The position numbers and the translations under genes are program-made. 64,000 bases of DNA, from positions 186,001 through 250,000 of the forward strand of contig WBSG01000003.1 in assembly GCA_008923285.1 (NCBI GenBank). Direction: 5' to 3'. The notes below the pieces were generated by a model, which saw nothing but the letters and a program-made list of their open reading frames with translations, did no database searches and was not told the origin of the DNA. Shown in pieces: positions 1 through 64,000 of this stretch. This DNA comes from Betaproteobacteria bacterium SCN2 (GTDB lineage Bacteria; Pseudomonadota; Gammaproteobacteria; Burkholderiales; Thiobacillaceae). Each line of letters opens with the position of its first letter. Positions within the stretch are counted from its first letter, which is position 1.

Positions 1-356
1 AGACGCGGGAAATCCAGGAAAACCGCGAACTGGCGGCACGCGAACTGGCGACCCGCTTCAATGCGCTGGTCGCCCTGAAAGGCGCCGGCACCGTGCTGGC
101 ACGGCCGGACGGGGAAATCGAAGTCAACCGCACCGGCAACCCGGCGCTGTCGGCGCCCGGCATGGGCGACGTGCTGACCGGCATGATGGCCGCCTTCGCC
201 GCGCGCGTGCCACCATGGGACGCGCTGCGCCTGGCAGTCTGGCTGCACGGTCAGGCAGCCGATGATGCGCTGGCCGAAGGCTGTGGCGTCGAAGGGCTCA
301 CTGCCTCCGAGCTGATCAGGTATGCGCGCCGGCGCTTGAATGCCTGCGCTGCCTGA
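1..356 (+). CDS. nnrD: ADP-dependent NAD(P)H-hydrate dehydratase, C-terminal fragment
   Basis: This is the C-terminal end of the YjeF-family dehydratase that repairs hydrated NAD(P)H (NAD(P)HX) in the cytosol. The frame is open from the window edge (first whole codon at base 3), so the start, and a possible N-terminal NnrE epimerase domain, lie outside. Visible features are VALKGAGTVLA followed by NRTGNPALSAPGMGDVLTG, the glycine-rich signature of the family with its catalytic Asp in GDVLTG, then an LHGQAAD helix near the end. It faces galU tail to tail; the roughly 100 bp between them hold one copy of the GAGGACA palindrome. The family call is firm. The domain content upstream is unknown. 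Confidence 0.85.
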   Translation, partial: TREIQENRELAARELATRFNALVALKGAGTVLARPDGEIEVNRTGNPALSAPGMGDVLTGMMAAFAARVPPWDALRLAVWLHGQAADDALAEGCGVEGLTASELIRYARRRLNACAA

Positions 357-383
357 AATTCTTTGAATTGCCCAAACAACTTG

Positions 384-440
384 AACAATGAGGACAAGAG
401 CACAGGAGTAACTCCCTCTTGCCCCTCTTTTTCTCTTTGT
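384..440. repeat. GAGGACA-type intergenic palindrome, copy 1
   Basis: A purine-rich left arm (384-408, TGAGGACAAGAGCACAGGAG) faces a pyrimidine-rich right arm (412-440) that is its imperfect reverse complement, so the RNA of either strand could fold. It lies between the convergent ends of nnrD and galU and may act as a bidirectional terminator. It belongs to a family of seven copies in this window. Confidence 0.6.
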
Positions 441-460
441 AAACGAAATTTCTCTGCGGT

Positions 461-1330
461 TCAGCAAAAACGCGACTTGAGATAGTTCTCGAACTCGTCG
501 CTGACCTCCGGGTGCTTCATGGCGTATTCCACCGTCGCCTGCAGATAGCCGAGCTTGCTGCCGCAATCGTAGCGCTTGCCGTCGAAGGCGTAGGCTAGCA
601 CCTGCTGTTCCTGCAGCAGGGCGGCGATGGCGTCGGTCAGTTGCAGCTCGCCGCCCGCACCGGGCTTGAGGTTCTCGATGAAGTGAAAAATGCGCGGCGT
701 GAGGATGTAGCGGCCGACCACGCCAAGGTTGGACGGCGCGACTTCGGGCTTGGGCTTTTCCACGATGGCATTCACGCGCGAGACGCGTTCGCTCAGGGGC
801 GCGGCATCGACGATGCCGTAGGCTCCAGTTTCTTCGCGCGCGACTTGCTGCACGCCGAGCACCGAGCACTGGTAATAGTCGTACTTGTCGACCATCTGCC
901 GCATTACCGGCGGAGCGGCGTCGATGAGGTCGTCGGCAAGGATCACGGCGAAGGGTTCGTTGCCGATCACCGGCTTCGCGCACAGCACGGCATGCCCAAG
1001 CCCGAGCGCCTCGGCCTGGCGGATGTAGATGAAATTGATGCCGCTCGGCCTGATCGACTGCACCAGGTCCAGCACCCTGTTCTTGCCGCGCATTTCCAGT
1101 TCGGTTTCCAGCTCGTAGGCCTTGTCGAAGTGATCCTCGACCGTGCGCTTGGTGCGGCTGCTGATGAAGATGATGTCGGTCATGCCAGCCTCGATCGCCT
1201 CCTCCACCGCATACTGGATCAGCGGCTTGTCGACGATGGGCAACATCTCCTTGGGACTGGCCTTGGTAGCTGGCAGGAAGCGGGTGCCGAGGCCGGCGAC
1301 GGGGAAGACGGCTTTGGTGACTTTTTTCAT
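461..1330 (-). CDS. galU: UTP-glucose-1-phosphate uridylyltransferase
   Basis: GalU makes UDP-glucose from UTP and glucose-1-phosphate, supplying LPS core and other glycans and the galactose pathway (galT lies in this window). The 289-residue product has the expected length. The N-terminus carries the nucleotide-binding signature [18 protein letters not shown] at about residues 13-30, followed by [16 protein letters not shown] and a C-terminal [12 protein letters not shown] segment complete the family pattern. The ATG at 1330 is preceded by an AGAGG ribosome-binding site. It follows ligA on the same strand, but a palindromic repeat separates them, so it is probably transcribed at least partly on its own. 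Confidence 0.95.
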
Positions 1331-1354
1331 TTTGCCTCTCTAAAAGAATCTCTC

Positions 1355-1433
1355 ACACAGAGGCAGCAGAGGGAACAGAGGAAACCCATGAATAATTTTT
1401 TGCCTTCCTCTGTTACCTCTGTTTCCTATGTGT
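1355..1433. repeat. GAGGACA-type intergenic palindrome, copy 2 (diverged)
   Basis: Left arm 1355-1384 (units reading ACAGAGG, AGAGGGAACAGAGGAA) and right arm 1405-1433, an imperfect inverted complement (TTCCTCTGTTACCTCTG). The unit here is ACAGAGG rather than GAGGACA. It fills the gap between ligA (ends 1454) and galU (starts 1330). Confidence 0.5.
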
Positions 1434-1453
1434 AAATTGCTTTCTCGATTTTC

Positions 1454-4731
<3,278 letters not shown>

Positions 4732-4768
4732 GGGCACCTCTAAGGATTAGATTACATCCCAACTGCGC

Positions 4769-5071
4769 TTATTTTCCATCCACATCGCGCTTGTCCTGGC
4801 CGGGCACGACCCGGACAAACACCTCGTCGGAGCGGATCATGCCGAGTTCGCCTCGGGCCCGCTCTTCGATGGCGTCGCGTGCCTCCTTGAGGTCGCGCAC
4901 CTCGGCCGATATGGTTTCATTGCGCTCGCGCAATTTTCCGTTCAGTTCCTGCTGCGTGGCAACTTCACCGCCCAGGCCCCACAATTTCAGCCAGCCGCCA
5001 TCGCCGAACCAGAGCGGATACTGCAGCAGCACGATCAGCGCGATGAGCAGCGGCCTCAGCCAGCGCATCAT
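4769..5071 (-). CDS. ftsB: cell division protein FtsB
   Basis: A 100-residue bitopic protein that with FtsL and FtsQ forms the divisome subcomplex activating septal peptidoglycan synthesis. It has a short cytoplasmic start, one membrane helix (PLLIALIVLLQYPLWF, about residues 7-22), the GDGGW motif after the helix, then a coiled coil (about 35-75) and a short acidic tail, all typical of FtsB. It lies directly downstream of eno (15-base gap), the usual eno-ftsB pairing. The start is one of two adjacent ATG codons (5071 or 5068); the ribosome-binding site is weak, suggesting coupling to eno translation. Confidence 0.93.
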   Translation of the reverse strand: MMRWLRPLLIALIVLLQYPLWFGDGGWLKLWGLGGEVATQQELNGKLRERNETISAEVRDLKEARDAIEERARGELGMIRSDEVFVRVVPGQDKRDVDGK

Positions 5072-5086
5072 TCAGCGCTTGCCGTG

Positions 5087-6373
<1,287 letters not shown>

Positions 6374-6399
6374 TTATTCCTTAAAATCGCTCAAATTCC

Positions 6400-6458
6400 A
6401 CAAGGAGGGCAAGAGGACAGGAGTTAATCAAAACCTCTTGTCCTCATGTCCTCTTTGT
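6400..6458. repeat. GAGGACA-type intergenic palindrome, copy 3
   Basis: Left arm 6400-6423 (ACAAGGAGGGCAAGAGGACA...) and right arm 6434-6458, whose reverse complement is ACAAAGAGGACATGAGGACA. The arms share period-8 to -9 units. The right end runs straight into the kdsA stop codon (6459-6461); on the minus strand the stop TGA and the repeat read TGAACAAAGAGG. Confidence 0.7.
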
Positions 6459-9082
<2,624 letters not shown>

Positions 9083-9114
9083 CTACAAAAACCGCCGGGG
9101 GTAGCCCGGCAGCT

Positions 9115-9159
9115 AGTTACTTTCTTTGCTCCGCCAAAGAAAGTAACCAAAGAAAGGCG
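9115..9159. repeat. left 45-bp inverted-repeat arm of the composite element
   Basis: Bases 9115-9159 are exactly the reverse complement of 9631-9675. The first 32 bases are themselves a hairpin: GTTACTTTCTTTG at 9116-9128, a six-base loop, and CAAAGAAAGTAAC at 9135-9147. The GTTACTTTCTTTG...CAAAGAAAGTAAC palindrome resembles dispersed repeats I recall from other proteobacterial genomes. Confidence 0.85.
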
Positions 9160-9630
9160 ACCCGGCTATGCCGGCCTGCGGCTTCCCTTAGCCTGAAGCT
9201 TGCGGGCGGGCGACGCAGAACTCGCCCCGCTTTGGTTTGATTGCAGATGTGAGCGGGGCTCAAACATGCTGCGCCGCGTTGTTCCGCCCGCAAGCTTCAG
9301 GCTGCGGCGGCATAGACGGGAAACGTCAAAGGCCAACCCCAAAACCTTCACCCTCCCCCTGCCCCCTCCCATCAAGGGAGGGGGTGGGTTTTCCCCTCTC
9401 CCCTCGCGGGAGAGGGTGGCCCGAAGGGCCGGGTGAGGGGCGGTTTTCTCCCCCTCTGGGCTGCCTCGGGCGGGGGCTTGAATTGGGGGAAGTTGAGGCG
9501 AGCATGTCTGAACACGTGGCCGCCCGGACGTTTTTTCCGGGCGGATCGTGCGAGTTTGCGAGCCGCCCAATTCAAGATGCCGACCGAGGTTTACCCCGCC
9601 GCGTTTTTTGGCGGGGCAGCACAGCGGGGC

Positions 9631-9675
9631 CGCCTTTCTTTGGTTACTTTCTTTGGCGGAGCAAAGAAAGTAACT
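9631..9675. repeat. right 45-bp inverted-repeat arm of the composite element
   Basis: Perfect inverted partner of 9115-9159. It contains the same 13-bp-stem hairpin (9643-9674, loop GCGGAG). Confidence 0.85.
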
Positions 9676-9738
9676 TGCCGCCGGGCAACCCCCGGCGACT
9701 TTTGTCGGTCTGCCCGATTCTAAAAGGCAGCCCCAAAC

Positions 9739-12069
9739 CTATACCGCCAACCGCCTCCAGGTCGCCAGCACCGTATCCGGATTCAGCGACAGCGAATCGA
9801 TCGACCGCTCCACCAGCCAGTCGGCCAGATCAGGATGGTCGGACGGCCCCTGGCCGCAGATGCCGATGTACTTCTCGCGGCGCTTGCAGATGGCGATGAC
9901 CTCGCCCAGCAGTTTCTTCACCGCCGGGTTGCGTTCGTCGAAGCTGCCGGCGACCAGGGCGGAATCGCGGTCCACGCCGAGAGTGAGCTGGGTGAGGTCG
10001 TTGCTGCCGATGGAGAAGCCGTCGAACAGGTCGAGGAACTCATCGGCCAAGAGCACGTTGGACGGGATCTCGCACATCATGATCAGGCGCAGGCCGTTTT
10101 CGCCGCGCTTGAGGCCGTTCTGCGCAAGCAGTTCCACCACCCCGCTCGCTTCGTCCAGGGTGCGCACGAAGGGAATCATGATTTCCACGTTGGTCAGCCC
10201 CATGTCGTTGCGCACCTTTTTCAGCGCGCGGCATTCAAGCTCGAAGGCGGGACGGAAGGCGCTGGAGATGTAGCGCGCGGCACCGCGGAAACCGAGCATG
10301 GGGTTTTCCTCCACCGGCTCGTACGCCTTGCCGCCGACGAGGTGGGCGTACTCGTTGGACTTGAAGTCCGACATGCGCACGATCACGCGCCTGGGCCAGA
10401 AGGCTGCGGCCAGGGTAGCGATGCCTTCGGCCAGCTTGTCGACGTAGAAGGTGACCGGGTCGGCATAGCCGGCGGTCCTGTCCTTGATCACCGCCGCGAC
10501 ATCATCGGGCACATTGGGCCAGGCCAGCGCCGCCAGCGGATGGATGGCGATCTGGTTGTTGATGACGAACTCGATGCGCGCCAGGCCCACGCCATGGTTG
10601 GGAATCTGCGCAAAGGTGAAGGCGCGTTCCGGATTAGCCACGTTCATCATGATCTTCACCGGCGGCTCGTGCAGCTTCTCCGCGCTTTCCTCCTTCACCT
10701 CGAATTCCAGCAGACCCTCGTACACCAGGCCGGTGTCGCCTTCGGCGCAGGACACGGTGACCTCGTCGCCGTCCTTCAGCACCGTGGTCGCGTCGTTGGT
10801 GCCGACCACGGCCGGAATGCCCAGTTCGCGCGCGACGATGGCGGCATGGCAGGTACGGCCGCCGCGGTTGGTGACGATGGCCGCAGCGCGCTTCATCACC
10901 GGCTCCCAGTCGGGGTCGGTCATGTCGGCGACCAGCACGTCGCCGGGCTGCACCTCGTCCATTTCCTGCGGGCTTGCGACCACGCAGACGCGGCCGGCAC
11001 CGATCTTCTGGCCGATGGCGCGGCCGCTCACGCGCACCTTGCCGCTGCCCTTTAGACGATACACCTCGCTGACGCCGCTGGCGCGCGCCTTCACCGTCTC
11101 GGGGCGCGCCTGCACGATGAACAGCTCGTCGGTCTCGCCGTCCTTGGCCCATTCGATGTCCATGGGGCGACCGTAGTGCTGCTCGATGGTAATGGCCATT
11201 TGCGCAAGCCTGCGCACTTCGTCGTCAGTGATGGAAAATTTCTGGCGTTCGTCGGCTGTCGTGTCGATCACGCTGGTACCGTGTGCGCCGTAGATCATCT
11301 TGATGGCCTTGCCGCCCAGCGCCTTGCTCACCAGCGCGCCAGTGGACTTGTGCACGTAGAACTCGTCAGGGTTCACCGAACCCTGCACCACGGTCTCGCC
11401 GAGGCCATAGCTCGATGTGACGAACACCACGTCGCGAAAGCCGGACTCGGTGTCGAGCGTGAAGATCACTCCCGATGCGGCGAGATCCGAGCGCACCATG
11501 CGCTGGATGCCTGCGGACAAGGCGACCTCGCTGTGCACGAAGCCGTGGTGCACCCGGTAGGCGATGGCGCGATCGTTGTACAGCGAGGCGAACACCTTCC
11601 TGACGTGCTCCACCACCGAGTCGGCGCCGTGGATGTTGAGGTAGGTTTCCTGCTGGCCGGCGAAGGACGCGTCGGGCAGGTCCTCGGCCGTGGCGGAGGA
11701 ACGCACGGCCACTGCAACATTGTCGCCCATGCGCTGGTAGGCCTGACGGATGCCCGCCTCCAGCTCCGCCGGCAGGGGGACGGACTCGACCATGGCGCGG
11801 ATGTCGCGTCCGGCATTCTGCAATGCCGTCACGTCGTTGACATCGAGGCTGTCGAGGCGCGCATTGATCTTCTCGCGCAGCCCGTTCTGCGCCAGGGTGT
11901 CCCAGAACGCCCTGGCGGTGGTGGCGAAACCGCCCGGCACGGTCACGCCCAGCCCCGACAGCGCACCGATCATCTCCCCGAGCGAAGCGTTCTTGCCGCC
12001 CACCCGCGGCACGTCCGCCATCGACAAGGTTTCGAGGGGCGCGATATAGTCGTGTTCGTGTTGGCTCAT
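9739..12069 (-). CDS. ppsA: phosphoenolpyruvate synthase
   Basis: PpsA converts pyruvate, ATP and water to PEP, AMP and phosphate in gluconeogenesis. The 776-residue protein has the N-terminal ATP-grasp domain ([33 protein letters not shown]), the phosphohistidine domain [17 protein letters not shown] (His near 403), and a PEP/pyruvate barrel with [18 protein letters not shown] and the catalytic Cys of [16 protein letters not shown] near 740. ATG at 12069 is chosen over an upstream in-frame TTG because AGGA lies seven bases before it. It is divergent from its regulator ppsR with only 11 bases between the start codons. Confidence 0.97.
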
Positions 12070-12080
12070 GAGCAATTCCT

Positions 12081-12875
12081 GTGCAAAAACTGATGGTATT
12101 TTTCGTGTCGGACCACACCGGCGTCACCGCCGAGGCTGTAGGCCACAGTCTACTCTCACAATTCATCGAGCTGGAATACCAGGCGCAGACCGTGCCCTTC
12201 ATCGACACGCCGGAAAAGGCGGCGGAGCTGGCCGGGCGCATACGCAAATCCATGCCGGCCCTCATCGTCTCTACCCTGACCGACCAGTCTATTCGCGCAA
12301 AGTTGCGTGATTGCGAAGCGCCGATGTTCGACGTATTCGATGCCTTCAGCGAGCCGCTGGCAGCGACGCTCGGCATGGCGGCCACTGCTGCTTCCGGCCA
12401 GATACACGGCATGAGCAACAGTTACCACGCGCGCATCGAGGCGGTGAATTTCGCCCTGGCAGTGGATGACGGCCTCAACCCCGAACGGCTGGGCGAAGCG
12501 GACATCATCCTGGTCGGCGTGTCGCGCGCCGGCAAGACGCCGGTTTCACTCTACCTTGCGCTGCAATACGGAAAAAAGGCCGCCAATTATCCGTTGACGC
12601 CGGACGACCTCGGCGCACACACCCTGCCCCCCGTGCTGCTGGCGCTTCGCCAAAAGCTGCGCGGCCTGACCTTGAGCGCAGAAAGACTTTCCCAGATCCG
12701 CAACGAACGCCTTCCGGGCAGCCGCTACGCCAGCCTGGAAAACTGCCGCAACGAAATTCGCGCAGCCGAAAGCATGATGGCCGCCAGCGGCATTCCAGTG
12801 ATCGATTCCACGCGCCGCTCGGTGGAAGAGATCGCCGCGATGATCGTGCATGACGGAACGGAGGCCAGGAGCTAG
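12081..12875 (+). CDS. ppsR: PEP synthase regulatory protein (bifunctional kinase/pyrophosphorylase)
   Basis: This DUF299-family enzyme inactivates PEP synthase by ADP-dependent phosphorylation of a threonine next to the catalytic histidine, and reactivates it by phosphorolysis. The 264-residue product shows the family N-terminus [23 protein letters not shown] and the P-loop-like [15 protein letters not shown] at about residues 152-166, then the [12 protein letters not shown] and [10 protein letters not shown] segments near the end. The start is GTG at 12081; an ATG four codons later is an alternative. It is adjacent to and divergent from its target, as is common in proteobacteria, though the gap here is unusually short. 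Confidence 0.95.
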
Positions 12876-12876
12876 G

Positions 12877-12957
12877 GGCTGGCAATTGGATATGGGGAGC
12901 GCTTCATACCTTCCATCAGAGTGCGCCTGTGGCCGCACACTCCCCCAGTCGCCAATT
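12877..12957. repeat. imperfect inverted repeat between convergent genes
   Basis: GGCAATTGGATATGGGGAG near 12881-12899 faces CTCCCCCAGTCGCCAATTT near 12939-12957, an imperfect reverse complement. It fills the gap between the ends of ppsR and the SpoU methyltransferase. It may serve as a terminator for both, but has no clear T-run on the plus strand. Confidence 0.4.
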
Positions 12958-12958
12958 T

Positions 12959-13744
12959 TTAGCTATTGGCCCCAGTTCTTTGCCGTACCGCCTCGAACAG
13001 CGCAACCGCCGCCGCCGCCGCGGCATTGAGCGACTCGACCTTGCCCGGCATGGGGATATGCACGCGCGCCGTCGCCAACTGCAGGATTTCTTCAGACAAC
13101 CCCGCGCCTTCGTTGCCGACCAGGATCGCTGCGGGCTGGGCGAGGTCGGTGTCGAACAGCGTTCGCTCGCCTCCCAGCGCCAGCGCCCACACCGGCACAT
13201 TCTGCGTTTGAACCCATTGAGCCAGATCCGCGCGCAACAGCATGGGCAGCACGAACTGCGCGCCCTGCCCGCCGCGCAGGGCCTTGGGCGACCAGGCGTC
13301 ATGACAGCCCTTGGACAGCACCGCCAGCGTGGCGCCGGCGGCAGCCGCGCTTCTCAGCAGGCTGCCGAGGTTGCCGGGGTCCTGGATATTTTCCAGCAGC
13401 AGCACCAGCGGTGCGGCGGCACGCGGCGCCGGATTGAGCCACGCGACTTCCGCGAGCACGCCGGCCGGGCTGTCTACCGGCGACAGCTCGGCAAACAGGC
13501 TGTCCGACAAGGCTGCGACTTTCACGCCTTCGCAGCGGGCGGACAGCTTCTGCCAGCCCCCTGCTGCGCATGACTCGCTGTACAACAGCGTAAGCGGCCG
13601 GCCGCCGGCATCGAGACAGGCCTCGACCAGATGTTCGCCATCCAGCAGCGTGGTGCGCGTCTCGCGCCGTGCGCGTGCCGACTCGGCCAGCTTCTTCAGG
13701 CGCTTGAACAGCGGGTTGTCGCGGGAACTGATCAGGTCGTGCAT
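12959..13744 (-). CDS. TrmH/SpoU-family RNA 2'-O-methyltransferase
   Basis: An S-adenosylmethionine-dependent methyltransferase of the SPOUT class, probably acting on rRNA ribose. The 261-residue protein has an N-terminal substrate-binding domain (residues about 1-95, SSRDNPLFKRLKKLAES) and a C-terminal knot domain with the three SpoU motifs: NIQDPGNLGSLLRSAAAAGA (motif 1), ILVGNEGAGLSEEI (motif 2) and IPMPGKVESLNAAAAAA (motif 3). The exact target base cannot be read from sequence. In related betaproteobacteria it lies beside rnhB and ppsR; here two extra genes separate it from rnhB. Confidence 0.88.
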   Translation of the reverse strand: MHDLISSRDNPLFKRLKKLAESARARRETRTTLLDGEHLVEACLDAGGRPLTLLYSESCAAGGWQKLSARCEGVKVAALSDSLFAELSPVDSPAGVLAEVAWLNPAPRAAAPLVLLLENIQDPGNLGSLLRSAAAAGATLAVLSKGCHDAWSPKALRGGQGAQFVLPMLLRADLAQWVQTQNVPVWALALGGERTLFDTDLAQPAAILVGNEGAGLSEEILQLATARVHIPMPGKVESLNAAAAAAVALFEAVRQRTGANS

Positions 13745-13779
13745 AGTGCTATTTTCCGGCTTTGTGCCACTATTCCAAA

Positions 13780-14742
13780 ATGCGCATCGTTTTGATCACC
13801 CCCTACGGCGCCGAGCACCGCAACGGCAACTGGCATACCGCCGCACGCTGGGCGGCCTTCCTGCAAGACGGCGGCTATGAAGTCGAAGTCGCCACCGAAT
13901 GGGACGGCGCCCCGGCCGATCTCATGATCGCACTGCATGCGCGGCGCAGCCACCGCTCCATCCATGCCTTCGCCGAGCGCTACCCGAGCCGGCCGCTTAT
14001 CGTGGTGCTGACCGGCACCGACCTCTACCGCGACATCCAGAGCGACCCTGACGCGCAGCTCTCGCTCGACCTCGCCCACCGTCTGGTGGTCCTGCAAGAA
14101 CGCGGGGTGGACGAACTCACGGCCGAGCATGCGGCGAAGACCCGCGTCATCTACCAGTCCGCACCCGACGTGCCGCACCGCAAGCAGGCCGGCAATCAGT
14201 TCCGCGTGCTGGTGGTAGGCCATTTGCGCGAGGAAAAGGACCCGTTCCGCGCCGCCCTCGCCAGCGCCTACCTGCCCGAGCACTCCCACGCCGAGATCAT
14301 CCACCTGGGCCGTGCGCTGTCCGAGGAGATGGCACAGACTGCACGTTTCGCCGAAAGCAAACTGCCGCGCTACCAGTGGCTAGGCGAACAGACGCACGAA
14401 GCCGTCCTCGATCAGTTCGCCCTGGCCGACCTCCTGGTGGTGAGCTCGGCCATGGAAGGCGGCGCCAACGTCATCTGCGAGGCACTGGCGGCCGACGTGC
14501 CGGTGCTCGCTTCTGCCGTGTCCGGCAACATCGGCATGCTCGGTAGCGATTATCCCGGCTATTACCCGCTCGAGGACGAGCGCCAACTGGCACAACTCAT
14601 TTCAAGTGCCGAAAACGACCCCGAGTTCCATGCCGAACTCGTCAGGCAATGCAGGAACCGCCGCGCGCTCATGACCCCGCAGCGCGAGGCTTCATCGGTC
14701 AGACAACTGGTGGGAGAGTTCGAGGCACGCAGCGTGCAGTAA
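13780..14742 (+). CDS. senB: SenB-like selenosugar synthase (GT4-type glycosyltransferase, TIGR04348)
   Basis: The 320-residue protein matches the single-domain family that includes SenB of selenoneine biosynthesis, which joins selenophosphate to a UDP-sugar to form a selenosugar. Family landmarks seen are NGNWHTAARWAAFL near the start, LIALHARRS, VVLTGTDLYRDI, VVGHLREEKDPFRAA, YQWLG and MEGGANVICEAL followed by SGNIGMLGSDYPGY, a GT4-like nucleotide-sugar C-terminal half. ATG at 13780 fits the family N-terminus (a TTG six codons earlier is open). Neither senA (EgtB-like synthase) nor senC (SelD-like) is nearby, so the pathway role is inferred from family only; a generic glycosyltransferase is the alternative. 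Confidence 0.78.
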   Translation: MRIVLITPYGAEHRNGNWHTAARWAAFLQDGGYEVEVATEWDGAPADLMIALHARRSHRSIHAFAERYPSRPLIVVLTGTDLYRDIQSDPDAQLSLDLAHRLVVLQERGVDELTAEHAAKTRVIYQSAPDVPHRKQAGNQFRVLVVGHLREEKDPFRAALASAYLPEHSHAEIIHLGRALSEEMAQTARFAESKLPRYQWLGEQTHEAVLDQFALADLLVVSSAMEGGANVICEALAADVPVLASAVSGNIGMLGSDYPGYYPLEDERQLAQLISSAENDPEFHAELVRQCRNRRALMTPQREASSVRQLVGEFEARSVQ

Positions 14743-14758
14743 AGCCGGCGGGATTCGA

Positions 14759-14782
14759 CGCCCCTCCCGGACGGGAGAGGCG
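14759..14782. terminator. putative bidirectional hairpin between senB and the haem lipoprotein gene
   Basis: An 11-bp stem with one mismatch (CGCCCCTCCCG facing CGGGAGAGGCG, two-base loop) lies in the 49-base gap between convergent genes. There is no strong T-run, so intrinsic termination is only possible, not assured. Confidence 0.45.
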
Positions 14783-14791
14783 TGCGGGAGA

Positions 14792-15370
14792 CTACAGCGG
14801 ACGCTTGACGGAAACGATGCCGCGCACCATGCCGGGGCCATAGCCCGTGGCCTTGTCGTGCGGGTATTCGGCGGCCAGGCGAGCCTTGACGCCGTCGGCA
14901 ATGTTCTCGCCATGGCAGGTCAGGCACACCGGCTGGGTCACCAGCGCCTTGGCATAGCGGAATTCCTTGCCACTGGATGTCCGGACCACCTGCCAGGTGT
15001 CGAGAGTCTCAGGCTTTTCGCCCGCAGCCAGGCGCTTCTCCAGCGCTGCCTGGGCCTGGGTTTCCCACGCATCGGGCACGCCCTTTGGGTTGCGGTTCTT
15101 GGGGCTGACGCGCTTCACGTCGAATCCGGATGACTTGGAGAGCGAGGCCGCGATGGCCGGCGCCTTGTCCTTGCACACGCCGATACTGCCTTCCGGGCCA
15201 TTCGCCTCGAGCGACTTCTTCAGTTCCCCGCCCAATTGCTGGATCAGCGAACCTGCGGTCTTGCGCGCATCGTCGGCCATGGCGGCCTGCTGCTCGGCAC
15301 TGGGGCCCGTTGCGCAACCTGCCGCCATGAGCGCGGCGGCGGAAGCGAGAACGAGTTTCATTCGATTCAT
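14792..15370 (-). CDS. Tll0287-like (DUF3365) c-type haem lipoprotein
   Basis: A 192-residue exported protein with an N-terminal signal (MNRMKLVLASAAALMAAGCATG) ending in a lipobox-like AAGC, so probably lipid-anchored in the periplasm. The body matches the Tll0287-like fold (SLSKSSGFDVKRVSPKNRNP; RYAKALVTQP) and has one c-type haem site, CLTCHG, near residue 157. Such domains act as haem sensors or electron carriers, but the partner here is unknown. ATG at 15370 is chosen because AAGGAG sits six bases upstream; that Shine-Dalgarno lies in a stretch resembling one arm of the GAGGACA palindrome. It lies upstream (5') of no same-strand gene and just downstream of rnhB. Confidence 0.8.
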   Translation of the reverse strand: MNRMKLVLASAAALMAAGCATGPSAEQQAAMADDARKTAGSLIQQLGGELKKSLEANGPEGSIGVCKDKAPAIAASLSKSSGFDVKRVSPKNRNPKGVPDAWETQAQAALEKRLAAGEKPETLDTWQVVRTSSGKEFRYAKALVTQPVCLTCHGENIADGVKARLAAEYPHDKATGYGPGMVRGIVSVKRPL

Positions 15371-15372
15371 AA

Positions 15373-15393
15373 ACATCTCCTTGTCCTCTTTTA
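15373..15393 (-). promoter_or_regulatory. half-copy of the GAGGACA repeat supplying a ribosome-binding site
   Basis: On the minus strand the bases before the haem lipoprotein start read AAAAGAGGACAAGGAG, matching one arm of the dispersed palindrome. AAGGAG is at ideal distance (six bases) from the ATG at 15370. No facing arm is present here. Confidence 0.5.
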
Positions 15394-15457
15394 ATGGAAT
15401 TTTCATTCTAGTCATGTCCGCGAAAAAGCGCGCGAAAGCAAAAATTAATTCTTCCGC

Positions 15458-16057
15458 TCAGAACAGCACGCCCTGCGCCAGCATCTGCTTGACCGGGGAA
15501 AAGCTTTGCCGATGCTCCGGGCAGGGGCCGTGCTGCCTGATGGCCTTGAGGTGGGCGGCCGTGCCGTAGCCCTTGTGCCCGGCAAAGTTGTATTGCGGAT
15601 AGCGCGCATGCAGTTCGCGCATGGCCGCGTCGCGCGCGGTCTTGGCCAGGATGGAAGCGGCGGAAATGGCCGCCACCTTGGCGTCGCCCTCGACGATGGC
15701 GCGCGACGGATAGTCCCAGTCCGGGCAGCGGTTGCCGTCGACCCACACCGCCTGCGGCCGCGCCTTGAGGCCGGCCACTGCGCGCTGCATGGCCAGCATC
15801 GTCGCCTGCAGGATGTTGAGGCGGTCGATTTCCTCGACCGTGGCATAGGCGACAGCCCAGGCCAGGCTTTCCGAGCGGATGATGAAGGCCAGGCGCTCGC
15901 GCGCCTTTTCGCTGAGTTTTTTCGAGTCGTTCAGGCCGGCAATCGGCCTCGCCGGATCGAGCATGACCGCGGCAGCATACACCGCGCCGGCCAGCGGCCC
16001 GCGCCCGGCCTCGTCCACCCCGCACAGCCCCGCGGGCATTTCCATGTCCAGCAGCAT
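15458..16057 (-). CDS. rnhB: ribonuclease HII
   Basis: RNase HII cuts the RNA strand of RNA-DNA hybrids and initiates removal of misincorporated ribonucleotides. The 199-residue protein has the [19 protein letters not shown] active-site motif at about residues 13-31 (Asp15, Glu16), [12 protein letters not shown], and the later acidic sites in [21 protein letters not shown]. The ATG at 16057 has AGGGGAG upstream; the frame is open further back but that part is not conserved. Usually rnhB follows lpxB directly; here a plus-strand reductase gene lies between them. Confidence 0.95.
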
Positions 16058-16110
16058 TGTTCTCCCCTTGGAATGCTGCCATCTTAACGGGAAACGACTA
16101 CCCTGAGAGC

Positions 16111-17877
16111 ATGACGACGGATCCATTTACCAGCGATATTTCGCGCCATATCTGGGACGCGAAGTATCGCTTCCGCGATGCCGGCAAGGTGAAGGACGCC
16201 ACGGTCGAGGACACCTGGCGCCGGGTCGCGCGTGCGCTCGCCGGCGTGGAGGCCGCCGGACGGGCGCAGTGGGAACAGCGTTTTTACGGCGCGCTGGAAG
16301 ATTTCCGCTTCCTGCCCGGCGGCCGCATCCTTGCCGGCGCCGGCACCGGCCACCGCGTCACCCTGTTCAACTGCTTCGTCATGGGCCGGGTCGAGGATTC
16401 GATGGACGGCATCTTCGACGCGCTGAAGGAAGGCGCGCTGACCATGCAGCAGGGTGGCGGCGTGGGCTACGACTTTTCCACCCTGCGCCCCGCCGGCACC
16501 CAGGCCATGAGCGTGGGCGTCGTGGCCTCGGGCCCGGTGTCCTTCATGCACATCTGGGATGCGATGTGCGCCACCATCCTCTCCACCGGCGCGCGCCGCG
16601 GGGCCATGATGGCCACGCTCCGCTGCGACCATCCCGACATTTTCGAATTCGTCCGCATCAAGCGCGACCCCGCGAAACTCAGGCACTTCAACCTGTCGGT
16701 GCTGGCCAGCGATGGCTTCATGCAGGCAGTGAAGGAGGACACCGACTGGCCGCTGGCATTTCCCGCCGTCGGCGAGCCCGACTCGCGCGTGTACCGGGTG
16801 GTGCGCGCGCGCGAGCTGTGGAACGAGATCATGGCGGCGACCTACGACTACGCCGAGCCGGGCGTGCTGTTCATCGACCGCATCAACGCGCAGAACAATC
16901 TCTGGTACGCGGAGCGGCTCGCCGCCACCAATCCCTGCGGCGAAATCCCGCTGCCGCCCTACGGCGCCTGCAACCTCGGCTCGCTCAACCTCACCCGCTT
17001 CGTGCGCGCGCCGTTCGAGGACAGCGCCGCGCTGGATTTCGCCGCACTCGAGGAAACCACGGCGCTGGCCGTGCGCATGCTCGACAACGTCTGCGACCTC
17101 TCGCGCTTCCCCCTGGAAAAGCAGGCCCAGGCCGCACATGCCACGCGCCGCATCGGGCTCGGCCTCACTGGCCTGGGCAATGCCCTGATCATGCTGGGCC
17201 TGCGCTACGACAGCGCCGAGGCCCGGCGGGCCGCTGCGGCCATCATGCAGCGCATCTGCGAAACGGCTTACCGCACTTCCATCGAACTCGCGCGCGAAAA
17301 AGGCGGCTTTCCGCTGCTCGATCGCGAAAAGCACGTGCAGGGCGCCTTCATCCGCAACCTGGCGGAAGACATCCGCAGCGGCATCGCGCAGCACGGCATC
17401 CGCAATTCCCATCTCACCGCGATCGCCCCCACCGGCACCATCAGCCTGCTCGCCAACAACGTGTCGAGCGGGCTGGAGCCGGTGTTCCAGTACGACTACC
17501 GCCGCCGCATCTACGAAATGGACGGCCAGTTGCACGAGTACGCAGTCAGCGACTACGCCCATGCGCTGTATCGCAGCCTGCGCGGAGCGCAAGCGCCGCT
17601 GCCCCAGGCTTTCATCACCGCCGGGGAAATTTCGCCCTACCGCCACCTCGACATGCAGGCGGCGCTGCAGCCCTGGGTGGACAACGCCATCTCCAAGACC
17701 ATCAACATCCCGGTCGATTACGCATTCGAGGAATTCCAGTCGGTCTACCAGTATGCCCACGAGCACGGCCTGAAAGGCTGCACCACCTACCGCCCCAATC
17801 CGATCACCGGGCAGGTACTGGTGGAAGAGCCGGAAGCGGCCTCGCATTGCTGCTCGGTCGAGCGCGAAGCGGATTGA
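16111..17877 (+). CDS. nrdJ: adenosylcobalamin-dependent (class II) ribonucleotide reductase
   Basis: This enzyme reduces ribonucleotides to deoxyribonucleotides with a coenzyme-B12-derived thiyl radical and works with or without oxygen. The 588-residue length fits the short class II group (TIGR02504 type). Visible are [12 protein letters not shown] (first redox Cys near 87), [14 protein letters not shown], the catalytic finger-loop [20 protein letters not shown] (Cys near 275), [34 protein letters not shown], and a C-terminal [11 protein letters not shown] Cys pair likely used for re-reduction. No cobalamin riboswitch is seen in the 53 bases upstream. It sits alone on the plus strand between lpxB and rnhB. 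Confidence 0.9.
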
Positions 17878-17882
17878 CTTTG

Positions 17883-17952
17883 ACAACGGGGAGGTTAAGA
17901 GAGGCAAGGGAGAAAATCCTTTCTCCTCCATTGCCCTCCCATTCCTCCCTGT
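17883..17952. repeat. GAGGACA-type intergenic palindrome, copy 4 (diverged)
   Basis: Purine-rich left arm (ACAACGGGGAGGTTAAGAG... to about 17914) and pyrimidine-rich right arm from about 17920 (TTTCTCCTCCATTGCCCTCC...). The arms are imperfect inverted complements. It lies between the convergent ends of nrdJ and lpxB, starting about five bases after the nrdJ stop. Confidence 0.5.
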
Positions 17953-17980
17953 ATGAGCTTTTTTCGGGTTGATGCGGTTT

Positions 17981-19108
17981 TTACATCAGGTAAGGCTCCA
18001 GCGCCTCGGCGATGCGCTCGCCGGCATTGCAGCGCAGGGTTTCGTGCAGGCTGCGGAATTCCGCCGCCAGGGCAGCACACTTTTCAGGGGCGTCCAGCCA
18101 GCCCAGTACCGCCTCGGCGAGCTTGTCCGGCGTGGCGTTTTCCTGCAGCAACTCCGGCACGGCGAAACGCCCGAGCAGGATGTTGGGCAGCCCGACGTAG
18201 GGCAGGTAGAGCTTGCCCCGGGCAATCCAGGCGGTGATGGCCGGCACCTTGTAGGTGATGACCATGGGTTTCTTCAACAGCGCCGCTTCCAGCGTGGCCG
18301 TGCCGGAAGCCAGCACCACCACGTCGGCTGCCGTCATCGCCTGCTGCGATTGTCCCCGCAGCACCTTGACCGGCAGGCCGGACGCGACAGCCTGCGCGCG
18401 CAGGCTGGACTCGACCGCCTCGGTCGCCGCCGGAATCAGGAATTGCGCCGCGGGCCTGCTTGCCAGGATGCGCTTCGCCGCTTGCAGCATGAGCGGCGCC
18501 AGGCGCTTGACCTCGCCGCGGCGCGAACCCGGCAGCAAGGCAATCACCGGGCCGGAGGCCTTGATGCCCAACTCCAGCCTGGCCGCCGCCATGTCAGGCG
18601 CGAGCGGCAGCCGGTCGGCCATGGGGTGGCCGACATAGGTCACGGGTATGCCGGCCTGGCGATAGATCTCCTCCTCGAAGGGGAACATCACCAGCATGTG
18701 CGAAACGGATTGCCCGATCTTGTGGATGCGCTCGCCGCGCCAGGCCCAGATCGACGGGCTGACGAAATGCACGGCAGGAATGCCGGCGGCCTTGAGCTTC
18801 GCCTCCACGCCGAAATTGAAATCGGGCGCATCGATGCCGACGAAGACCTGCGGGCGGCTGGCGAGAAAATGGTCAACGGTCTCGCGCCGCAGCCTCAACA
18901 AATCGGGCAGATGCCGCAGCACCTCGACATAACCGTTGACCGAAAGCCGCTCACAGGAAGCCAGTGCATGCGCGCCCGCCGCCACCATGCGCGGTCCGAC
19001 GATGCCCTCGAATTGCAGTGACGGATGGCGCGCCTTGAGCGCCCGGATCAGTTCAGCGCCGAGCAGGTCGCCGGAAGCTTCGCCAGCGATCAGCCCAACG
19101 GCAGCCAT
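17981..19108 (-). CDS. lpxB: lipid-A-disaccharide synthase
   Basis: LpxB joins UDP-2,3-diacylglucosamine and lipid X to form the lipid A disaccharide at the inner-membrane face. The 375-residue protein has the family N-terminus VGLIAGEASGDLLGAELI, GIDAPDFNFGVE, SPSIWAWRGERIHKI, YVGHPMADRLPL, LLPGSRRGEVKRL and ASGTATLEAALLKKPMVITYK, typical of this GT-B glycosyltransferase. ATG at 19108 overlaps the lpxA stop (TGATG), giving translational coupling. It is the last gene of the rpsB-to-lpxB run. Confidence 0.97.
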   Translation of the reverse strand: MAAVGLIAGEASGDLLGAELIRALKARHPSLQFEGIVGPRMVAAGAHALASCERLSVNGYVEVLRHLPDLLRLRRETVDHFLASRPQVFVGIDAPDFNFGVEAKLKAAGIPAVHFVSPSIWAWRGERIHKIGQSVSHMLVMFPFEEEIYRQAGIPVTYVGHPMADRLPLAPDMAAARLELGIKASGPVIALLPGSRRGEVKRLAPLMLQAAKRILASRPAAQFLIPAATEAVESSLRAQAVASGLPVKVLRGQSQQAMTAADVVVLASGTATLEAALLKKPMVITYKVPAITAWIARGKLYLPYVGLPNILLGRFAVPELLQENATPDKLAEAVLGWLDAPEKCAALAAEFRSLHETLRCNAGERIAEALEPYLM

Positions 19109-19878
19109 CAACGGATGATGCCGCGCTCGGCCTTGCGCAGGAAATCGGTCAGCAGATCCACTTCCGGCGCCTTCATGGCATCGAGCTGTTGCAGCGCTTC
19201 CTGCAGGGTCAGGCCGTCGCGGTACAGGATCTTGTACGCGCGCTTGAGGGTGGCGAGCTGCTCGGGCATGAAACCGCGACGCTTGAGGCCTTCGCTGTTG
19301 ATGCCGTGCGGCTTGGCCGGCTGGCCGGCTGCCGTGACATAGGGCGGGATGTCCTTGTAGACGATGGTGCCGCCGCCGGTGATGACGTGGGCGCCGATCT
19401 GGCAGAACTGGTGCACCGCGGTGAGGCCGCCGAGGATGGCATGGTCGCCGATCTCGACATGGCCGGCGAGCGTGGTGTTGTTGGCCATCACCGTGTGATC
19501 GCCGACGATGCAGTCGTGTGCGATGTGCACGTAGGCCATCACCCAGTTATGGCTGCCGACCCGGGTCACGCCGGCATCCTGCGCGGTGCCGATGTTGAAG
19601 GTGCAGAATTCGCGGATGGTGTTGTGGTCGCCGATTTCCAGGCGCGTCGGTTCGCCGGCGTATTTCTTGTCCTGCGGCACTTCGCCCAGCGACACGAACT
19701 GGAAAATGCGGTTGTTCCTGCCGATGCGGGTATGCCCGGTGATGACGGCATGCGCGCCGACCGTCGTACCCTCGCCGATTTCGACGTGCCGGCCGATGAC
19801 GGCATAGGGGCCGATCTTTACATCCTTGGCGAGCTTGGCGCCCTGTTCGATGATAGCGGTGGTATGAACCTGCGGCAT
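19108..19878 (-). CDS. lpxA: acyl-ACP--UDP-N-acetylglucosamine O-acyltransferase
   Basis: LpxA performs the first step of lipid A synthesis, moving a 3-hydroxyacyl chain to UDP-GlcNAc. The 256-residue protein is a left-handed parallel beta helix, seen as hexapeptide repeats through residues about 1-185 (for example [32 protein letters not shown] in pieces), with the catalytic His in AYVHIAHDC and the [19 protein letters not shown] region, followed by a C-terminal helical domain. Its start overlaps the fabZ stop by one base, so fabZ, lpxA and lpxB are tightly coupled. Confidence 0.97.
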
Positions 19879-20321
19879 TACATGTTCCTGAGCGCGGCCA
19901 TCATTTCCGCCTCAGCCACCACTTCGCCATCGACCTCGGCGCGCGTGGCGTATTTCCAGATGCCGCGCATGTTGCGCAGGATTTCGGCCTTGAGGATCAA
20001 CTGGTCGCCCGGCATCACCGGTTTCTTGAAACGGGCGCCGTCGATGCCGGCAAAATACACCACCGAATCCTCATCCGGCACCTTGTTCTCGGTCACGTAG
20101 GAAAGCACCGCAGCAGCCTGCGCCAGCGCCTCCAGGATCAGCACCCCCGGCATCACCGGGTGATGCGGGAAATGGCCGGGAAAATGCGGCTCGTTCATGG
20201 TCACGTTCTTGAGCGCGACGATGCGCTTGCCGGGCTCGCATTCGAGCACGCGGTCCACCAGCAGAAACGGATAGCGGTGCGGCAGGTGCCGCATGATTTC
20301 CTGAATGTCCATGAATGCCAT
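19878..20321 (-). CDS. fabZ: 3-hydroxyacyl-ACP dehydratase FabZ
   Basis: FabZ removes water from 3-hydroxyacyl-ACP in fatty acid elongation and competes with LpxA and LpxD for the same substrate, explaining its location between their genes. The 147-residue hotdog-fold protein begins with [21 protein letters not shown] and has the active-site stretch [20 protein letters not shown] with the catalytic His, then the Glu in the following helix. The ATG at 20321 is used here; an in-frame ATG at 20312 is also plausible. Confidence 0.96.
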
Positions 20322-20323
20322 GA

Positions 20324-21355
20324 TTATTTGTTTCCTTCCAGTTCCGAGATTCGTTTTTCCAGTTCCTTGATGCGGCCGGCGAGCTTGTCAAGGTTGCGCA
20401 AATGCGCCGCGTTCCTGAGCCATTCCCCATGTTCCGAGAAAGGCAGCGCCGAAGTGTAGGTGCCGGGCTTGGTCAATGATTTCGTGATCAGCGTATTGGT
20501 GGAGATGCGCACGCCATCGGCAATCTCGATGTGGCCAAAGATCATGGCCGCTCCGCCGATCATGCAGTGCCTGCCGATTTTCGCGCTGCCGGCGATGCCG
20601 GTGCAGGCGGCGATCGCGGTATGCGCGCCGATTTTCACGTTATGCGCCACCTGGATCAGGTTGTCCAGCTTGACCCCCTCCTCGATCACGGTGTCATCGA
20701 GCGCGCCGCGGTCGATGGTGGTGCAGGCGCCGATCTCGACATCGTCGCCGATGACCACGCGCCCCACCTGCGGAATCTTCACCCAGCGCCCCTTGTCGTT
20801 GGCGAAGCCGAAGCCGTCCGAGCCGATGACGCAGCCGCCATGCAGGATTACGCGGCTGCCCAGCACGCACTGGTGGTAGATCGTGACATTCGCATGCAGC
20901 AGGCAATCGTCGCCCAGGCGCGCATGCTCGCCAATCACGCAGTTGGGGCCGATGATGCTGCGCTCGCCGATGACGGCGCCCTCGCCAATGACAGTCCCAG
21001 GACCGATGGCGGCACTCGCCGCCACCCGCGCCTGCGGATGCACGCTTGCAGCCGGATGGATGCCCGGGATCGGCTGCGGCGCAGGGTTCAGCAGCGTCGA
21101 TACGCGCGCGAAATAAAGATAGGGGTTGTCGCTGACGATGCGCGGGCGCCTGTCGCTGTCGCGCCCCTCGGGCGGCAGGATCAGCGCGCCGGCCTGCGAG
21201 GAGCCGATGTCGCGCAGATATTTCGCCTGCGACACGAAGGCAATCTCCTGTGGCCCTGCCCGTTCGACCGGGGCCACGCCGGAAACCGTCACGCCATTGT
21301 CGTCAAGCAGTTCGCCGCCGAAGCGCGTGACAATCTCCGCCAGCGAATATGCCAT
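20324..21355 (-). CDS. lpxD: UDP-3-O-acylglucosamine N-acyltransferase
   Basis: LpxD adds the N-linked hydroxyacyl chain in the third step of lipid A synthesis. The 343-residue protein has an N-terminal uridine-binding domain (residues 1-100), a hexapeptide-repeat beta helix (about 105-300: [20 protein letters not shown] and following) with the catalytic-His region [18 protein letters not shown], and a C-terminal coiled-coil helix ([10 protein letters not shown]-like end). It is two bases from fabZ and 13 from skp, inside the bamA-to-lpxB operon. Confidence 0.97.
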
Positions 21356-21367
21356 CCCGCGCCGGAA

Positions 21368-21865
21368 TTACTTGTCGCCCAATGCCTTCATCACGCGGTC
21401 GGTGATGTCGATTTTGGGGTTGAAGTAAACCGCCTGCTCAACGATCAGGTCGAATTTGTCGGTCTTGGCGATTTCGAGTATGGCCTTGCGCGCCTTTTCC
21501 TGGATCACGCCCAATTCCTGGTTGCGGCGCAGGTTCAAGTCTTCGCGGAATTCACGGCTCTGCTTCTGGAACTCGCGGTTGAGGTTGGCGAGTTCGCGCT
21601 CCTTGTTCCGGCGCTCGGTTTCGGACATGGTCACGCCATCCTTGTCGAGCTGCGCCTGCAGGTCGCGTGCCTGCTTGGCCATCTTCTGCAATTCCTGCTC
21701 GCGCGGGGAAAACTCCCTTTCCAGGCTCTTCTGGGCCCTGACCGAAAGCGGCGCTTCGCGCAACAGCCGCTCGGTGTTCACAAAGCCGATTTTTTCCGCC
21801 TGCACCGCCGTCATTGCGAACATCGGCAGCAGCATGGCTGAAAGCAAAAATATCTGTTTTTTCAT
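21368..21865 (-). CDS. skp: periplasmic chaperone Skp/OmpH
   Basis: Skp binds unfolded outer-membrane proteins as they leave SecYEG and hands them to the Bam complex. The 165-residue preprotein starts with a clear signal peptide (KKQIFLLSAMLLPMFAMTAVQA, cleavage before EKIGFV). The mature part is largely charged coiled coil (about 55-120), the tentacle helices, ending FNPKIDITDRVMKALGDK. ATG at 21865 with GGAG upstream is preferred to an earlier in-frame codon. Position directly after bamA is conserved. Confidence 0.94.
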   Translation of the reverse strand: MKKQIFLLSAMLLPMFAMTAVQAEKIGFVNTERLLREAPLSVRAQKSLEREFSPREQELQKMAKQARDLQAQLDKDGVTMSETERRNKERELANLNREFQKQSREFREDLNLRRNQELGVIQEKARKAILEIAKTDKFDLIVEQAVYFNPKIDITDRVMKALGDK

Positions 21866-21886
21866 TACCGCTCCACACGCATCCAA

Positions 21887-24193
21887 TCAGAAGGTCGTAC
21901 CCATGCTGAATTGGAATACCTCAGTTTCATCGTAATCCTTGGAATTGATCGGGTAGGCCAGGCTGAACTTCAGCGGCCCCAGCGGGGAGTTCCAGGCCAG
22001 CCCGACACCGGCCGAGAAGCGCATGTCTTCAAAGCCGAGCTTGTTTGACCCGTATTGGCTGGCGCCAGTTCCGAACGCCGCACCGGCATCGAAGAAGGTA
22101 GACAGCCGCACCGAATTGTCCTTGATGCCGGGCATGGGGAAGTACAACTCCACATTGCCGACGAACTTGGTGTCGCCGCCCAGGGCTACGACGTCGCCAT
22201 CGACATCGATTTCCTTGGGGCCGATCGTGCCGGAAGCGAAGCCGCGCACCGAGCTCACGCCGCCGACGAAGAAGTTTCGGTAGAAAGGCAGTTCGCTGTT
22301 GCCCAGCCCGCCGCCGTAACCGACCTCGCCGTTCACCATGAGCGTGAAGTCCTTGCTCAGCGGGAAATACTGCTGGTGCTGCAGCGACAGCTTGTAGTAC
22401 TGGAGGTCCCCGGGAGGTGCGCCGAATTCGAGCGCGGCACGCTGCATCATGCCGCTGGTCGGGAACAGGTAATTGTCGCGGGTGTCGCGCGCGAGTGAGG
22501 CATCCAGCCGCAGGGTGTTGTTGGTATCGCCATGCTTGGCGACGAAGTTCTGATACTTGATCGGGCTCTTCGCCGTGGTGGAGATTTGCAGCTGTTCGAC
22601 GGCCGCGCCGAGGAACAGCGTGTCCTTCTCGTTGAGCGGCAGACCAAAACGCATGCCCAGGCCCATGGTGGAAGACTCGTACTCGCCGACGCCGTCGAGC
22701 GAGGAGGCATCCACGTCGCGGCGATAGGCATCATAGCCGAGGCTGATGCCGTCGATGGTGTAGTAGGGATTGGTGAAGGACAGCGAATACACGGTGTTCA
22801 CGCTGCCGCTGTTGATCTGGGCGGAAAGGCGGTTGCCGCTGCCGAAGGCATTGGCCTGGTTGATCGAGCCGGACAGGATGAGGCCTTCGGACGAGGAGAA
22901 GCCCGCGCCCAGCAGGATGTTGCCGGTCGCCTTTTCGGACACGCCGATGTTCACGTCGACCTGGTCGGTGGTGCCGGAAACGGCCGGGGTCTCGATGTTG
23001 ATGTCATTGAAATAGCCGAGGCGGTTCAGGCGGTTGCGCGAAAGATTGATCTTTTCGGCGTTGTACCAGCCGCCCTCCATCTGGCGGACTTCGCGGCGGA
23101 TGACTTCGTCGCGGGTCTTGGTATTGCCGGCCACGTTCACGCGGTTGACATAGACGCGGCGGCCCGGATCGACGAACAGTGTGAAGGCGACCTGGTGCTT
23201 TTCCTTGTCCAGTTCCGGCACGGCATTGACGTTGGCGAAGGCATAGCCCTCGTTGCCGAGGCGGTCACCGATCTTGCGCGTGGACTCGGTGAGCTTCTCG
23301 CGCGAGAACACCTCGCCCGGCTTGATAGTGATCAGCTTGCGCAACTCGTCTTCCGGGACCAGCATCTGGCCGGCCAGGTTGATGTCGGAAACGGTGTAAT
23401 TCGGACCCTCGGTAACGTTGACCGTGATGAAGATGTCCTTCTTGTCGGGACTGATGGTCACCTGGGTGGAATCGATGCTGAATTCCAGGTAACCCTGGTT
23501 CAGGTAGAACGAGCGCAGTGCCTCGAGGTCGCCGGAGAGCTTGGTCTTGGAGTACTGGTCGTCCTTGGTATACCAGGACAGCCAGCCGGGCGTCGACGAA
23601 CCGAACTGGGAAAGCAGCTTCTTTTCGCTGAAGGTCTTGTTGCCGACGATGTTGATCTGCCGGATCTTGGCGGCCTCGCCTTCGACCACGTCGAACTGCA
23701 GCGCGACGCGGTTGCGCTCGAGCGGTGTGGCCGTCGTCACCACCTGCACCGAGTAGAGGCCGCGGTTGTAGTACTGGCGCTTCAATTCCTGCTCGGCACG
23801 GTCGAGCATGCTCTTGTCGAACACCCTGCCCTCGGCCAGGCCGGTCTGCTTGAGGCCGGCCTTGAGTTCTTCCTCGGAAAACTCCTTGATTCCGGACATG
23901 GTCAGCTTGGCGATCGAGGGCCGCTCTTCCACCGCCACGATCAGCACGCCATCCTGCGCTTCCAGCTTGACGTCCTTGAAGAAGCCGGTTGCGTACAGCG
24001 CCTTGATGGCGCTGACGGCGGTTTCGTCGGTAAAGGTGTCGCCCACCTTGACCGGCAGGTAGCTGAACACCGATCCCGCCTCGGTACGCTGCAGCCCCTC
24101 GACACGAATATCGCGGATGGTGAACGGCTCGACTGCCAGCGCAGAGGCCGACAACAGGGCCAGGACGACTGCCGAAGTGATGCGTTTTTTCAT
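21887..24193 (-). CDS. bamA: outer membrane protein assembly factor BamA
   Basis: BamA is the Omp85 barrel that inserts beta-barrel proteins into the outer membrane. The preprotein (about 768 residues) begins with a signal peptide (MKKRITSAVVLALLSASALA), then five POTRA repeats (about 22-420; first FTIRDIRVEGLQRTEAG), then the 16-stranded barrel with VRGFASGTIGP (the VRGF/Y motif) and a terminal Phe (FSMGTTF), the usual barrel-end signal. ATG at 24193 is chosen for the canonical signal peptide; an upstream ATG at 24208 overlaps the rseP stop and is an alternative. It is preceded by rseP and followed by skp. Confidence 0.97.
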   Translation of the reverse strand: MKKRITSAVVLALLSASALAVEPFTIRDIRVEGLQRTEAGSVFSYLPVKVGDTFTDETAVSAIKALYATGFFKDVKLEAQDGVLIVAVEERPSIAKLTMSGIKEFSEEELKAGLKQTGLAEGRVFDKSMLDRAEQELKRQYYNRGLYSVQVVTTATPLERNRVALQFDVVEGEAAKIRQINIVGNKTFSEKKLLSQFGSSTPGWLSWYTKDDQYSKTKLSGDLEALRSFYLNQGYLEFSIDSTQVTISPDKKDIFITVNVTEGPNYTVSDINLAGQMLVPEDELRKLITIKPGEVFSREKLTESTRKIGDRLGNEGYAFANVNAVPELDKEKHQVAFTLFVDPGRRVYVNRVNVAGNTKTRDEVIRREVRQMEGGWYNAEKINLSRNRLNRLGYFNDINIETPAVSGTTDQVDVNIGVSEKATGNILLGAGFSSSEGLILSGSINQANAFGSGNRLSAQINSGSVNTVYSLSFTNPYYTIDGISLGYDAYRRDVDASSLDGVGEYESSTMGLGMRFGLPLNEKDTLFLGAAVEQLQISTTAKSPIKYQNFVAKHGDTNNTLRLDASLARDTRDNYLFPTSGMMQRAALEFGAPPGDLQYYKLSLQHQQYFPLSKDFTLMVNGEVGYGGGLGNSELPFYRNFFVGGVSSVRGFASGTIGPKEIDVDGDVVALGGDTKFVGNVELYFPMPGIKDNSVRLSTFFDAGAAFGTGASQYGSNKLGFEDMRFSAGVGLAWNSPLGPLKFSLAYPINSKDYDETEVFQFSMGTTF

Positions 24194-24200
24194 TTTTGAC

Positions 24201-25541
24201 TCACTCATTCAACAAGCGGAGCACATCGTTGTACAAGGCCAGAAAGATCATGGCGCCAATAATAGCCATGCCGATCCGCGCGCCCAGTTCCATGACCTGT
24301 TCCGAGACGGGCCTCCCCCGAAAAACCTCGACGAAATAATACATTAGATGTCCACCGTCCAACAGGGGAATCGGCAACAGGTTGATCACCCCCAGGCCGA
24401 TGCTGATGATGGCCAGGAAGCCGACAAAACTCAGCCAGCCCTGCTCGGCGCTCTGTCCGGCATAGTCGGCGATCGACACCGGCCCCGACAGGTTGCGCCA
24501 GGACACCTGCCCCAGCACCATGCGGCCCAGCATTTCCAGGCTGAGAATGGCGCTGTCCCAGGTCTTTACCGCAGCCTGCCCGAGCGCCTGCAAGGGCGGA
24601 TAGCGTTCCTCGGTTTGCAGGCTGGCGAACAAGGCCGGGTCGATTTCCGGCCCGATGCCGACTCTGCCGATCTGCTGTCCCTGTTCGGTCAGGGTGGCCG
24701 GGGTCAGGCGCACGGCCCGCTGCCCCGCAGCGGATTCGACCTGCAGTTCGATTTCCGTCCCAGCGCGTCCGCGCACGTACTGGGCAAAATCCTGCCAGCG
24801 GACAACCGCCTGCCCATCCACGGACAGAATGCGGTCGCCGGCCTTGAGTCCGGCCTGCTCCGCGGCGCCGCCGGGTTCCAGTCGTCCGATCACAGGCGAC
24901 AGGGGCGGCATGTAAGGCTGCACGCCCAGCACCCTGCCATCTCCCTCGAAATAGGTTTCCGACAGGCTGCTCAAATCCAGTTCACGCACTTCTCCGTTGG
25001 TCAGCTCGATTTCGATTCTGGCCTTTTTTGCCGCGGCCTCCACCAGCGTCAGCCTCAGGTCCCCGAAGGTGCGCACGCCATCGTCGCCAACGCGCACGAT
25101 CTCGTCGCCGTCACGCAGCCCGGCCACGGCCGCGGGCGTGCCCTGGCCGGGCTCGCCGATGATCGGCTTGATGGCGGGAATGCCATGCATCAGCAGGCCC
25201 CAGAATACGACGATGGCAAGCAGGAAATTGGCCAGGGGTCCGGCCGAGACGATGACGATGCGGCGCCAGACCGTGGCTCGGTTGAAAGCGCGGTGCGCCT
25301 CGCTGCCGTCGACCCCGCCTTCGCGTTCATCCAGCATCTTCACATAGCCGCCCAGAGGCAGCGCGCTGATGGCCCACTCGGTGCCGTCCCGGCCCATGCG
25401 CTTGACGAAAAGCGGCTTGCCGAAGCCGATGGAAAATTTCAGTACCTTGACTCCGGACAGCCTGGCGGCAAGGTAGTGACCGTACTCGTGCACGATCACC
25501 AGCACGAAAATCACCACCAGAAACGCCAGCAGGGTCGTCAT
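24201..25541 (-). CDS. rseP: regulator of sigma-E protease RseP (site-2 protease)
   Basis: An intramembrane zinc metalloprotease that cuts anti-sigma-E and remnant signal peptides. The 446-residue protein has the HEYGH zinc motif at residues 18-22 in the first membrane helix, two PDZ domains (about 115-190 and 200-285; [20 protein letters not shown]), the third zinc ligand region [13 protein letters not shown], and a final membrane helix. The start overlaps the dxr stop (ATGA). The dxr-rseP-bamA order is conserved across proteobacteria. Confidence 0.96.
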
Positions 25542-26731
25542 GTGCCGATGGTCGCTCTGGTGGCGAGGAATTCGTCCGTCTGCGCACGGGCGCGGCGGTC
25601 GGCATCCAGCAGATCACCCAGGCCAGCCGGACTGGAAGCGGGAAGCTGCGCCAGCGCATGTGCGATGGCACGGGGGATGTCGGCAAAGCTGCAGCGGCGG
25701 TTGAGGAAGGCATCGACCGCCACTTCGTTGGCTGCATTCAGCACCGCCGGCGCGTAGCCGCCGCTCTTCAACGCGTCGAAAGCGAGTTGCAGGCAGGGGA
25801 AGCGCTGCATGTCCGGCGCCTCGAACTGCAACTGGCTGCCCATCAGTTCCAGCCCCGAGACGCCGGCATCGATGCGCTCGGGGAAGCCCAGGCCATAGGC
25901 GATCGGGGTGCGCATGTCGGGCGTGCCCAGCTGCGCCATGACCGAGCCGTCACGGTATTCGACCATGGAATGGATGATGCTTTGCGGATGCACCAGCACG
26001 CGGATTTGCTCGGCCTGGGCGTTGAACAGCCAGCGCGCCTCGATCACTTCCAGGCCCTTGTTCATCATGCTGGCGGAGTCGACCGAGATTTTCTTGCCCA
26101 TCACCCAGTTGGGGTGGGCTACCGCCTGCTCGGGCGTGACGTTCGCCATCTGCTCCCTGCTCCAGGTGCGGAAGGGTCCGCCGGAGGCCGTGAGCCAGAT
26201 GGCCTTCACACCGGCCGCATCGAGATCGCCCTCGAATCCCGCCGGCAGCGACTGGTGAATGGCGCTGTGCTCGGAATCGATGGGAAACAGTTCGGCGCCG
26301 TTTTCGTGCACGGCGTCCATGAACAACTGGCCGGACACCACCAGGGTTTCCTTGTTGGCCAGCAGGATGCGCTTGCCGGCGCGCGCCGCGGCGATCGTCG
26401 CCGGCAGGCCGGCAGCGCCGACGATGGCCGCCATCAGGGTGCTGACTTCGGGCGCGGTCGCCACTTCGTCGAGTGCCGCGCTGCCGGCCAGCACCTCGGT
26501 CGCGCTGCCTGCGTCACGCAGGTTTTCGCGCAGCGCGTCGGCCGCATGCGCTTCGGTCATCACCGCGTAGCGCGGGCGAAACTGCAGGCACTGCCGGAAC
26601 AGCTTGTCGGTCTGGGTCGCGCCGGTCAGCGCGAACATCTCGAAACGCTCGGGATGGCGAGCCACCACATCCAGGGTATTGACCCCGATGGTGCCGGTCG
26701 CGCCGAGGATGGTCAGGGTCTGTTTCGTCAT
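25538..26731 (-). CDS. dxr: 1-deoxy-D-xylulose-5-phosphate reductoisomerase
   Basis: Dxr (IspC) converts DXP to MEP with NADPH, the committed step of the MEP isoprenoid pathway; ispG of the same pathway is at 57.7 kb. The 397-residue protein starts with the NADPH-binding [17 protein letters not shown], then [15 protein letters not shown], the metal/substrate region [44 protein letters not shown], and [13 protein letters not shown] near the end. ATG at 26731 overlaps the cdsA stop (ATGA). Confidence 0.97.
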
Positions 26732-27516
26732 ATCCAGTGAGCGAAATACAGGATGCCGGCGGCGATCGGCAGCGCCGCGCACAGGGCGTCGATGCGGTCG
26801 AGCACGCCGCCATGTCCAGGCAACAGGGTGCCGCTATCCTTGACCCCGGCCACGCGCTTCATCCAGGACTCGAACAGATCGCCGAGGATGGAAAAATACA
26901 GCAGCGCCGCCGCCAGCAGCAGCGCACCGGGAACGCGCAGGCCATGAATGGCGGCACTGATGGCGGAAGCGTACAAGGCCAGTGCCAGTGCCGCGCCGGC
27001 CACGCCCTCCCAGGACTTGCCCGGGCTGATTCCCGGCGCCAGCTTGTGCCGGCCGAAGCGGCGGCCCGCGAAATAGGCCGCGCTATCGGCGATCCACACC
27101 AGCGCCATCACGCCCAGCAGCAGCAACGGGCTGTGCTCGCGCAAGGCCACGATCGCCGCCCAGGCCGGCAGGATGACCAGTGTGCCGACCAGCGCCCGCA
27201 CGAAGAAACCCGTGCCATGCCAGCGCCCGGCGAGCCACAGGGGCGCCACCAGCCCCCAGAACACGGCGGCCATGGCATACAGAACCAGCATGGCGCCGGC
27301 CTGCTGCGGCATCAGGTAGATGATCACTGCCAGGACGCCCATGCCGATGGCGTACATCAATGGCAAAAACAACGGGAAGGCAGAGATGCGCGCCCATTCG
27401 AAGGCTGCGGCGCCGGCAACCAGCGCGATCAGCAAGGCCCACAGCACGGCCGGCGCGAAAAAAAGCGCAGGGATGAAAACCGCCAGCAGCAGGACGGCGG
27501 TAGACAGCCGGTTCAT
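26728..27516 (-). CDS. cdsA: phosphatidate cytidylyltransferase
   Basis: CdsA makes CDP-diacylglycerol, the precursor of all membrane phospholipids. The 262-residue protein has about seven hydrophobic helices and the C-terminal family signature [21 protein letters not shown], preceded by [11 protein letters not shown] at 27516 overlaps the uppS stop (ATGA); the open frame further upstream is antiphase to uppS and not conserved. It is the usual neighbour of uppS and dxr. Confidence 0.95.
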
Positions 27517-28289
27517 GGCTTCACCAGGGTTTCTGCCGCCGCAGTGTTTTGCGACAACTGCTCGCTGGTGCGGCCGAAGCGCCGCTCGCGCCTGCGATAG
27601 GATTCGATCGCCGCGTCCAGCGCAGCGGCATCGAAATCCGGCCACAGCGTATCGGTGAAATAAAGTTCAGTGTAGGCGAGTTGCCACAACAGGAAGTTGC
27701 TGATGCGCTGCTCGCCGCCGGTGCGGATGAACAGGTCCGGTTCGGGAGCATCGGCGAGGCACAGCCGGCTGGCGAGATCGGCCTCGCAGACGGGTTCGTC
27801 AGTGCCGCGTTCCCGAAGCAGGCGATTTACCGCCTGCAGGATGTCCCAGCGGCCGCCGTAGTTGGCCGCGATGTTGAGCGTGAGGCGTTCATTGCCGCGG
27901 GTCTGCACTTCGCCTTCGCTGATAAGCTTGTTGAGACGCGGCCCGAAGCGTTCGAGATCGCCCACGATGCGCAGGCGCACGCCGTTCTGATGCAGCTTGT
28001 CGACCTCGCGCTCGAGCGCAAGCACGAACAGTTCCATCAGCGTGTCGACCTCGGCTGCGGGACGTCGCCAGTTCTCGGAACTGAAGGCAAACAGCGTCAG
28101 GTGCTCGACGCCGCGTTCAATGCAGGCGCGGACGGTCGCGCGCACCGACTCCACGCCGCGCTTGTGGCCGGCTACGCGGGGCAGCATGCGCTGCCTTGCC
28201 CAACGACCATTGCCATCCATGATGATGGCGATGTGGCGCGGCGTGGCACGTACTTCAGGGATCGCAGTGGTTGTGCTCTTGAAGGTCAT
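27513..28289 (-). CDS. uppS: undecaprenyl diphosphate synthase
   Basis: A cis-prenyltransferase that builds the C55 lipid carrier for peptidoglycan and LPS. The product is about 258 residues. It has the catalytic Asp in [14 protein letters not shown] (Asp25), [29 protein letters not shown] and [15 protein letters not shown], all family signatures. The ATG at 28289 is used here; a GTG at 28316, two bases from the frr stop, would add nine residues and is also possible. Confidence 0.96.
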
Positions 28290-28317
28290 GGCCTTGCGCC
28301 ATATTTCCGACAACACG

Positions 28318-28887
28318 CTAAATTGCCAGGAGATCGGCTTCTTTAGTCTGCAGCAGCTTGTCGATTTCGGCGATGTACTTGTCGGTCAGCTTCTGGACCT
28401 CGTCCTGGGCGCGGCGCTCCTCGTCCTCGCTGGCGGCCTTGTTCTTGACCATGTCCTTCAGCGCGGTGTTGGCATCGCGGCGCACGTTGCGCACGGCCAC
28501 GCGCGCGTTCTCGCCCTCGCCCTTGATCACCTTGATGAGGTCGCGGCGGCGTTCTTCGGTCAGCATGGGCATGGGCACGCGGATCATGTCGCCCTGGCTG
28601 GCGGGATTGAGGCCGAGATCAGAGTCGCGGATGGCCTTTTCCACCTTGCCCGCGATGTTCTTCTCCCATGGCTGCACGCCGATGGTGCGCGCGTCGATCA
28701 GCGTAACGTTGGCAACCTGGGATATCGGCACCATGCTGCCGTAATAGTCGACCATGACATGGTCGAGAATGCCGGTATGGGCGCGGCCAGTGCGCACCTT
28801 GCCGAGGTCGGTCTTCAGCGCCTCGACTGATTTCTGCATTTTCTGTTCGGCGGATTTTTTCACGTCCGCTATGGTTTGGTCGGCCAT
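28318..28887 (-). CDS. frr: ribosome recycling factor
   Basis: RRF splits post-termination ribosomes together with EF-G. The 189-residue protein shows the two-domain family pattern: [22 protein letters not shown] at the N-terminal helix, the [21 protein letters not shown] beta domain, [21 protein letters not shown] and the [19 protein letters not shown] helix. A well-placed ATG at 28887 follows a GGAGAC ribosome-binding site. It is 38 bases downstream of pyrH, in the conserved rpsB-tsf-pyrH-frr order. Confidence 0.97.
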
Positions 28888-28925
28888 GACTTGTCTCCTT
28901 GAATTGACAGCCTAGAGCGGCTAGT

Positions 28926-29645
28926 TCAGACGGTTACTCGCGTGCCTTCGTTTTCGCCCATGACGACTCTTTTCAGCGCACCGGGCTTGAAGATGCTGAA
29001 CACGGCGAGCGGCAGCTTCTGCTCGCGGCACAGGGCGAATGCCGCGGTATCGAGCACGCCGAGGTTCCTGGCAATGGCCTCGTCGAAGCTCAGCGTATCG
29101 AAGCGGGTCGCCTTGGGGTCCTTCTTGGGATCGGCGGTGTAGACGCCGTCCACCTTGGTCGCCTTCAGCATGAGGTCGGCGCCGATTTCTGCGCCGCGCA
29201 AGGCCGAGGCAGTATCGGTGGTGAAGAACGGATTGCCGGTGCCGCCGCCGAAGATCACCACGCAACCGGCCTGCAGGTGCCGTACCGCGGCATCCCGCTC
29301 GAAAAGCTCGCCGACGTGGCCGATGCTGACCGCAGTCTGCACCCGCGCATCGAGGCCTGCAGCTTCCAGCGCATCCTTCAGCGCCAGCGCGTTCATCACC
29401 GTGGCCAGCATGCCCATGGAATCGGCTGTGGCGCGGTTCATGCCGCCCAACGCACCGGTAGCGCCGCGGAACAGGTTGCCGCCGCCGACCACGATGCCCA
29501 CCTCGACCCCCAGCTCATGCACTTCCTTGATCTGGGCGACGATGCCGGCCATGGTCTCGGCATGGTAGCCGAAGGTCTCCGGCCCCATCAGGGCCTCGCC
29601 GGAGAGCTTAAGCAGAATGCGCTTGCAAAGGGGCTGCAGCATCAT
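28926..29645 (-). CDS. pyrH: uridylate kinase
   Basis: PyrH phosphorylates UMP to UDP and is a bacterial amino-acid-kinase-fold enzyme with no eukaryotic counterpart. The 239-residue protein begins [13 protein letters not shown], then [32 protein letters not shown] and the ATP-site [16 protein letters not shown], followed by [17 protein letters not shown]. All are PyrH signatures. The start is one of two adjacent ATGs (29645 or 29642). It lies 13 bases after tsf. Confidence 0.97.
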
Positions 29646-29658
29646 CGACTGCTACGGC

Positions 29659-30540
29659 TCAAGCCTTGCCAGCCTGCGCCATCACTTCGGCGACGAAATC
29701 GTCCTTCTTCTTCTCGATGCCCTCGCCCACGATGTAGAGGGTGAAGCCTGCGACCGAGGCGCCCCTGGATTTCAGCAGCTGCTCGATGGTCTGCTTGTCG
29801 TCCTTGACGAAGGGCTGGCCCAGCAGGGTCACTTCCTTCAGGTACTTGGCGACCGATCCTTCCACCATCTTGGCGACGATGTCGGCGGGCTTGCCTGATT
29901 CGGCGGCCTTCTGCTGGGCGACGGCGCGCTCCTTTTCAATCAATTCTGCCGGCACCTGCTCGCGCGACAGCGACACCGGCTTGGACGCGGCCACATGCAT
30001 GGCGATGTCCTTGGCCAGCTGATCGTCGCCGCCGACCACGTCGACCATGACGCCGATCTTGGAGCCGCCGTGCACGTAGCTGGCCAGGCGGCCCTGTGCA
30101 TCAATGCGCACGAAGCGGCGCAGGCTCATGTTCTCGCCGATCTTGCCGACCAGCTGGGTACGCACTTCCTCGACGCTCTTGCCGCCCATGTCCATGGCGG
30201 ACAGCGCAGCGACGTCGGCAGGCTTGTTCTTCGCGACCATTTCGGCCAGCGACTTGGTGAAGCCCAGGAAGTCGTCATTCTTGGCCACGAAGTCGGTTTC
30301 GCAGTTGACTTCGATCATGGCGCCGAGCTTGGCATCGGGGCTGATGTAGATGCCGACCACGCCTTCGGCGGCGATGCGGCCCGCGGCCTTGGTGGCCTTG
30401 CTGCCGAATTTCACACGCAGAATTTCCTCGGCCTTGTCCATGTCGCCGGCGGCTTCGGTCAGCGCCTTCTTGCAGTCCATCATGGGCGCGTCGGTCTTGT
30501 CACGCAGATCCTTCACCATGCTTGCGGTAATTTCCGCCAT
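29659..30540 (-). CDS. tsf: elongation factor Ts
   Basis: EF-Ts exchanges GDP for GTP on EF-Tu. The 293-residue product has the N-terminal UBA-like domain ([20 protein letters not shown]), the core signature [14 protein letters not shown] near residue 80 that inserts into EF-Tu, two core subdomains, and a coiled-coil region. It follows rpsB after 77 bases that contain a terminator-like hairpin, which may let tsf be expressed at a different level from rpsB. Confidence 0.97.
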
Positions 30541-30575
30541 TTCTTGCTCCTAGCTAAAACTATTTGTCAGATATG

Positions 30576-30600
30576 AAAAGAGGGGCCTTTCGCCCCTCTC
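30576..30600 (-). terminator. hairpin between rpsB and tsf
   Basis: On the minus strand GAGGGGC and GCCCCTC form a 7-bp stem around a short GAAAG-type loop, followed by CTTTT. This resembles a weak intrinsic terminator or attenuator separating rpsB from tsf. An intercistronic partial terminator at this place is known in Escherichia coli. Confidence 0.6.
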
Positions 30601-30617
30601 CATGTCCACGAGGGCGA

Positions 30618-31364
30618 TCAGGCCGCCGGCGTTTCTTCGCCGCTTTCCTCGACGAATTCCTCGTCGCCTTCACCGACCAGCTCCTGGATCACCTGGGCGC
30701 GGCCTTCCAGCACCGCATCGGCCACGCCGCGGGCATAGAGGCGGATGGCGCGGCTGGAGTCGTCGTTGCCGGGGATCACGTAATCCACGCCATCCGGGCT
30801 GTTGTTGGTGTCAACCACGCCGATCACGGGGATGCCCAGCTTGCTGGCCTCGGTGATGGCGCCTTTCTGGTAGCCGACGTCGATGATGAAGATGGCGTCG
30901 GGCAGGTTGTTCATGTCGCTGATGCCGCCGAGGCTGCGGTTGAGCTTGTCGGCTTCACGCTGCAGCAGCAGGGCTTCCTTCTTGGACAGCTTGCCGGCCT
31001 CGGCCAGCGCAGCTTCCATGTCCTTCAGGCGCTTGACCGACTGCTTGACGGTCTTGAAGTTGGTCAGCATGCCGCCCAGCCAGCGGTGGTTGACGAAAGG
31101 CATGCCGGCGCGGGTGGCTTCCTCGCCGACGATCTCGCGCGCCTGGCGCTTGGTGCCGACGAACAGGATGGTGCCCTTGTTGGAGGCCAGCTGGCGCACG
31201 AACTTGGTCGCCTCCTCGAACATCGGGAGGGTCTTTTCCAGGTTGACGATGTGGATCTTGTTGCGATGACCGAAAATGAACGGGGCCATCTTGGGATTCC
31301 AGTAACGGGTCTGGTGGCCGAAATGCACACCGGCTTCCAGCATTTGACGCATGGTCACGGACAT
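30618..31364 (-). CDS. rpsB: 30S ribosomal protein S2
   Basis: S2 binds the head-body junction of the small subunit, near S1. The 248-residue protein begins [23 protein letters not shown] and contains [47 protein letters not shown] and [24 protein letters not shown], standard for the family. ATG at 31364 has AAGGAAT upstream. It is the first gene of the run ending at lpxB and has a recognisable promoter at 31493-31521, with a leader of about 120 bases that might carry autoregulation by S2. Confidence 0.97.
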
Positions 31365-31486
31365 ACTAATTCCTTTCGAAGGTTGAGCCTCCACCCGCAA
31401 AGCGCCGACCTCGACGGACGGCGCACCTTGTTGTGATGCGGATGTGTGAATTTTCCCCGACCGGGACAGCCCCGAGCCGCAGGAAG
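31365..31486 (-). promoter_or_regulatory. predicted rpsB 5' leader
   Basis: From the likely start near 31486 to the rpsB ATG the transcript has about 120 untranslated bases. It contains GC-rich pairings, for example GCGCCG with CGGCGC around an 11-base loop, and a CTCGGGG/CCCGGTC region. S2 is known to repress its own operon in other bacteria; whether this leader is the binding site is a guess. Confidence 0.3.
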
Positions 31487-31492
31487 TCCGCT

Positions 31493-31521
31493 ATTTTATT
31501 GATTCATCAGGAATTTAGCAA
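31493..31521 (-). promoter_or_regulatory. sigma-70 type promoter for rpsB
   Basis: On the minus strand TTGCTA (31516-31521) and TAAAAT (31493-31498) are separated by exactly 17 bases, close to the TTGACA/TATAAT consensus. It is the only strong promoter-like pair seen in the 313 bases between rpsB and map. Confidence 0.7.
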
Positions 31522-31623
31522 GAACGTGAATCCACCGCATGCCCGGCGGTCTGGGCTGTCCCCCTGGCCGCAATCCGCGCGAGAACCGTGCTGAGGCAGG
31601 AAGCTCGCGGCTGAAATGACTGA

Positions 31624-31670
31624 CAACTGGCTTGTTTCAAGGGAGAATGCGGTTTTTTACAAGTCAGTTG
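31624..31670 (+). promoter_or_regulatory. 12-bp stem-loop just before map
   Basis: CAACTGGCTTGT (31624-31635) pairs with ACAAGTCAGTTG (31659-31670), 12 pairs with one G-U, around a 23-base loop holding GGGAG and six Ts. The stem ends seven bases before the map ATG, which has no Shine-Dalgarno of its own. It could regulate map translation. Confidence 0.4.
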
Positions 31671-31677
31671 CCCGACG

Positions 31678-32487
31678 ATGCCTGTCACCATCAAAACCCC
31701 CGAAGAAATCGAAAAAATGCGCATTGCCGGCCGTCTGGGGTCTGAAGTGCTGGATTACATCACCCCCTTCGTCAAGCCCGGCGTCACCACCGGCGAGATT
31801 GACCGGCTGTGCCATGACTACATGGTCAACGTGCAGGGCACCGTGCCGGCGCCGCTCAATTACACCCCGCCCGGCCACGTGCCCTACCCAAAGTCGATCT
31901 GCACCTCGGTCAACCACCAGGTCTGCCACGGCATACCGGGCGATCGCCTGCTGAAGAACGGCGACGTGGTCAACCTCGACATCACCGTGATCAAGGACGG
32001 CTGGCACGGCGACACCAGTCGCATGTTCATGGTCGGCGATGTCTCGATCCAGGCCAGGCGGCTGACCCAGATCACCTACGAGGCCATGTGGCTCGGCATC
32101 AGCAAGGTCAGGCCCGGAGCAAGCCTGGGCGACATCGGTCATGCCATCCAGAAACACGCGGAAGGCCACGGCTTCAGCGTGGTGCGCGAATTCTGCGGCC
32201 ATGGCATCGGCGCCAGTTTCCACGAGGACCCGCAGGTGCTGCATTACGGCAAGCCCGGCACCGGCCTCAAACTCGAAGCCGGCATGATCTTCACCATCGA
32301 ACCCATGATCAACGCCGGCAAGAAGGACATCCGCCAGTTGGGCGACGGCTGGACCATCGTGACCCGCGACCACAGCCTGTCCGCGCAGTGGGAGCATACG
32401 GTGCTGGTCACCGGCACGGGTTATGAAGTACTGACGGTTTCTGCCGGCAGCCCTCCCCCGCCGGACTTCATCGCCCAGGCTGCCTGA
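31678..32487 (+). CDS. map: methionine aminopeptidase type I
   Basis: Map removes the initiator methionine from nascent proteins after deformylation (def is at 35.8 kb). The 269-residue protein has the type I core without an N-terminal extension. Visible metal ligands and signatures are VCHGIPGD with its His, VVNLDITVIKDGWHGDTSRMF (two Asp), FCGHGIGASFHEDP (His) and IFTIEPMIN plus the final Glu in QWEHTVLVT. It diverges from rpsB, as in many proteobacteria. The start has no clear ribosome-binding site; a hairpin precedes it. Confidence 0.97.
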   Translation: MPVTIKTPEEIEKMRIAGRLGSEVLDYITPFVKPGVTTGEIDRLCHDYMVNVQGTVPAPLNYTPPGHVPYPKSICTSVNHQVCHGIPGDRLLKNGDVVNLDITVIKDGWHGDTSRMFMVGDVSIQARRLTQITYEAMWLGISKVRPGASLGDIGHAIQKHAEGHGFSVVREFCGHGIGASFHEDPQVLHYGKPGTGLKLEAGMIFTIEPMINAGKKDIRQLGDGWTIVTRDHSLSAQWEHTVLVTGTGYEVLTVSAGSPPPPDFIAQAA

Positions 32488-32489
32488 CC

Positions 32490-35051
32490 ATGGCAGGCGG
32501 GGCAGTCTCGACTCTGCCCTCGCTGCGCCAGCAGTTGAGGCATGGCCGCGAAGTCCTGGCCGCCGAATTCCTCGCCCGTCCGCACCCGCAGCGTTATCTG
32601 CAGCGCCACGCCCGCCTCGCTGACGGAATATTGCGCGGCCTGTGCGATGCGCTGCTGCCGAAGGAGGTCTGCCTTGCCGCGGTCGGCGGCTACGGCCGCG
32701 GCGAACTGTTCCCCGCCTCCGACGTGGACGTGCTGCTGCTGATTCCGCACGAACCGGACGAACATCTGCGCGCGTGCCTGGAAGCCTGGGTGCAGGGCTG
32801 CTGGGATGCCGGCCTGGAAATCGGCCACAGCATCCGCACCCCCGAACAATGCGCGCACGAGGCGGACAAGGACATCACCATCGAAACCGCACTCCTGGAA
32901 TCGCGCAGACTGTGGGGCGCCGCCTGCCTGTTCGAAGCGTTCCGGGCAAGCTTCCGTTCCCGCTTCAACGCACGCCGCTTCGCCGAGGGCAAGCTGCTCG
33001 AACAGAAAAACCGCCACAATCGCTTCGAAGACAGCGCCTACAACCTGGAACCCAACCTGAAGGACAGCCCCGGCGGCCTGCGCGACCTGCACATGATCCA
33101 CTGGCTGGCGCAGGCTGCGGGCCAGCATGCCGGCTGGAGCGGACTGGCCAGGTCGGCGCTGCTGTCGCGCAAGGAAGCGCAGCGGCTCGCGCGCATCCAG
33201 CAGACGCTCAACCTGCTGCGCATCCACCTGCACCTGATCGCGCGCCGGCGCGAAGACCGGCTCGCCTTCGATTACCAGAGCCAGCTTGCCGACAGGCTCG
33301 CCATCCAGGCAACAGCCACGCGCCGGGCGAGCGAACTGCTTATGCAGCGCTATTATCGGGCCGCCAAGCAGGTGCAACTGGCCAACGAAATCCTGCTGAC
33401 CACCCTGCATGCCCAGTTCGTGCAGGAAACCCCAGCCAGCGTGCCGCTGGATGCCGAATTCGCGCTGCGCGGCAACATGCTGGCAATGCGCCGCTCCGAA
33501 CTGTTCACGGCCGAGCCTTCCGCAATCCTGCGTGCGTTTCTTGTCGCCATGCGCCATTCGACGAGCGCTTTCGAGCCGGCCACCCTGCGCGCCCTGTGGC
33601 GCGCCCGCGCCGCGATCGACCAGGGCTTCCGCAGCAATGCGGAAAATCGCGCTGCATTCCTGGCCATCCTGCGCGAACCCGCCGGCGTCACCTGGGCCCT
33701 GTCCGCGATGTCGCGCTACGGCATCCTCGGCCGCTATCTGCCGGCCTTCGGGCGCATTGCCGGGCAGATGCAGCACGACGGCTTTCACATCTATACCGTC
33801 GACGAGCACACCCTGGCAGTGCTGCGCAATGTGCGACGTTTCGCCATCGCCGAGTTCTCGCACGAATACCCGCTCGCCTCACGCCTCATGCTGGCTTTCG
33901 ACAAGCCTGAACTGCTGTATCTGGCGGCGCTGTTCCATGACATCGCCAAAGGCCGCGGCGGCGACCATTCCGAACTGGGCACCCGCGATGCGCGCCGGTT
34001 CTGCCGGGCGCACGGGCTGCCGCGCGAGGATGTGGAACTGGTGGCCTGGCTGGTAAAGGAACATCTGTCGATGTCGCGCACCGCGCAAAAGGAGGACCTG
34101 AGCGACCCTGCCGTAATCGAAGGTTTCGTCGCCAGGGCGGGCGACCTGCGCCATCTGGACGCGCTCTACATCCTCACCGTCGCCGACATACGCGGCACCA
34201 GCCCCAAGGTCTGGAACGCCTGGAAAGGCAAGCTGCTGGAAACCCTTTACTATGCCGCGCATGCCCGCCTGACGGGGCAGTCCGCGCTGAGCGGCGGACT
34301 CGCGGAAAAGCGCGCGGAAGCACAGGCAAAGCTCGCCCTCTATGGCATCGCGCCGGATGCAGCCGATGAGTTATGGCAGCATCTGGGCGACAGTTACTTC
34401 CTGCGTTTCGACATTCAGGACATCGCCTGGCACGCACGCATGCTCTGGCAAAAAGCCCATCCCGACCAGCCCATCGTGCGTGCGCGGCTTTCGCCGGCCG
34501 GCGACGGCATCCAGGTCATGGTCTACAGCCCCGACATGCCCGACCTGTTCGCCAGGGTATGCGGATTCTTCGCACGCAACCAGTTCAGCGTGGTGGAGGC
34601 CAGGATCCACACGACCCGCGATGGCTCCGCGCTCGACAGTTTCCAGGTGCTGGACGACGGGCAGCGTGAAGTGCATTACCGCGATTTCCTGCAATTCATT
34701 GAACACGAACTGGCGCTGGCGCTGGATCCGAACAGGCTGCCGGAACCGGTCCAGGCGGGCCGTCCTTCGAGGCGCCTGCGGCATTTTCCGATCCCGCCAG
34801 AAGTGGAAATACGCGCCGACGAACGCGGCCGCTATCATGTGCTGTCGCTCACTTGCGGCGACCGCACCGGACTGCTGCATCGTATCGCGCTGGTGTTCCA
34901 GCGGCATGGCGTCAGTCTGTACAGCGCCAAGATCCACACCCTGGGCGAGCGCGTGGAAGACCGCTTTCTCATCCGCGGCGCAGTGCTGGGAGACCCGAAA
35001 AGCCTGCTGGAACTCGAGCGTGACCTACTCGGCGCGCTCGATCAGGCCTGA
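32490..35051 (+). CDS. glnD: bifunctional uridylyltransferase/uridylyl-removing enzyme (PII modification)
   Basis: GlnD senses glutamine and adds or removes UMP on PII proteins, setting glutamine synthetase activity and NtrC output. The 853-residue length is typical. Domains in order: nucleotidyltransferase with GGYGRGELFPASDVDVLLL at about 66-84; a helical linker; an HD phosphohydrolase domain with LFHDIAKGRGGDHSELG near 480; and two ACT domains starting near 673 (VMVYSPDMPDLFARVCGFF) and 783 (LSLTCGDRTGLLHRIALVF). It starts two bases after the map stop, so map-glnD are cotranscribed, a conserved pairing. Confidence 0.97.
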   Translation: MAGGAVSTLPSLRQQLRHGREVLAAEFLARPHPQRYLQRHARLADGILRGLCDALLPKEVCLAAVGGYGRGELFPASDVDVLLLIPHEPDEHLRACLEAWVQGCWDAGLEIGHSIRTPEQCAHEADKDITIETALLESRRLWGAACLFEAFRASFRSRFNARRFAEGKLLEQKNRHNRFEDSAYNLEPNLKDSPGGLRDLHMIHWLAQAAGQHAGWSGLARSALLSRKEAQRLARIQQTLNLLRIHLHLIARRREDRLAFDYQSQLADRLAIQATATRRASELLMQRYYRAAKQVQLANEILLTTLHAQFVQETPASVPLDAEFALRGNMLAMRRSELFTAEPSAILRAFLVAMRHSTSAFEPATLRALWRARAAIDQGFRSNAENRAAFLAILREPAGVTWALSAMSRYGILGRYLPAFGRIAGQMQHDGFHIYTVDEHTLAVLRNVRRFAIAEFSHEYPLASRLMLAFDKPELLYLAALFHDIAKGRGGDHSELGTRDARRFCRAHGLPREDVELVAWLVKEHLSMSRTAQKEDLSDPAVIEGFVARAGDLRHLDALYILTVADIRGTSPKVWNAWKGKLLETLYYAAHARLTGQSALSGGLAEKRAEAQAKLALYGIAPDAADELWQHLGDSYFLRFDIQDIAWHARMLWQKAHPDQPIVRARLSPAGDGIQVMVYSPDMPDLFARVCGFFARNQFSVVEARIHTTRDGSALDSFQVLDDGQREVHYRDFLQFIEHELALALDPNRLPEPVQAGRPSRRLRHFPIPPEVEIRADERGRYHVLSLTCGDRTGLLHRIALVFQRHGVSLYSAKIHTLGERVEDRFLIRGAVLGDPKSLLELERDLLGALDQA

Positions 35052-35052
35052 C

Positions 35053-35271
35053 TCAACAGGCCGGCTGCGCGTACTCGTCGATGTACTTGCCGCGCGACGG
35101 CGCGCGGCGCGGCACCACGGCCTTCTTGCCGGCCGGCTTGCGGCCGTCAGTCTTGGGTTTTCCCTGCGGCACCTGTTTGGTGTCCGTGCGTTTCGGTTTG
35201 ATGGCACTACCCTTGCCAATGCCGTCGACGGTGTCTTCCGCCGCCAGATAGTCGATCCTGATGTAATCCAT
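35053..35271 (-). CDS. small basic protein of unknown function
   Basis: A 72-residue protein with an acidic/hydrophobic start (DYIRIDYLAAEDTVDGIG) and a lysine- and arginine-rich middle (KPKRTDTKQVPQGKPKTDGRK, in part). It has no signal peptide, membrane helix or family I recognise. A good ribosome-binding site (GGAG five bases before ATG 35271) supports translation. The stop lies two bases beyond the end of the convergent glnD. It follows the FlaF-like gene by 23 bases and may share its transcript. The charge pattern would suit nucleic-acid or membrane-surface binding, but that is speculation. Confidence 0.6.
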   Translation of the reverse strand: MDYIRIDYLAAEDTVDGIGKGSAIKPKRTDTKQVPQGKPKTDGRKPAGKKAVVPRRAPSRGKYIDEYAQPAC

Positions 35272-35294
35272 ATTCTCCGCTCTTTATTTTTTGT

Positions 35295-35645
35295 TTATGC
35301 CGCCGAACGCCACTCCCGCAGGCTCATGGCCAGGCTGCGGGTCAATTCGATCAGTGAAGCCAGCTTTTCCTGGTCGGGAGACTGTGCGATTTCTTCGAGC
35401 TTGCTTTCCGCATACACGCTGACGATCAGCAGGTTATTGCGGATCTCTACCGGTACGCCGGAACTTTCGTCGGACAGGGCCTGCTGGATGTCCTTCCAGA
35501 CCTGCCGGCTGGTTTCCAGGGCTTCACCCAGCAGCTTTTCACGACCCGGCGATTTCCAGCGCTGATTCACGGTCATGAGCAGCGCCGCCGCGTGAACCAG
35601 GCGTTTGGTGTCGATTGCCGCAGGAGAAATATTGTCCGGATTCAC
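35295..35645 (-). CDS. FlaF-like protein
   Basis: A small helical protein of about 116 residues resembling the flagellin-synthesis regulator FlaF. The pattern is a first helix with LVHAAALLMTVNQRW, then LLGEALETSRQVWKDIQQAL, then a VPVEIRNNLLIVSVYAESKL helix and a final LIELTRSLAMSLREW helix. FlaF proteins have the same order (an A-L-L helix, an N/S-R-x-L/V-W helix, a P-x-x-x-R-x-x-L helix, and an I-x-x-N/T-R final helix). GTG at 35645 is a guess; a TTG at 35702 would add 19 residues. No flagellar genes are nearby, so function in flagellin control is uncertain. Confidence 0.6.
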   Translation of the reverse strand: MNPDNISPAAIDTKRLVHAAALLMTVNQRWKSPGREKLLGEALETSRQVWKDIQQALSDESSGVPVEIRNNLLIVSVYAESKLEEIAQSPDQEKLASLIELTRSLAMSLREWRSAA

Positions 35646-35757
35646 GCTTGCTCGATCGGTTAAGGGGAAAGGAAACTGCCCCGCAAGCGTGTTAGCGGCC
35701 AAAATCAGGCCGTCTTTAGGCCGTTCATCGGTGAATTTTTATTTGAAATCATGGGGT

Positions 35758-36291
35758 TCATTCATCGACCCGGCCAACGTCCGGGAACAGCACTTCGGTG
35801 AAACCGAAATTGCGCAGGTCGCGGATGCGCATGGGATAGAGAATGCCACGCAGATGGTCGACTTCGTGCTGCACCACGCGCGCATGAAAGCCGTCCACGG
35901 TGCGGTCAATCGGTTCGCCTTCCGCATTGAAGCCCTGATAGCGCAACCTGGTGCAGCGCGGCACCAGTCCGCGCATGCCTGGCACCGAAAGGCAGCCTTC
36001 CCAGCCCTCTTCGAGTTCGTCCGACAGCAAAGTCAGCTCCGGGTTGACCAGCACCGTAAACGGCACCTTGCCGGCATCGGGATAGCGCGGGTTGTTTGCC
36101 ACCTCGAAAATCACCACCTGCAGATCCACCCCGATCTGCGGCGCCGCGAGGCCTGCGCCGTTCAGGCGGCGCATGGTGTCGACCATGTCTCGCACCAGTT
36201 CGCGCAAGGCGGGCGTGGAAAAGCGTTCGACCGGACGCGAAACCCGCAGCAGGCGCGGATCTCCCATCCTCAGTATCTCCCGCGCTGCCAT
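35758..36291 (-). CDS. def: peptide deformylase
   Basis: Def removes the N-formyl group from nascent proteins, before Map acts. The 177-residue protein has the three family motifs: [14 protein letters not shown] (motif 1), [15 protein letters not shown] (motif 2, metal Cys) and the metal site [11 protein letters not shown] (motif 3), whose His pair and Glu are intact. The start codon overlaps the stop of the upstream phosphorylase gene by one base. It is usually found with fmt, which is not in this window; the second-copy type seen in many betaproteobacteria is possible. Confidence 0.95.
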
Positions 36292-37052
36292 CAGACTGCG
36301 CAGGCATCAGGGTGCTGCAGCACCACGAGTTCCTCCAGCAGTGCGCGCACACGGCACATGAGGTCGTCCAGCACGCGCTCGATGTCTTCTTCGCGTATGC
36401 CGTTCTTCGAAGCGCCGCGGCCGGCCGCATCGTTCACCACCACGCCGATCGCGGCATAGCAGATGTCGAGTTCGCGCGCGAGATAGGCCTCCGGCATGCC
36501 GGTCATGCCGACCATGTCGCAGCCGTCGCGCTCGAAGCGGTTGATCTCGGCCGCCGTCTCCAGGCGCGGCCCCTGGGCGACTGCATAGACGCCGCCGTCG
36601 CGAATAACGATCTGCTTCTGCGCCGCGGCGCGCAGGATGTCATCGCGCATGGCGCGGCAGTAAGGTTCGGTGAAATCCAGATGAGTCACCTGTTTCGCGC
36701 CGGAAATGACGAAGCTCTGGGCGCGGCCCCAGGTATAGTCGACGAGCTGGTGCGGCGTTACCAGGCTGCCAGCAGTGATTTCAGGATTGATGCCGCCGAC
36801 GGTGGCCACCGAAACGATGCGATCGACGCCATGTTCCTTGAGCGCCCAGATGTTGGCGCGATAGTTCACTTCGTGCGGCGGGATGGTATGGCCGTAGCCA
36901 TGGCGCGCGAGGAACACGACTTCCGCGCCGCACAGTCGACCGAAGGTCAATGCCCCGGAAGGCTCTCCATAAGGCGTGCGCGCTACCTGACGGCGGGTAA
37001 TTTCAAGGTTGGTCAGTTTGGTCAGGCCAGTGCCGCCGATGATTCCCAGCAT
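36291..37052 (-). CDS. S-methyl-5'-thioinosine phosphorylase (PNP/MTAP family)
   Basis: A 253-residue purine nucleoside phosphorylase-fold enzyme. Segments seen are [60 protein letters not shown] and [21 protein letters not shown]. The pattern follows the methylthioadenosine phosphorylase group, and this short [13 protein letters not shown] type matches the methylthioinosine-specific branch (Pseudomonas MTIP). It would split MTI into hypoxanthine and methylthioribose-1-phosphate. The hypoxanthine could be used by Hpt, encoded just upstream with a 16-base gap. If specificity differs, it would be MTA phosphorylase. Confidence 0.82.
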
Positions 37053-37068
37053 TAATGCATTCCTCTCG

Positions 37069-37614
37069 CTATTCTTCTTTCAATGCCCGTATTTCCGGCA
37101 GATTTCGCCACAGGCCGTAGGCATCCATGCCGCAACCGAAGACGAAGCGGTTGGGCACTCTGAGCCCGACGAAATCGGCCTGGATCGGTTTCTGGCGCGG
37201 AATTTCCTTGTCCGCCAGCACCGCGGTGTGTACACGGGCCGCGCCCATCTCCAGCAATTTCTGCTTCACCGCATGCAGGGTCTCGCCCTCGTCGAGGATG
37301 TCGTCGATCACCAGCAGCGTGCGTCCGGCCACTGCCTTTCCCGGCAGCACGCGCCATTCGACTGCTCCGCCCTGGGTCTTGCCACGATAGCGGGTGACAT
37401 GCAGATAATCGAATTCAAGCGGGAAGTCCAGACGCGGCAACAGTTGCCCGGCAAACACGATGGCGCCGCCCATCACCGGCAGCACCAGCGGGAAACGGTC
37501 ATGCAGTGCGTCGCAAATCTCCTGTCCAAGCCGATCAAGGCTGGCCTGAACTGTCGCGGCATCGGCAATCTCCTCCGATGCCAGCAGGATGTCGCGTGCA
37601 TCATACTCGTTCAT
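37069..37614 (-). CDS. hpt: hypoxanthine(-guanine) phosphoribosyltransferase
   Basis: This salvages hypoxanthine (and probably guanine) to the nucleotide using PRPP. The 181-residue protein contains the PRPP-binding motif LLVIDDILDEGETL at 100-113, LPVMGGAIVFAGQLL near 45, and PNRFVFGCGMDAYGLWRNLPEI near the C-terminus, a common end for this type-I PRTase group. It is transcribed with the methylthioinosine phosphorylase and def. Whether guanine is also a substrate cannot be read off. Confidence 0.92.
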   Translation of the reverse strand: MNEYDARDILLASEEIADAATVQASLDRLGQEICDALHDRFPLVLPVMGGAIVFAGQLLPRLDFPLEFDYLHVTRYRGKTQGGAVEWRVLPGKAVAGRTLLVIDDILDEGETLHAVKQKLLEMGAARVHTAVLADKEIPRQKPIQADFVGLRVPNRFVFGCGMDAYGLWRNLPEIRALKEE

Positions 37615-37740
37615 ATCGCCACCTCTTCAAGCGTTACAACTTCATTTGCCATTTCTCGTCAGCCCCTGTCCCAGCGGGGCCCCGGGCGCGGCCTTCCGGG
37701 CGGGCCGCCGCAGTCCCTATCCCTGTGCCCGCACAGTCCG

Positions 37741-38472
37741 TTATCCCCTCTGCCGGACACTCTCGTACAAACAGATCGCAGCCGACACGGAAACGTTCAG
37801 GCTTTCCACCGAACCGCCAATGGGAATGCGCGCCGTTTCGTCGCAGGTCTTCTTCGTCAACTGCCGCAGGCCCGCGCCTTCCGCGCCCAATACCCAGGCA
37901 ACGCCGGACTTGGCGTCGATCTTGGCGATGGTCTTGTCCGCCGCGGCATCCGCGGCCACCGTCCACACGCGGTGTTCCTTGAGTTCGTCCAGGCTGCGCG
38001 CAAGATTGGTCACCATCAGATAGGGCACGGTTTCGGCCGCGCCGCAGGCGACCTTCTCCACCGTGGCATTGAGCCCTACCGCCTTGTCCTTGGGCGCAAT
38101 CACTGCATGTGCGCCAAAGGCGTCGGCCGAACGCAGCACGGCGCCGAGGTTGTGCGGGTCGGTCACGCCGTCGAGCACCACCACCAGCGGCGCGCCTTCA
38201 ATAGACTCCATTACCTCGTCCAACGTGCGCGCCATGGTCACCGGCTCGACTTTGGCCACCACGCCCTGGTGGCGTGCGCCGCCCACCATCTTGTCGAGTC
38301 GACCGCCATCGGCCGTGCGCACGGTGAGGCCGGTACCGCTCATCAATGCCAGCAGATCACGCATGCGCGCATCCTGGCGGCCCTCGTCTACCCAGACTTC
38401 CTTGACCGAGCCGGGTGCCGCACGCAGCCGCGCGCGAATGGCATGGAACCCGTAGATCCAGCGTTCTTTCAT
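37741..38472 (-). CDS. rlmB: 23S rRNA (guanosine-2251-2'-O)-methyltransferase
   Basis: RlmB methylates the ribose of G2251 in the ribosomal P loop. The 243-residue SPOUT protein begins KERWIYGFHAIRARL, has the VVVLDGVTDPHNLGAVLRSADAF motif 1, WVLGAEGAGLRQLT motif 2 and IPIGGSVESLNVSVSAAICLYE motif 3 at the end. ATG at 38472 overlaps the rnr stop (TGATG), giving the classic rnr-rlmB coupling. Confidence 0.95.
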   Translation of the reverse strand: MKERWIYGFHAIRARLRAAPGSVKEVWVDEGRQDARMRDLLALMSGTGLTVRTADGGRLDKMVGGARHQGVVAKVEPVTMARTLDEVMESIEGAPLVVVLDGVTDPHNLGAVLRSADAFGAHAVIAPKDKAVGLNATVEKVACGAAETVPYLMVTNLARSLDELKEHRVWTVAADAAADKTIAKIDAKSGVAWVLGAEGAGLRQLTKKTCDETARIPIGGSVESLNVSVSAAICLYESVRQRG

Positions 38473-40724
38473 CACTTGTTCTTTCTTTTCCTGGCCGGCT
38501 TTTCGGATTCCGCAGGTTCGATGCGCACGGGTTCGTCCACCAGCGTGAAATCGATCTTGCTGGTCTCGATGTCGGCGCGCACGACTTTGACCGTGACACG
38601 GTCACCCAGGCGGAAACGCTTGCCCGTCCGTTCGCCGATCAGCCAGTGCTTGCCCTGGTCATAGTGGAAATAATCCTGGCCCAGTTCGGTGACGTGCACC
38701 AGACCTTCGACGAAGACTTCGTCGAGCGCGACGAAAATGCCAAAGCTGGTGGCGGCGGACACCGTGCCGGTATAGACGTTGCCGATGTGGTCGCGCATGT
38801 AGTAGGTCTTGAGCCAGGCCTCGACGTCGCGCGTGGCTTCGTCCGCGCGGCGTTCGGTCAGGGAGCAGTGCATGCCGATCTCGGCCAGCGGCAGCTTGCC
38901 CGGCTTTTCCTTGTTGAGGCCCGCCTTGATGGCGCGATGCACCATCAGGTCCGGATAGCGCCGGATCGGCGAAGTGAAGTGGGTGTAATGGTCGTAGGCC
39001 AGGCCGAAGTGCCCGGCGTTGTCCGGGCTGTACATGGCCTGCTTGAGCGAACGCAGCATCACGGTCTGCAGGAGTTGCGCATCCGGGCGCGGCTTTATCT
39101 TCTCCAGCAACGCGGCGTAATCCCTGGCCTGCGGCTCGTCGCCGCCCTCCAGCTGCAAGCCGAACTCGCCGAGGAAACCGCGCAGCGCCTGCAGTTTTTC
39201 CGGGGTCGGCCCCTCGTGCACGCGATACAGCCCCGGGCGCTTGTTCTGGATCAGGTAATCGGCGGCACAGGTGTTGGCCGCCAGCATGCATTCCTCGATC
39301 AGCTTGTGCGCATCGTTGCGTAGAACCGGCTCGATGCGGGTGATCTTGCCCTGATCGTCGAACAGCATGCGGGTTTCCACGCTCTCGAAATCGATGGCGC
39401 CGCGCTTCTGGCGGTTTTTCAGCAAGAGCTGATACAGCTCATGCAGGTTCTGCAGGTGCGGCAGCAGCGCCTTGTGCTCCTTGCCCGGCTTTTCCACACC
39501 CGACAGCCAGTCCCACACCTGGGTGTAGGTCAGCCGCGCATGCGAGAACATCACCGCCGGATAGAAGCGGTAGTCGCCCAGTTCGCCGCGCGCGTTGATC
39601 TTCATGTCGCACACCATGCACAGGCGCTCGACCTGCGGGTTGAGCGAGCACAGGCCATTGGACAGCGCTTCCGGCAGCATGGGGATGACACGGCGCGGGA
39701 AATACACCGAGTTGCCGCGATCGTAGGCTTCGCCATCCAGTGCATCGCCCGGCATCACATAGTGGGAAACGTCGGCAATCGCCACGAGCAGGCGCCAGCC
39801 GCGGCCGGACTTTTCGCAATACACCGCGTCGTCGAAGTCGCGCGCGGTTTCGCTGTCGATGGTAACGAGCGGAATCTGGGTGACGTCCTCGCGCCCTTCC
39901 CAGTCCTTCTTCAGCACCTTCTTCGGCAGCTTCTTCGCCTGCGCTTCGACTTCGTCAGGGAAAATGTGCGGCAGGTCGTGCTTTCTCAACGCAATCTCGA
40001 TTTCCATGCCAGGACCGGTGAAATCGCCCAGCACTTCCACCACTCGCCCGATCGCTTCGGAATGCTTGCTCGGCCAGGACACGAGTTCCACCGTCACCAC
40101 CTGCGCGGATTTTGCATTGGCGGCATATTCGCGCGGAATCAGGATGTCCTGGTTGATGCGACGATTTTCCGCGACCAGGAAGCCGACGCCATGTTCCTCG
40201 TAGTAGCGCCCGACCACCTTGGTGAGCGTGTGCTCCAGCACTTCGATGATCTTGCCCTCGGGGCGCCCGCGACGATCCACACCAGAAACACGTGCCAGCA
40301 CCCTGTCGCCATGCAGCACCTGGTGCATTTCTTTGGGTGAGAGGAACATGTCCTCACCGCCCTCGTCAGGCACCACGAAGCCGAAGCCGTCGGGATGGCC
40401 CTCGATGCGTCCGCGAATGAGATCGAGCTTGGTCGGCAGGCACCATTCGTCGCGCCGGTTCTGCATCAGCTGGCCGTCGCGCGCCATCGCGCCGAGCCGG
40501 CGCTGGAACAAGGGCAATTCGTCTTCGCGGATGCTCAGCAACCCGGCAATGGCCCCGAACGACATGGGCCGCCCCTCCTGTTCCAGCACCTGGATGATGA
40601 ATTCACGCGAGGGCAAAGGCTGGCCATAATTGGCCATTTCCCGCTCCAGATAAGGGTCCTGGGCCCGCAGACCCTTGAAAACTGATGACTTGCCGCGACC
40701 GCGGCCGGATTTCTTCGTTGACAA
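38472..40724 (-). CDS. rnr: ribonuclease R
   Basis: A processive 3'-5' exoribonuclease that degrades structured RNA. The 750-residue protein has an N-terminal winged helix (REFIIQVLEQEGRPMSFGAI), two cold-shock domains, the RNB catalytic domain with DSETARDFDDAVYCEK (metal Asp cluster), an S1 domain (GTVSAATSFGIFVALDEVFVEG) and a basic tail. The start is TTG at 40724: AAGGAAAG lies eight bases upstream and the N-terminus STKKSGRGRGKSS fits. The frame stays open back through the tRNA gene, but that is not a plausible gene start. It is divergent from tRNA-Leu, whose promoter overlaps this start. Confidence 0.95.
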   Translation of the reverse strand: MSTKKSGRGRGKSSVFKGLRAQDPYLEREMANYGQPLPSREFIIQVLEQEGRPMSFGAIAGLLSIREDELPLFQRRLGAMARDGQLMQNRRDEWCLPTKLDLIRGRIEGHPDGFGFVVPDEGGEDMFLSPKEMHQVLHGDRVLARVSGVDRRGRPEGKIIEVLEHTLTKVVGRYYEEHGVGFLVAENRRINQDILIPREYAANAKSAQVVTVELVSWPSKHSEAIGRVVEVLGDFTGPGMEIEIALRKHDLPHIFPDEVEAQAKKLPKKVLKKDWEGREDVTQIPLVTIDSETARDFDDAVYCEKSGRGWRLLVAIADVSHYVMPGDALDGEAYDRGNSVYFPRRVIPMLPEALSNGLCSLNPQVERLCMVCDMKINARGELGDYRFYPAVMFSHARLTYTQVWDWLSGVEKPGKEHKALLPHLQNLHELYQLLLKNRQKRGAIDFESVETRMLFDDQGKITRIEPVLRNDAHKLIEECMLAANTCAADYLIQNKRPGLYRVHEGPTPEKLQALRGFLGEFGLQLEGGDEPQARDYAALLEKIKPRPDAQLLQTVMLRSLKQAMYSPDNAGHFGLAYDHYTHFTSPIRRYPDLMVHRAIKAGLNKEKPGKLPLAEIGMHCSLTERRADEATRDVEAWLKTYYMRDHIGNVYTGTVSAATSFGIFVALDEVFVEGLVHVTELGQDYFHYDQGKHWLIGERTGKRFRLGDRVTVKVVRADIETSKIDFTLVDEPVRIEPAESEKPARKRKNK

Positions 40725-40745
40725 TTTGTGCGCTTTCCTTAAAAT
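40718..40745 (+). promoter_or_regulatory. strong sigma-70 promoter for tRNA-Leu
   Basis: TTGACA (40718-40723, perfect -35) and TAAAAT (40740-40745) with a 16-base spacer lie 13 bases before the tRNA. The region also covers the rnr start codon (40724) and its Shine-Dalgarno on the other strand. Confidence 0.75.
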
Positions 40746-40758
40746 ACGCGGCTTTCGT

Positions 40759-40843
<85 letters not shown>

Positions 40844-40851
40844 CCGATATA

Positions 40852-40883
40852 GAAGAAAAGGCAGCTTAGGCTGCCTTTTCTTC
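40852..40883 (+). terminator. intrinsic terminator of tRNA-Leu
   Basis: A 14-bp perfect stem (GAAGAAAAGGCAGC / GCTGCCTTTTCTTC) with a TTAG loop; the 3' arm provides a T-rich stretch. It lies nine bases after the tRNA CCA end. Confidence 0.8.
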
Positions 40884-41039
40884 GTTCTGTGGCCGAATTA
40901 TGCCACGCCAGCACCCGCAGTTCTTCCCAAATGACGGACAATGCGCTAGAAAGACAACTGATTACTGGTCTCATCCACGTTTCGTGCACCACCTTTAATC
41001 GTTTTCAAGCCGTCGCGAACAGGCGGCAACAAAAAAGAC

Positions 41040-41068
41040 TTGCCAGTCTTTAATTTATTAAATACATT
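41040..41068 (+). promoter_or_regulatory. putative promoter of the cytochrome module
   Basis: TTGCCA (41040-41045) and TACATT (41063-41068) with a 17-base spacer, in an AT-rich stretch standing out from the GC-rich surroundings, about 30 bases before the Shine-Dalgarno of the first cytochrome gene. Confidence 0.5.
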
Positions 41069-41103
41069 AGCAACCACTTATCTTCAAAGAGAGGGATATG
41101 TCC

Positions 41104-41490
41104 ATGTCGAGCAAACCGATTCTGCTTCTTGCCACTGCCGCTGTCGCAACCGCGCTGCTGGCGGGCTGCGGCCAAAAAGAGACCAAGCCGCTTACCTACC
41201 AGGCCGACATCAAGCCCATCCTCGACCAGTACTGCGTGGAATGCCACAAGGCCGGCGGCCAGGGCACGGAAAAATCCGGTCTGCTGCTCGACACCTATGC
41301 CGCCACCATGCGTGGCACCAATTTCGGCCCTGTGGTCATCGCCGGCCAGGCCATCAACAGCACGCTTTATCGACTCGTCTCCGGCAAGGCAGATCCCTCC
41401 CTGCGCATGCCGCACAACCAGGCTCCGCTTTCTGAGGAGAACGTGAACACCATCAAGGACTGGATCGACCAGGGCGCCAAAGAGCAATAA
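41104..41490 (+). CDS. c-type cytochrome lipoprotein of unknown role
   Basis: A 128-residue exported protein. A signal peptide ends in the lipobox LLAGC (lipidated Cys22), predicting an outer- or inner-membrane-anchored periplasmic protein. One haem c site, CVECH, is at 44-48 in DIKPILDQYCVECHKAGG; a later RMPH supplies a possible Met distal ligand. The C-terminal LSEENVNTIKDWIDQGAK resembles domains found at the ends of small soluble cytochromes. ATG at 41104 has GAGAGGG eight bases upstream (an ATG at 41098 is also open). The next gene encodes a membrane cytochrome and is likely its partner. Confidence 0.85.
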   Translation: MSSKPILLLATAAVATALLAGCGQKETKPLTYQADIKPILDQYCVECHKAGGQGTEKSGLLLDTYAATMRGTNFGPVVIAGQAINSTLYRLVSGKADPSLRMPHNQAPLSEENVNTIKDWIDQGAKEQ

Positions 41491-41520
41491 TTCCCTGTCA
41501 CTTCAACCGGGACCCCAATC

Positions 41521-42321
41521 ATGAACAGCTTTCTTCATTTCAAGTTCCTGCCGCTGTCGCTGCGCATGGTGTACACCATGACCCTGCTGGTGCTGGGCAC
41601 GGGCTACCTGTTCGCAATGATCCAGGTATTCGAGGTGCATGCCGGACGCGACGGCAATCCCTCGCTGTCCGCGAACGACCTGCGCATCGCCTACAGCGGC
41701 CAGTCCGGCGGCACCCGGCTGGAGTCTGCGCTGCACGGCCCGATGAAAAGCATGTTGCCGAACGAGGAGCGCCAAGTCATCCTGGACTGGATCAACAAGG
41801 ACGATGCCTCCAAGGAAAGCTATGACGCCAGGGTCAAGCCCATCATGGACACGCGCTGCATCATGTGCCACAGCGCCGCCGCCAACCCGCACCTGCCCTC
41901 GCTGACCAGCCACGACGAGGTATCCAAGCTGATCGTGAAGGACGAAGGCATGAGCATCGCCACCCTGGTGCGCGTGTCCCACATCCACCTGTTCGGCATC
42001 ACCTTCATCTTTTTCATCGTCAGCCTGATTTTCGCGCACAGCTATCTGCGTCCGGTGTGGATCAAGTGTGTGGTCATCATCGTGCCCTTCCTCACCATCC
42101 TCATGGACATCGCCTCCTGGTACCTGACCAAGATGTGGCCGGCCTTTGCCTGGATGGTGATCGGCAGCGGCGCGCTGATGGGTCTTTCCTTCGCCATCCA
42201 GTGGTTCACGTCGATGTACCAGATGTGGTTCTACAAGCCGCCGAAGGAATTGCTTGAATGCGGCGGCCAGTTGCCCATCATGGGCGACGGCAGCATCAAG
42301 TGCCAGCCCTACAGGGAATAG
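41521..42321 (+). CDS. integral membrane c-type cytochrome of unknown function
   Basis: A 266-residue protein not assigned to a named family by me. One N-terminal membrane helix (about 17-37) is followed by a periplasmic segment with MLPNEERQVILDWINKDDA and a haem c site CIMCH at 113-117, then three more helices (about 156-173, 180-200 and 208-230). A conserved-looking SHIHLFG at the start of the second helix offers His residues that might bind haem b, a metal or quinone. The EERxxILDWI motif also occurs, in the other order relative to CxxCH, in the upstream lipoprotein. It starts 30 bases after that gene and is followed by a strong terminator. Confidence 0.8.
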   Translation: MNSFLHFKFLPLSLRMVYTMTLLVLGTGYLFAMIQVFEVHAGRDGNPSLSANDLRIAYSGQSGGTRLESALHGPMKSMLPNEERQVILDWINKDDASKESYDARVKPIMDTRCIMCHSAAANPHLPSLTSHDEVSKLIVKDEGMSIATLVRVSHIHLFGITFIFFIVSLIFAHSYLRPVWIKCVVIIVPFLTILMDIASWYLTKMWPAFAWMVIGSGALMGLSFAIQWFTSMYQMWFYKPPKELLECGGQLPIMGDGSIKCQPYRE

Positions 42322-42334
42322 GCTGGCAGCAAAC

Positions 42335-42364
42335 AAAAAAACCGGGCAGTTGCCCGGTTTTTTT
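42335..42364. terminator. bidirectional intrinsic terminator between the cytochrome module and purA
   Basis: ACCGGGCA and TGCCCGGT (42341-42348 and 42351-42358) with flanking A6 and T7 runs form a symmetric stem. Both strands have a U-run, so it can end transcription from the cytochrome pair and from purA. Confidence 0.9.
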
Positions 42365-42385
42365 ATTGCCCGCCGAGGAGAGCGA

Positions 42386-43690
<1,305 letters not shown>

Positions 43691-43705
43691 CTACCTAAGG
43701 TTTGA

Positions 43706-44674
43706 TTATTCGCCCGGCGCGGCTTCCACCAGTTCGCGCAGGTCAAGACTGAATCCGGTCGCGGGGCGCGCACGGCCGAAGGCCTTGCCGGCCTCGTCGT
43801 AGCGGCCGCCCAGGGCGATGGCGCGGCTGTGGCCGCCAGTGTAGGCAGCAAACACCACACCGCTGTGATAGCCGTAGCCGCGCAGTTCCGCAAAATCCAG
43901 TGCAAGCTCGATGCCTCGCCCCTGCAGGGATTCGATCAGATGCGCGAGCGTATCCAGCGCAGCGCGGATGCGCGCATCGTCCGGCAGGGTCGCGCGCGCC
44001 GCCTGCAGGGTTTCGGCCCCACCGTAAAGCCGGGTGAGAGCCACCAGCGCCTTGCCGATACCCGTATCCAGTCCTGCGCACAGCGCAGCGACTTCGTCTG
44101 CAGCCTTGGACTGCAATGCCTTGAACAGGGCGTCTTCCAATTCGGCCGAAAGCCCGGCCTGCTCGACCAGCGCGCGATAGATACCGACATGGCCGACATC
44201 GAGCTGAATATTCCTGAGGCCGGCCGCCTGCAGCGCATCCAGCATCAGGCTGAGGATTTCCAGGTCGCCCTCCACGCCGGCAACCCCGTAGAGCTCGGCG
44301 CCGAGCTGCATCGGCTCGCGCGAACGATACACGCCGTCGGGCACGGTGTGCAGCACGCTGCCGGCATAGCACAGGCGGTTGACGGGATTGTGGCCGAGCA
44401 GATGCGCGTCGATGCGCGCAGCCTGCGGGGTCATGTCGGCACGCACGCCCATCATGCGGCCGGAAAGCTGGTCGACCAGCTTGAAGGTCTTGAGATCGAG
44501 GTCGGTGCCGGCACCGGTGAGCAGCGAATCGACATACTCGATGAGCGGCGGCACCACCAGTTCATAGCCACGGCCGCGGAACAGGTCGAGCATGGCGCGG
44601 CGCACGCCCTCCAGCCTCCAGGCCTTGGGGGGCAGCACGTCTTCGATATTTTCGGGAAGCAGCCAGGCGCGCAT
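43706..44674 (-). CDS. hisZ: ATP phosphoribosyltransferase regulatory subunit
   Basis: HisZ is a catalytically inactive HisS paralogue that combines with short-form HisG to make an active, regulated ATP phosphoribosyltransferase in histidine synthesis. The 322-residue protein has the class II synthetase-like core: PLIEYVDSLLTGAGTDLD, LVDQLSGRMMGVRADMTPQAAR, LGAELYGV, and YHSGVVFAAYTGGHSRAIALGGRYD with TGFSLDLRELVE at the end. Betaproteobacterial HisZ is often about 60 residues longer; here it ends just after that motif. The neighbours (DUF2065, purA) are the usual ones. Confidence 0.9.
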   Translation of the reverse strand: MRAWLLPENIEDVLPPKAWRLEGVRRAMLDLFRGRGYELVVPPLIEYVDSLLTGAGTDLDLKTFKLVDQLSGRMMGVRADMTPQAARIDAHLLGHNPVNRLCYAGSVLHTVPDGVYRSREPMQLGAELYGVAGVEGDLEILSLMLDALQAAGLRNIQLDVGHVGIYRALVEQAGLSAELEDALFKALQSKAADEVAALCAGLDTGIGKALVALTRLYGGAETLQAARATLPDDARIRAALDTLAHLIESLQGRGIELALDFAELRGYGYHSGVVFAAYTGGHSRAIALGGRYDEAGKAFGRARPATGFSLDLRELVEAAPGE

Positions 44675-44678
44675 GAGC

Positions 44679-44867
44679 TTATTTTGCGAACAACATGAAC
44701 ATCAGCCCCGCCAGCATGGAAATCGCGCCGATGAAGCGCAACTGGCCGTCGCGCATTTCGATCGCCCGGCGAAATGCCTCGCGCCACATCGCCGGGGCGG
44801 CAAACGGCATCAGGCCTTCAAGTATCAGCATGAGCCCGAAGGCCATGGCCAGTTCGCCGAATCCCAA
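44679..44867 (-). CDS. DUF2065 small membrane protein
   Basis: A 62-residue protein with two hydrophobic helices (about 7-25 and 43-60) joined by WREAFRRAIEMRDGQLRFIG, matching the DUF2065 (YjeT-like) family. Function is unknown; the gene is nearly always next to hflC and hisZ or purA. The start is TTG at 44867, immediately after the hflC stop with no gap, so translation is probably coupled. The next in-frame start would remove part of the first helix. Confidence 0.85.
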   Translation of the reverse strand: MGFGELAMAFGLMLILEGLMPFAAPAMWREAFRRAIEMRDGQLRFIGAISMLAGLMFMLFAK

Positions 44868-45746
44868 TTAGTTGCCCCCGGCAGCGCGCGGGTTCTTCAT
44901 GTATTTGAAGAAATCCGAACTGGGGTCGAGCACCATGAGGTCGCCCTTGTTGGCGAAGCTCTCGCGATAGGCCTGCATGGAGCGATAGAACGCGTAGAAC
45001 TCGGGATTCCGGCCATAGGCGGCGGCGTAGATGGCACTGGCCTTGGCATCGCCCTCGCCCTTGATACGCTCGGCATCACGATAGGCTTCGGCCACGATGA
45101 TGGCCTTCTGCCGGTCGGCATCGGCGCGGATCTTTTCCGCCTCGGCTGCACCGGTCGCACGCGAATCGTTGGCATCGCGCTTGCGCTCGGCTTCCATGCG
45201 CCCGTAAACCGACTGACTGACGTCGTCCGACAGATCGACGCGCTTGAGGCGAACGTCCACCACCTGAACGCCGATCTTGCGCGCGTCCTGGTCCGCCTTG
45301 AGCTGGATCAGCCTCATGATCTGGTCGCGTTCGCCCGACACCACATCGTGTACGGTGCGCTTGCCGAACTCGGCGCGCAGGCCGTCGTTGACGGTCTGGC
45401 GCAGCCGGGTGGCGGCACGTTCCTCGTCACCGCCCACGGCGACATAGAACTGGTTGGCATCGATCACGCGCCACTTGATGAAGGAATCGACCAGCACGTT
45501 CTTCTTCTCGGCGGTGAGGAAGCTCTCGGCCTGCCTGGCATCGGAGGTAAGAATGCGCGTATCGAAGTAGAGCACATTCTGCACCAGCGGCAGCTTGAAC
45601 TTGAGTCCCGGTTCCTTGTGCACCTCGACTACCTCACCGAACTGGCGCACCAGTGCGGTCTGCCGCTGGTCCACCGTGAAGATCACGGAGTTGAGCAGCA
45701 TGAGCCCGATCAGGGCGCCGATTGCGATGGCTGCGACGCGATTCAT
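44868..45746 (-). CDS. hflC: HflC, regulator of FtsH protease
   Basis: With HflK, HflC forms a large SPFH-domain cage around the FtsH protease in the inner membrane and modulates membrane-protein turnover. The 292-residue protein has an N-terminal membrane helix (about 5-24), a band-7/SPFH domain (about 25-200, VDQRQTALVRQFGEVV at the start) and a coiled-coil with ADADRQKAIIVAEAYRDAERIKGEGDAKASAIY, shown in parts in other SPFH proteins. It overlaps the hflK stop (ATGA). Confidence 0.95.
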   Translation of the reverse strand: MNRVAAIAIGALIGLMLLNSVIFTVDQRQTALVRQFGEVVEVHKEPGLKFKLPLVQNVLYFDTRILTSDARQAESFLTAEKKNVLVDSFIKWRVIDANQFYVAVGGDEERAATRLRQTVNDGLRAEFGKRTVHDVVSGERDQIMRLIQLKADQDARKIGVQVVDVRLKRVDLSDDVSQSVYGRMEAERKRDANDSRATGAAEAEKIRADADRQKAIIVAEAYRDAERIKGEGDAKASAIYAAAYGRNPEFYAFYRSMQAYRESFANKGDLMVLDPSSDFFKYMKNPRAAGGN

Positions 45747-46945
45747 GGCCGATCTCCCCGTTCACGTCCCAGCAGTTCGCGTCCGCCGCCAAGGGTGGCG
45801 GGGCCGCCCGCCGGCGCAGCGGAAGTCGACGGCTGGCGCAGCGCATCAGGTGCGCTGGCATAGGGCTGGGTGGCAATTTGTTGCAGTTTGTCCAAAGGCA
45901 GGTAGAGCAGGCTGCCGTTGCCCTTTTGGTCGACAATGACCTTGGAGCTGCTGTTCAGCACCTGCTGCATGGTGTCGAGATAGAGGCGCTGGCGAGTTAC
46001 CGCCGGGGCCTTCTGGTATTCCGCCAGGACCTGGGCAAAACGCGCGGCCTCACCCTCGGCATTGGCGATCACCTTCTGCTTGTAGCCTTCGGCTTCTTCC
46101 ATCAGGCGCGCTGCCTGGCCGCGGGCGCGAGGCACCACGTCATTGGCGTAGGCCTGAGCTTCATTCTTCAGCCGGTCGCGGTCCTGGTTGGCCTTCTGCA
46201 CGTCCTCGAAGGCTGCCAGCACCTGCTCCGGGGCCTGCACGTTCTGCAACGTGATCTGGCTGATGTTGATGCCGGTTTTGTAGCGATCCAGCACTTCCTG
46301 CATGAGCTGCTTGGCACGCGCCGCGATCTCGGTACGGCCCACGTTCAGCACGAAATCCATCTTGCTCTTGCCGACCACCTCGCGCATCGCGGTTTCCGCC
46401 GCCTGGCGCACGACGTCATCGCCGTCGATGACATTCTCGTAGCGGTTGATGAAAACGAAATCCTCGGCACTCTTGAGGTTGTACTGCACGGCGAACTGCA
46501 GGTCGACGATGTTCTCGTCGTCGGTCAGCATCAGCGACTCCTGCAGGTTCTTGGATTTTCCGCGATAGCCGACTTCGATGGTACGCACGCTTTCCACGTT
46601 CACCACGCGATGGGCTTCGATCGGCCAGGGCATGCGTAGATGCGCGCCCGGGCCGGTGGTGACCGTGTACTGGCCGAAACGCTGCTCCACGCCCCTGCTG
46701 CCCGCATCGACTATATAGAAGCCGGTCGCAATCCAGACCAGAAAAGCCACGCCGATCAGCAGCCCGACCAGTCGCGGGGACGGCGCCGCCCCAGGTTCCG
46801 ACGGACCGGATTCGCCGCCACCCTTGCCGCCGCCCTTGCCACCGAACATGCCGTTCAGGCGCTGATTCAGGCGCTGCCACAGCTCGTCGAGGTCAGGCGG
46901 ACCCGAGTTGTCTTTATTGCCCCACTGGGGATCGTTCCAGGCCAT
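45743..46945 (-). CDS. hflK: HflK, regulator of FtsH protease
   Basis: Partner of HflC in the FtsH-controlling membrane complex. The 400-residue protein has a Gly-rich cytoplasmic N-terminus (MAWNDPQWGNKDNSGPPDLDE, then a GGKGGGKGGG stretch), one membrane helix (about 59-79), an SPFH domain (IVDAGSRGVEQRFGQY onward) and an Ala/Glu-rich coiled coil, with a Pro/Gly-rich tail typical of HflK. It follows hflX by 23 bases and leads into hflC. Confidence 0.95.
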   Translation of the reverse strand: MAWNDPQWGNKDNSGPPDLDELWQRLNQRLNGMFGGKGGGKGGGESGPSEPGAAPSPRLVGLLIGVAFLVWIATGFYIVDAGSRGVEQRFGQYTVTTGPGAHLRMPWPIEAHRVVNVESVRTIEVGYRGKSKNLQESLMLTDDENIVDLQFAVQYNLKSAEDFVFINRYENVIDGDDVVRQAAETAMREVVGKSKMDFVLNVGRTEIAARAKQLMQEVLDRYKTGINISQITLQNVQAPEQVLAAFEDVQKANQDRDRLKNEAQAYANDVVPRARGQAARLMEEAEGYKQKVIANAEGEAARFAQVLAEYQKAPAVTRQRLYLDTMQQVLNSSSKVIVDQKGNGSLLYLPLDKLQQIATQPYASAPDALRQPSTSAAPAGGPATLGGGRELLGRERGDRP

Positions 46946-46968
46946 GATGTTTATGCAATCTTGTGGTT

Positions 46969-48114
46969 TCAGAGCGTCAGGCTGATCTGATCAGCGCGAC
47001 CGGAATCCTTGCCGCCTTCTGGCTGCTCCATCATCAAAAAATCCGCCAGCGCGCGCCTCAGTTCATCGAGGCCCGCGCCGTTTCTGGCGGAAACGCGAAC
47101 GGCTTGGAGTTTACCATATTCGTCCTTCTCGATTCCCGGCGCCGCGCCGGTCGCATCGATCTTGTTGTAGACCAGCAGTTGCGGCACGTCGCCGGCGCCG
47201 ATCTCGGCCAGGACCTTGTCCACCTCGTGCATCTGGCGATCGCGGCCGGGGCTGGCGCTGTCCACCACGTGCAGCAGCAGGTCGGCCTCCGCAGTTGCCT
47301 CAAGCGTGGCACGGAAAGCGGCGATCAGGCTGTGCGGCAGATCGCTGATGAACCCCACCGTGTCGGAAATGATCACTTCGCCCACGCCCGGCAGGTAAAG
47401 CTTGCGGCTGGTCGTGTCCAGGGTGGCAAAGAGCTGGTCGGCGGCATACGTGCCGGCACGGGTCAACGCATTGAACAGCGTGGACTTGCCGGCGTTGGTG
47501 TAGCCGACCAGGGCCAGGGTCCTGACCCGGTTGCGGCTGCGGGCGCGGCGCTGGGTCTGTCTTTGCCGGGAAAGTTTCCCCAGGCGGGTTTTCAGCATCT
47601 TGACGCGATCGCCCAGCAGTCGGCGGTCGGTTTCGAGCTGGGTTTCGCCTGGGCCGCGCAAGCCGATGCCGCCCTTTTGCCGCTCCAGGTGGGTCCAGCC
47701 CCGCACCAGGCGGGTGGAAAGATGCTGCAACTGGGCAAGTTCCACCTGCAGCTTGCCCTCGGCGCTCTTGGCCCTGCTGGCGAAGATGTCAAGGATCAGG
47801 GTCACGCGGTCAACCACACGGCACTGCAGGTGGCGCTCCAGGTTGCGCTCCTGGGCGGGCGACAGTTCGTGATTGAACAGCACGACATCGGCGCCGTGCT
47901 CTGCTGCTGCGGCGGCAATCTCGTCGGCCTTGCCGCTGCCGGCAAAAAAGCGCGGATCGGGCCGACCGCGCCGGCCCTTGATCAATCCGACGACATCCAG
48001 CCCGGCCGATTCGGCCAGGCGCTGGAATTCCTCGGTGCTTTCTGCGTATTCCGGGGTGTCGAAATCGAGGGAGACAAGCAGCGCGCGTTCGCCGCCCGTG
48101 GGACGTTCAAACAG
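46969..48114 (-). CDS. hflX: ribosome-associated GTPase HflX, probable CTG start
   Basis: HflX is a GTPase that splits stalled or heat-damaged ribosomes. The full frame gives 381 residues: N-terminal HflX domain (FERPTGGERALLVSLDF, then IKGRRGRPDPRFFAGSGKADEI), then the G domain with ALVGYTNAGKSTLFNAL near 203-218, VILSDTVGFI-like switch (ISDTVGFISDLP) and VYNKID. The homologous start position (FERP follows) has CTG at 48112-48114; no ATG, GTG or TTG exists between the upstream TAA and the TTG at 47985, which would cut 43 conserved residues. It follows hfq by 19 bases, the usual order. Confidence 0.9.
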   Translation of the reverse strand: MFERPTGGERALLVSLDFDTPEYAESTEEFQRLAESAGLDVVGLIKGRRGRPDPRFFAGSGKADEIAAAAAEHGADVVLFNHELSPAQERNLERHLQCRVVDRVTLILDIFASRAKSAEGKLQVELAQLQHLSTRLVRGWTHLERQKGGIGLRGPGETQLETDRRLLGDRVKMLKTRLGKLSRQRQTQRRARSRNRVRTLALVGYTNAGKSTLFNALTRAGTYAADQLFATLDTTSRKLYLPGVGEVIISDTVGFISDLPHSLIAAFRATLEATAEADLLLHVVDSASPGRDRQMHEVDKVLAEIGAGDVPQLLVYNKIDATGAAPGIEKDEYGKLQAVRVSARNGAGLDELRRALADFLMMEQPEGGKDSGRADQISLTL

Positions 48115-48133
48115 AGTAGGTTACCGATAAAAG

Positions 48134-48373
48134 CTAGGAATTTTCGTCCTCGCCGCCCTGCCAGTTGATGGCGCGCGACGGCACCACCGTCGAGATGGCG
48201 TGTTTGTAGACCATCTGGGTGACTGAGTTCTTGAGCAGGACCACGTACTGGTCGAATGCATCGACTTGCCCTTGCAACTTGATGCCGTTCACCAGATAGA
48301 TGGAAACGGGCACGTGCTCCTTGCGCAATGCATTCAGAAACGGATCTTGAAGAAGTTGTGGTTTGCCGGCCAT
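48134..48373 (-). CDS. hfq: RNA-binding protein Hfq
   Basis: Hfq is the hexameric Sm-like chaperone that pairs small RNAs with mRNAs. The 79-residue protein has the Sm1 region [40 protein letters not shown] and the Sm2 motif [10 protein letters not shown], followed by a short acidic tail. A clear AGGAGAG ribosome-binding site precedes ATG 48373. It heads the hfq-hflX-hflK-hflC run. Confidence 0.98.
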
Positions 48374-48399
48374 TTAGGCTCTCCTGTTGTTGTCTCTTG

Positions 48400-48428
48400 T
48401 GTTATTGGGTTGGCCAGCGATTTTTCAA
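48400..48428 (-). promoter_or_regulatory. putative promoter of hfq
   Basis: On the minus strand TTGAAA (48423-48428) and ATAACA (48400-48405) are 17 bases apart, about 27 bases before the hfq start. The -10 match is partial. Confidence 0.4.
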
Positions 48429-48514
48429 GGGTTCTTCCGGCCAAGTCATCCAATTCTAGTCGAAAGCATGAAAAGCGGAATCACTTTGTTTTTCCGGGAA
48501 AAAAGCCGCAGGCA

Positions 48515-50356
48515 CTAGCCAGAAACAGACGCCCTGAGCAACTCGGGGTAGCCGAAATGGTAGCCCTGGGCCCAGTCGACGCCGACATCCTGCAGCCGGC
48601 GCGCAGTGTCTTCGTCCTCCACCCCCTCGGCGATGGTGATGATGCCCTGATTGCGGGAGAAATCGACCAGCGACCTGATCAGATTGAGCGCCTTGTTGTT
48701 GTGCTGGATGTTCTGGATCATCCAGCCCTCGATCTTGAGGAAGCTGATCGGCAGGCGCGACAAATACAGGAAGGAGGAATAGCCGCTGCCGAAATCGTCC
48801 AGTGCCAGCCTGAAGCCGAAATCGAGCAGGTATTTGAGATCCTGCTCCAGCGTGTCCAGATTCATGATGGCCTGGCGCTCGGTAATCTCGAACACGATGG
48901 GCTTGACCGGGCCCATCTCCACGCCGCAGCTTTGGCAATACCCCTGCGCGCGCTCCAGCAGCTTTTCGACCAGGTCGCGCCTGGCCAGGAACTGCGGCGA
49001 CAGGTTGATGAAATGCGAAAAGCACGGGCTCAGCCTGCCTGCCGCAAGATTCTGCGCACAGCGCCCCATGGTCAGGGCGGCGACGATGCTGTCGATGTCG
49101 GCCATCAGGTTCAGGCCTTCGGCGGCATCGATGAAGCTTGCCGCGGCAAGTACCTCCCCTGTGGGTGTCTGCAGCCTGGCCAGGGCTTCGTCGGCCACGA
49201 TCTCGCGCCGCGACAGGTCGACTATCGGCTGGTACGCCGCCAGGATGCGATCTTCGCTCGCCGCGGCTTTCAGCAGCGAGGCCATCTGCAGCATGCCGAG
49301 ACCATGCTTGCTGCTGACGATGCGGTCGCGGCCGCGCGATTTGGCCTCGTACAGATTGCTGTCCAGGTTGGCGAGCAGCGTGTCCTGGGTGCCCTTTTCC
49401 AGATCGAACTGGCCGAGCCCCACGCTCAGGGTCAAATGAATGGCGCCGACCGAGGTATCGAAGGCCTCATGCTGAAGGGTTGCGCGCAGTCGTTCGAACA
49501 CGGCCTCGGCCTGCGCAACATCAGCCGTATGCAGACAAACCAGGAACTCCTCTCCCCCCCAGCGGGCGACCCAGTCCTCCTTGCGCAGATGGTCGACGAA
49601 TACCCTGGCAAAACTGGCCAGTGTTTCGTCGCCGACGCGGTGTCCGTAGCGATCGTTGATCAACTTGAAATGATCAAGGTCGACCAATCCAAGCACGAAG
49701 GTCTGGCCATGCCGCCGGGCACGGGAAATTTCCTCGCGCAACCTCGCCTCCGCGGCACGGCGGTTGGGCAGGCCGGTCATCTCGTCGGTCAACGCCAGCC
49801 TTTCCAGCCTGGCGTTCTGCATGGCCTGCTTTTGCAGCAGGCCGATCCAGCTGGCGACCAGTTCGATGAAGGCGAGGTCTTCCTGCTTGAGCGAAGCTCG
49901 ATGTGCGGTTACGCCGGCAAAGGAGAGCACACCCCATAGCCGGCCGTCGATCAGGATCGGCGTGCCCACGTAAGTCTGCAGATTGAGTCGGGAGACGACC
50001 GACAAGCCGCTCAACGCCGGATCGGCGGCGAGGTCAGGCTGAAAAACCGTCGCCCGTCGGTCGACCACGTTCTGGCAAGGGGTGGCGGCGAGCGCCATTT
50101 CCATGCCCTCGGCAAACCGTTCCGCTGCATCGCACACATGCCTGACGCGGTACAGGTCGCCAGCGACTTCGCCGACCAGTGCAAGATCGAGGTCGAGGGC
50201 CCGGCAGGCTTCGGCAAGAATCGCCGCTACCCGCGTCGCATCATTGGGATAATGCCGGGTAGCGAGCTTCCAGAGTATGTAAAGCCGCTCCGGATTGACG
50301 CGGCTTTTGCCCGTTTCAGGAAAATCGGCGGCATCCGGGTTGGCAGACACATTCAT
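48515..50356 (-). CDS. GAF-GGDEF-EAL cyclic-di-GMP protein
   Basis: A 613-residue soluble signalling protein. Order: GAF-type sensor domain (about 35-175, ending SLKQEDLAFIELVASWIGLLQ); diguanylate cyclase domain with LTDEMTGLPNRRAAEARL and the active site GGEEF near 265-269, with the product-inhibition site RKED placed five residues before it; EAL phosphodiesterase domain with DEALARL near 385, FINLSPQFLARR, FEITER, LALDDFGSGYSS and AEGVED. The usual KID after the DDFG motif reads KIE, but the catalytic Lys is present. ATG at 50356 has AAGGAG ten bases upstream. It lies between galT and hfq, as a guest in the conserved order. Confidence 0.9.
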   Translation of the reverse strand: MNVSANPDAADFPETGKSRVNPERLYILWKLATRHYPNDATRVAAILAEACRALDLDLALVGEVAGDLYRVRHVCDAAERFAEGMEMALAATPCQNVVDRRATVFQPDLAADPALSGLSVVSRLNLQTYVGTPILIDGRLWGVLSFAGVTAHRASLKQEDLAFIELVASWIGLLQKQAMQNARLERLALTDEMTGLPNRRAAEARLREEISRARRHGQTFVLGLVDLDHFKLINDRYGHRVGDETLASFARVFVDHLRKEDWVARWGGEEFLVCLHTADVAQAEAVFERLRATLQHEAFDTSVGAIHLTLSVGLGQFDLEKGTQDTLLANLDSNLYEAKSRGRDRIVSSKHGLGMLQMASLLKAAASEDRILAAYQPIVDLSRREIVADEALARLQTPTGEVLAAASFIDAAEGLNLMADIDSIVAALTMGRCAQNLAAGRLSPCFSHFINLSPQFLARRDLVEKLLERAQGYCQSCGVEMGPVKPIVFEITERQAIMNLDTLEQDLKYLLDFGFRLALDDFGSGYSSFLYLSRLPISFLKIEGWMIQNIQHNNKALNLIRSLVDFSRNQGIITIAEGVEDEDTARRLQDVGVDWAQGYHFGYPELLRASVSG

Positions 50357-50422
50357 GACCGGCAGGCTCCTTATCACAGCGCACACTTTCTGGATAATAC
50401 AGCCTTGCTGGAAAAGCCAGCA

Positions 50423-51505
50423 CTAACCCTCCAGCACCACTTCACGCAGCTTGCGAGCGGCGATTTCGGGGCTGATGGTGTTGACGAACAGGCCGGAACC
50501 CAGTTCGAAACCGGTCGGGATGGAAGTGCGCGGACAGATTTCCAGGTGCCAGTGATAGCTGGCCGCATGCGTGCCGGCATCCTCGCCATGCGGCACCGAG
50601 TGCAAAAAGAAGTTGTACTGCGCGCCACCGATGACGGCGTCGAGACGCGACATGGTACGGCGCATGATGCGGGCAAGGTCGGGCAGCCAGTCGTCGGGCG
50701 TATCGAGAAATTCGGCGGAGTGCACCAGCGGCAGGATGTGCACCTCCCACTCGAAGCGGCTGGCGAAAGGCTTGATGGCGATGAAGTGTTCGCCGCGCTC
50801 GATGACGTACTGACCGACGTCGACCTTGCGGCGGATCTCGCCGGAGGCGCGATCGTAGATGGTGGCCTCGAAGGTGAGCGCCTCGTCCACCAGCGCGCAG
50901 AAAATGCAGCGGTGGTGCTTGTGGTAATACTCCGCGCTGTTCCTCACTTCGGCCTCGACGTTGACCGGCACCACCGGCATGGCGATGATCTGGCTGTGGG
51001 TGTGCGGAATGGAAGCGCCGGCGGCAGGGCCGAAATTCTTGAACACCAGCACGTATTTCAGGCGCGGGTCGGATTCGTACAGTTCGCCCATGCGACGGCG
51101 GTAGGCGCGGAACATCTTCTCGATGTGCGTCTCGCTCATCTCCTGCACGGCGGCGCCGTGGTCGGGATGGTCGACGAATACCTCGTGGCGCCCGTAGCCA
51201 TCGATGGTCTGCTGCAGGCCAAAGGTGAAATTGGCGTTCTCGCGGTCGTCGCCCAGCACCGGATAGAGGTTGGGCACCAGGCGCAGCGCCCAGTTGCCGT
51301 CTTCGGCCTCGACGCGGAAGATTTCCGGCGGGGTCTTGTCCTCGTTGCCGCGGCAGAACGGGCAGGTTTCGACATGCTTGCGCGTATCGCGCGGGGCCAG
51401 GTCCTCGGCTTTCTTGGGGCGCATGGAGCGCGCAGTGGCGACCAGTACCGACTCGGTCGGCACGATGGGGTTGAGACGAATTTCGCGAATTTCCTGCTCA
51501 CTCAT
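50423..51505 (-). CDS. galT: galactose-1-phosphate uridylyltransferase (HIT family)
   Basis: It exchanges UMP between UDP-glucose and galactose-1-phosphate in the Leloir pathway; galU is in the same window. The 360-residue protein has the zinc ligands CPFCRGNE near 50, the two HIT-fold repeats with GRHEVFVDHPDH, GASIPHTHSQIIAMP near 165-180 (active-site HxHxQ type), CIFCALV, and the second half with EVHILPLVHSAEF and HWHLEICPR. ATG at 51505 has AGGA eight bases before it. The frame continues upstream, overlapping the divergent phosphatase gene, but that part is not conserved. ADP-glucose phosphorylase-like activity is an alternative. Confidence 0.88.
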   Translation of the reverse strand: MSEQEIREIRLNPIVPTESVLVATARSMRPKKAEDLAPRDTRKHVETCPFCRGNEDKTPPEIFRVEAEDGNWALRLVPNLYPVLGDDRENANFTFGLQQTIDGYGRHEVFVDHPDHGAAVQEMSETHIEKMFRAYRRRMGELYESDPRLKYVLVFKNFGPAAGASIPHTHSQIIAMPVVPVNVEAEVRNSAEYYHKHHRCIFCALVDEALTFEATIYDRASGEIRRKVDVGQYVIERGEHFIAIKPFASRFEWEVHILPLVHSAEFLDTPDDWLPDLARIMRRTMSRLDAVIGGAQYNFFLHSVPHGEDAGTHAASYHWHLEICPRTSIPTGFELGSGLFVNTISPEIAARKLREVVLEG

Positions 51506-51574
51506 GACTGCATCCTGAAGACTGATTTTTGAGAGCATAATCAGCCTGCGCCGATGACGGATGAGAATCTTTTT

Positions 51575-52891
51575 ATGCGCCTGTTTCTCCTGTTTATTGC
51601 CATCGTCTTCAGTCTGCCGCTCCACGCCGGGCCAACGGCTGGTCCCATGCTGGGGCCGGTCGCCCGGCATACGGCGACGATCTGGGTGCAGGGCGACCGG
51701 CCGGCGACGGTCGCGCTCGAAGTGGCGCCGGAAAATCCGGCGCAGCCCGCCTGGACGACGGCATCCGCGAGCCTTGCCGCGGCAGACGACTTCACCGCCC
51801 GCTTCGATCTTTCCGGGCTGGCGGCAGGCACCGCCTACCGCTACCGGCTGGTCTGGAATGGCACCGTGCTGGATGCAAGCCATGGATTCACGACCCGAGC
51901 CAGGCAGGCCGGCGATTTCAAGCTTTACCTTGGTTCCTGCGCCCACCTGCATGACCCGGAAGTCGATTTCGGCAAGGCCTGGAGCGGCAGCTACGAAATT
52001 TACGACCGCATTGCCGCCGATGCCGATGCCGACGCTGACACGCAGGCCAATCTCATGCTCTGGCTGGGCGACAACATTTACCTGCGTGCGAACGATTACG
52101 AAAGTCCGGCCGGCATGGCGCGTCGCTACCAGAAGGTGCGCAGCCATCCCGCCCTGCAGAAACTGCTGCCGGCATTGCCGCACTATGCGATCTGGGACGA
52201 CCACGACTACGGACCCAACGACCACAACCGGAGTTTCGTCTTCAAGCAGGCCAGCCTCGACCTGTTCCGCCGCTACTGGCCCAATCCGGGCGCCGGGCTG
52301 CCCGGCGCCCCTGGCATCTTCACGGCGTTTTCCGTCGCGGATGCCGATTTCTTCCTGCTCGATGGTCGCTGGTATCGCGACAGCGACCGCGAACAGTCCT
52401 CCGCCGGCAAGGCCCTGTTCGGGCCCGAGCAGATGCGCTGGCTGAAAAACGCGCTGCTGGCCTCACGCGCGCGCTTCAAGTTCATCGCCGCCGGCAGCCA
52501 GTTCCTCAATGACCTGTCGCGCTTCGAGGGCTGGCACAACTTCCGGGAAGAGCGCACGGCATTTCTCGACTGGCTCAAGGCCAACAAGGTCAACGGCGTG
52601 ATTTTCCTGTCCGGCGACCGCCACCACACCGAACTGCTGCGGCTGGATCGCGAGGACAACTACCCGCTCTACGAACTCACCTGCTCGCCGCTCAGTTCCG
52701 GCCTGCATCCTGTCCAGCCTGCCGAGGCCGCGAATCCCGCGCGCGTGCCCGGCACGCTGGTCAGCGCGCACAACTACTGCACGCTTGCAGCCGAAGGCAG
52801 CGGCAACGCGCGCAGCCTGGTGATGCAAAGCCGCGATGCCGCAGGCAGGGTATTGTGGGAAGCGCGCCTGGAAGCAGGCGCGCTCAAGTGA
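51575..52891 (+). CDS. PhoD-like (alkaline phosphatase D) phosphodiesterase/phosphatase
   Basis: A 438-residue secreted metallophosphoesterase. A signal peptide (RLFLLFIAIVFSLPLHA) is followed by a fibronectin-like domain (about 20-110, GPMLGPVARHTATIWVQG) and a PhoD-type catalytic domain with LYLGSCAH, MLWLGDNIYL, HYAIWDDHDYGPNDHN and LSGDRHHTELL, carrying the metal-binding Asp, His and Asn residues. ATG at 51575 gives the clean signal peptide; an ATG seven codons earlier is open. Substrate is likely a phosphodiester or phosphomonoester in the periplasm. It diverges from galT and converges on der. Confidence 0.88.
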   Translation: MRLFLLFIAIVFSLPLHAGPTAGPMLGPVARHTATIWVQGDRPATVALEVAPENPAQPAWTTASASLAAADDFTARFDLSGLAAGTAYRYRLVWNGTVLDASHGFTTRARQAGDFKLYLGSCAHLHDPEVDFGKAWSGSYEIYDRIAADADADADTQANLMLWLGDNIYLRANDYESPAGMARRYQKVRSHPALQKLLPALPHYAIWDDHDYGPNDHNRSFVFKQASLDLFRRYWPNPGAGLPGAPGIFTAFSVADADFFLLDGRWYRDSDREQSSAGKALFGPEQMRWLKNALLASRARFKFIAAGSQFLNDLSRFEGWHNFREERTAFLDWLKANKVNGVIFLSGDRHHTELLRLDREDNYPLYELTCSPLSSGLHPVQPAEAANPARVPGTLVSAHNYCTLAAEGSGNARSLVMQSRDAAGRVLWEARLEAGALK

Positions 52892-52898
52892 GACGCGC

Positions 52899-54320
52899 CT
52901 AGCTGGAGGTACCCTTGGTGTCGGCGCCGAACTTGCGCCGGCGGAAGCGCTTCTCGCGGCGGGCCTTGTTCATCTCGCGCTCGGTGAGCGGCTTGGCCTT
53001 GCGTCCCTCGAAGGGGTTGGAACCGTCCTTGAACTCGATCCTGAGCGGCGTGCCCTGCAGCTTGAAGGCCTCGCGGAAGGTGTTTTCCAGATAGCGCTGG
53101 TAGTCACGCTGCACGTTGCCGACGGCATTGCCGTGGATGACGATGATCGGCGGGTTGCTGCCGCCCTGGTGCGCGAACTTGAGCTTGGGCCGGAACAGCC
53201 CGGACTTGGGCGGCGCATGCTGGGCAGTGGCGGCGAGCAGCACGCGGGTGAGTTTCGGCGTCGGCAGCTTGGCCATGGCCGCGGCATAGGCCGCCTCGAC
53301 GTCCTTCAGCAGGGCGCCCAGGCCCTGGCCTTTCAGCGCGGAAATATAATGAAAGCGCGCGAACGACAGAAAGGCCAGCTTCCTTTCCAGATCGCGCTTG
53401 AGGTTGCTGCGCGTATATTCGTCCAGCCCGTCCCACTTGTTCACCGCCACCACCAGCGCGCGCCCGGCCTCCAGGATGTAGCCGGCTATGTGCGCATCCT
53501 GCTCGGAAATTTCCGCCTGCGCGTCGAGCACCAGCACGACGACGTTGGCGTCCTCGATGGCCTGCAGGGTCTTGATGACGGAGAACTTTTCCACCGCCTC
53601 GAACACCTTGCCGCGTTTGCGCACACCGGCGGTATCAATCAGGGTGTAATGTTTGCCCTCGCGCTCGAAGTCGATGTAGATCGAGTCGCGCGTGGTGCCC
53701 GGCTGGTCGAAGGCGATGACGCGCTCCTCGCCGAGAAAGGCGTTGACCAGGGTGGACTTGCCGGCATTGGGCCGGCCGACAATGGCGATGCGCGGGCCGC
53801 TGTCGGCAGCCGCTTCTTCAGCCCCGGATCCGAACGGGGCCAGCGCGATCTCGACCATCTCGCGCACGCCCTCGCCGTGCGCGCCGGAAATCGCCAGCGG
53901 TTCGCCCAGTCCCAGTTCGTGGAATTCCGCCGTCACCACGGCCTGGTTCATGCCCTCGCTCTTGTTCACCACCAGATGCACGGGGCAGCGGGCGCGGCGC
54001 AGCTTTTGTGCAATGACCTTGTCCTGCGGCGTCAGACCCTGGCGACCATCGACCAGGAACACCACCACGTCGGCCTCGTCGATGGCCTGCAGGGTCTGGC
54101 GCGCCATTTCGTGCAGGATGCCGTCCTTCGCCACCGGTTCGAGACCGCCGGTATCCACCACCACATAGGGCTTGTCGCCCACCAGCCCGCGCCCGTAGTG
54201 GCGATCACGCGTCAGCCCCGGCTGGTCATGCACCAGCGCGGCACGGCTCTTGGTCAGCCGATTGAAGAGAGTGGACTTGCCGACGTTGGGACGGCCGACA
54301 AGCACGAGGGTAGGGAGCAC
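52899..54320 (-). CDS. der: ribosome biogenesis GTPase Der (EngA)
   Basis: Der is an essential tandem-GTPase needed for 50S assembly. The 473-residue protein has two G domains: first [14 protein letters not shown] at 8-21 with VVDTGGLEP and NKSE, and second [14 protein letters not shown] near 183-196 with [13 protein letters not shown] and VNKWD, then a KH-like domain (about 355-445) and a basic C-terminal tail ([12 protein letters not shown]). The start is GTG at 54320, with AGGA eight bases upstream and the N-terminus [13 protein letters not shown] at the family position. Confidence 0.96.
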
Positions 54321-54352
54321 GGGTAATCCTAAGAAACAGTAATAAAGTTCTT

Positions 54353-54419
54353 AACAAGGAGGACAAGAGGACAGGAGGAAAATTCTCTTTGTCTTCCTCT
54401 TGTCTTCATGTCCTCTTGT
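54353..54419. repeat. GAGGACA-type intergenic palindrome, copy 5
   Basis: Left arm 54353-54378 (AACAAGGAGGACAAGAGGAC plus AGGAGG) and right arm 54385-54419, whose complement has GAGGACATGAAGACAAGAGG. This is one of the clearest copies: three eight- to nine-base units in a row. It lies between der and bamB. Confidence 0.75.
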
Positions 54420-54426
54420 GGAGTTT

Positions 54427-55608
54427 TCAGTTCAACTTGAACGCGGCCACGCCGCCCTTTACGCTCTGTACCGCGAAGCCGGGGCCGATGTCGATGGGCG
54501 TGGCACGCACCGTGCCGTCAGCCTGGGCGCGCGCGGCGAAGCTGCCATCCTCGGTGGAAATCAGATGCACATAGCCTTCCACGTCGGCCACCGCCACGTA
54601 CTTGCCGAGCGACAGCGGCGCGGTCAGCTGGCGATTGGCCAGCTTGTCCTGGCGCCAGGCTGCACGCCCGGTGTCCTTGTCGTAGGCGGTGACGGCATCC
54701 TTGTCGTCGACGACGTAGACATACTGCTCGTCCATCGACAGGCCGGAATCGCTCGAGGTCTCGCGCGCCCAGATCAGCGCGCCCTTGGCACGCTCGTAGC
54801 AGGCCACGCGCCCCTGGAAGGTCACCGCACACACGCGCTGGCCGTCGACCGCCGGCACGCCGACAACGTCATTCACGCGCTCCAGCTCGGTCGCGCCGCG
54901 CGGCATGCTGACCGAAGCTTCCCAGGCCTGCAGCCCACTGGACAATTGGATTGCCGCCAGCTTGCCGCCGGGGAAGCCGGCATAGGCCAGTCCGTCCTTG
55001 ACCGCCAGCGCGGAGACGCCCTGCAGCGACAGGGCCGGCAACTGGCGCGAGTACAACCACTTGCGGCTGCCGTCCGCAACGTCGAGGCCATGCACCTGGC
55101 CGTTGCCGGTGCGCACCAGCACCAGCTCACCCTGAACCACGGGCGGCGCCACGACCATGCTGGTCAGCGTGACCTCCCAACGCTTGGCGCCGCTGGCGGC
55201 ATCGAGCGCGACGACTTCGCCCTTGAGGCCGCCCACCAGCACCAGTCCGGCCCCGGCCCCGACGCCGGCGGAAAGCTTTTTGCCGGTGTCGACGCGCCAG
55301 GTCTCGGCGCCATTCTGCAGATTGACGCGCACCACGCGCCCCGCCTCGCCCGCAGCGTAGACAGCGCCGCCATCCACTGCCGGCGCGAACACGCCCCGCT
55401 CGGCCTCGCCAGCTGTCGCCGCCCAGGCGCGCGACAGCTGGCGTTTCTGCGCGAAATCGACCAGCGGCGCCGGCTGCGCCACCCGTTTCTTGCCGAAACT
55501 GAACCAGCCGGCCACGGTATCGGTGGTTCTGCTGAGAGTGCTGCAGCCGCCGAGCAGCGCGGCAGAAATCAGCACGACGAACGAAGCACGCAGCAGCTTG
55601 CTATTCAT
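54427..55608 (-). CDS. bamB: outer membrane protein assembly factor BamB
   Basis: BamB is a lipoprotein of the Bam complex that scaffolds POTRA domains of BamA (also in this window). The 393-residue preprotein has a signal peptide with lipobox ALLGGC, then an eight-bladed beta-propeller of PQQ-like repeats, visible as repeated YAAGEAGRVVRVNLQNGAETW, VALDAASGAKRWEV and AAIQLSSGLQAWEA blades. Its start overlaps the yfgM stop (ATGA), and der follows after a repeat. The order yfgM-bamB-der is conserved. Confidence 0.95.
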   Translation of the reverse strand: MNSKLLRASFVVLISAALLGGCSTLSRTTDTVAGWFSFGKKRVAQPAPLVDFAQKRQLSRAWAATAGEAERGVFAPAVDGGAVYAAGEAGRVVRVNLQNGAETWRVDTGKKLSAGVGAGAGLVLVGGLKGEVVALDAASGAKRWEVTLTSMVVAPPVVQGELVLVRTGNGQVHGLDVADGSRKWLYSRQLPALSLQGVSALAVKDGLAYAGFPGGKLAAIQLSSGLQAWEASVSMPRGATELERVNDVVGVPAVDGQRVCAVTFQGRVACYERAKGALIWARETSSDSGLSMDEQYVYVVDDKDAVTAYDKDTGRAAWRQDKLANRQLTAPLSLGKYVAVADVEGYVHLISTEDGSFAARAQADGTVRATPIDIGPGFAVQSVKGGVAAFKLN

Positions 55609-56246
55609 TTGGCAGGGCCTCCGAGTGAATCGAGTTTCATCTCCACCACGCCATGCAGCGGATTGTCGTCCTTGAGCCTGGCATACGCGGCGGAATAGGC
55701 CGCGCGCGCTTCCGCGGTCTTGCCCTGGGCCAGGTAGACATCACCCTTGATGTCGTCGAAGCGCGCCGCATAGGCATCGGTATGGGCGGCATTCAGCTGC
55801 TTCAGCGCGCCCTCGTAATCCTTCTCGTCGAGCAGAATGCCGGCCAGGCGCAGGCGCGCCACATCGCGCAGCGCCGCCTCCTTGGTGCTCTCGACCACCC
55901 ACTGCAGCTGCGCCCTGGCGCTCTTGATGTCCTTGCCCTGCACGTTGATGCTGGCAACCAGCATGGCTGCGCGCGTGGCATAAGGCGTGCGGCCATACTT
56001 GTCCACCAGCAAAGCGCCCTGTTCGCGTGCAGTTTTCATGTCGCCTGCCTCCAGCGCGATGCTCATGCTTTCGAAATGCGCTGCCGCTTCGCCCGACTGC
56101 TTCGCAGTGTGGTTCTTCCAGTACTGCCAGCCGGCCACTGCAATCAACACTGCAGACAGGCCATAAATGACGTAATTTCCCCAGCGCTTCCACCACGCCT
56201 TCAGCGCATCAAGTTGTTCCTGTTCTTCCAGATCGAATGCCGCCAT
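55605..56246 (-). CDS. yfgM: YfgM, ancillary SecYEG-associated TPR protein
   Basis: A membrane-anchored periplasmic protein of 213 residues associated with SecYEG and periplasmic chaperones. It begins with the cytoplasmic AAFDLEEQEQLDALKAWWKRWG motif, one membrane helix (about 24-42), then TPR-like helices such as YATRAAMLVASINVQGKD and VARLRLAGILLDEKDYEGAL. It overlaps bamB and lies 130 bases after hisS, separated by a palindromic repeat. Confidence 0.93.
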   Translation of the reverse strand: MAAFDLEEQEQLDALKAWWKRWGNYVIYGLSAVLIAVAGWQYWKNHTAKQSGEAAAHFESMSIALEAGDMKTAREQGALLVDKYGRTPYATRAAMLVASINVQGKDIKSARAQLQWVVESTKEAALRDVARLRLAGILLDEKDYEGALKQLNAAHTDAYAARFDDIKGDVYLAQGKTAEARAAYSAAYARLKDDNPLHGVVEMKLDSLGGPAK

Positions 56247-56276
56247 CTTGCTTCCTTGGTTTGACTTTATCTATTT

Positions 56277-56369
56277 GAACAAAGAGGACATGAGGACAAG
56301 CGGAAACTTCCTTTCATGCATGAATCGTTTCCACATCGCCTTACACCAGTCCCCTTGTCCTCCTTGTTC
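56277..56369. repeat. GAGGACA-type intergenic palindrome, copy 6
   Basis: Left arm 56277-56303 (GAACAAAGAGGACATGAGGA...) and right arm 56346-56369 (complement GAACAAGGAGGACAAGGGGA). The loop is the longest of the family, about 42 bases. It separates hisS from yfgM. Confidence 0.7.
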
Positions 56370-56375
56370 TGAATT

Positions 56376-57635
56376 TCATCTGTGCAACAAAATATCCACG
56401 GCCTCGTCCAGGCTCAGGCTTGCCTGTTCCGCCGCCTCGCGCAGCGGCTTCAGCACCAGCCTGCCTTCCGCCGCCTCGTTGTCGCCGATCACCAGCGCAT
56501 GGCGCGCGCCGCTGGCGTCGGCCTTTTTCATCTGCGACTTGAAGCTGCCGCCGCCGGCATGCATGGCGACAGAAATCCCCTGTTCGCGCAGCCTGCGCGC
56601 CACCTGCCAGGCCCAGCTCGCCGCAGCCTCGCCGGCGTGCACGAGGTATGCATCGGGGGCGTAGCTTGCCGGCTGCACGCCTTCCGTCTCCAGCAGCGCC
56701 AGCAGGCGCTCGATGCCCATGGCGAAGCCGCAGGCCGGCGCGGGCTTGCCACCCAGTTGCTCGATGAGCCCGTCGAAGCGGCCGCCGGCACAGACCGTGC
56801 CCTGCGCGCCGAGCTTGTCGGTCACCCATTCGAACACGGTGCGATTGTAATAGTCGAGCCCGCGCACCAGCCGGGTGTTGATGCGGTATTCGATGCCGAG
56901 ATCGTGCAGGAGTTTCTGCAGCGCGTCGAAGTGGGCGAGCGATTCCTCGTCGAGATCGTCCATCAGCCTGGGCGCAGCTTCCACCAACGCCTGCATGGCA
57001 GGATTTTTTGTGTCCAGGATGCGCAGCGGATTGCTGTGCAGGCGACGTTTCGCGTCCTCGTCCAGCACGTCGAGATTGGCCTCGAAATGCCTGATCAGGC
57101 GCTCGCGGTGGCGACGGCGCGCCTCGGCGTCTCCCAGCGTGTTGAGTTCCAGCACTGGCGACACGCCGAGGCGTTTCCACAAATCGGCGCTCATCAGGAT
57201 ATGCTCGGCGTCGGTATCGGGTCCGGCAAAGCCCAGCGCCTCCACGCCGACCTGGTGGAACTGGCGGTAGCGGCCCTTCTGCGGGCGCTCGTGGCGGAAC
57301 ATCGGGCCCATGTACCACAGGCGCTTGCCGCCGTCGTACAGCAGGTTGTTCTGCACCACGGCGCGCACGCAGGATGCAGTGCCTTCTGGACGCAGGGTCA
57401 GCGATTCGCCGTTGAGTTCGTCGACGAAGGTGTACATCTCCTTTTCGACGATGTCGGTCACCTCGCCGATGGCGCGCTTGAACAGCGCGGTGTGTTCGAG
57501 GATGGGCGTGCGAATCTCGCGGTAGCCGTAGCTTGCCAGCCAGGCTTTCACCGTATCCTCGAAAAATCGCCAGGTATCGGCATCCTGCGGCAGCATGTCG
57601 TTCATGCCGCGGACGCTTTGCAGGTTATTGCTCAT
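56376..57635 (-). CDS. hisS: histidyl-tRNA synthetase
   Basis: A class II synthetase that charges tRNA-His. The 419-residue product is typical. It begins [17 protein letters not shown], has motif 2 in [21 protein letters not shown], the histidine-specific [16 protein letters not shown], and motif 3 with [15 protein letters not shown], followed by the C-terminal anticodon-binding domain. HisZ, its inactive paralogue, is encoded at 43.7 kb. The operon runs ispG-hisS-yfgM-bamB-der with palindromic repeats on both sides of hisS. Confidence 0.97.
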
Positions 57636-57660
57636 TCTTTATTCAACCAAAACTTTTTTT

Positions 57661-57733
57661 ACAAAGAGGACATATGGACAAGAGGAAACCGTTTTCTGCC
57701 TCACCTTAACTCCTGTCCTCTTGTCCACCTTGT

Positions 57734-57734
<1 letters not shown>
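57661..57734. repeat. GAGGACA-type intergenic palindrome, copy 7
   Basis: Left arm 57661-57685 (ACAAAGAGGACATATGGACA...) and right arm 57710-57734 (complement AACAAGGTGGACAAGAGGAC). The right end merges with the ispG stop codon (57734-57736), reading TTTGAACAAGG on the minus strand, as at copy 3. Confidence 0.72.
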
Positions 57735-58962
<1,228 letters not shown>

Positions 58963-58966
<4 letters not shown>

Positions 58967-59856
58967 GGACTCAGGGTCAGTCGGGCAACGTTGACGGAAG
59001 TGAAAGGCTTGAGGTCGATCGTCTCGCCCTTGTAGATCACTCGCACCTTTTCGGCATTGCCCACCACGAGGTAGAACGGCGCCTTGCCGGCGACCTCGAC
59101 TGCCGAACCGGCCGGGTTCAGGCCGGAATGCACGATCTGTCCGCTGCTGTCGCGCACCTGCACCCAGGAGATTTCGTCGAACTGCAGCCGCAGTCCGCTG
59201 GCTGGCGCCGGCGCGGCTGGCGGGCGGCTTGCGGGCTGCGCAGACGCGGCGGGGGCAGGCGAATTGGCGGATGGGCTTGCTGGCGGCGCGGCTGCCTGCC
59301 CGGCCGCCGCATCCGCTTGCACAGCCGCATCAGCGCCGGCTTCCGGGGTGGCCTGCCCCGCAGCCATCGCAGCGACTGCTGCGTCAGGCTGCGGGTTCTC
59401 CAGCATCGGGGCGGGCGGCGGCGGCGGCGGCAGCGGGCTCTCGACCACGGCTGGCGGTGGCGGCTCGACTTCGTCGCTGGTCAGCCACCAGTAAAGCCCC
59501 AGCGGTATCGCCACGGCCAGGACCACGGCGGCGATTCCTCCCAGCACCCAGGGGGATTTCCAGAACTCCTGATCCGGCGTGAATGGCAGACTTTCCGGCT
59601 CCTGCACCCCGGGCAGCTTGACGACGGCCATCCGGCCCAGCAGTTCATCCGGGTCCAACCCCAGCAACTTGGCATAGTTGCGCACAAAACCGCGCGCGAA
59701 CACCGGCTGCCCGAGGCTGGAAAAATCCTCCGCCTCGATCGCCTCGATCTGGCGCGACATCAGGCGCAGCCGGCTGCCTGCCTCCTGGACGCTCCAGCCC
59801 TTTGCCTCGCGTGCGGCGCGCAGCGTCGCACCGATTCCGAGTCCTTCTTCAGTCAT
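58963..59856 (-). CDS. rodZ: RodZ-like cell-shape protein
   Basis: RodZ links MreB to the elongation machinery. The 297-residue protein has an N-terminal HTH domain (about 8-75, [21 protein letters not shown]), a short juxtamembrane segment, one membrane helix (about 105-125, [20 protein letters not shown]), a long Pro/Ala-rich periplasmic linker and a C-terminal DUF4115 beta domain (about 220-297, [18 protein letters not shown]). The gene between pilW and ispG is typical. Overlap with pilW is ATGA. Confidence 0.9.
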
Positions 59857-60632
59857 TCATACTGTCCTCGCAGCAGCTTCTGCGTTTCTGGCGCGTCCGG
59901 GAAGTTGCGGCGCAACTGCTGGTTGTAGATTGCTTCCTGATTGCGGTCGCCGAGCTTGCGCTCGACCCTCAACCCCAGCCACAGCGCCTCCGCAGTGGGC
60001 GGGGATATTTCCTGGTGACGCGCCAGCAGGTGCTGGGCTTCGTTCAGCTTGCCATTGCGAAAATGCAGGCCGGCGAGCTTGATCGTGGGCAGGGGCGAAT
60101 TCGGCGCCAGCTTCAGCGCCTTGAGGTAATAGGACTCGGCCTGCCGGAGGTCACCCTTGCGCTCGCTGCAGAGGCCGGAATTGGTCATGGCCTGTTCGGG
60201 CTTGTCATACAGGGGGTTGCGCATGGCTTCCGTGAACTCGCTCAAACCCTCGTCATGACGGCCTCGCGTGCACAGAAACCAGCCGTAGCTGTTGTGTGCG
60301 TCAGAGTCGCGCCGGTCGATGTCGAGCGCCCTGCGGAAGTTTTCTTCCGCCAGTTTGTCCTCTTCCAGCTCCATGTAGATCAAGGCCATCAGGTGGTAGG
60401 CGGGGCCGTAGCGATTCTCGATGCTGATCGCCTTCCGTGCCTCATCCAGCGCCACCTTCATCTGGCCGCGATTGAAGTAGGCAAAACCCAGTTCGGTGAA
60501 CACCTTGGCGCGCGAGCGGGCTTCGGTTTCCATCACGGGTGCGCTCATCGTCGAGTCGGACGATGTGCCGACCCCCATGTTCGCACAACCCGACACGAAC
60601 ACCAGCGCCAACAGCCATATCCCTTTTTTCAT
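59853..60632 (-). CDS. pilW: type IV pilus biogenesis/stability lipoprotein PilW
   Basis: PilW (PilF-like) is a TPR lipoprotein that helps the secretin multimerise or stabilises type IV pili. The 259-residue preprotein has a lipobox FVSGC (Cys16), then tetratricopeptide repeats, for example [42 protein letters not shown] and [19 protein letters not shown]. Its start overlaps the rlmN stop (ATGA). The rlmN-pilW-rodZ-ispG order is conserved in betaproteobacteria; no other pil genes are in the window. Confidence 0.92.
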
Positions 60633-61792
60633 GCCACGCTCCTCTCCAGGCGCTTGATCACCCGTCCCGTCTTGTCCGCCACCTGGCCCGCCAGCTGGCC
60701 GCAGGCGGCGTCGATGTCGTCACCGCGCGTCTTGCGCGTCGTTACCACGTAGCCCGCCTGCTGGAGGATTTCGCGGAAAATCCGCTGCGCCTCGGCACGG
60801 CTCTTGTCATAACCTGAATCCGGGAATGGATTGAAGGGTATCAGGTTGAACTTGCAGGGGGTGTCTTTCACCAGCCCCGCCAGCTGCCGCGCATGTTCCG
60901 GCGTATCGTTCACGCCTGCCAGCATCACGTATTCGAAAGTAATGAAGTCGCGCGGCGCATGCTCGAGATAACGCCGGCATGCCGCCAGCAATTCCTTCAG
61001 CGGGTACTTCCTGTTGATCGGTACGATCTCGTTGCGCAACTCGTCGTCGGGCGCATGCAGGCTGACCGCCAGCGCCACCGGGCAGCGCTCCGCCAGGCGG
61101 TCCATGGCCGGCACGATGCCGGACGTGGAAACCGTCACGCGCCGGCGCGACAACCCGTAGGCATGATCATCCAGCATGACGTCGAGCGCAGTCACCACGT
61201 TCTCGAAGTTGGCCAGCGGCTCGCCCATGCCCATCATCACCACGTTGGTGACGGGGCGCTCGCCCCAGCCGGCTTTTTTCAGCTCGCGCACCGCATGCCA
61301 CAGCTGGCCGATGATTTCGGCAGTCGTGAGGTTGCGGTTGAAACCCTGGCGGCCGGTGGAGCAGAAAGTGCACTCCAGCGCGCAGCCGACCTGGGAAGAA
61401 ATACACAATGTGCCGCGGTAACGCGCCACGTCATCAGGGCTCGCCGTCCCGCGATAGCGCGAGCTGTCTTCATCGGCATCCGCATCGCTGCATCCCGGGG
61501 TGCCTTCCGGGATGAATACCGTCTCGATGCCGTTTCCGATGCCGACATCGAACAGCCACTTGCGCGTGCCGTCGGCCGAAGTCCTGTCGGCCAGCACCGC
61601 CGGCGCGCGCACCTCGGCCAAAGCCATCAGCTTTTCGCGCAGGCTCTTGGCCAGGTCCGTCATCTGCGCGAAGTCAGCCTCCCCACGCTGGTGTATCCAG
61701 TGGAACACCTGCCTGGCGCGAAACGGCTTCTCGCCCTGGCTTGCCAGCCAGTCGGTGAGTAGCGGGAGGTTGAAATCGAGCAGGTTCTGCAA
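60629..61792 (-). CDS. rlmN: dual-specificity 23S rRNA/tRNA adenine-C2 methyltransferase RlmN (with insertion)
   Basis: A radical-SAM enzyme that methylates A2503 of 23S rRNA and A37 of some tRNAs. Of 387 residues, the core has the CX3CX2C cluster at 137, 141 and 144 ([20 protein letters not shown]), [37 protein letters not shown] and the substrate-methylating Cys in [10 protein letters not shown]. Between VFIPE (92-96) and [12 protein letters not shown] (126 on) stand about 29 residues where family members have about two. The start is TTG at 61792, right after the ndk stop. Confidence 0.95.
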
Positions 61793-62218
61793 TTAACGGG
61801 GGCAGAGTTCGGTGGTGGAGAAGAAATAGGCGATTTCCACCGCAGCGGTTTCCGGCGCATCGGAACCATGCACGGCGTTGGCGTCAACGCTCTGCGCAAA
61901 GTCGGCGCGGATGGTTCCCGGCGCGGCCTTCTTGGGGTCGGTGGCGCCCATCAGTTCGCGGTTCTTGGCAATCGCGCCTTCGCCTTCCAGCACCTGGATC
62001 ATCACCGGGCCGGAGATCATGAACTCGACCAGGTCCTTGAAGAAGGGACGCTCCTTGTGCACGGCGTAGAAACCCTCGGCTTCGCGGCGCGACAGGTGCT
62101 TCATCTTGGCGGCCACGACGGTCAGGCCGTTGGTCTCGAAGCGCGAATAGATCTTGCCGATGACATTCTTGCCCACGGCATCGGGTTTGATAATGGAAAG
62201 GGTGCGTTCAATCGCCAT
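61793..62218 (-). CDS. ndk: nucleoside diphosphate kinase
   Basis: Ndk balances NTP and dNTP pools by phosphoryl transfer through His117. The 141-residue protein begins [20 protein letters not shown] and has the active-site [20 protein letters not shown]. The length and motif spacing are standard. It is the first gene of the ndk-rlmN-pilW-rodZ-ispG operon and has a promoter-like pair upstream. Confidence 0.98.
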
Positions 62219-62285
62219 GCTTTGCTCCAGTCAGGTTTGTAAAGTCGGGTTAAAAAACTGAAAAAGTCTTGAAAATTAGCCCGTT

Positions 62286-62315
62286 AGTATAACCCGGCAA
62301 AGACTTGCCTGTCTT
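62286..62315 (-). promoter_or_regulatory. putative promoter of ndk
   Basis: On the minus strand AAGACA (62310-62315) and TATACT (62286-62291) are 18 bases apart, about 68 bases before the ndk start. The -10 is good, the -35 partial. Confidence 0.5.
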
Positions 62316-62365
62316 GGCCCGGCACACGCTAAACTGGCTTGATTGCCGCTTCCGTGCCCCTTGCC

Positions 62366-62914
62366 ATGAAACTGCGCTTGCTCGCCTCCAGCCTCGCCCT
62401 TCTCCTGCTGTCCGCCTGTACCGGCATTCCCAAGGGCCTTGCCCCCGTACAAGGCTTCGAAATCGACCGCTACCTCGGGCAATGGCACGAAATCGCCCGA
62501 CTGGACCACAGCTTCGAACGCGGCCTCATCGACGTCAGCGCCACCTACAGCCCGCGCGAAGACGGCGGTATCCGGGTGCTGAACCGCGGATACGACCCCG
62601 AGCGCGGCCAGTGGAAGGAGGTCGAAGGGCGTGCCTATTTCCTCGACGGCCCGCAAACCGCAAGCCTGAAAGTCTCCTTCTTCGGCCCCTTCTACGGCGG
62701 CTATCACGTCATCGCACTGGACCGCGAAAACTACCGCCATGCGCTGGTCAGCGGCCCCAGCAGGGAATATTTGTGGATTCTGGCACGTGAGCGGGAATTG
62801 CCAGCCAAAACGCTCGCTTCCCTTGTGGCACAGGCCAGACAGGCCGGCTTCCCGGTTGATCGGCTGATCTATGTAAAACACCGCGAGTCCGGGCCGAACG
62901 CACCCCTAAAATAA
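62366..62914 (+). CDS. blc: bacterial lipocalin (Blc-like lipoprotein)
   Basis: An outer-membrane lipocalin thought to bind lysophospholipids or fatty acids under stress. The 182-residue preprotein has a signal with lipobox LLSAC, the lipocalin GxW motif in RYLGQWHEIARLDHSFERG, ATYSPREDGGIRVLNRGYD, and the mid motif FGPFYGGYHVIALDRENY with SREYLWILARE near the end. ATG at 62366 gives the natural signal peptide; the upstream in-frame codon gives an atypical one. It is monocistronic and divergent from ndk. Confidence 0.92.
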   Translation: MKLRLLASSLALLLLSACTGIPKGLAPVQGFEIDRYLGQWHEIARLDHSFERGLIDVSATYSPREDGGIRVLNRGYDPERGQWKEVEGRAYFLDGPQTASLKVSFFGPFYGGYHVIALDRENYRHALVSGPSREYLWILARERELPAKTLASLVAQARQAGFPVDRLIYVKHRESGPNAPLK

Positions 62915-63082
62915 CGCTAGGAAATTTGCCCAAAGCCGTGTACTGTGGCGGGAATCTGTGGGATTCAAGTTGCAAATGCGGCATCAGTTTGATCGGTTTT
63001 TCCTTGATTTCGATAGATCCGGGCATGTGCCCACAGAGTCTGACAAACAGGCTCAACTGCAATTTTTTTAAGGAAAACTTAA

Positions 63083-63286
63083 ATGCAAACTGGCATCGTT
63101 AAATGGTTCAATGACACCAAAGGCTACGGCTTCATCACTCCGGACGGTGGCGGCGAAGACCTCTTCGCTCACTTCTCCGAGATCAAGGCCAACGGCTTCA
63201 AGACCCTGAAGGAAAACCAGCGCGTTTCCTTCGAAGTGACCACCGGCCCCAAAGGCAAGCAGGCTGCCAACATCCAGCCCGCCTAA
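63083..63286 (+). CDS. cold-shock domain protein
   Basis: A 67-residue single cold-shock-domain protein that binds single-stranded nucleic acid and melts RNA structure. RNP1 KGYGFITP and RNP2 DLFAHFSEI are intact, with the N-terminal TGIVKWFND and C-terminal [13 protein letters not shown] strong AAGGAAA ribosome-binding site lies about nine bases upstream. The upstream gap of some 168 bases to the lipocalin gene suggests a long 5' leader, as is usual for cold-shock genes; I do not identify the promoter with confidence. A strong terminator follows. Confidence 0.96.
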
Positions 63287-63303
63287 GCCCGGTCGCTTGA
63301 ACG

Positions 63304-63331
63304 AAAAACCCCGGCATGCCGGGGTTTTTTT
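63304..63331 (+). terminator. intrinsic terminator of the cold-shock gene
   Basis: CCCCGGCATGCCGGGG (63309-63324), a perfect palindrome, is preceded by A5 and followed by seven Ts: a textbook Rho-independent terminator. Confidence 0.9.
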
Positions 63332-63399
63332 ACGCTCGTTGCAATCGCTTCGCCCCGCAGGCCGCATAAGCTTCACACGCCGTTGATATACTTGGGCGC

Positions 63400-64000
63400 A
63401 TGAACATGCAACCGCCCATCAACTCGCTGCAGGAAAGCATCGCCCGCCAGCGCGCAGCCTTGAAGGACATGCTGCGCGAACCGCTTGCGCACACTGCGTC
63501 GGAATGCAGCAAGGCATGGAACGACCGCACAGAACTGGACAATGTGCTGACAAAAGCCCTGGCCAGCCTGCCCATGTGCAAGTACATGTACGCGCTCAAT
63601 ACCGACGCCGTTCAGGTCAGCGACAACATCAGCCGCGAGGGCCTGATCGAAAAGGATTTCGGCCGCGACCGCTCCGATCGTCCCTACATGAACGAGCGCG
63701 TGCCGAGCGAGGGCTTCCTGCTGTCGCAGGCCTACATCAGCCTGCGCGCCAGACGGCCCTCACTGACCGCGATCCAGATCGTGCGCGACGAATCCGGCCG
63801 CGTGCTGGGCTTCGTCGGCGCCGACTTCGACCTGCGCAATCTGCCGCTCACCGGCAAGCTCTACGAGGAGCCCACCTACTGGCGGCAGATCAAGGGTGAC
63901 CCCGCGATCCGCGGCACCGTCTTCCACCAGACGCGCAGCAGCAGCATGATGGACAACAGCATCGACACCGTTCTGGGCGTCATGGAGGAACTCATGGTCG
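63400..64000 (+). CDS. PDC (Cache) sensor-domain protein, 3' end outside window
   Basis: About 200 residues are visible from ATG 63400 and the frame runs off the window. It has no signal peptide or membrane helix at the start (NMQPPINSLQESIARQRAALK). Middle residues 85-145 match a PDC/Cache-type sensor: DFGRDRSDRPYMNERVPSE, then LSQAYISLRARRPSLTAIQI and DESGRVLGFVGADFDLRNLP. The visible part contains no output domain; it may be a cytosolic sensor or carry GGDEF or other domains beyond the edge. Other open frames in this stretch are shadows of it. Confidence 0.82.
   Translation, partial: MNMQPPINSLQESIARQRAALKDMLREPLAHTASECSKAWNDRTELDNVLTKALASLPMCKYMYALNTDAVQVSDNISREGLIEKDFGRDRSDRPYMNERVPSEGFLLSQAYISLRARRPSLTAIQIVRDESGRVLGFVGADFDLRNLPLTGKLYEEPTYWRQIKGDPAIRGTVFHQTRSSSMMDNSIDTVLGVMEELMV

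Follow-up and report, generated by a model that had tools for sequence, protein, structure and literature searches.

What could a lipid-anchored cytochrome and a neighbouring membrane cytochrome of no named family do together? The question arises in a stretch of 64,000 nucleotides from Betaproteobacteria bacterium SCN2 (the window, by which we mean this whole stretch), where the two genes, here called cytL and cytM, lie on the + strand between tRNA-Leu(CAG) (40759-40843) and the convergent gene purA. Both reading frames were chosen by a codon-usage gene caller, and 30 bases separate the stop of cytL from the start of cytM. A sequence-only reading of this DNA had described a self-contained unit at 41040-42364 with an AT-rich promoter and a strong terminator of its own; both elements were recovered, and these limits are the start of the promoter and the end of the terminator:

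41040-41068, + strand, sigma-70-type promoter of the cytL-cytM unit (TTGCCA-17-TACATT)
41104-41490, + strand, cytL, monohaem lipoprotein cytochrome of 128 amino acids (gene caller; PSCyt1, PF07635)
41521-42321, + strand, cytM, four-helix membrane monohaem cytochrome of 266 amino acids, no named family
42335-42364, + strand, intrinsic terminator of the cytL-cytM unit (13-bp stem, U tract)

The promoter region is 69% AT against 37% for the window, and the -35/-10 core is kept upstream of cytL in three loci of the same genus (L004, L005 and L006); one promoter-like site was found where shuffled sequences led us to expect 0.5. The 51 bases around the terminator stem fold with -23.9 kcal/mol (z -3.6), and the terminator is possibly shared with purA. 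A simple scan detected no terminator in the unit despite the 13-bp stem and U tract, probably because the stem extends into A and T tracts.

The first protein is readily placed. The proposed lipid-anchored cytochrome with a CVECH motif was borne out by the reading frame, the motif and a lipobox (LLAGC, by reading of the signal sequence), and an ATG at 41098 offers an alternative start. CytL matches PSCyt1 (PF07635) with 35.4 bits, above the Pfam gathering cut-off of 22, and its domain runs from an N-terminal helix through CxxCH and a Met loop to a C-terminal helix. Met102 is the probable axial haem ligand. Its structure model was poor (pLDDT 60) and was left out of the analysis.

41233-41247, + strand, CVECH haem-binding motif of cytL
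41407-41409, + strand, Met102 of cytL (RMPH), invariant in four compared sequences

The second protein is harder to place. It carries one CxxCH only, and its reading frame, the CIMCH motif and the SHIHLFG that heads the C-terminal helices are all found as the sequence-only reading had them.

41857-41871, + strand, CIMCH haem-binding motif of cytM; CxxCH in 77 of 77 sequences
41956-42231, + strand, helices 2-4 of cytM; RVSHIHLFG is close to where helix 2 starts, D196/W200/K204 close to where helix 3 ends

Hydropathy and AlphaFold2 agree on four membrane helices, of which the first is N-terminal and the others are C-terminal; in the AlphaFold2 model, computed from 11 sequences and of medium quality (pLDDT 72, pTM 0.50), a mixed domain separates the first long helix from the other three. 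The protein had been thought to stand outside the named respiratory families, and the profile searches that might have identified it as a known oxidoreductase subunit returned no named family: no Pfam model exceeded its cut-off, NCBIfam gave zero matches even at E ≤ 10, and 11 members scanned singly against Pfam reached a best E-value of 0.006. Neither NapC/NirT (PF03264) nor, in NCBIfam, HupC (TIGR02125) matched the cytM of the window at E ≤ 10, and the four-helix HemJ model (PF03653) did not match either. The PDB sequence search yielded weak E-values, mainly for the stretch around the haem motif. Among the 45 Foldseek matches listed none reached E ≤ 0.001, and the best VIA-align match (Z 8.3) is a helical bundle, weak and generic, so that nothing is drawn from either fold search. 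Pfam, NCBIfam, Foldseek and PDB sequence searches matched cytM to no named or solved quinol-oxidising family and revealed neither a quinone nor a haem b site. The available portions of the literature searched, including those of PMC7029218 and PMC12442390, the latter on the iron-responsive cluster IrcABCD of Sideroxydans, do not describe a cytM-type protein.

Conservation nevertheless singles out particular residues. In an alignment of 77 cytM sequences (76 distinct), Y58, G60, M75, W90, C113, C116, H117, G143, S153, H154, H156, P189, D196, W200 and G217 are invariant, while R151 (74/77), K204 (75/77) and D141 (76/77) are nearly so. Met75 (41743-41745) lies N-terminal to CxxCH and may serve as the axial haem ligand. 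Since a c-type haem is expected on the periplasmic side, the N terminus of cytM would lie inside; R151-H156 and D196-K204 would then mark those ends of helices 2 and 3 that face the periplasm. It is plausible that this cluster forms a cofactor or quinol site.

The position of Met75 touches on a further peculiarity. Both proteins carry an EExxxxIxDWI motif, on opposite sides of CxxCH, and a common permuted domain had been suggested on this ground. We divided the haem domain of cytM accordingly:

41686-41805, + strand, residues 56-95 of cytM, Met loop and C-terminal-helix half, placed first
41806-41964, + strand, residues 96-148 of cytM, N-terminal helix and CxxCH half, placed second

In profile alignments with cytL, the cytM haem domain in its natural order scored 55.1 over 35 columns, whereas the domain with swapped halves scored 67.1 over 80 to 82 columns; the reversed control scored 55.1. 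None of 200 column shuffles of the first half reached 67.1 (mean 55.3, maximum 60.1). It is the score and not the aligned length that separates the real order from the shuffles, as 7 of the 200 span at least 75 columns (up to 85) with lower scores. Residues 60-96 of cytM alone scored 29.2 against the C-terminal half of cytL, a value that none of 300 column shuffles equalled, the best of them having 21.0; for seven other stretches of cytM the score was below 11. As judged from these alignments, the similarity of the EExxxxIxDWI helices is beyond chance. Swapping gained nothing against small soluble cytochromes encoded near cytM (33.7 vs 33.5), which relates the cytM haem domain to the cytL type. 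Pfam added little: when five native and five swapped domains were scanned, two of the five swapped ones matched PF00034 over almost its whole length, with a gain of at most 1.2 bits, and the remaining three showed no new match of this extent. The comparisons with soluble cytochromes and with Pfam count against the proposed permutation. The shuffle tests support it, with cytM appearing to hold a cytL-type domain whose halves stand in opposite order. If so, cytM would contain a cytochrome c domain that has been circularly permuted in nature; a literature search by title and abstract, with poor coverage of subscription journals, returned no example of this. Its origin could also be other than a clean permutation, namely gain of a haem beside a pre-existing helix, since a haemless relative may, by alignment, keep part of the EE-helix.

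This relative, itself unnamed, occurs in seven loci (L089-L092 and L094-L096; none was found in L093, the eighth). It aligns with cytM over 204 columns with a probability of 99%, and helices 2-4 alone score 84.0, whereas the best of 100 shuffles reached 20.1. The relative keeps the SHxH motif and the Asp, and a His/Met-rich stretch occupies the position of the haem domain. A conserved protein of about 200 amino acids is encoded beside it in all seven loci and a conserved exported protein of 340 amino acids in five. Gene clusters further place a DUF4198-type gene nearby in six of the seven loci and a DUF3347-type gene in two, both types having been identified in L096 and assigned to the other loci by gene cluster; any tie of these domains to metals is our assumption. 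That one scaffold bears either a haem domain or a His/Met-rich loop gives a direct handle on the scaffold's role.

Do the two genes belong together beyond the window? The genome itself has one full cytM. Among 61 genomes of relatives, cytM was matched in 27, all of its own family, and cytL in seven, six of them strongly; in five of these six, cytM is directly adjacent. The class sample of 369 genomes contains cytM matches in 65 at E 0.001 (56 below 1e-30), the weak ones including the haemless type, and cytL matches in 46. For the co-occurrence count, cytM was regarded as close at an identity of at least 48% (30 genomes), and 4 of the 46 cytL genomes (E >1e-20) and 9 of the 65 cytM genomes (E >1e-30) were dropped. 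CytL is then present in 23 of the 30 close-cytM genomes and in 19 of the 339 others (Fisher p 3e-19, kinship ignored), so the co-occurrence that the sequence-only reading had called for is found; by coordinates, the genes lie within about 3 kb of each other in 13 of the 23. The notion of a two-gene unit holds for the window but not throughout, as only 5 of the 27 own-family genomes with cytM have cytL (a sixth, G017, matches it weakly); outside this sample the slot of cytL beside cytM is often filled by a different cytochrome. In the phylum sample, cytM matches occur in 64 of 398 genomes, 60 of them outside its own class and 57 in family f225. Plasmid records gave one weak partial match. One genome carries a short cytM fragment (G186:C13:44045-44116, beside L075), possibly a partial duplication, which covers residues 28-51 with 75% identity and lies about 1.6 kb past the intact gene.

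The suggested survey of neighbours showed redox genes beside cytM and cytL in other genomes. A CxxCH gene directly adjoins cytM in 22 of 45 close-cytM loci, compared with 11 of 172 genes further off in the same loci; these adjacent genes encode cytL, proteins of four to six haems or monohaem proteins of about 100 amino acids. For these counts, L125 and L035 are the same locus and were counted once. Thirteen fetched loci had no BLAST match to cytM among the called genes: seven cytM loci (L040, L044, L045, L047, L049, L057 and L109) stand outside the counts, and the other six have weak or haemless-type matches. In L007, the same place as the uncounted L040, cytL and cytM are adjacent, and in the uncounted L057 a tetrahaem gene lies downstream. 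A cytochrome gene next to cytM is absent in 13 of the 18 counted own-family loci and in 7 of 17 f225 loci, and it adjoins 1 of 10 homologues of group 2. L101 and L102 hold group-2 homologues of cytM, and the neighbours in L101 read like subunits of a 2-oxoacid:ferredoxin oxidoreductase.

The arrangement in f225 is recurrent, with the order cytM, monohaem cytochrome c, in some cases a trihaem cytochrome c, and hemN in 10 of 17 fetched loci (13 genomes). The trihaem gene is present in eight of these ten and a globin gene follows in six; the neighbour families were checked in L206 and L213 only. A HemN-like gene also directly precedes cytM in L121. Protoporphyrinogen oxidase, a function that the hemN neighbours brought to mind, was rejected for cytM given the missing PF03653 match and a separate HemJ-type gene in its own genome; a gene matching PF03653 is absent in two of two f225 genomes, which leaves this function a small residue.

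Other neighbourhoods point to respiratory complexes. Two loci hold a cytM homologue within a [NiFe]-hydrogenase operon (L211:6211-6960 and L220:6114-6863), between HybE-like and large-subunit-like genes; gene models, run on L211 alone, assign HupC there to a gene of its own and leave the cytM homologue without a match at 1e-5. In L034, L036 and L059, cytM adjoins FeS-NrfD genes accompanied by multihaem proteins, as does cytL in L174. CytL without cytM directly precedes Rieske and cytochrome b genes in two genomes of one family (L157:6275-6655 and L162:5740-6120). In these bc1-type loci the Rieske protein is above the cut-off in both and cytochrome c1 was assigned by reading, while the best model matches of cytochrome b, run in L157 only, are below the cut-off. 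By reading of 15 regions in which cytL stands apart from cytM, seven lie near cytochrome or other redox genes and eight do not.

Regulation may tie part of the family to low oxygen. Upstream of the unit lies a palindrome at which own-family relatives have intact boxes:

40995-41008, + strand, degraded FNR/DNR-type palindrome (TTAATCGTTTTCAA, 8/10)

The box TTGAY-N4-RTCAA, which we take to be the motif of FNR/ANR/DNR regulators, is present at 9/10 or better in 15 of 28 own-family loci (L004, L006, L010-L012, L014, L015, L017-L020, L022, L023, L025 and L030), 12 times perfectly; 300 shuffled sets gave a mean of 0.5 and a maximum of 3. For 14 of the 15 boxes the distance to the start of cytM, or to that of the cytL-cytM unit, is 85-114 bases, and the match in L006 (9/10), 213 bases away, is probably due to chance. 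In L005 and L007 the distance was measured from cytM and not from cytL; measured from cytL, the site in L005 scores 8/10, while L007 yielded no value. Other groups lack the box: it occurs twice among 28 further close loci, never among the 12 of group 2 and once among the 19 from the phylum set. Low-oxygen control of cytM, by a regulator that the motif suggests, is therefore likely in own-family relatives; it is reserved for these and not extended to the copy in the window, because the site there is degraded and not conserved within its own genus.

What function fits these observations? The haem motif, the four helices, the swapped-half relation, the conserved cluster, the co-occurrence, the redox neighbours and the boxes of the relatives are read from sequence, while topology, the quinol donor, the direction of flow, partner contacts, Met75 as axial ligand and the regulator are what we infer from them. 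On balance, we favour an electron-transfer module of cytL and cytM between the membrane, on the quinol side, and periplasmic cytochromes, to which we give a probability of about one half. Such a module accommodates the haem c and the conserved cluster as well as the neighbouring cytochrome, hydrogenase, bc1 and NrfD genes. Against it count the missing match to any quinol-oxidising family, the loci in which no cytochrome gene adjoins cytM, the degraded box of the window with its scarcity in other groups, the medium quality of the model, and the lack of association of close cytM with SoxB (14 of 30 vs 136 of 339 genomes) or CcoN (16 of 30 vs 180 of 339), the 30 genomes having been taken from lists by eye. 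CytM would be an inner-membrane cytochrome whose four-helix scaffold bears a His-x-His / Asp-Trp-Lys cluster on its periplasmic side, with a circularly permuted c-type haem domain placed between helices 1 and 2. The scaffold would most likely exchange electrons with the quinone pool, directly or via a bound cofactor, and haem c would pass them to a periplasmic or lipid-anchored cytochrome, here cytL and elsewhere a multihaem or small monohaem cytochrome; in its own family, cytM is probably part of an oxygen-limited programme. The route from the membrane, possibly from quinol, to the periplasm that had been envisaged agrees with the neighbours in other genomes and is to this extent partly supported. 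If the module is real, bacteria of differing metabolism possess, in a widespread unnamed family, a further path for electrons from membrane to periplasm. Only tentatively do we suggest that cytM forms a new class, a minimal one-subunit quinol:cytochrome c oxidoreductase with a permuted haem domain in a His-x-His scaffold, for which evolution has also produced a version with a His/Met-rich loop, perhaps metal-binding, where the haem would be.

The haemless scaffold, with its His/Met-rich stretch and its DUF4198-type (6/7) and DUF3347-type (2/7) neighbours, would also suit a protein that handles metals or cofactors with the help of haem, binding copper, iron or haem on the periplasmic side while the permuted cytochrome sets the redox state, for assembly or homeostasis. 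The copy among the maturation genes of a hydrogenase operon and the hemN neighbours in f225 point the same way, but CxxCH is kept in all 77 aligned members and a cytochrome gene adjoins cytM in about half of the close loci, and we regard such a role as unlikely. The hydrogenase operons could also be read in terms of reverse flow, with cytM taking electrons from periplasmic cytochromes during the oxidation of hydrogen, iron or sulfur and delivering them to the quinone pool or another membrane enzyme. The genome in question does carry the thiosulfate-oxidation gene soxB, yet close cytM shows no association with SoxB; nothing in the sequence fixes the direction, and we hold this reversal to be improbable. 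We give similarly little credence to a mere membrane dock, in which the helices, themselves devoid of a redox site, would hold the haem domain close to a larger complex. That Foldseek and VIA-align recognised no known cofactor fold speaks weakly for a dock, but the invariance of H154, H156, P189, D196 and W200 (77/77) goes beyond what a dock needs, and the SHxH motif and Asp persist even where the haem is missing.

How does the electron-transfer module compare with known systems? For the haem domain the comparison is with PSCyt1-type monohaem cytochromes (PF07635): cytL passes the cut-off, and about 80 columns of the cytL family can be aligned with the cytM domain once its halves are swapped, whereas in cytM itself the halves are reversed and built into a membrane protein of four helices. 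PccH of Geobacter (PF22297, 4rlr) is the top match of cytM both in Pfam and in the PDB sequence search, around the N-terminal helix and CxxCH, but with 17 bits it is below the cut-off of 24.4, covers positions 2-46 of 133 and leaves out the membrane part of cytM. The cytochrome domain of hydrazine synthase alpha (5c2v) offers counterparts for both helices of cytM, as a weak match (E 0.045, second stretch -0.6 bits), but in the ordinary order (643-667, then 747-766) and thus opposite to cytM. The haemless His-x-His relative shares the scaffold, with a His/Met-rich stretch for the haem domain and a different operon. With NapC/NirT, NrfD and the HupC cytochrome b, cytM may share its work, the link between the quinone pool and periplasmic cytochromes, and NrfD and HupC genes lie in the neighbourhood in some genomes; it differs from all three in lacking a sequence match to them and in combining one haem c, four helices and a permuted domain.
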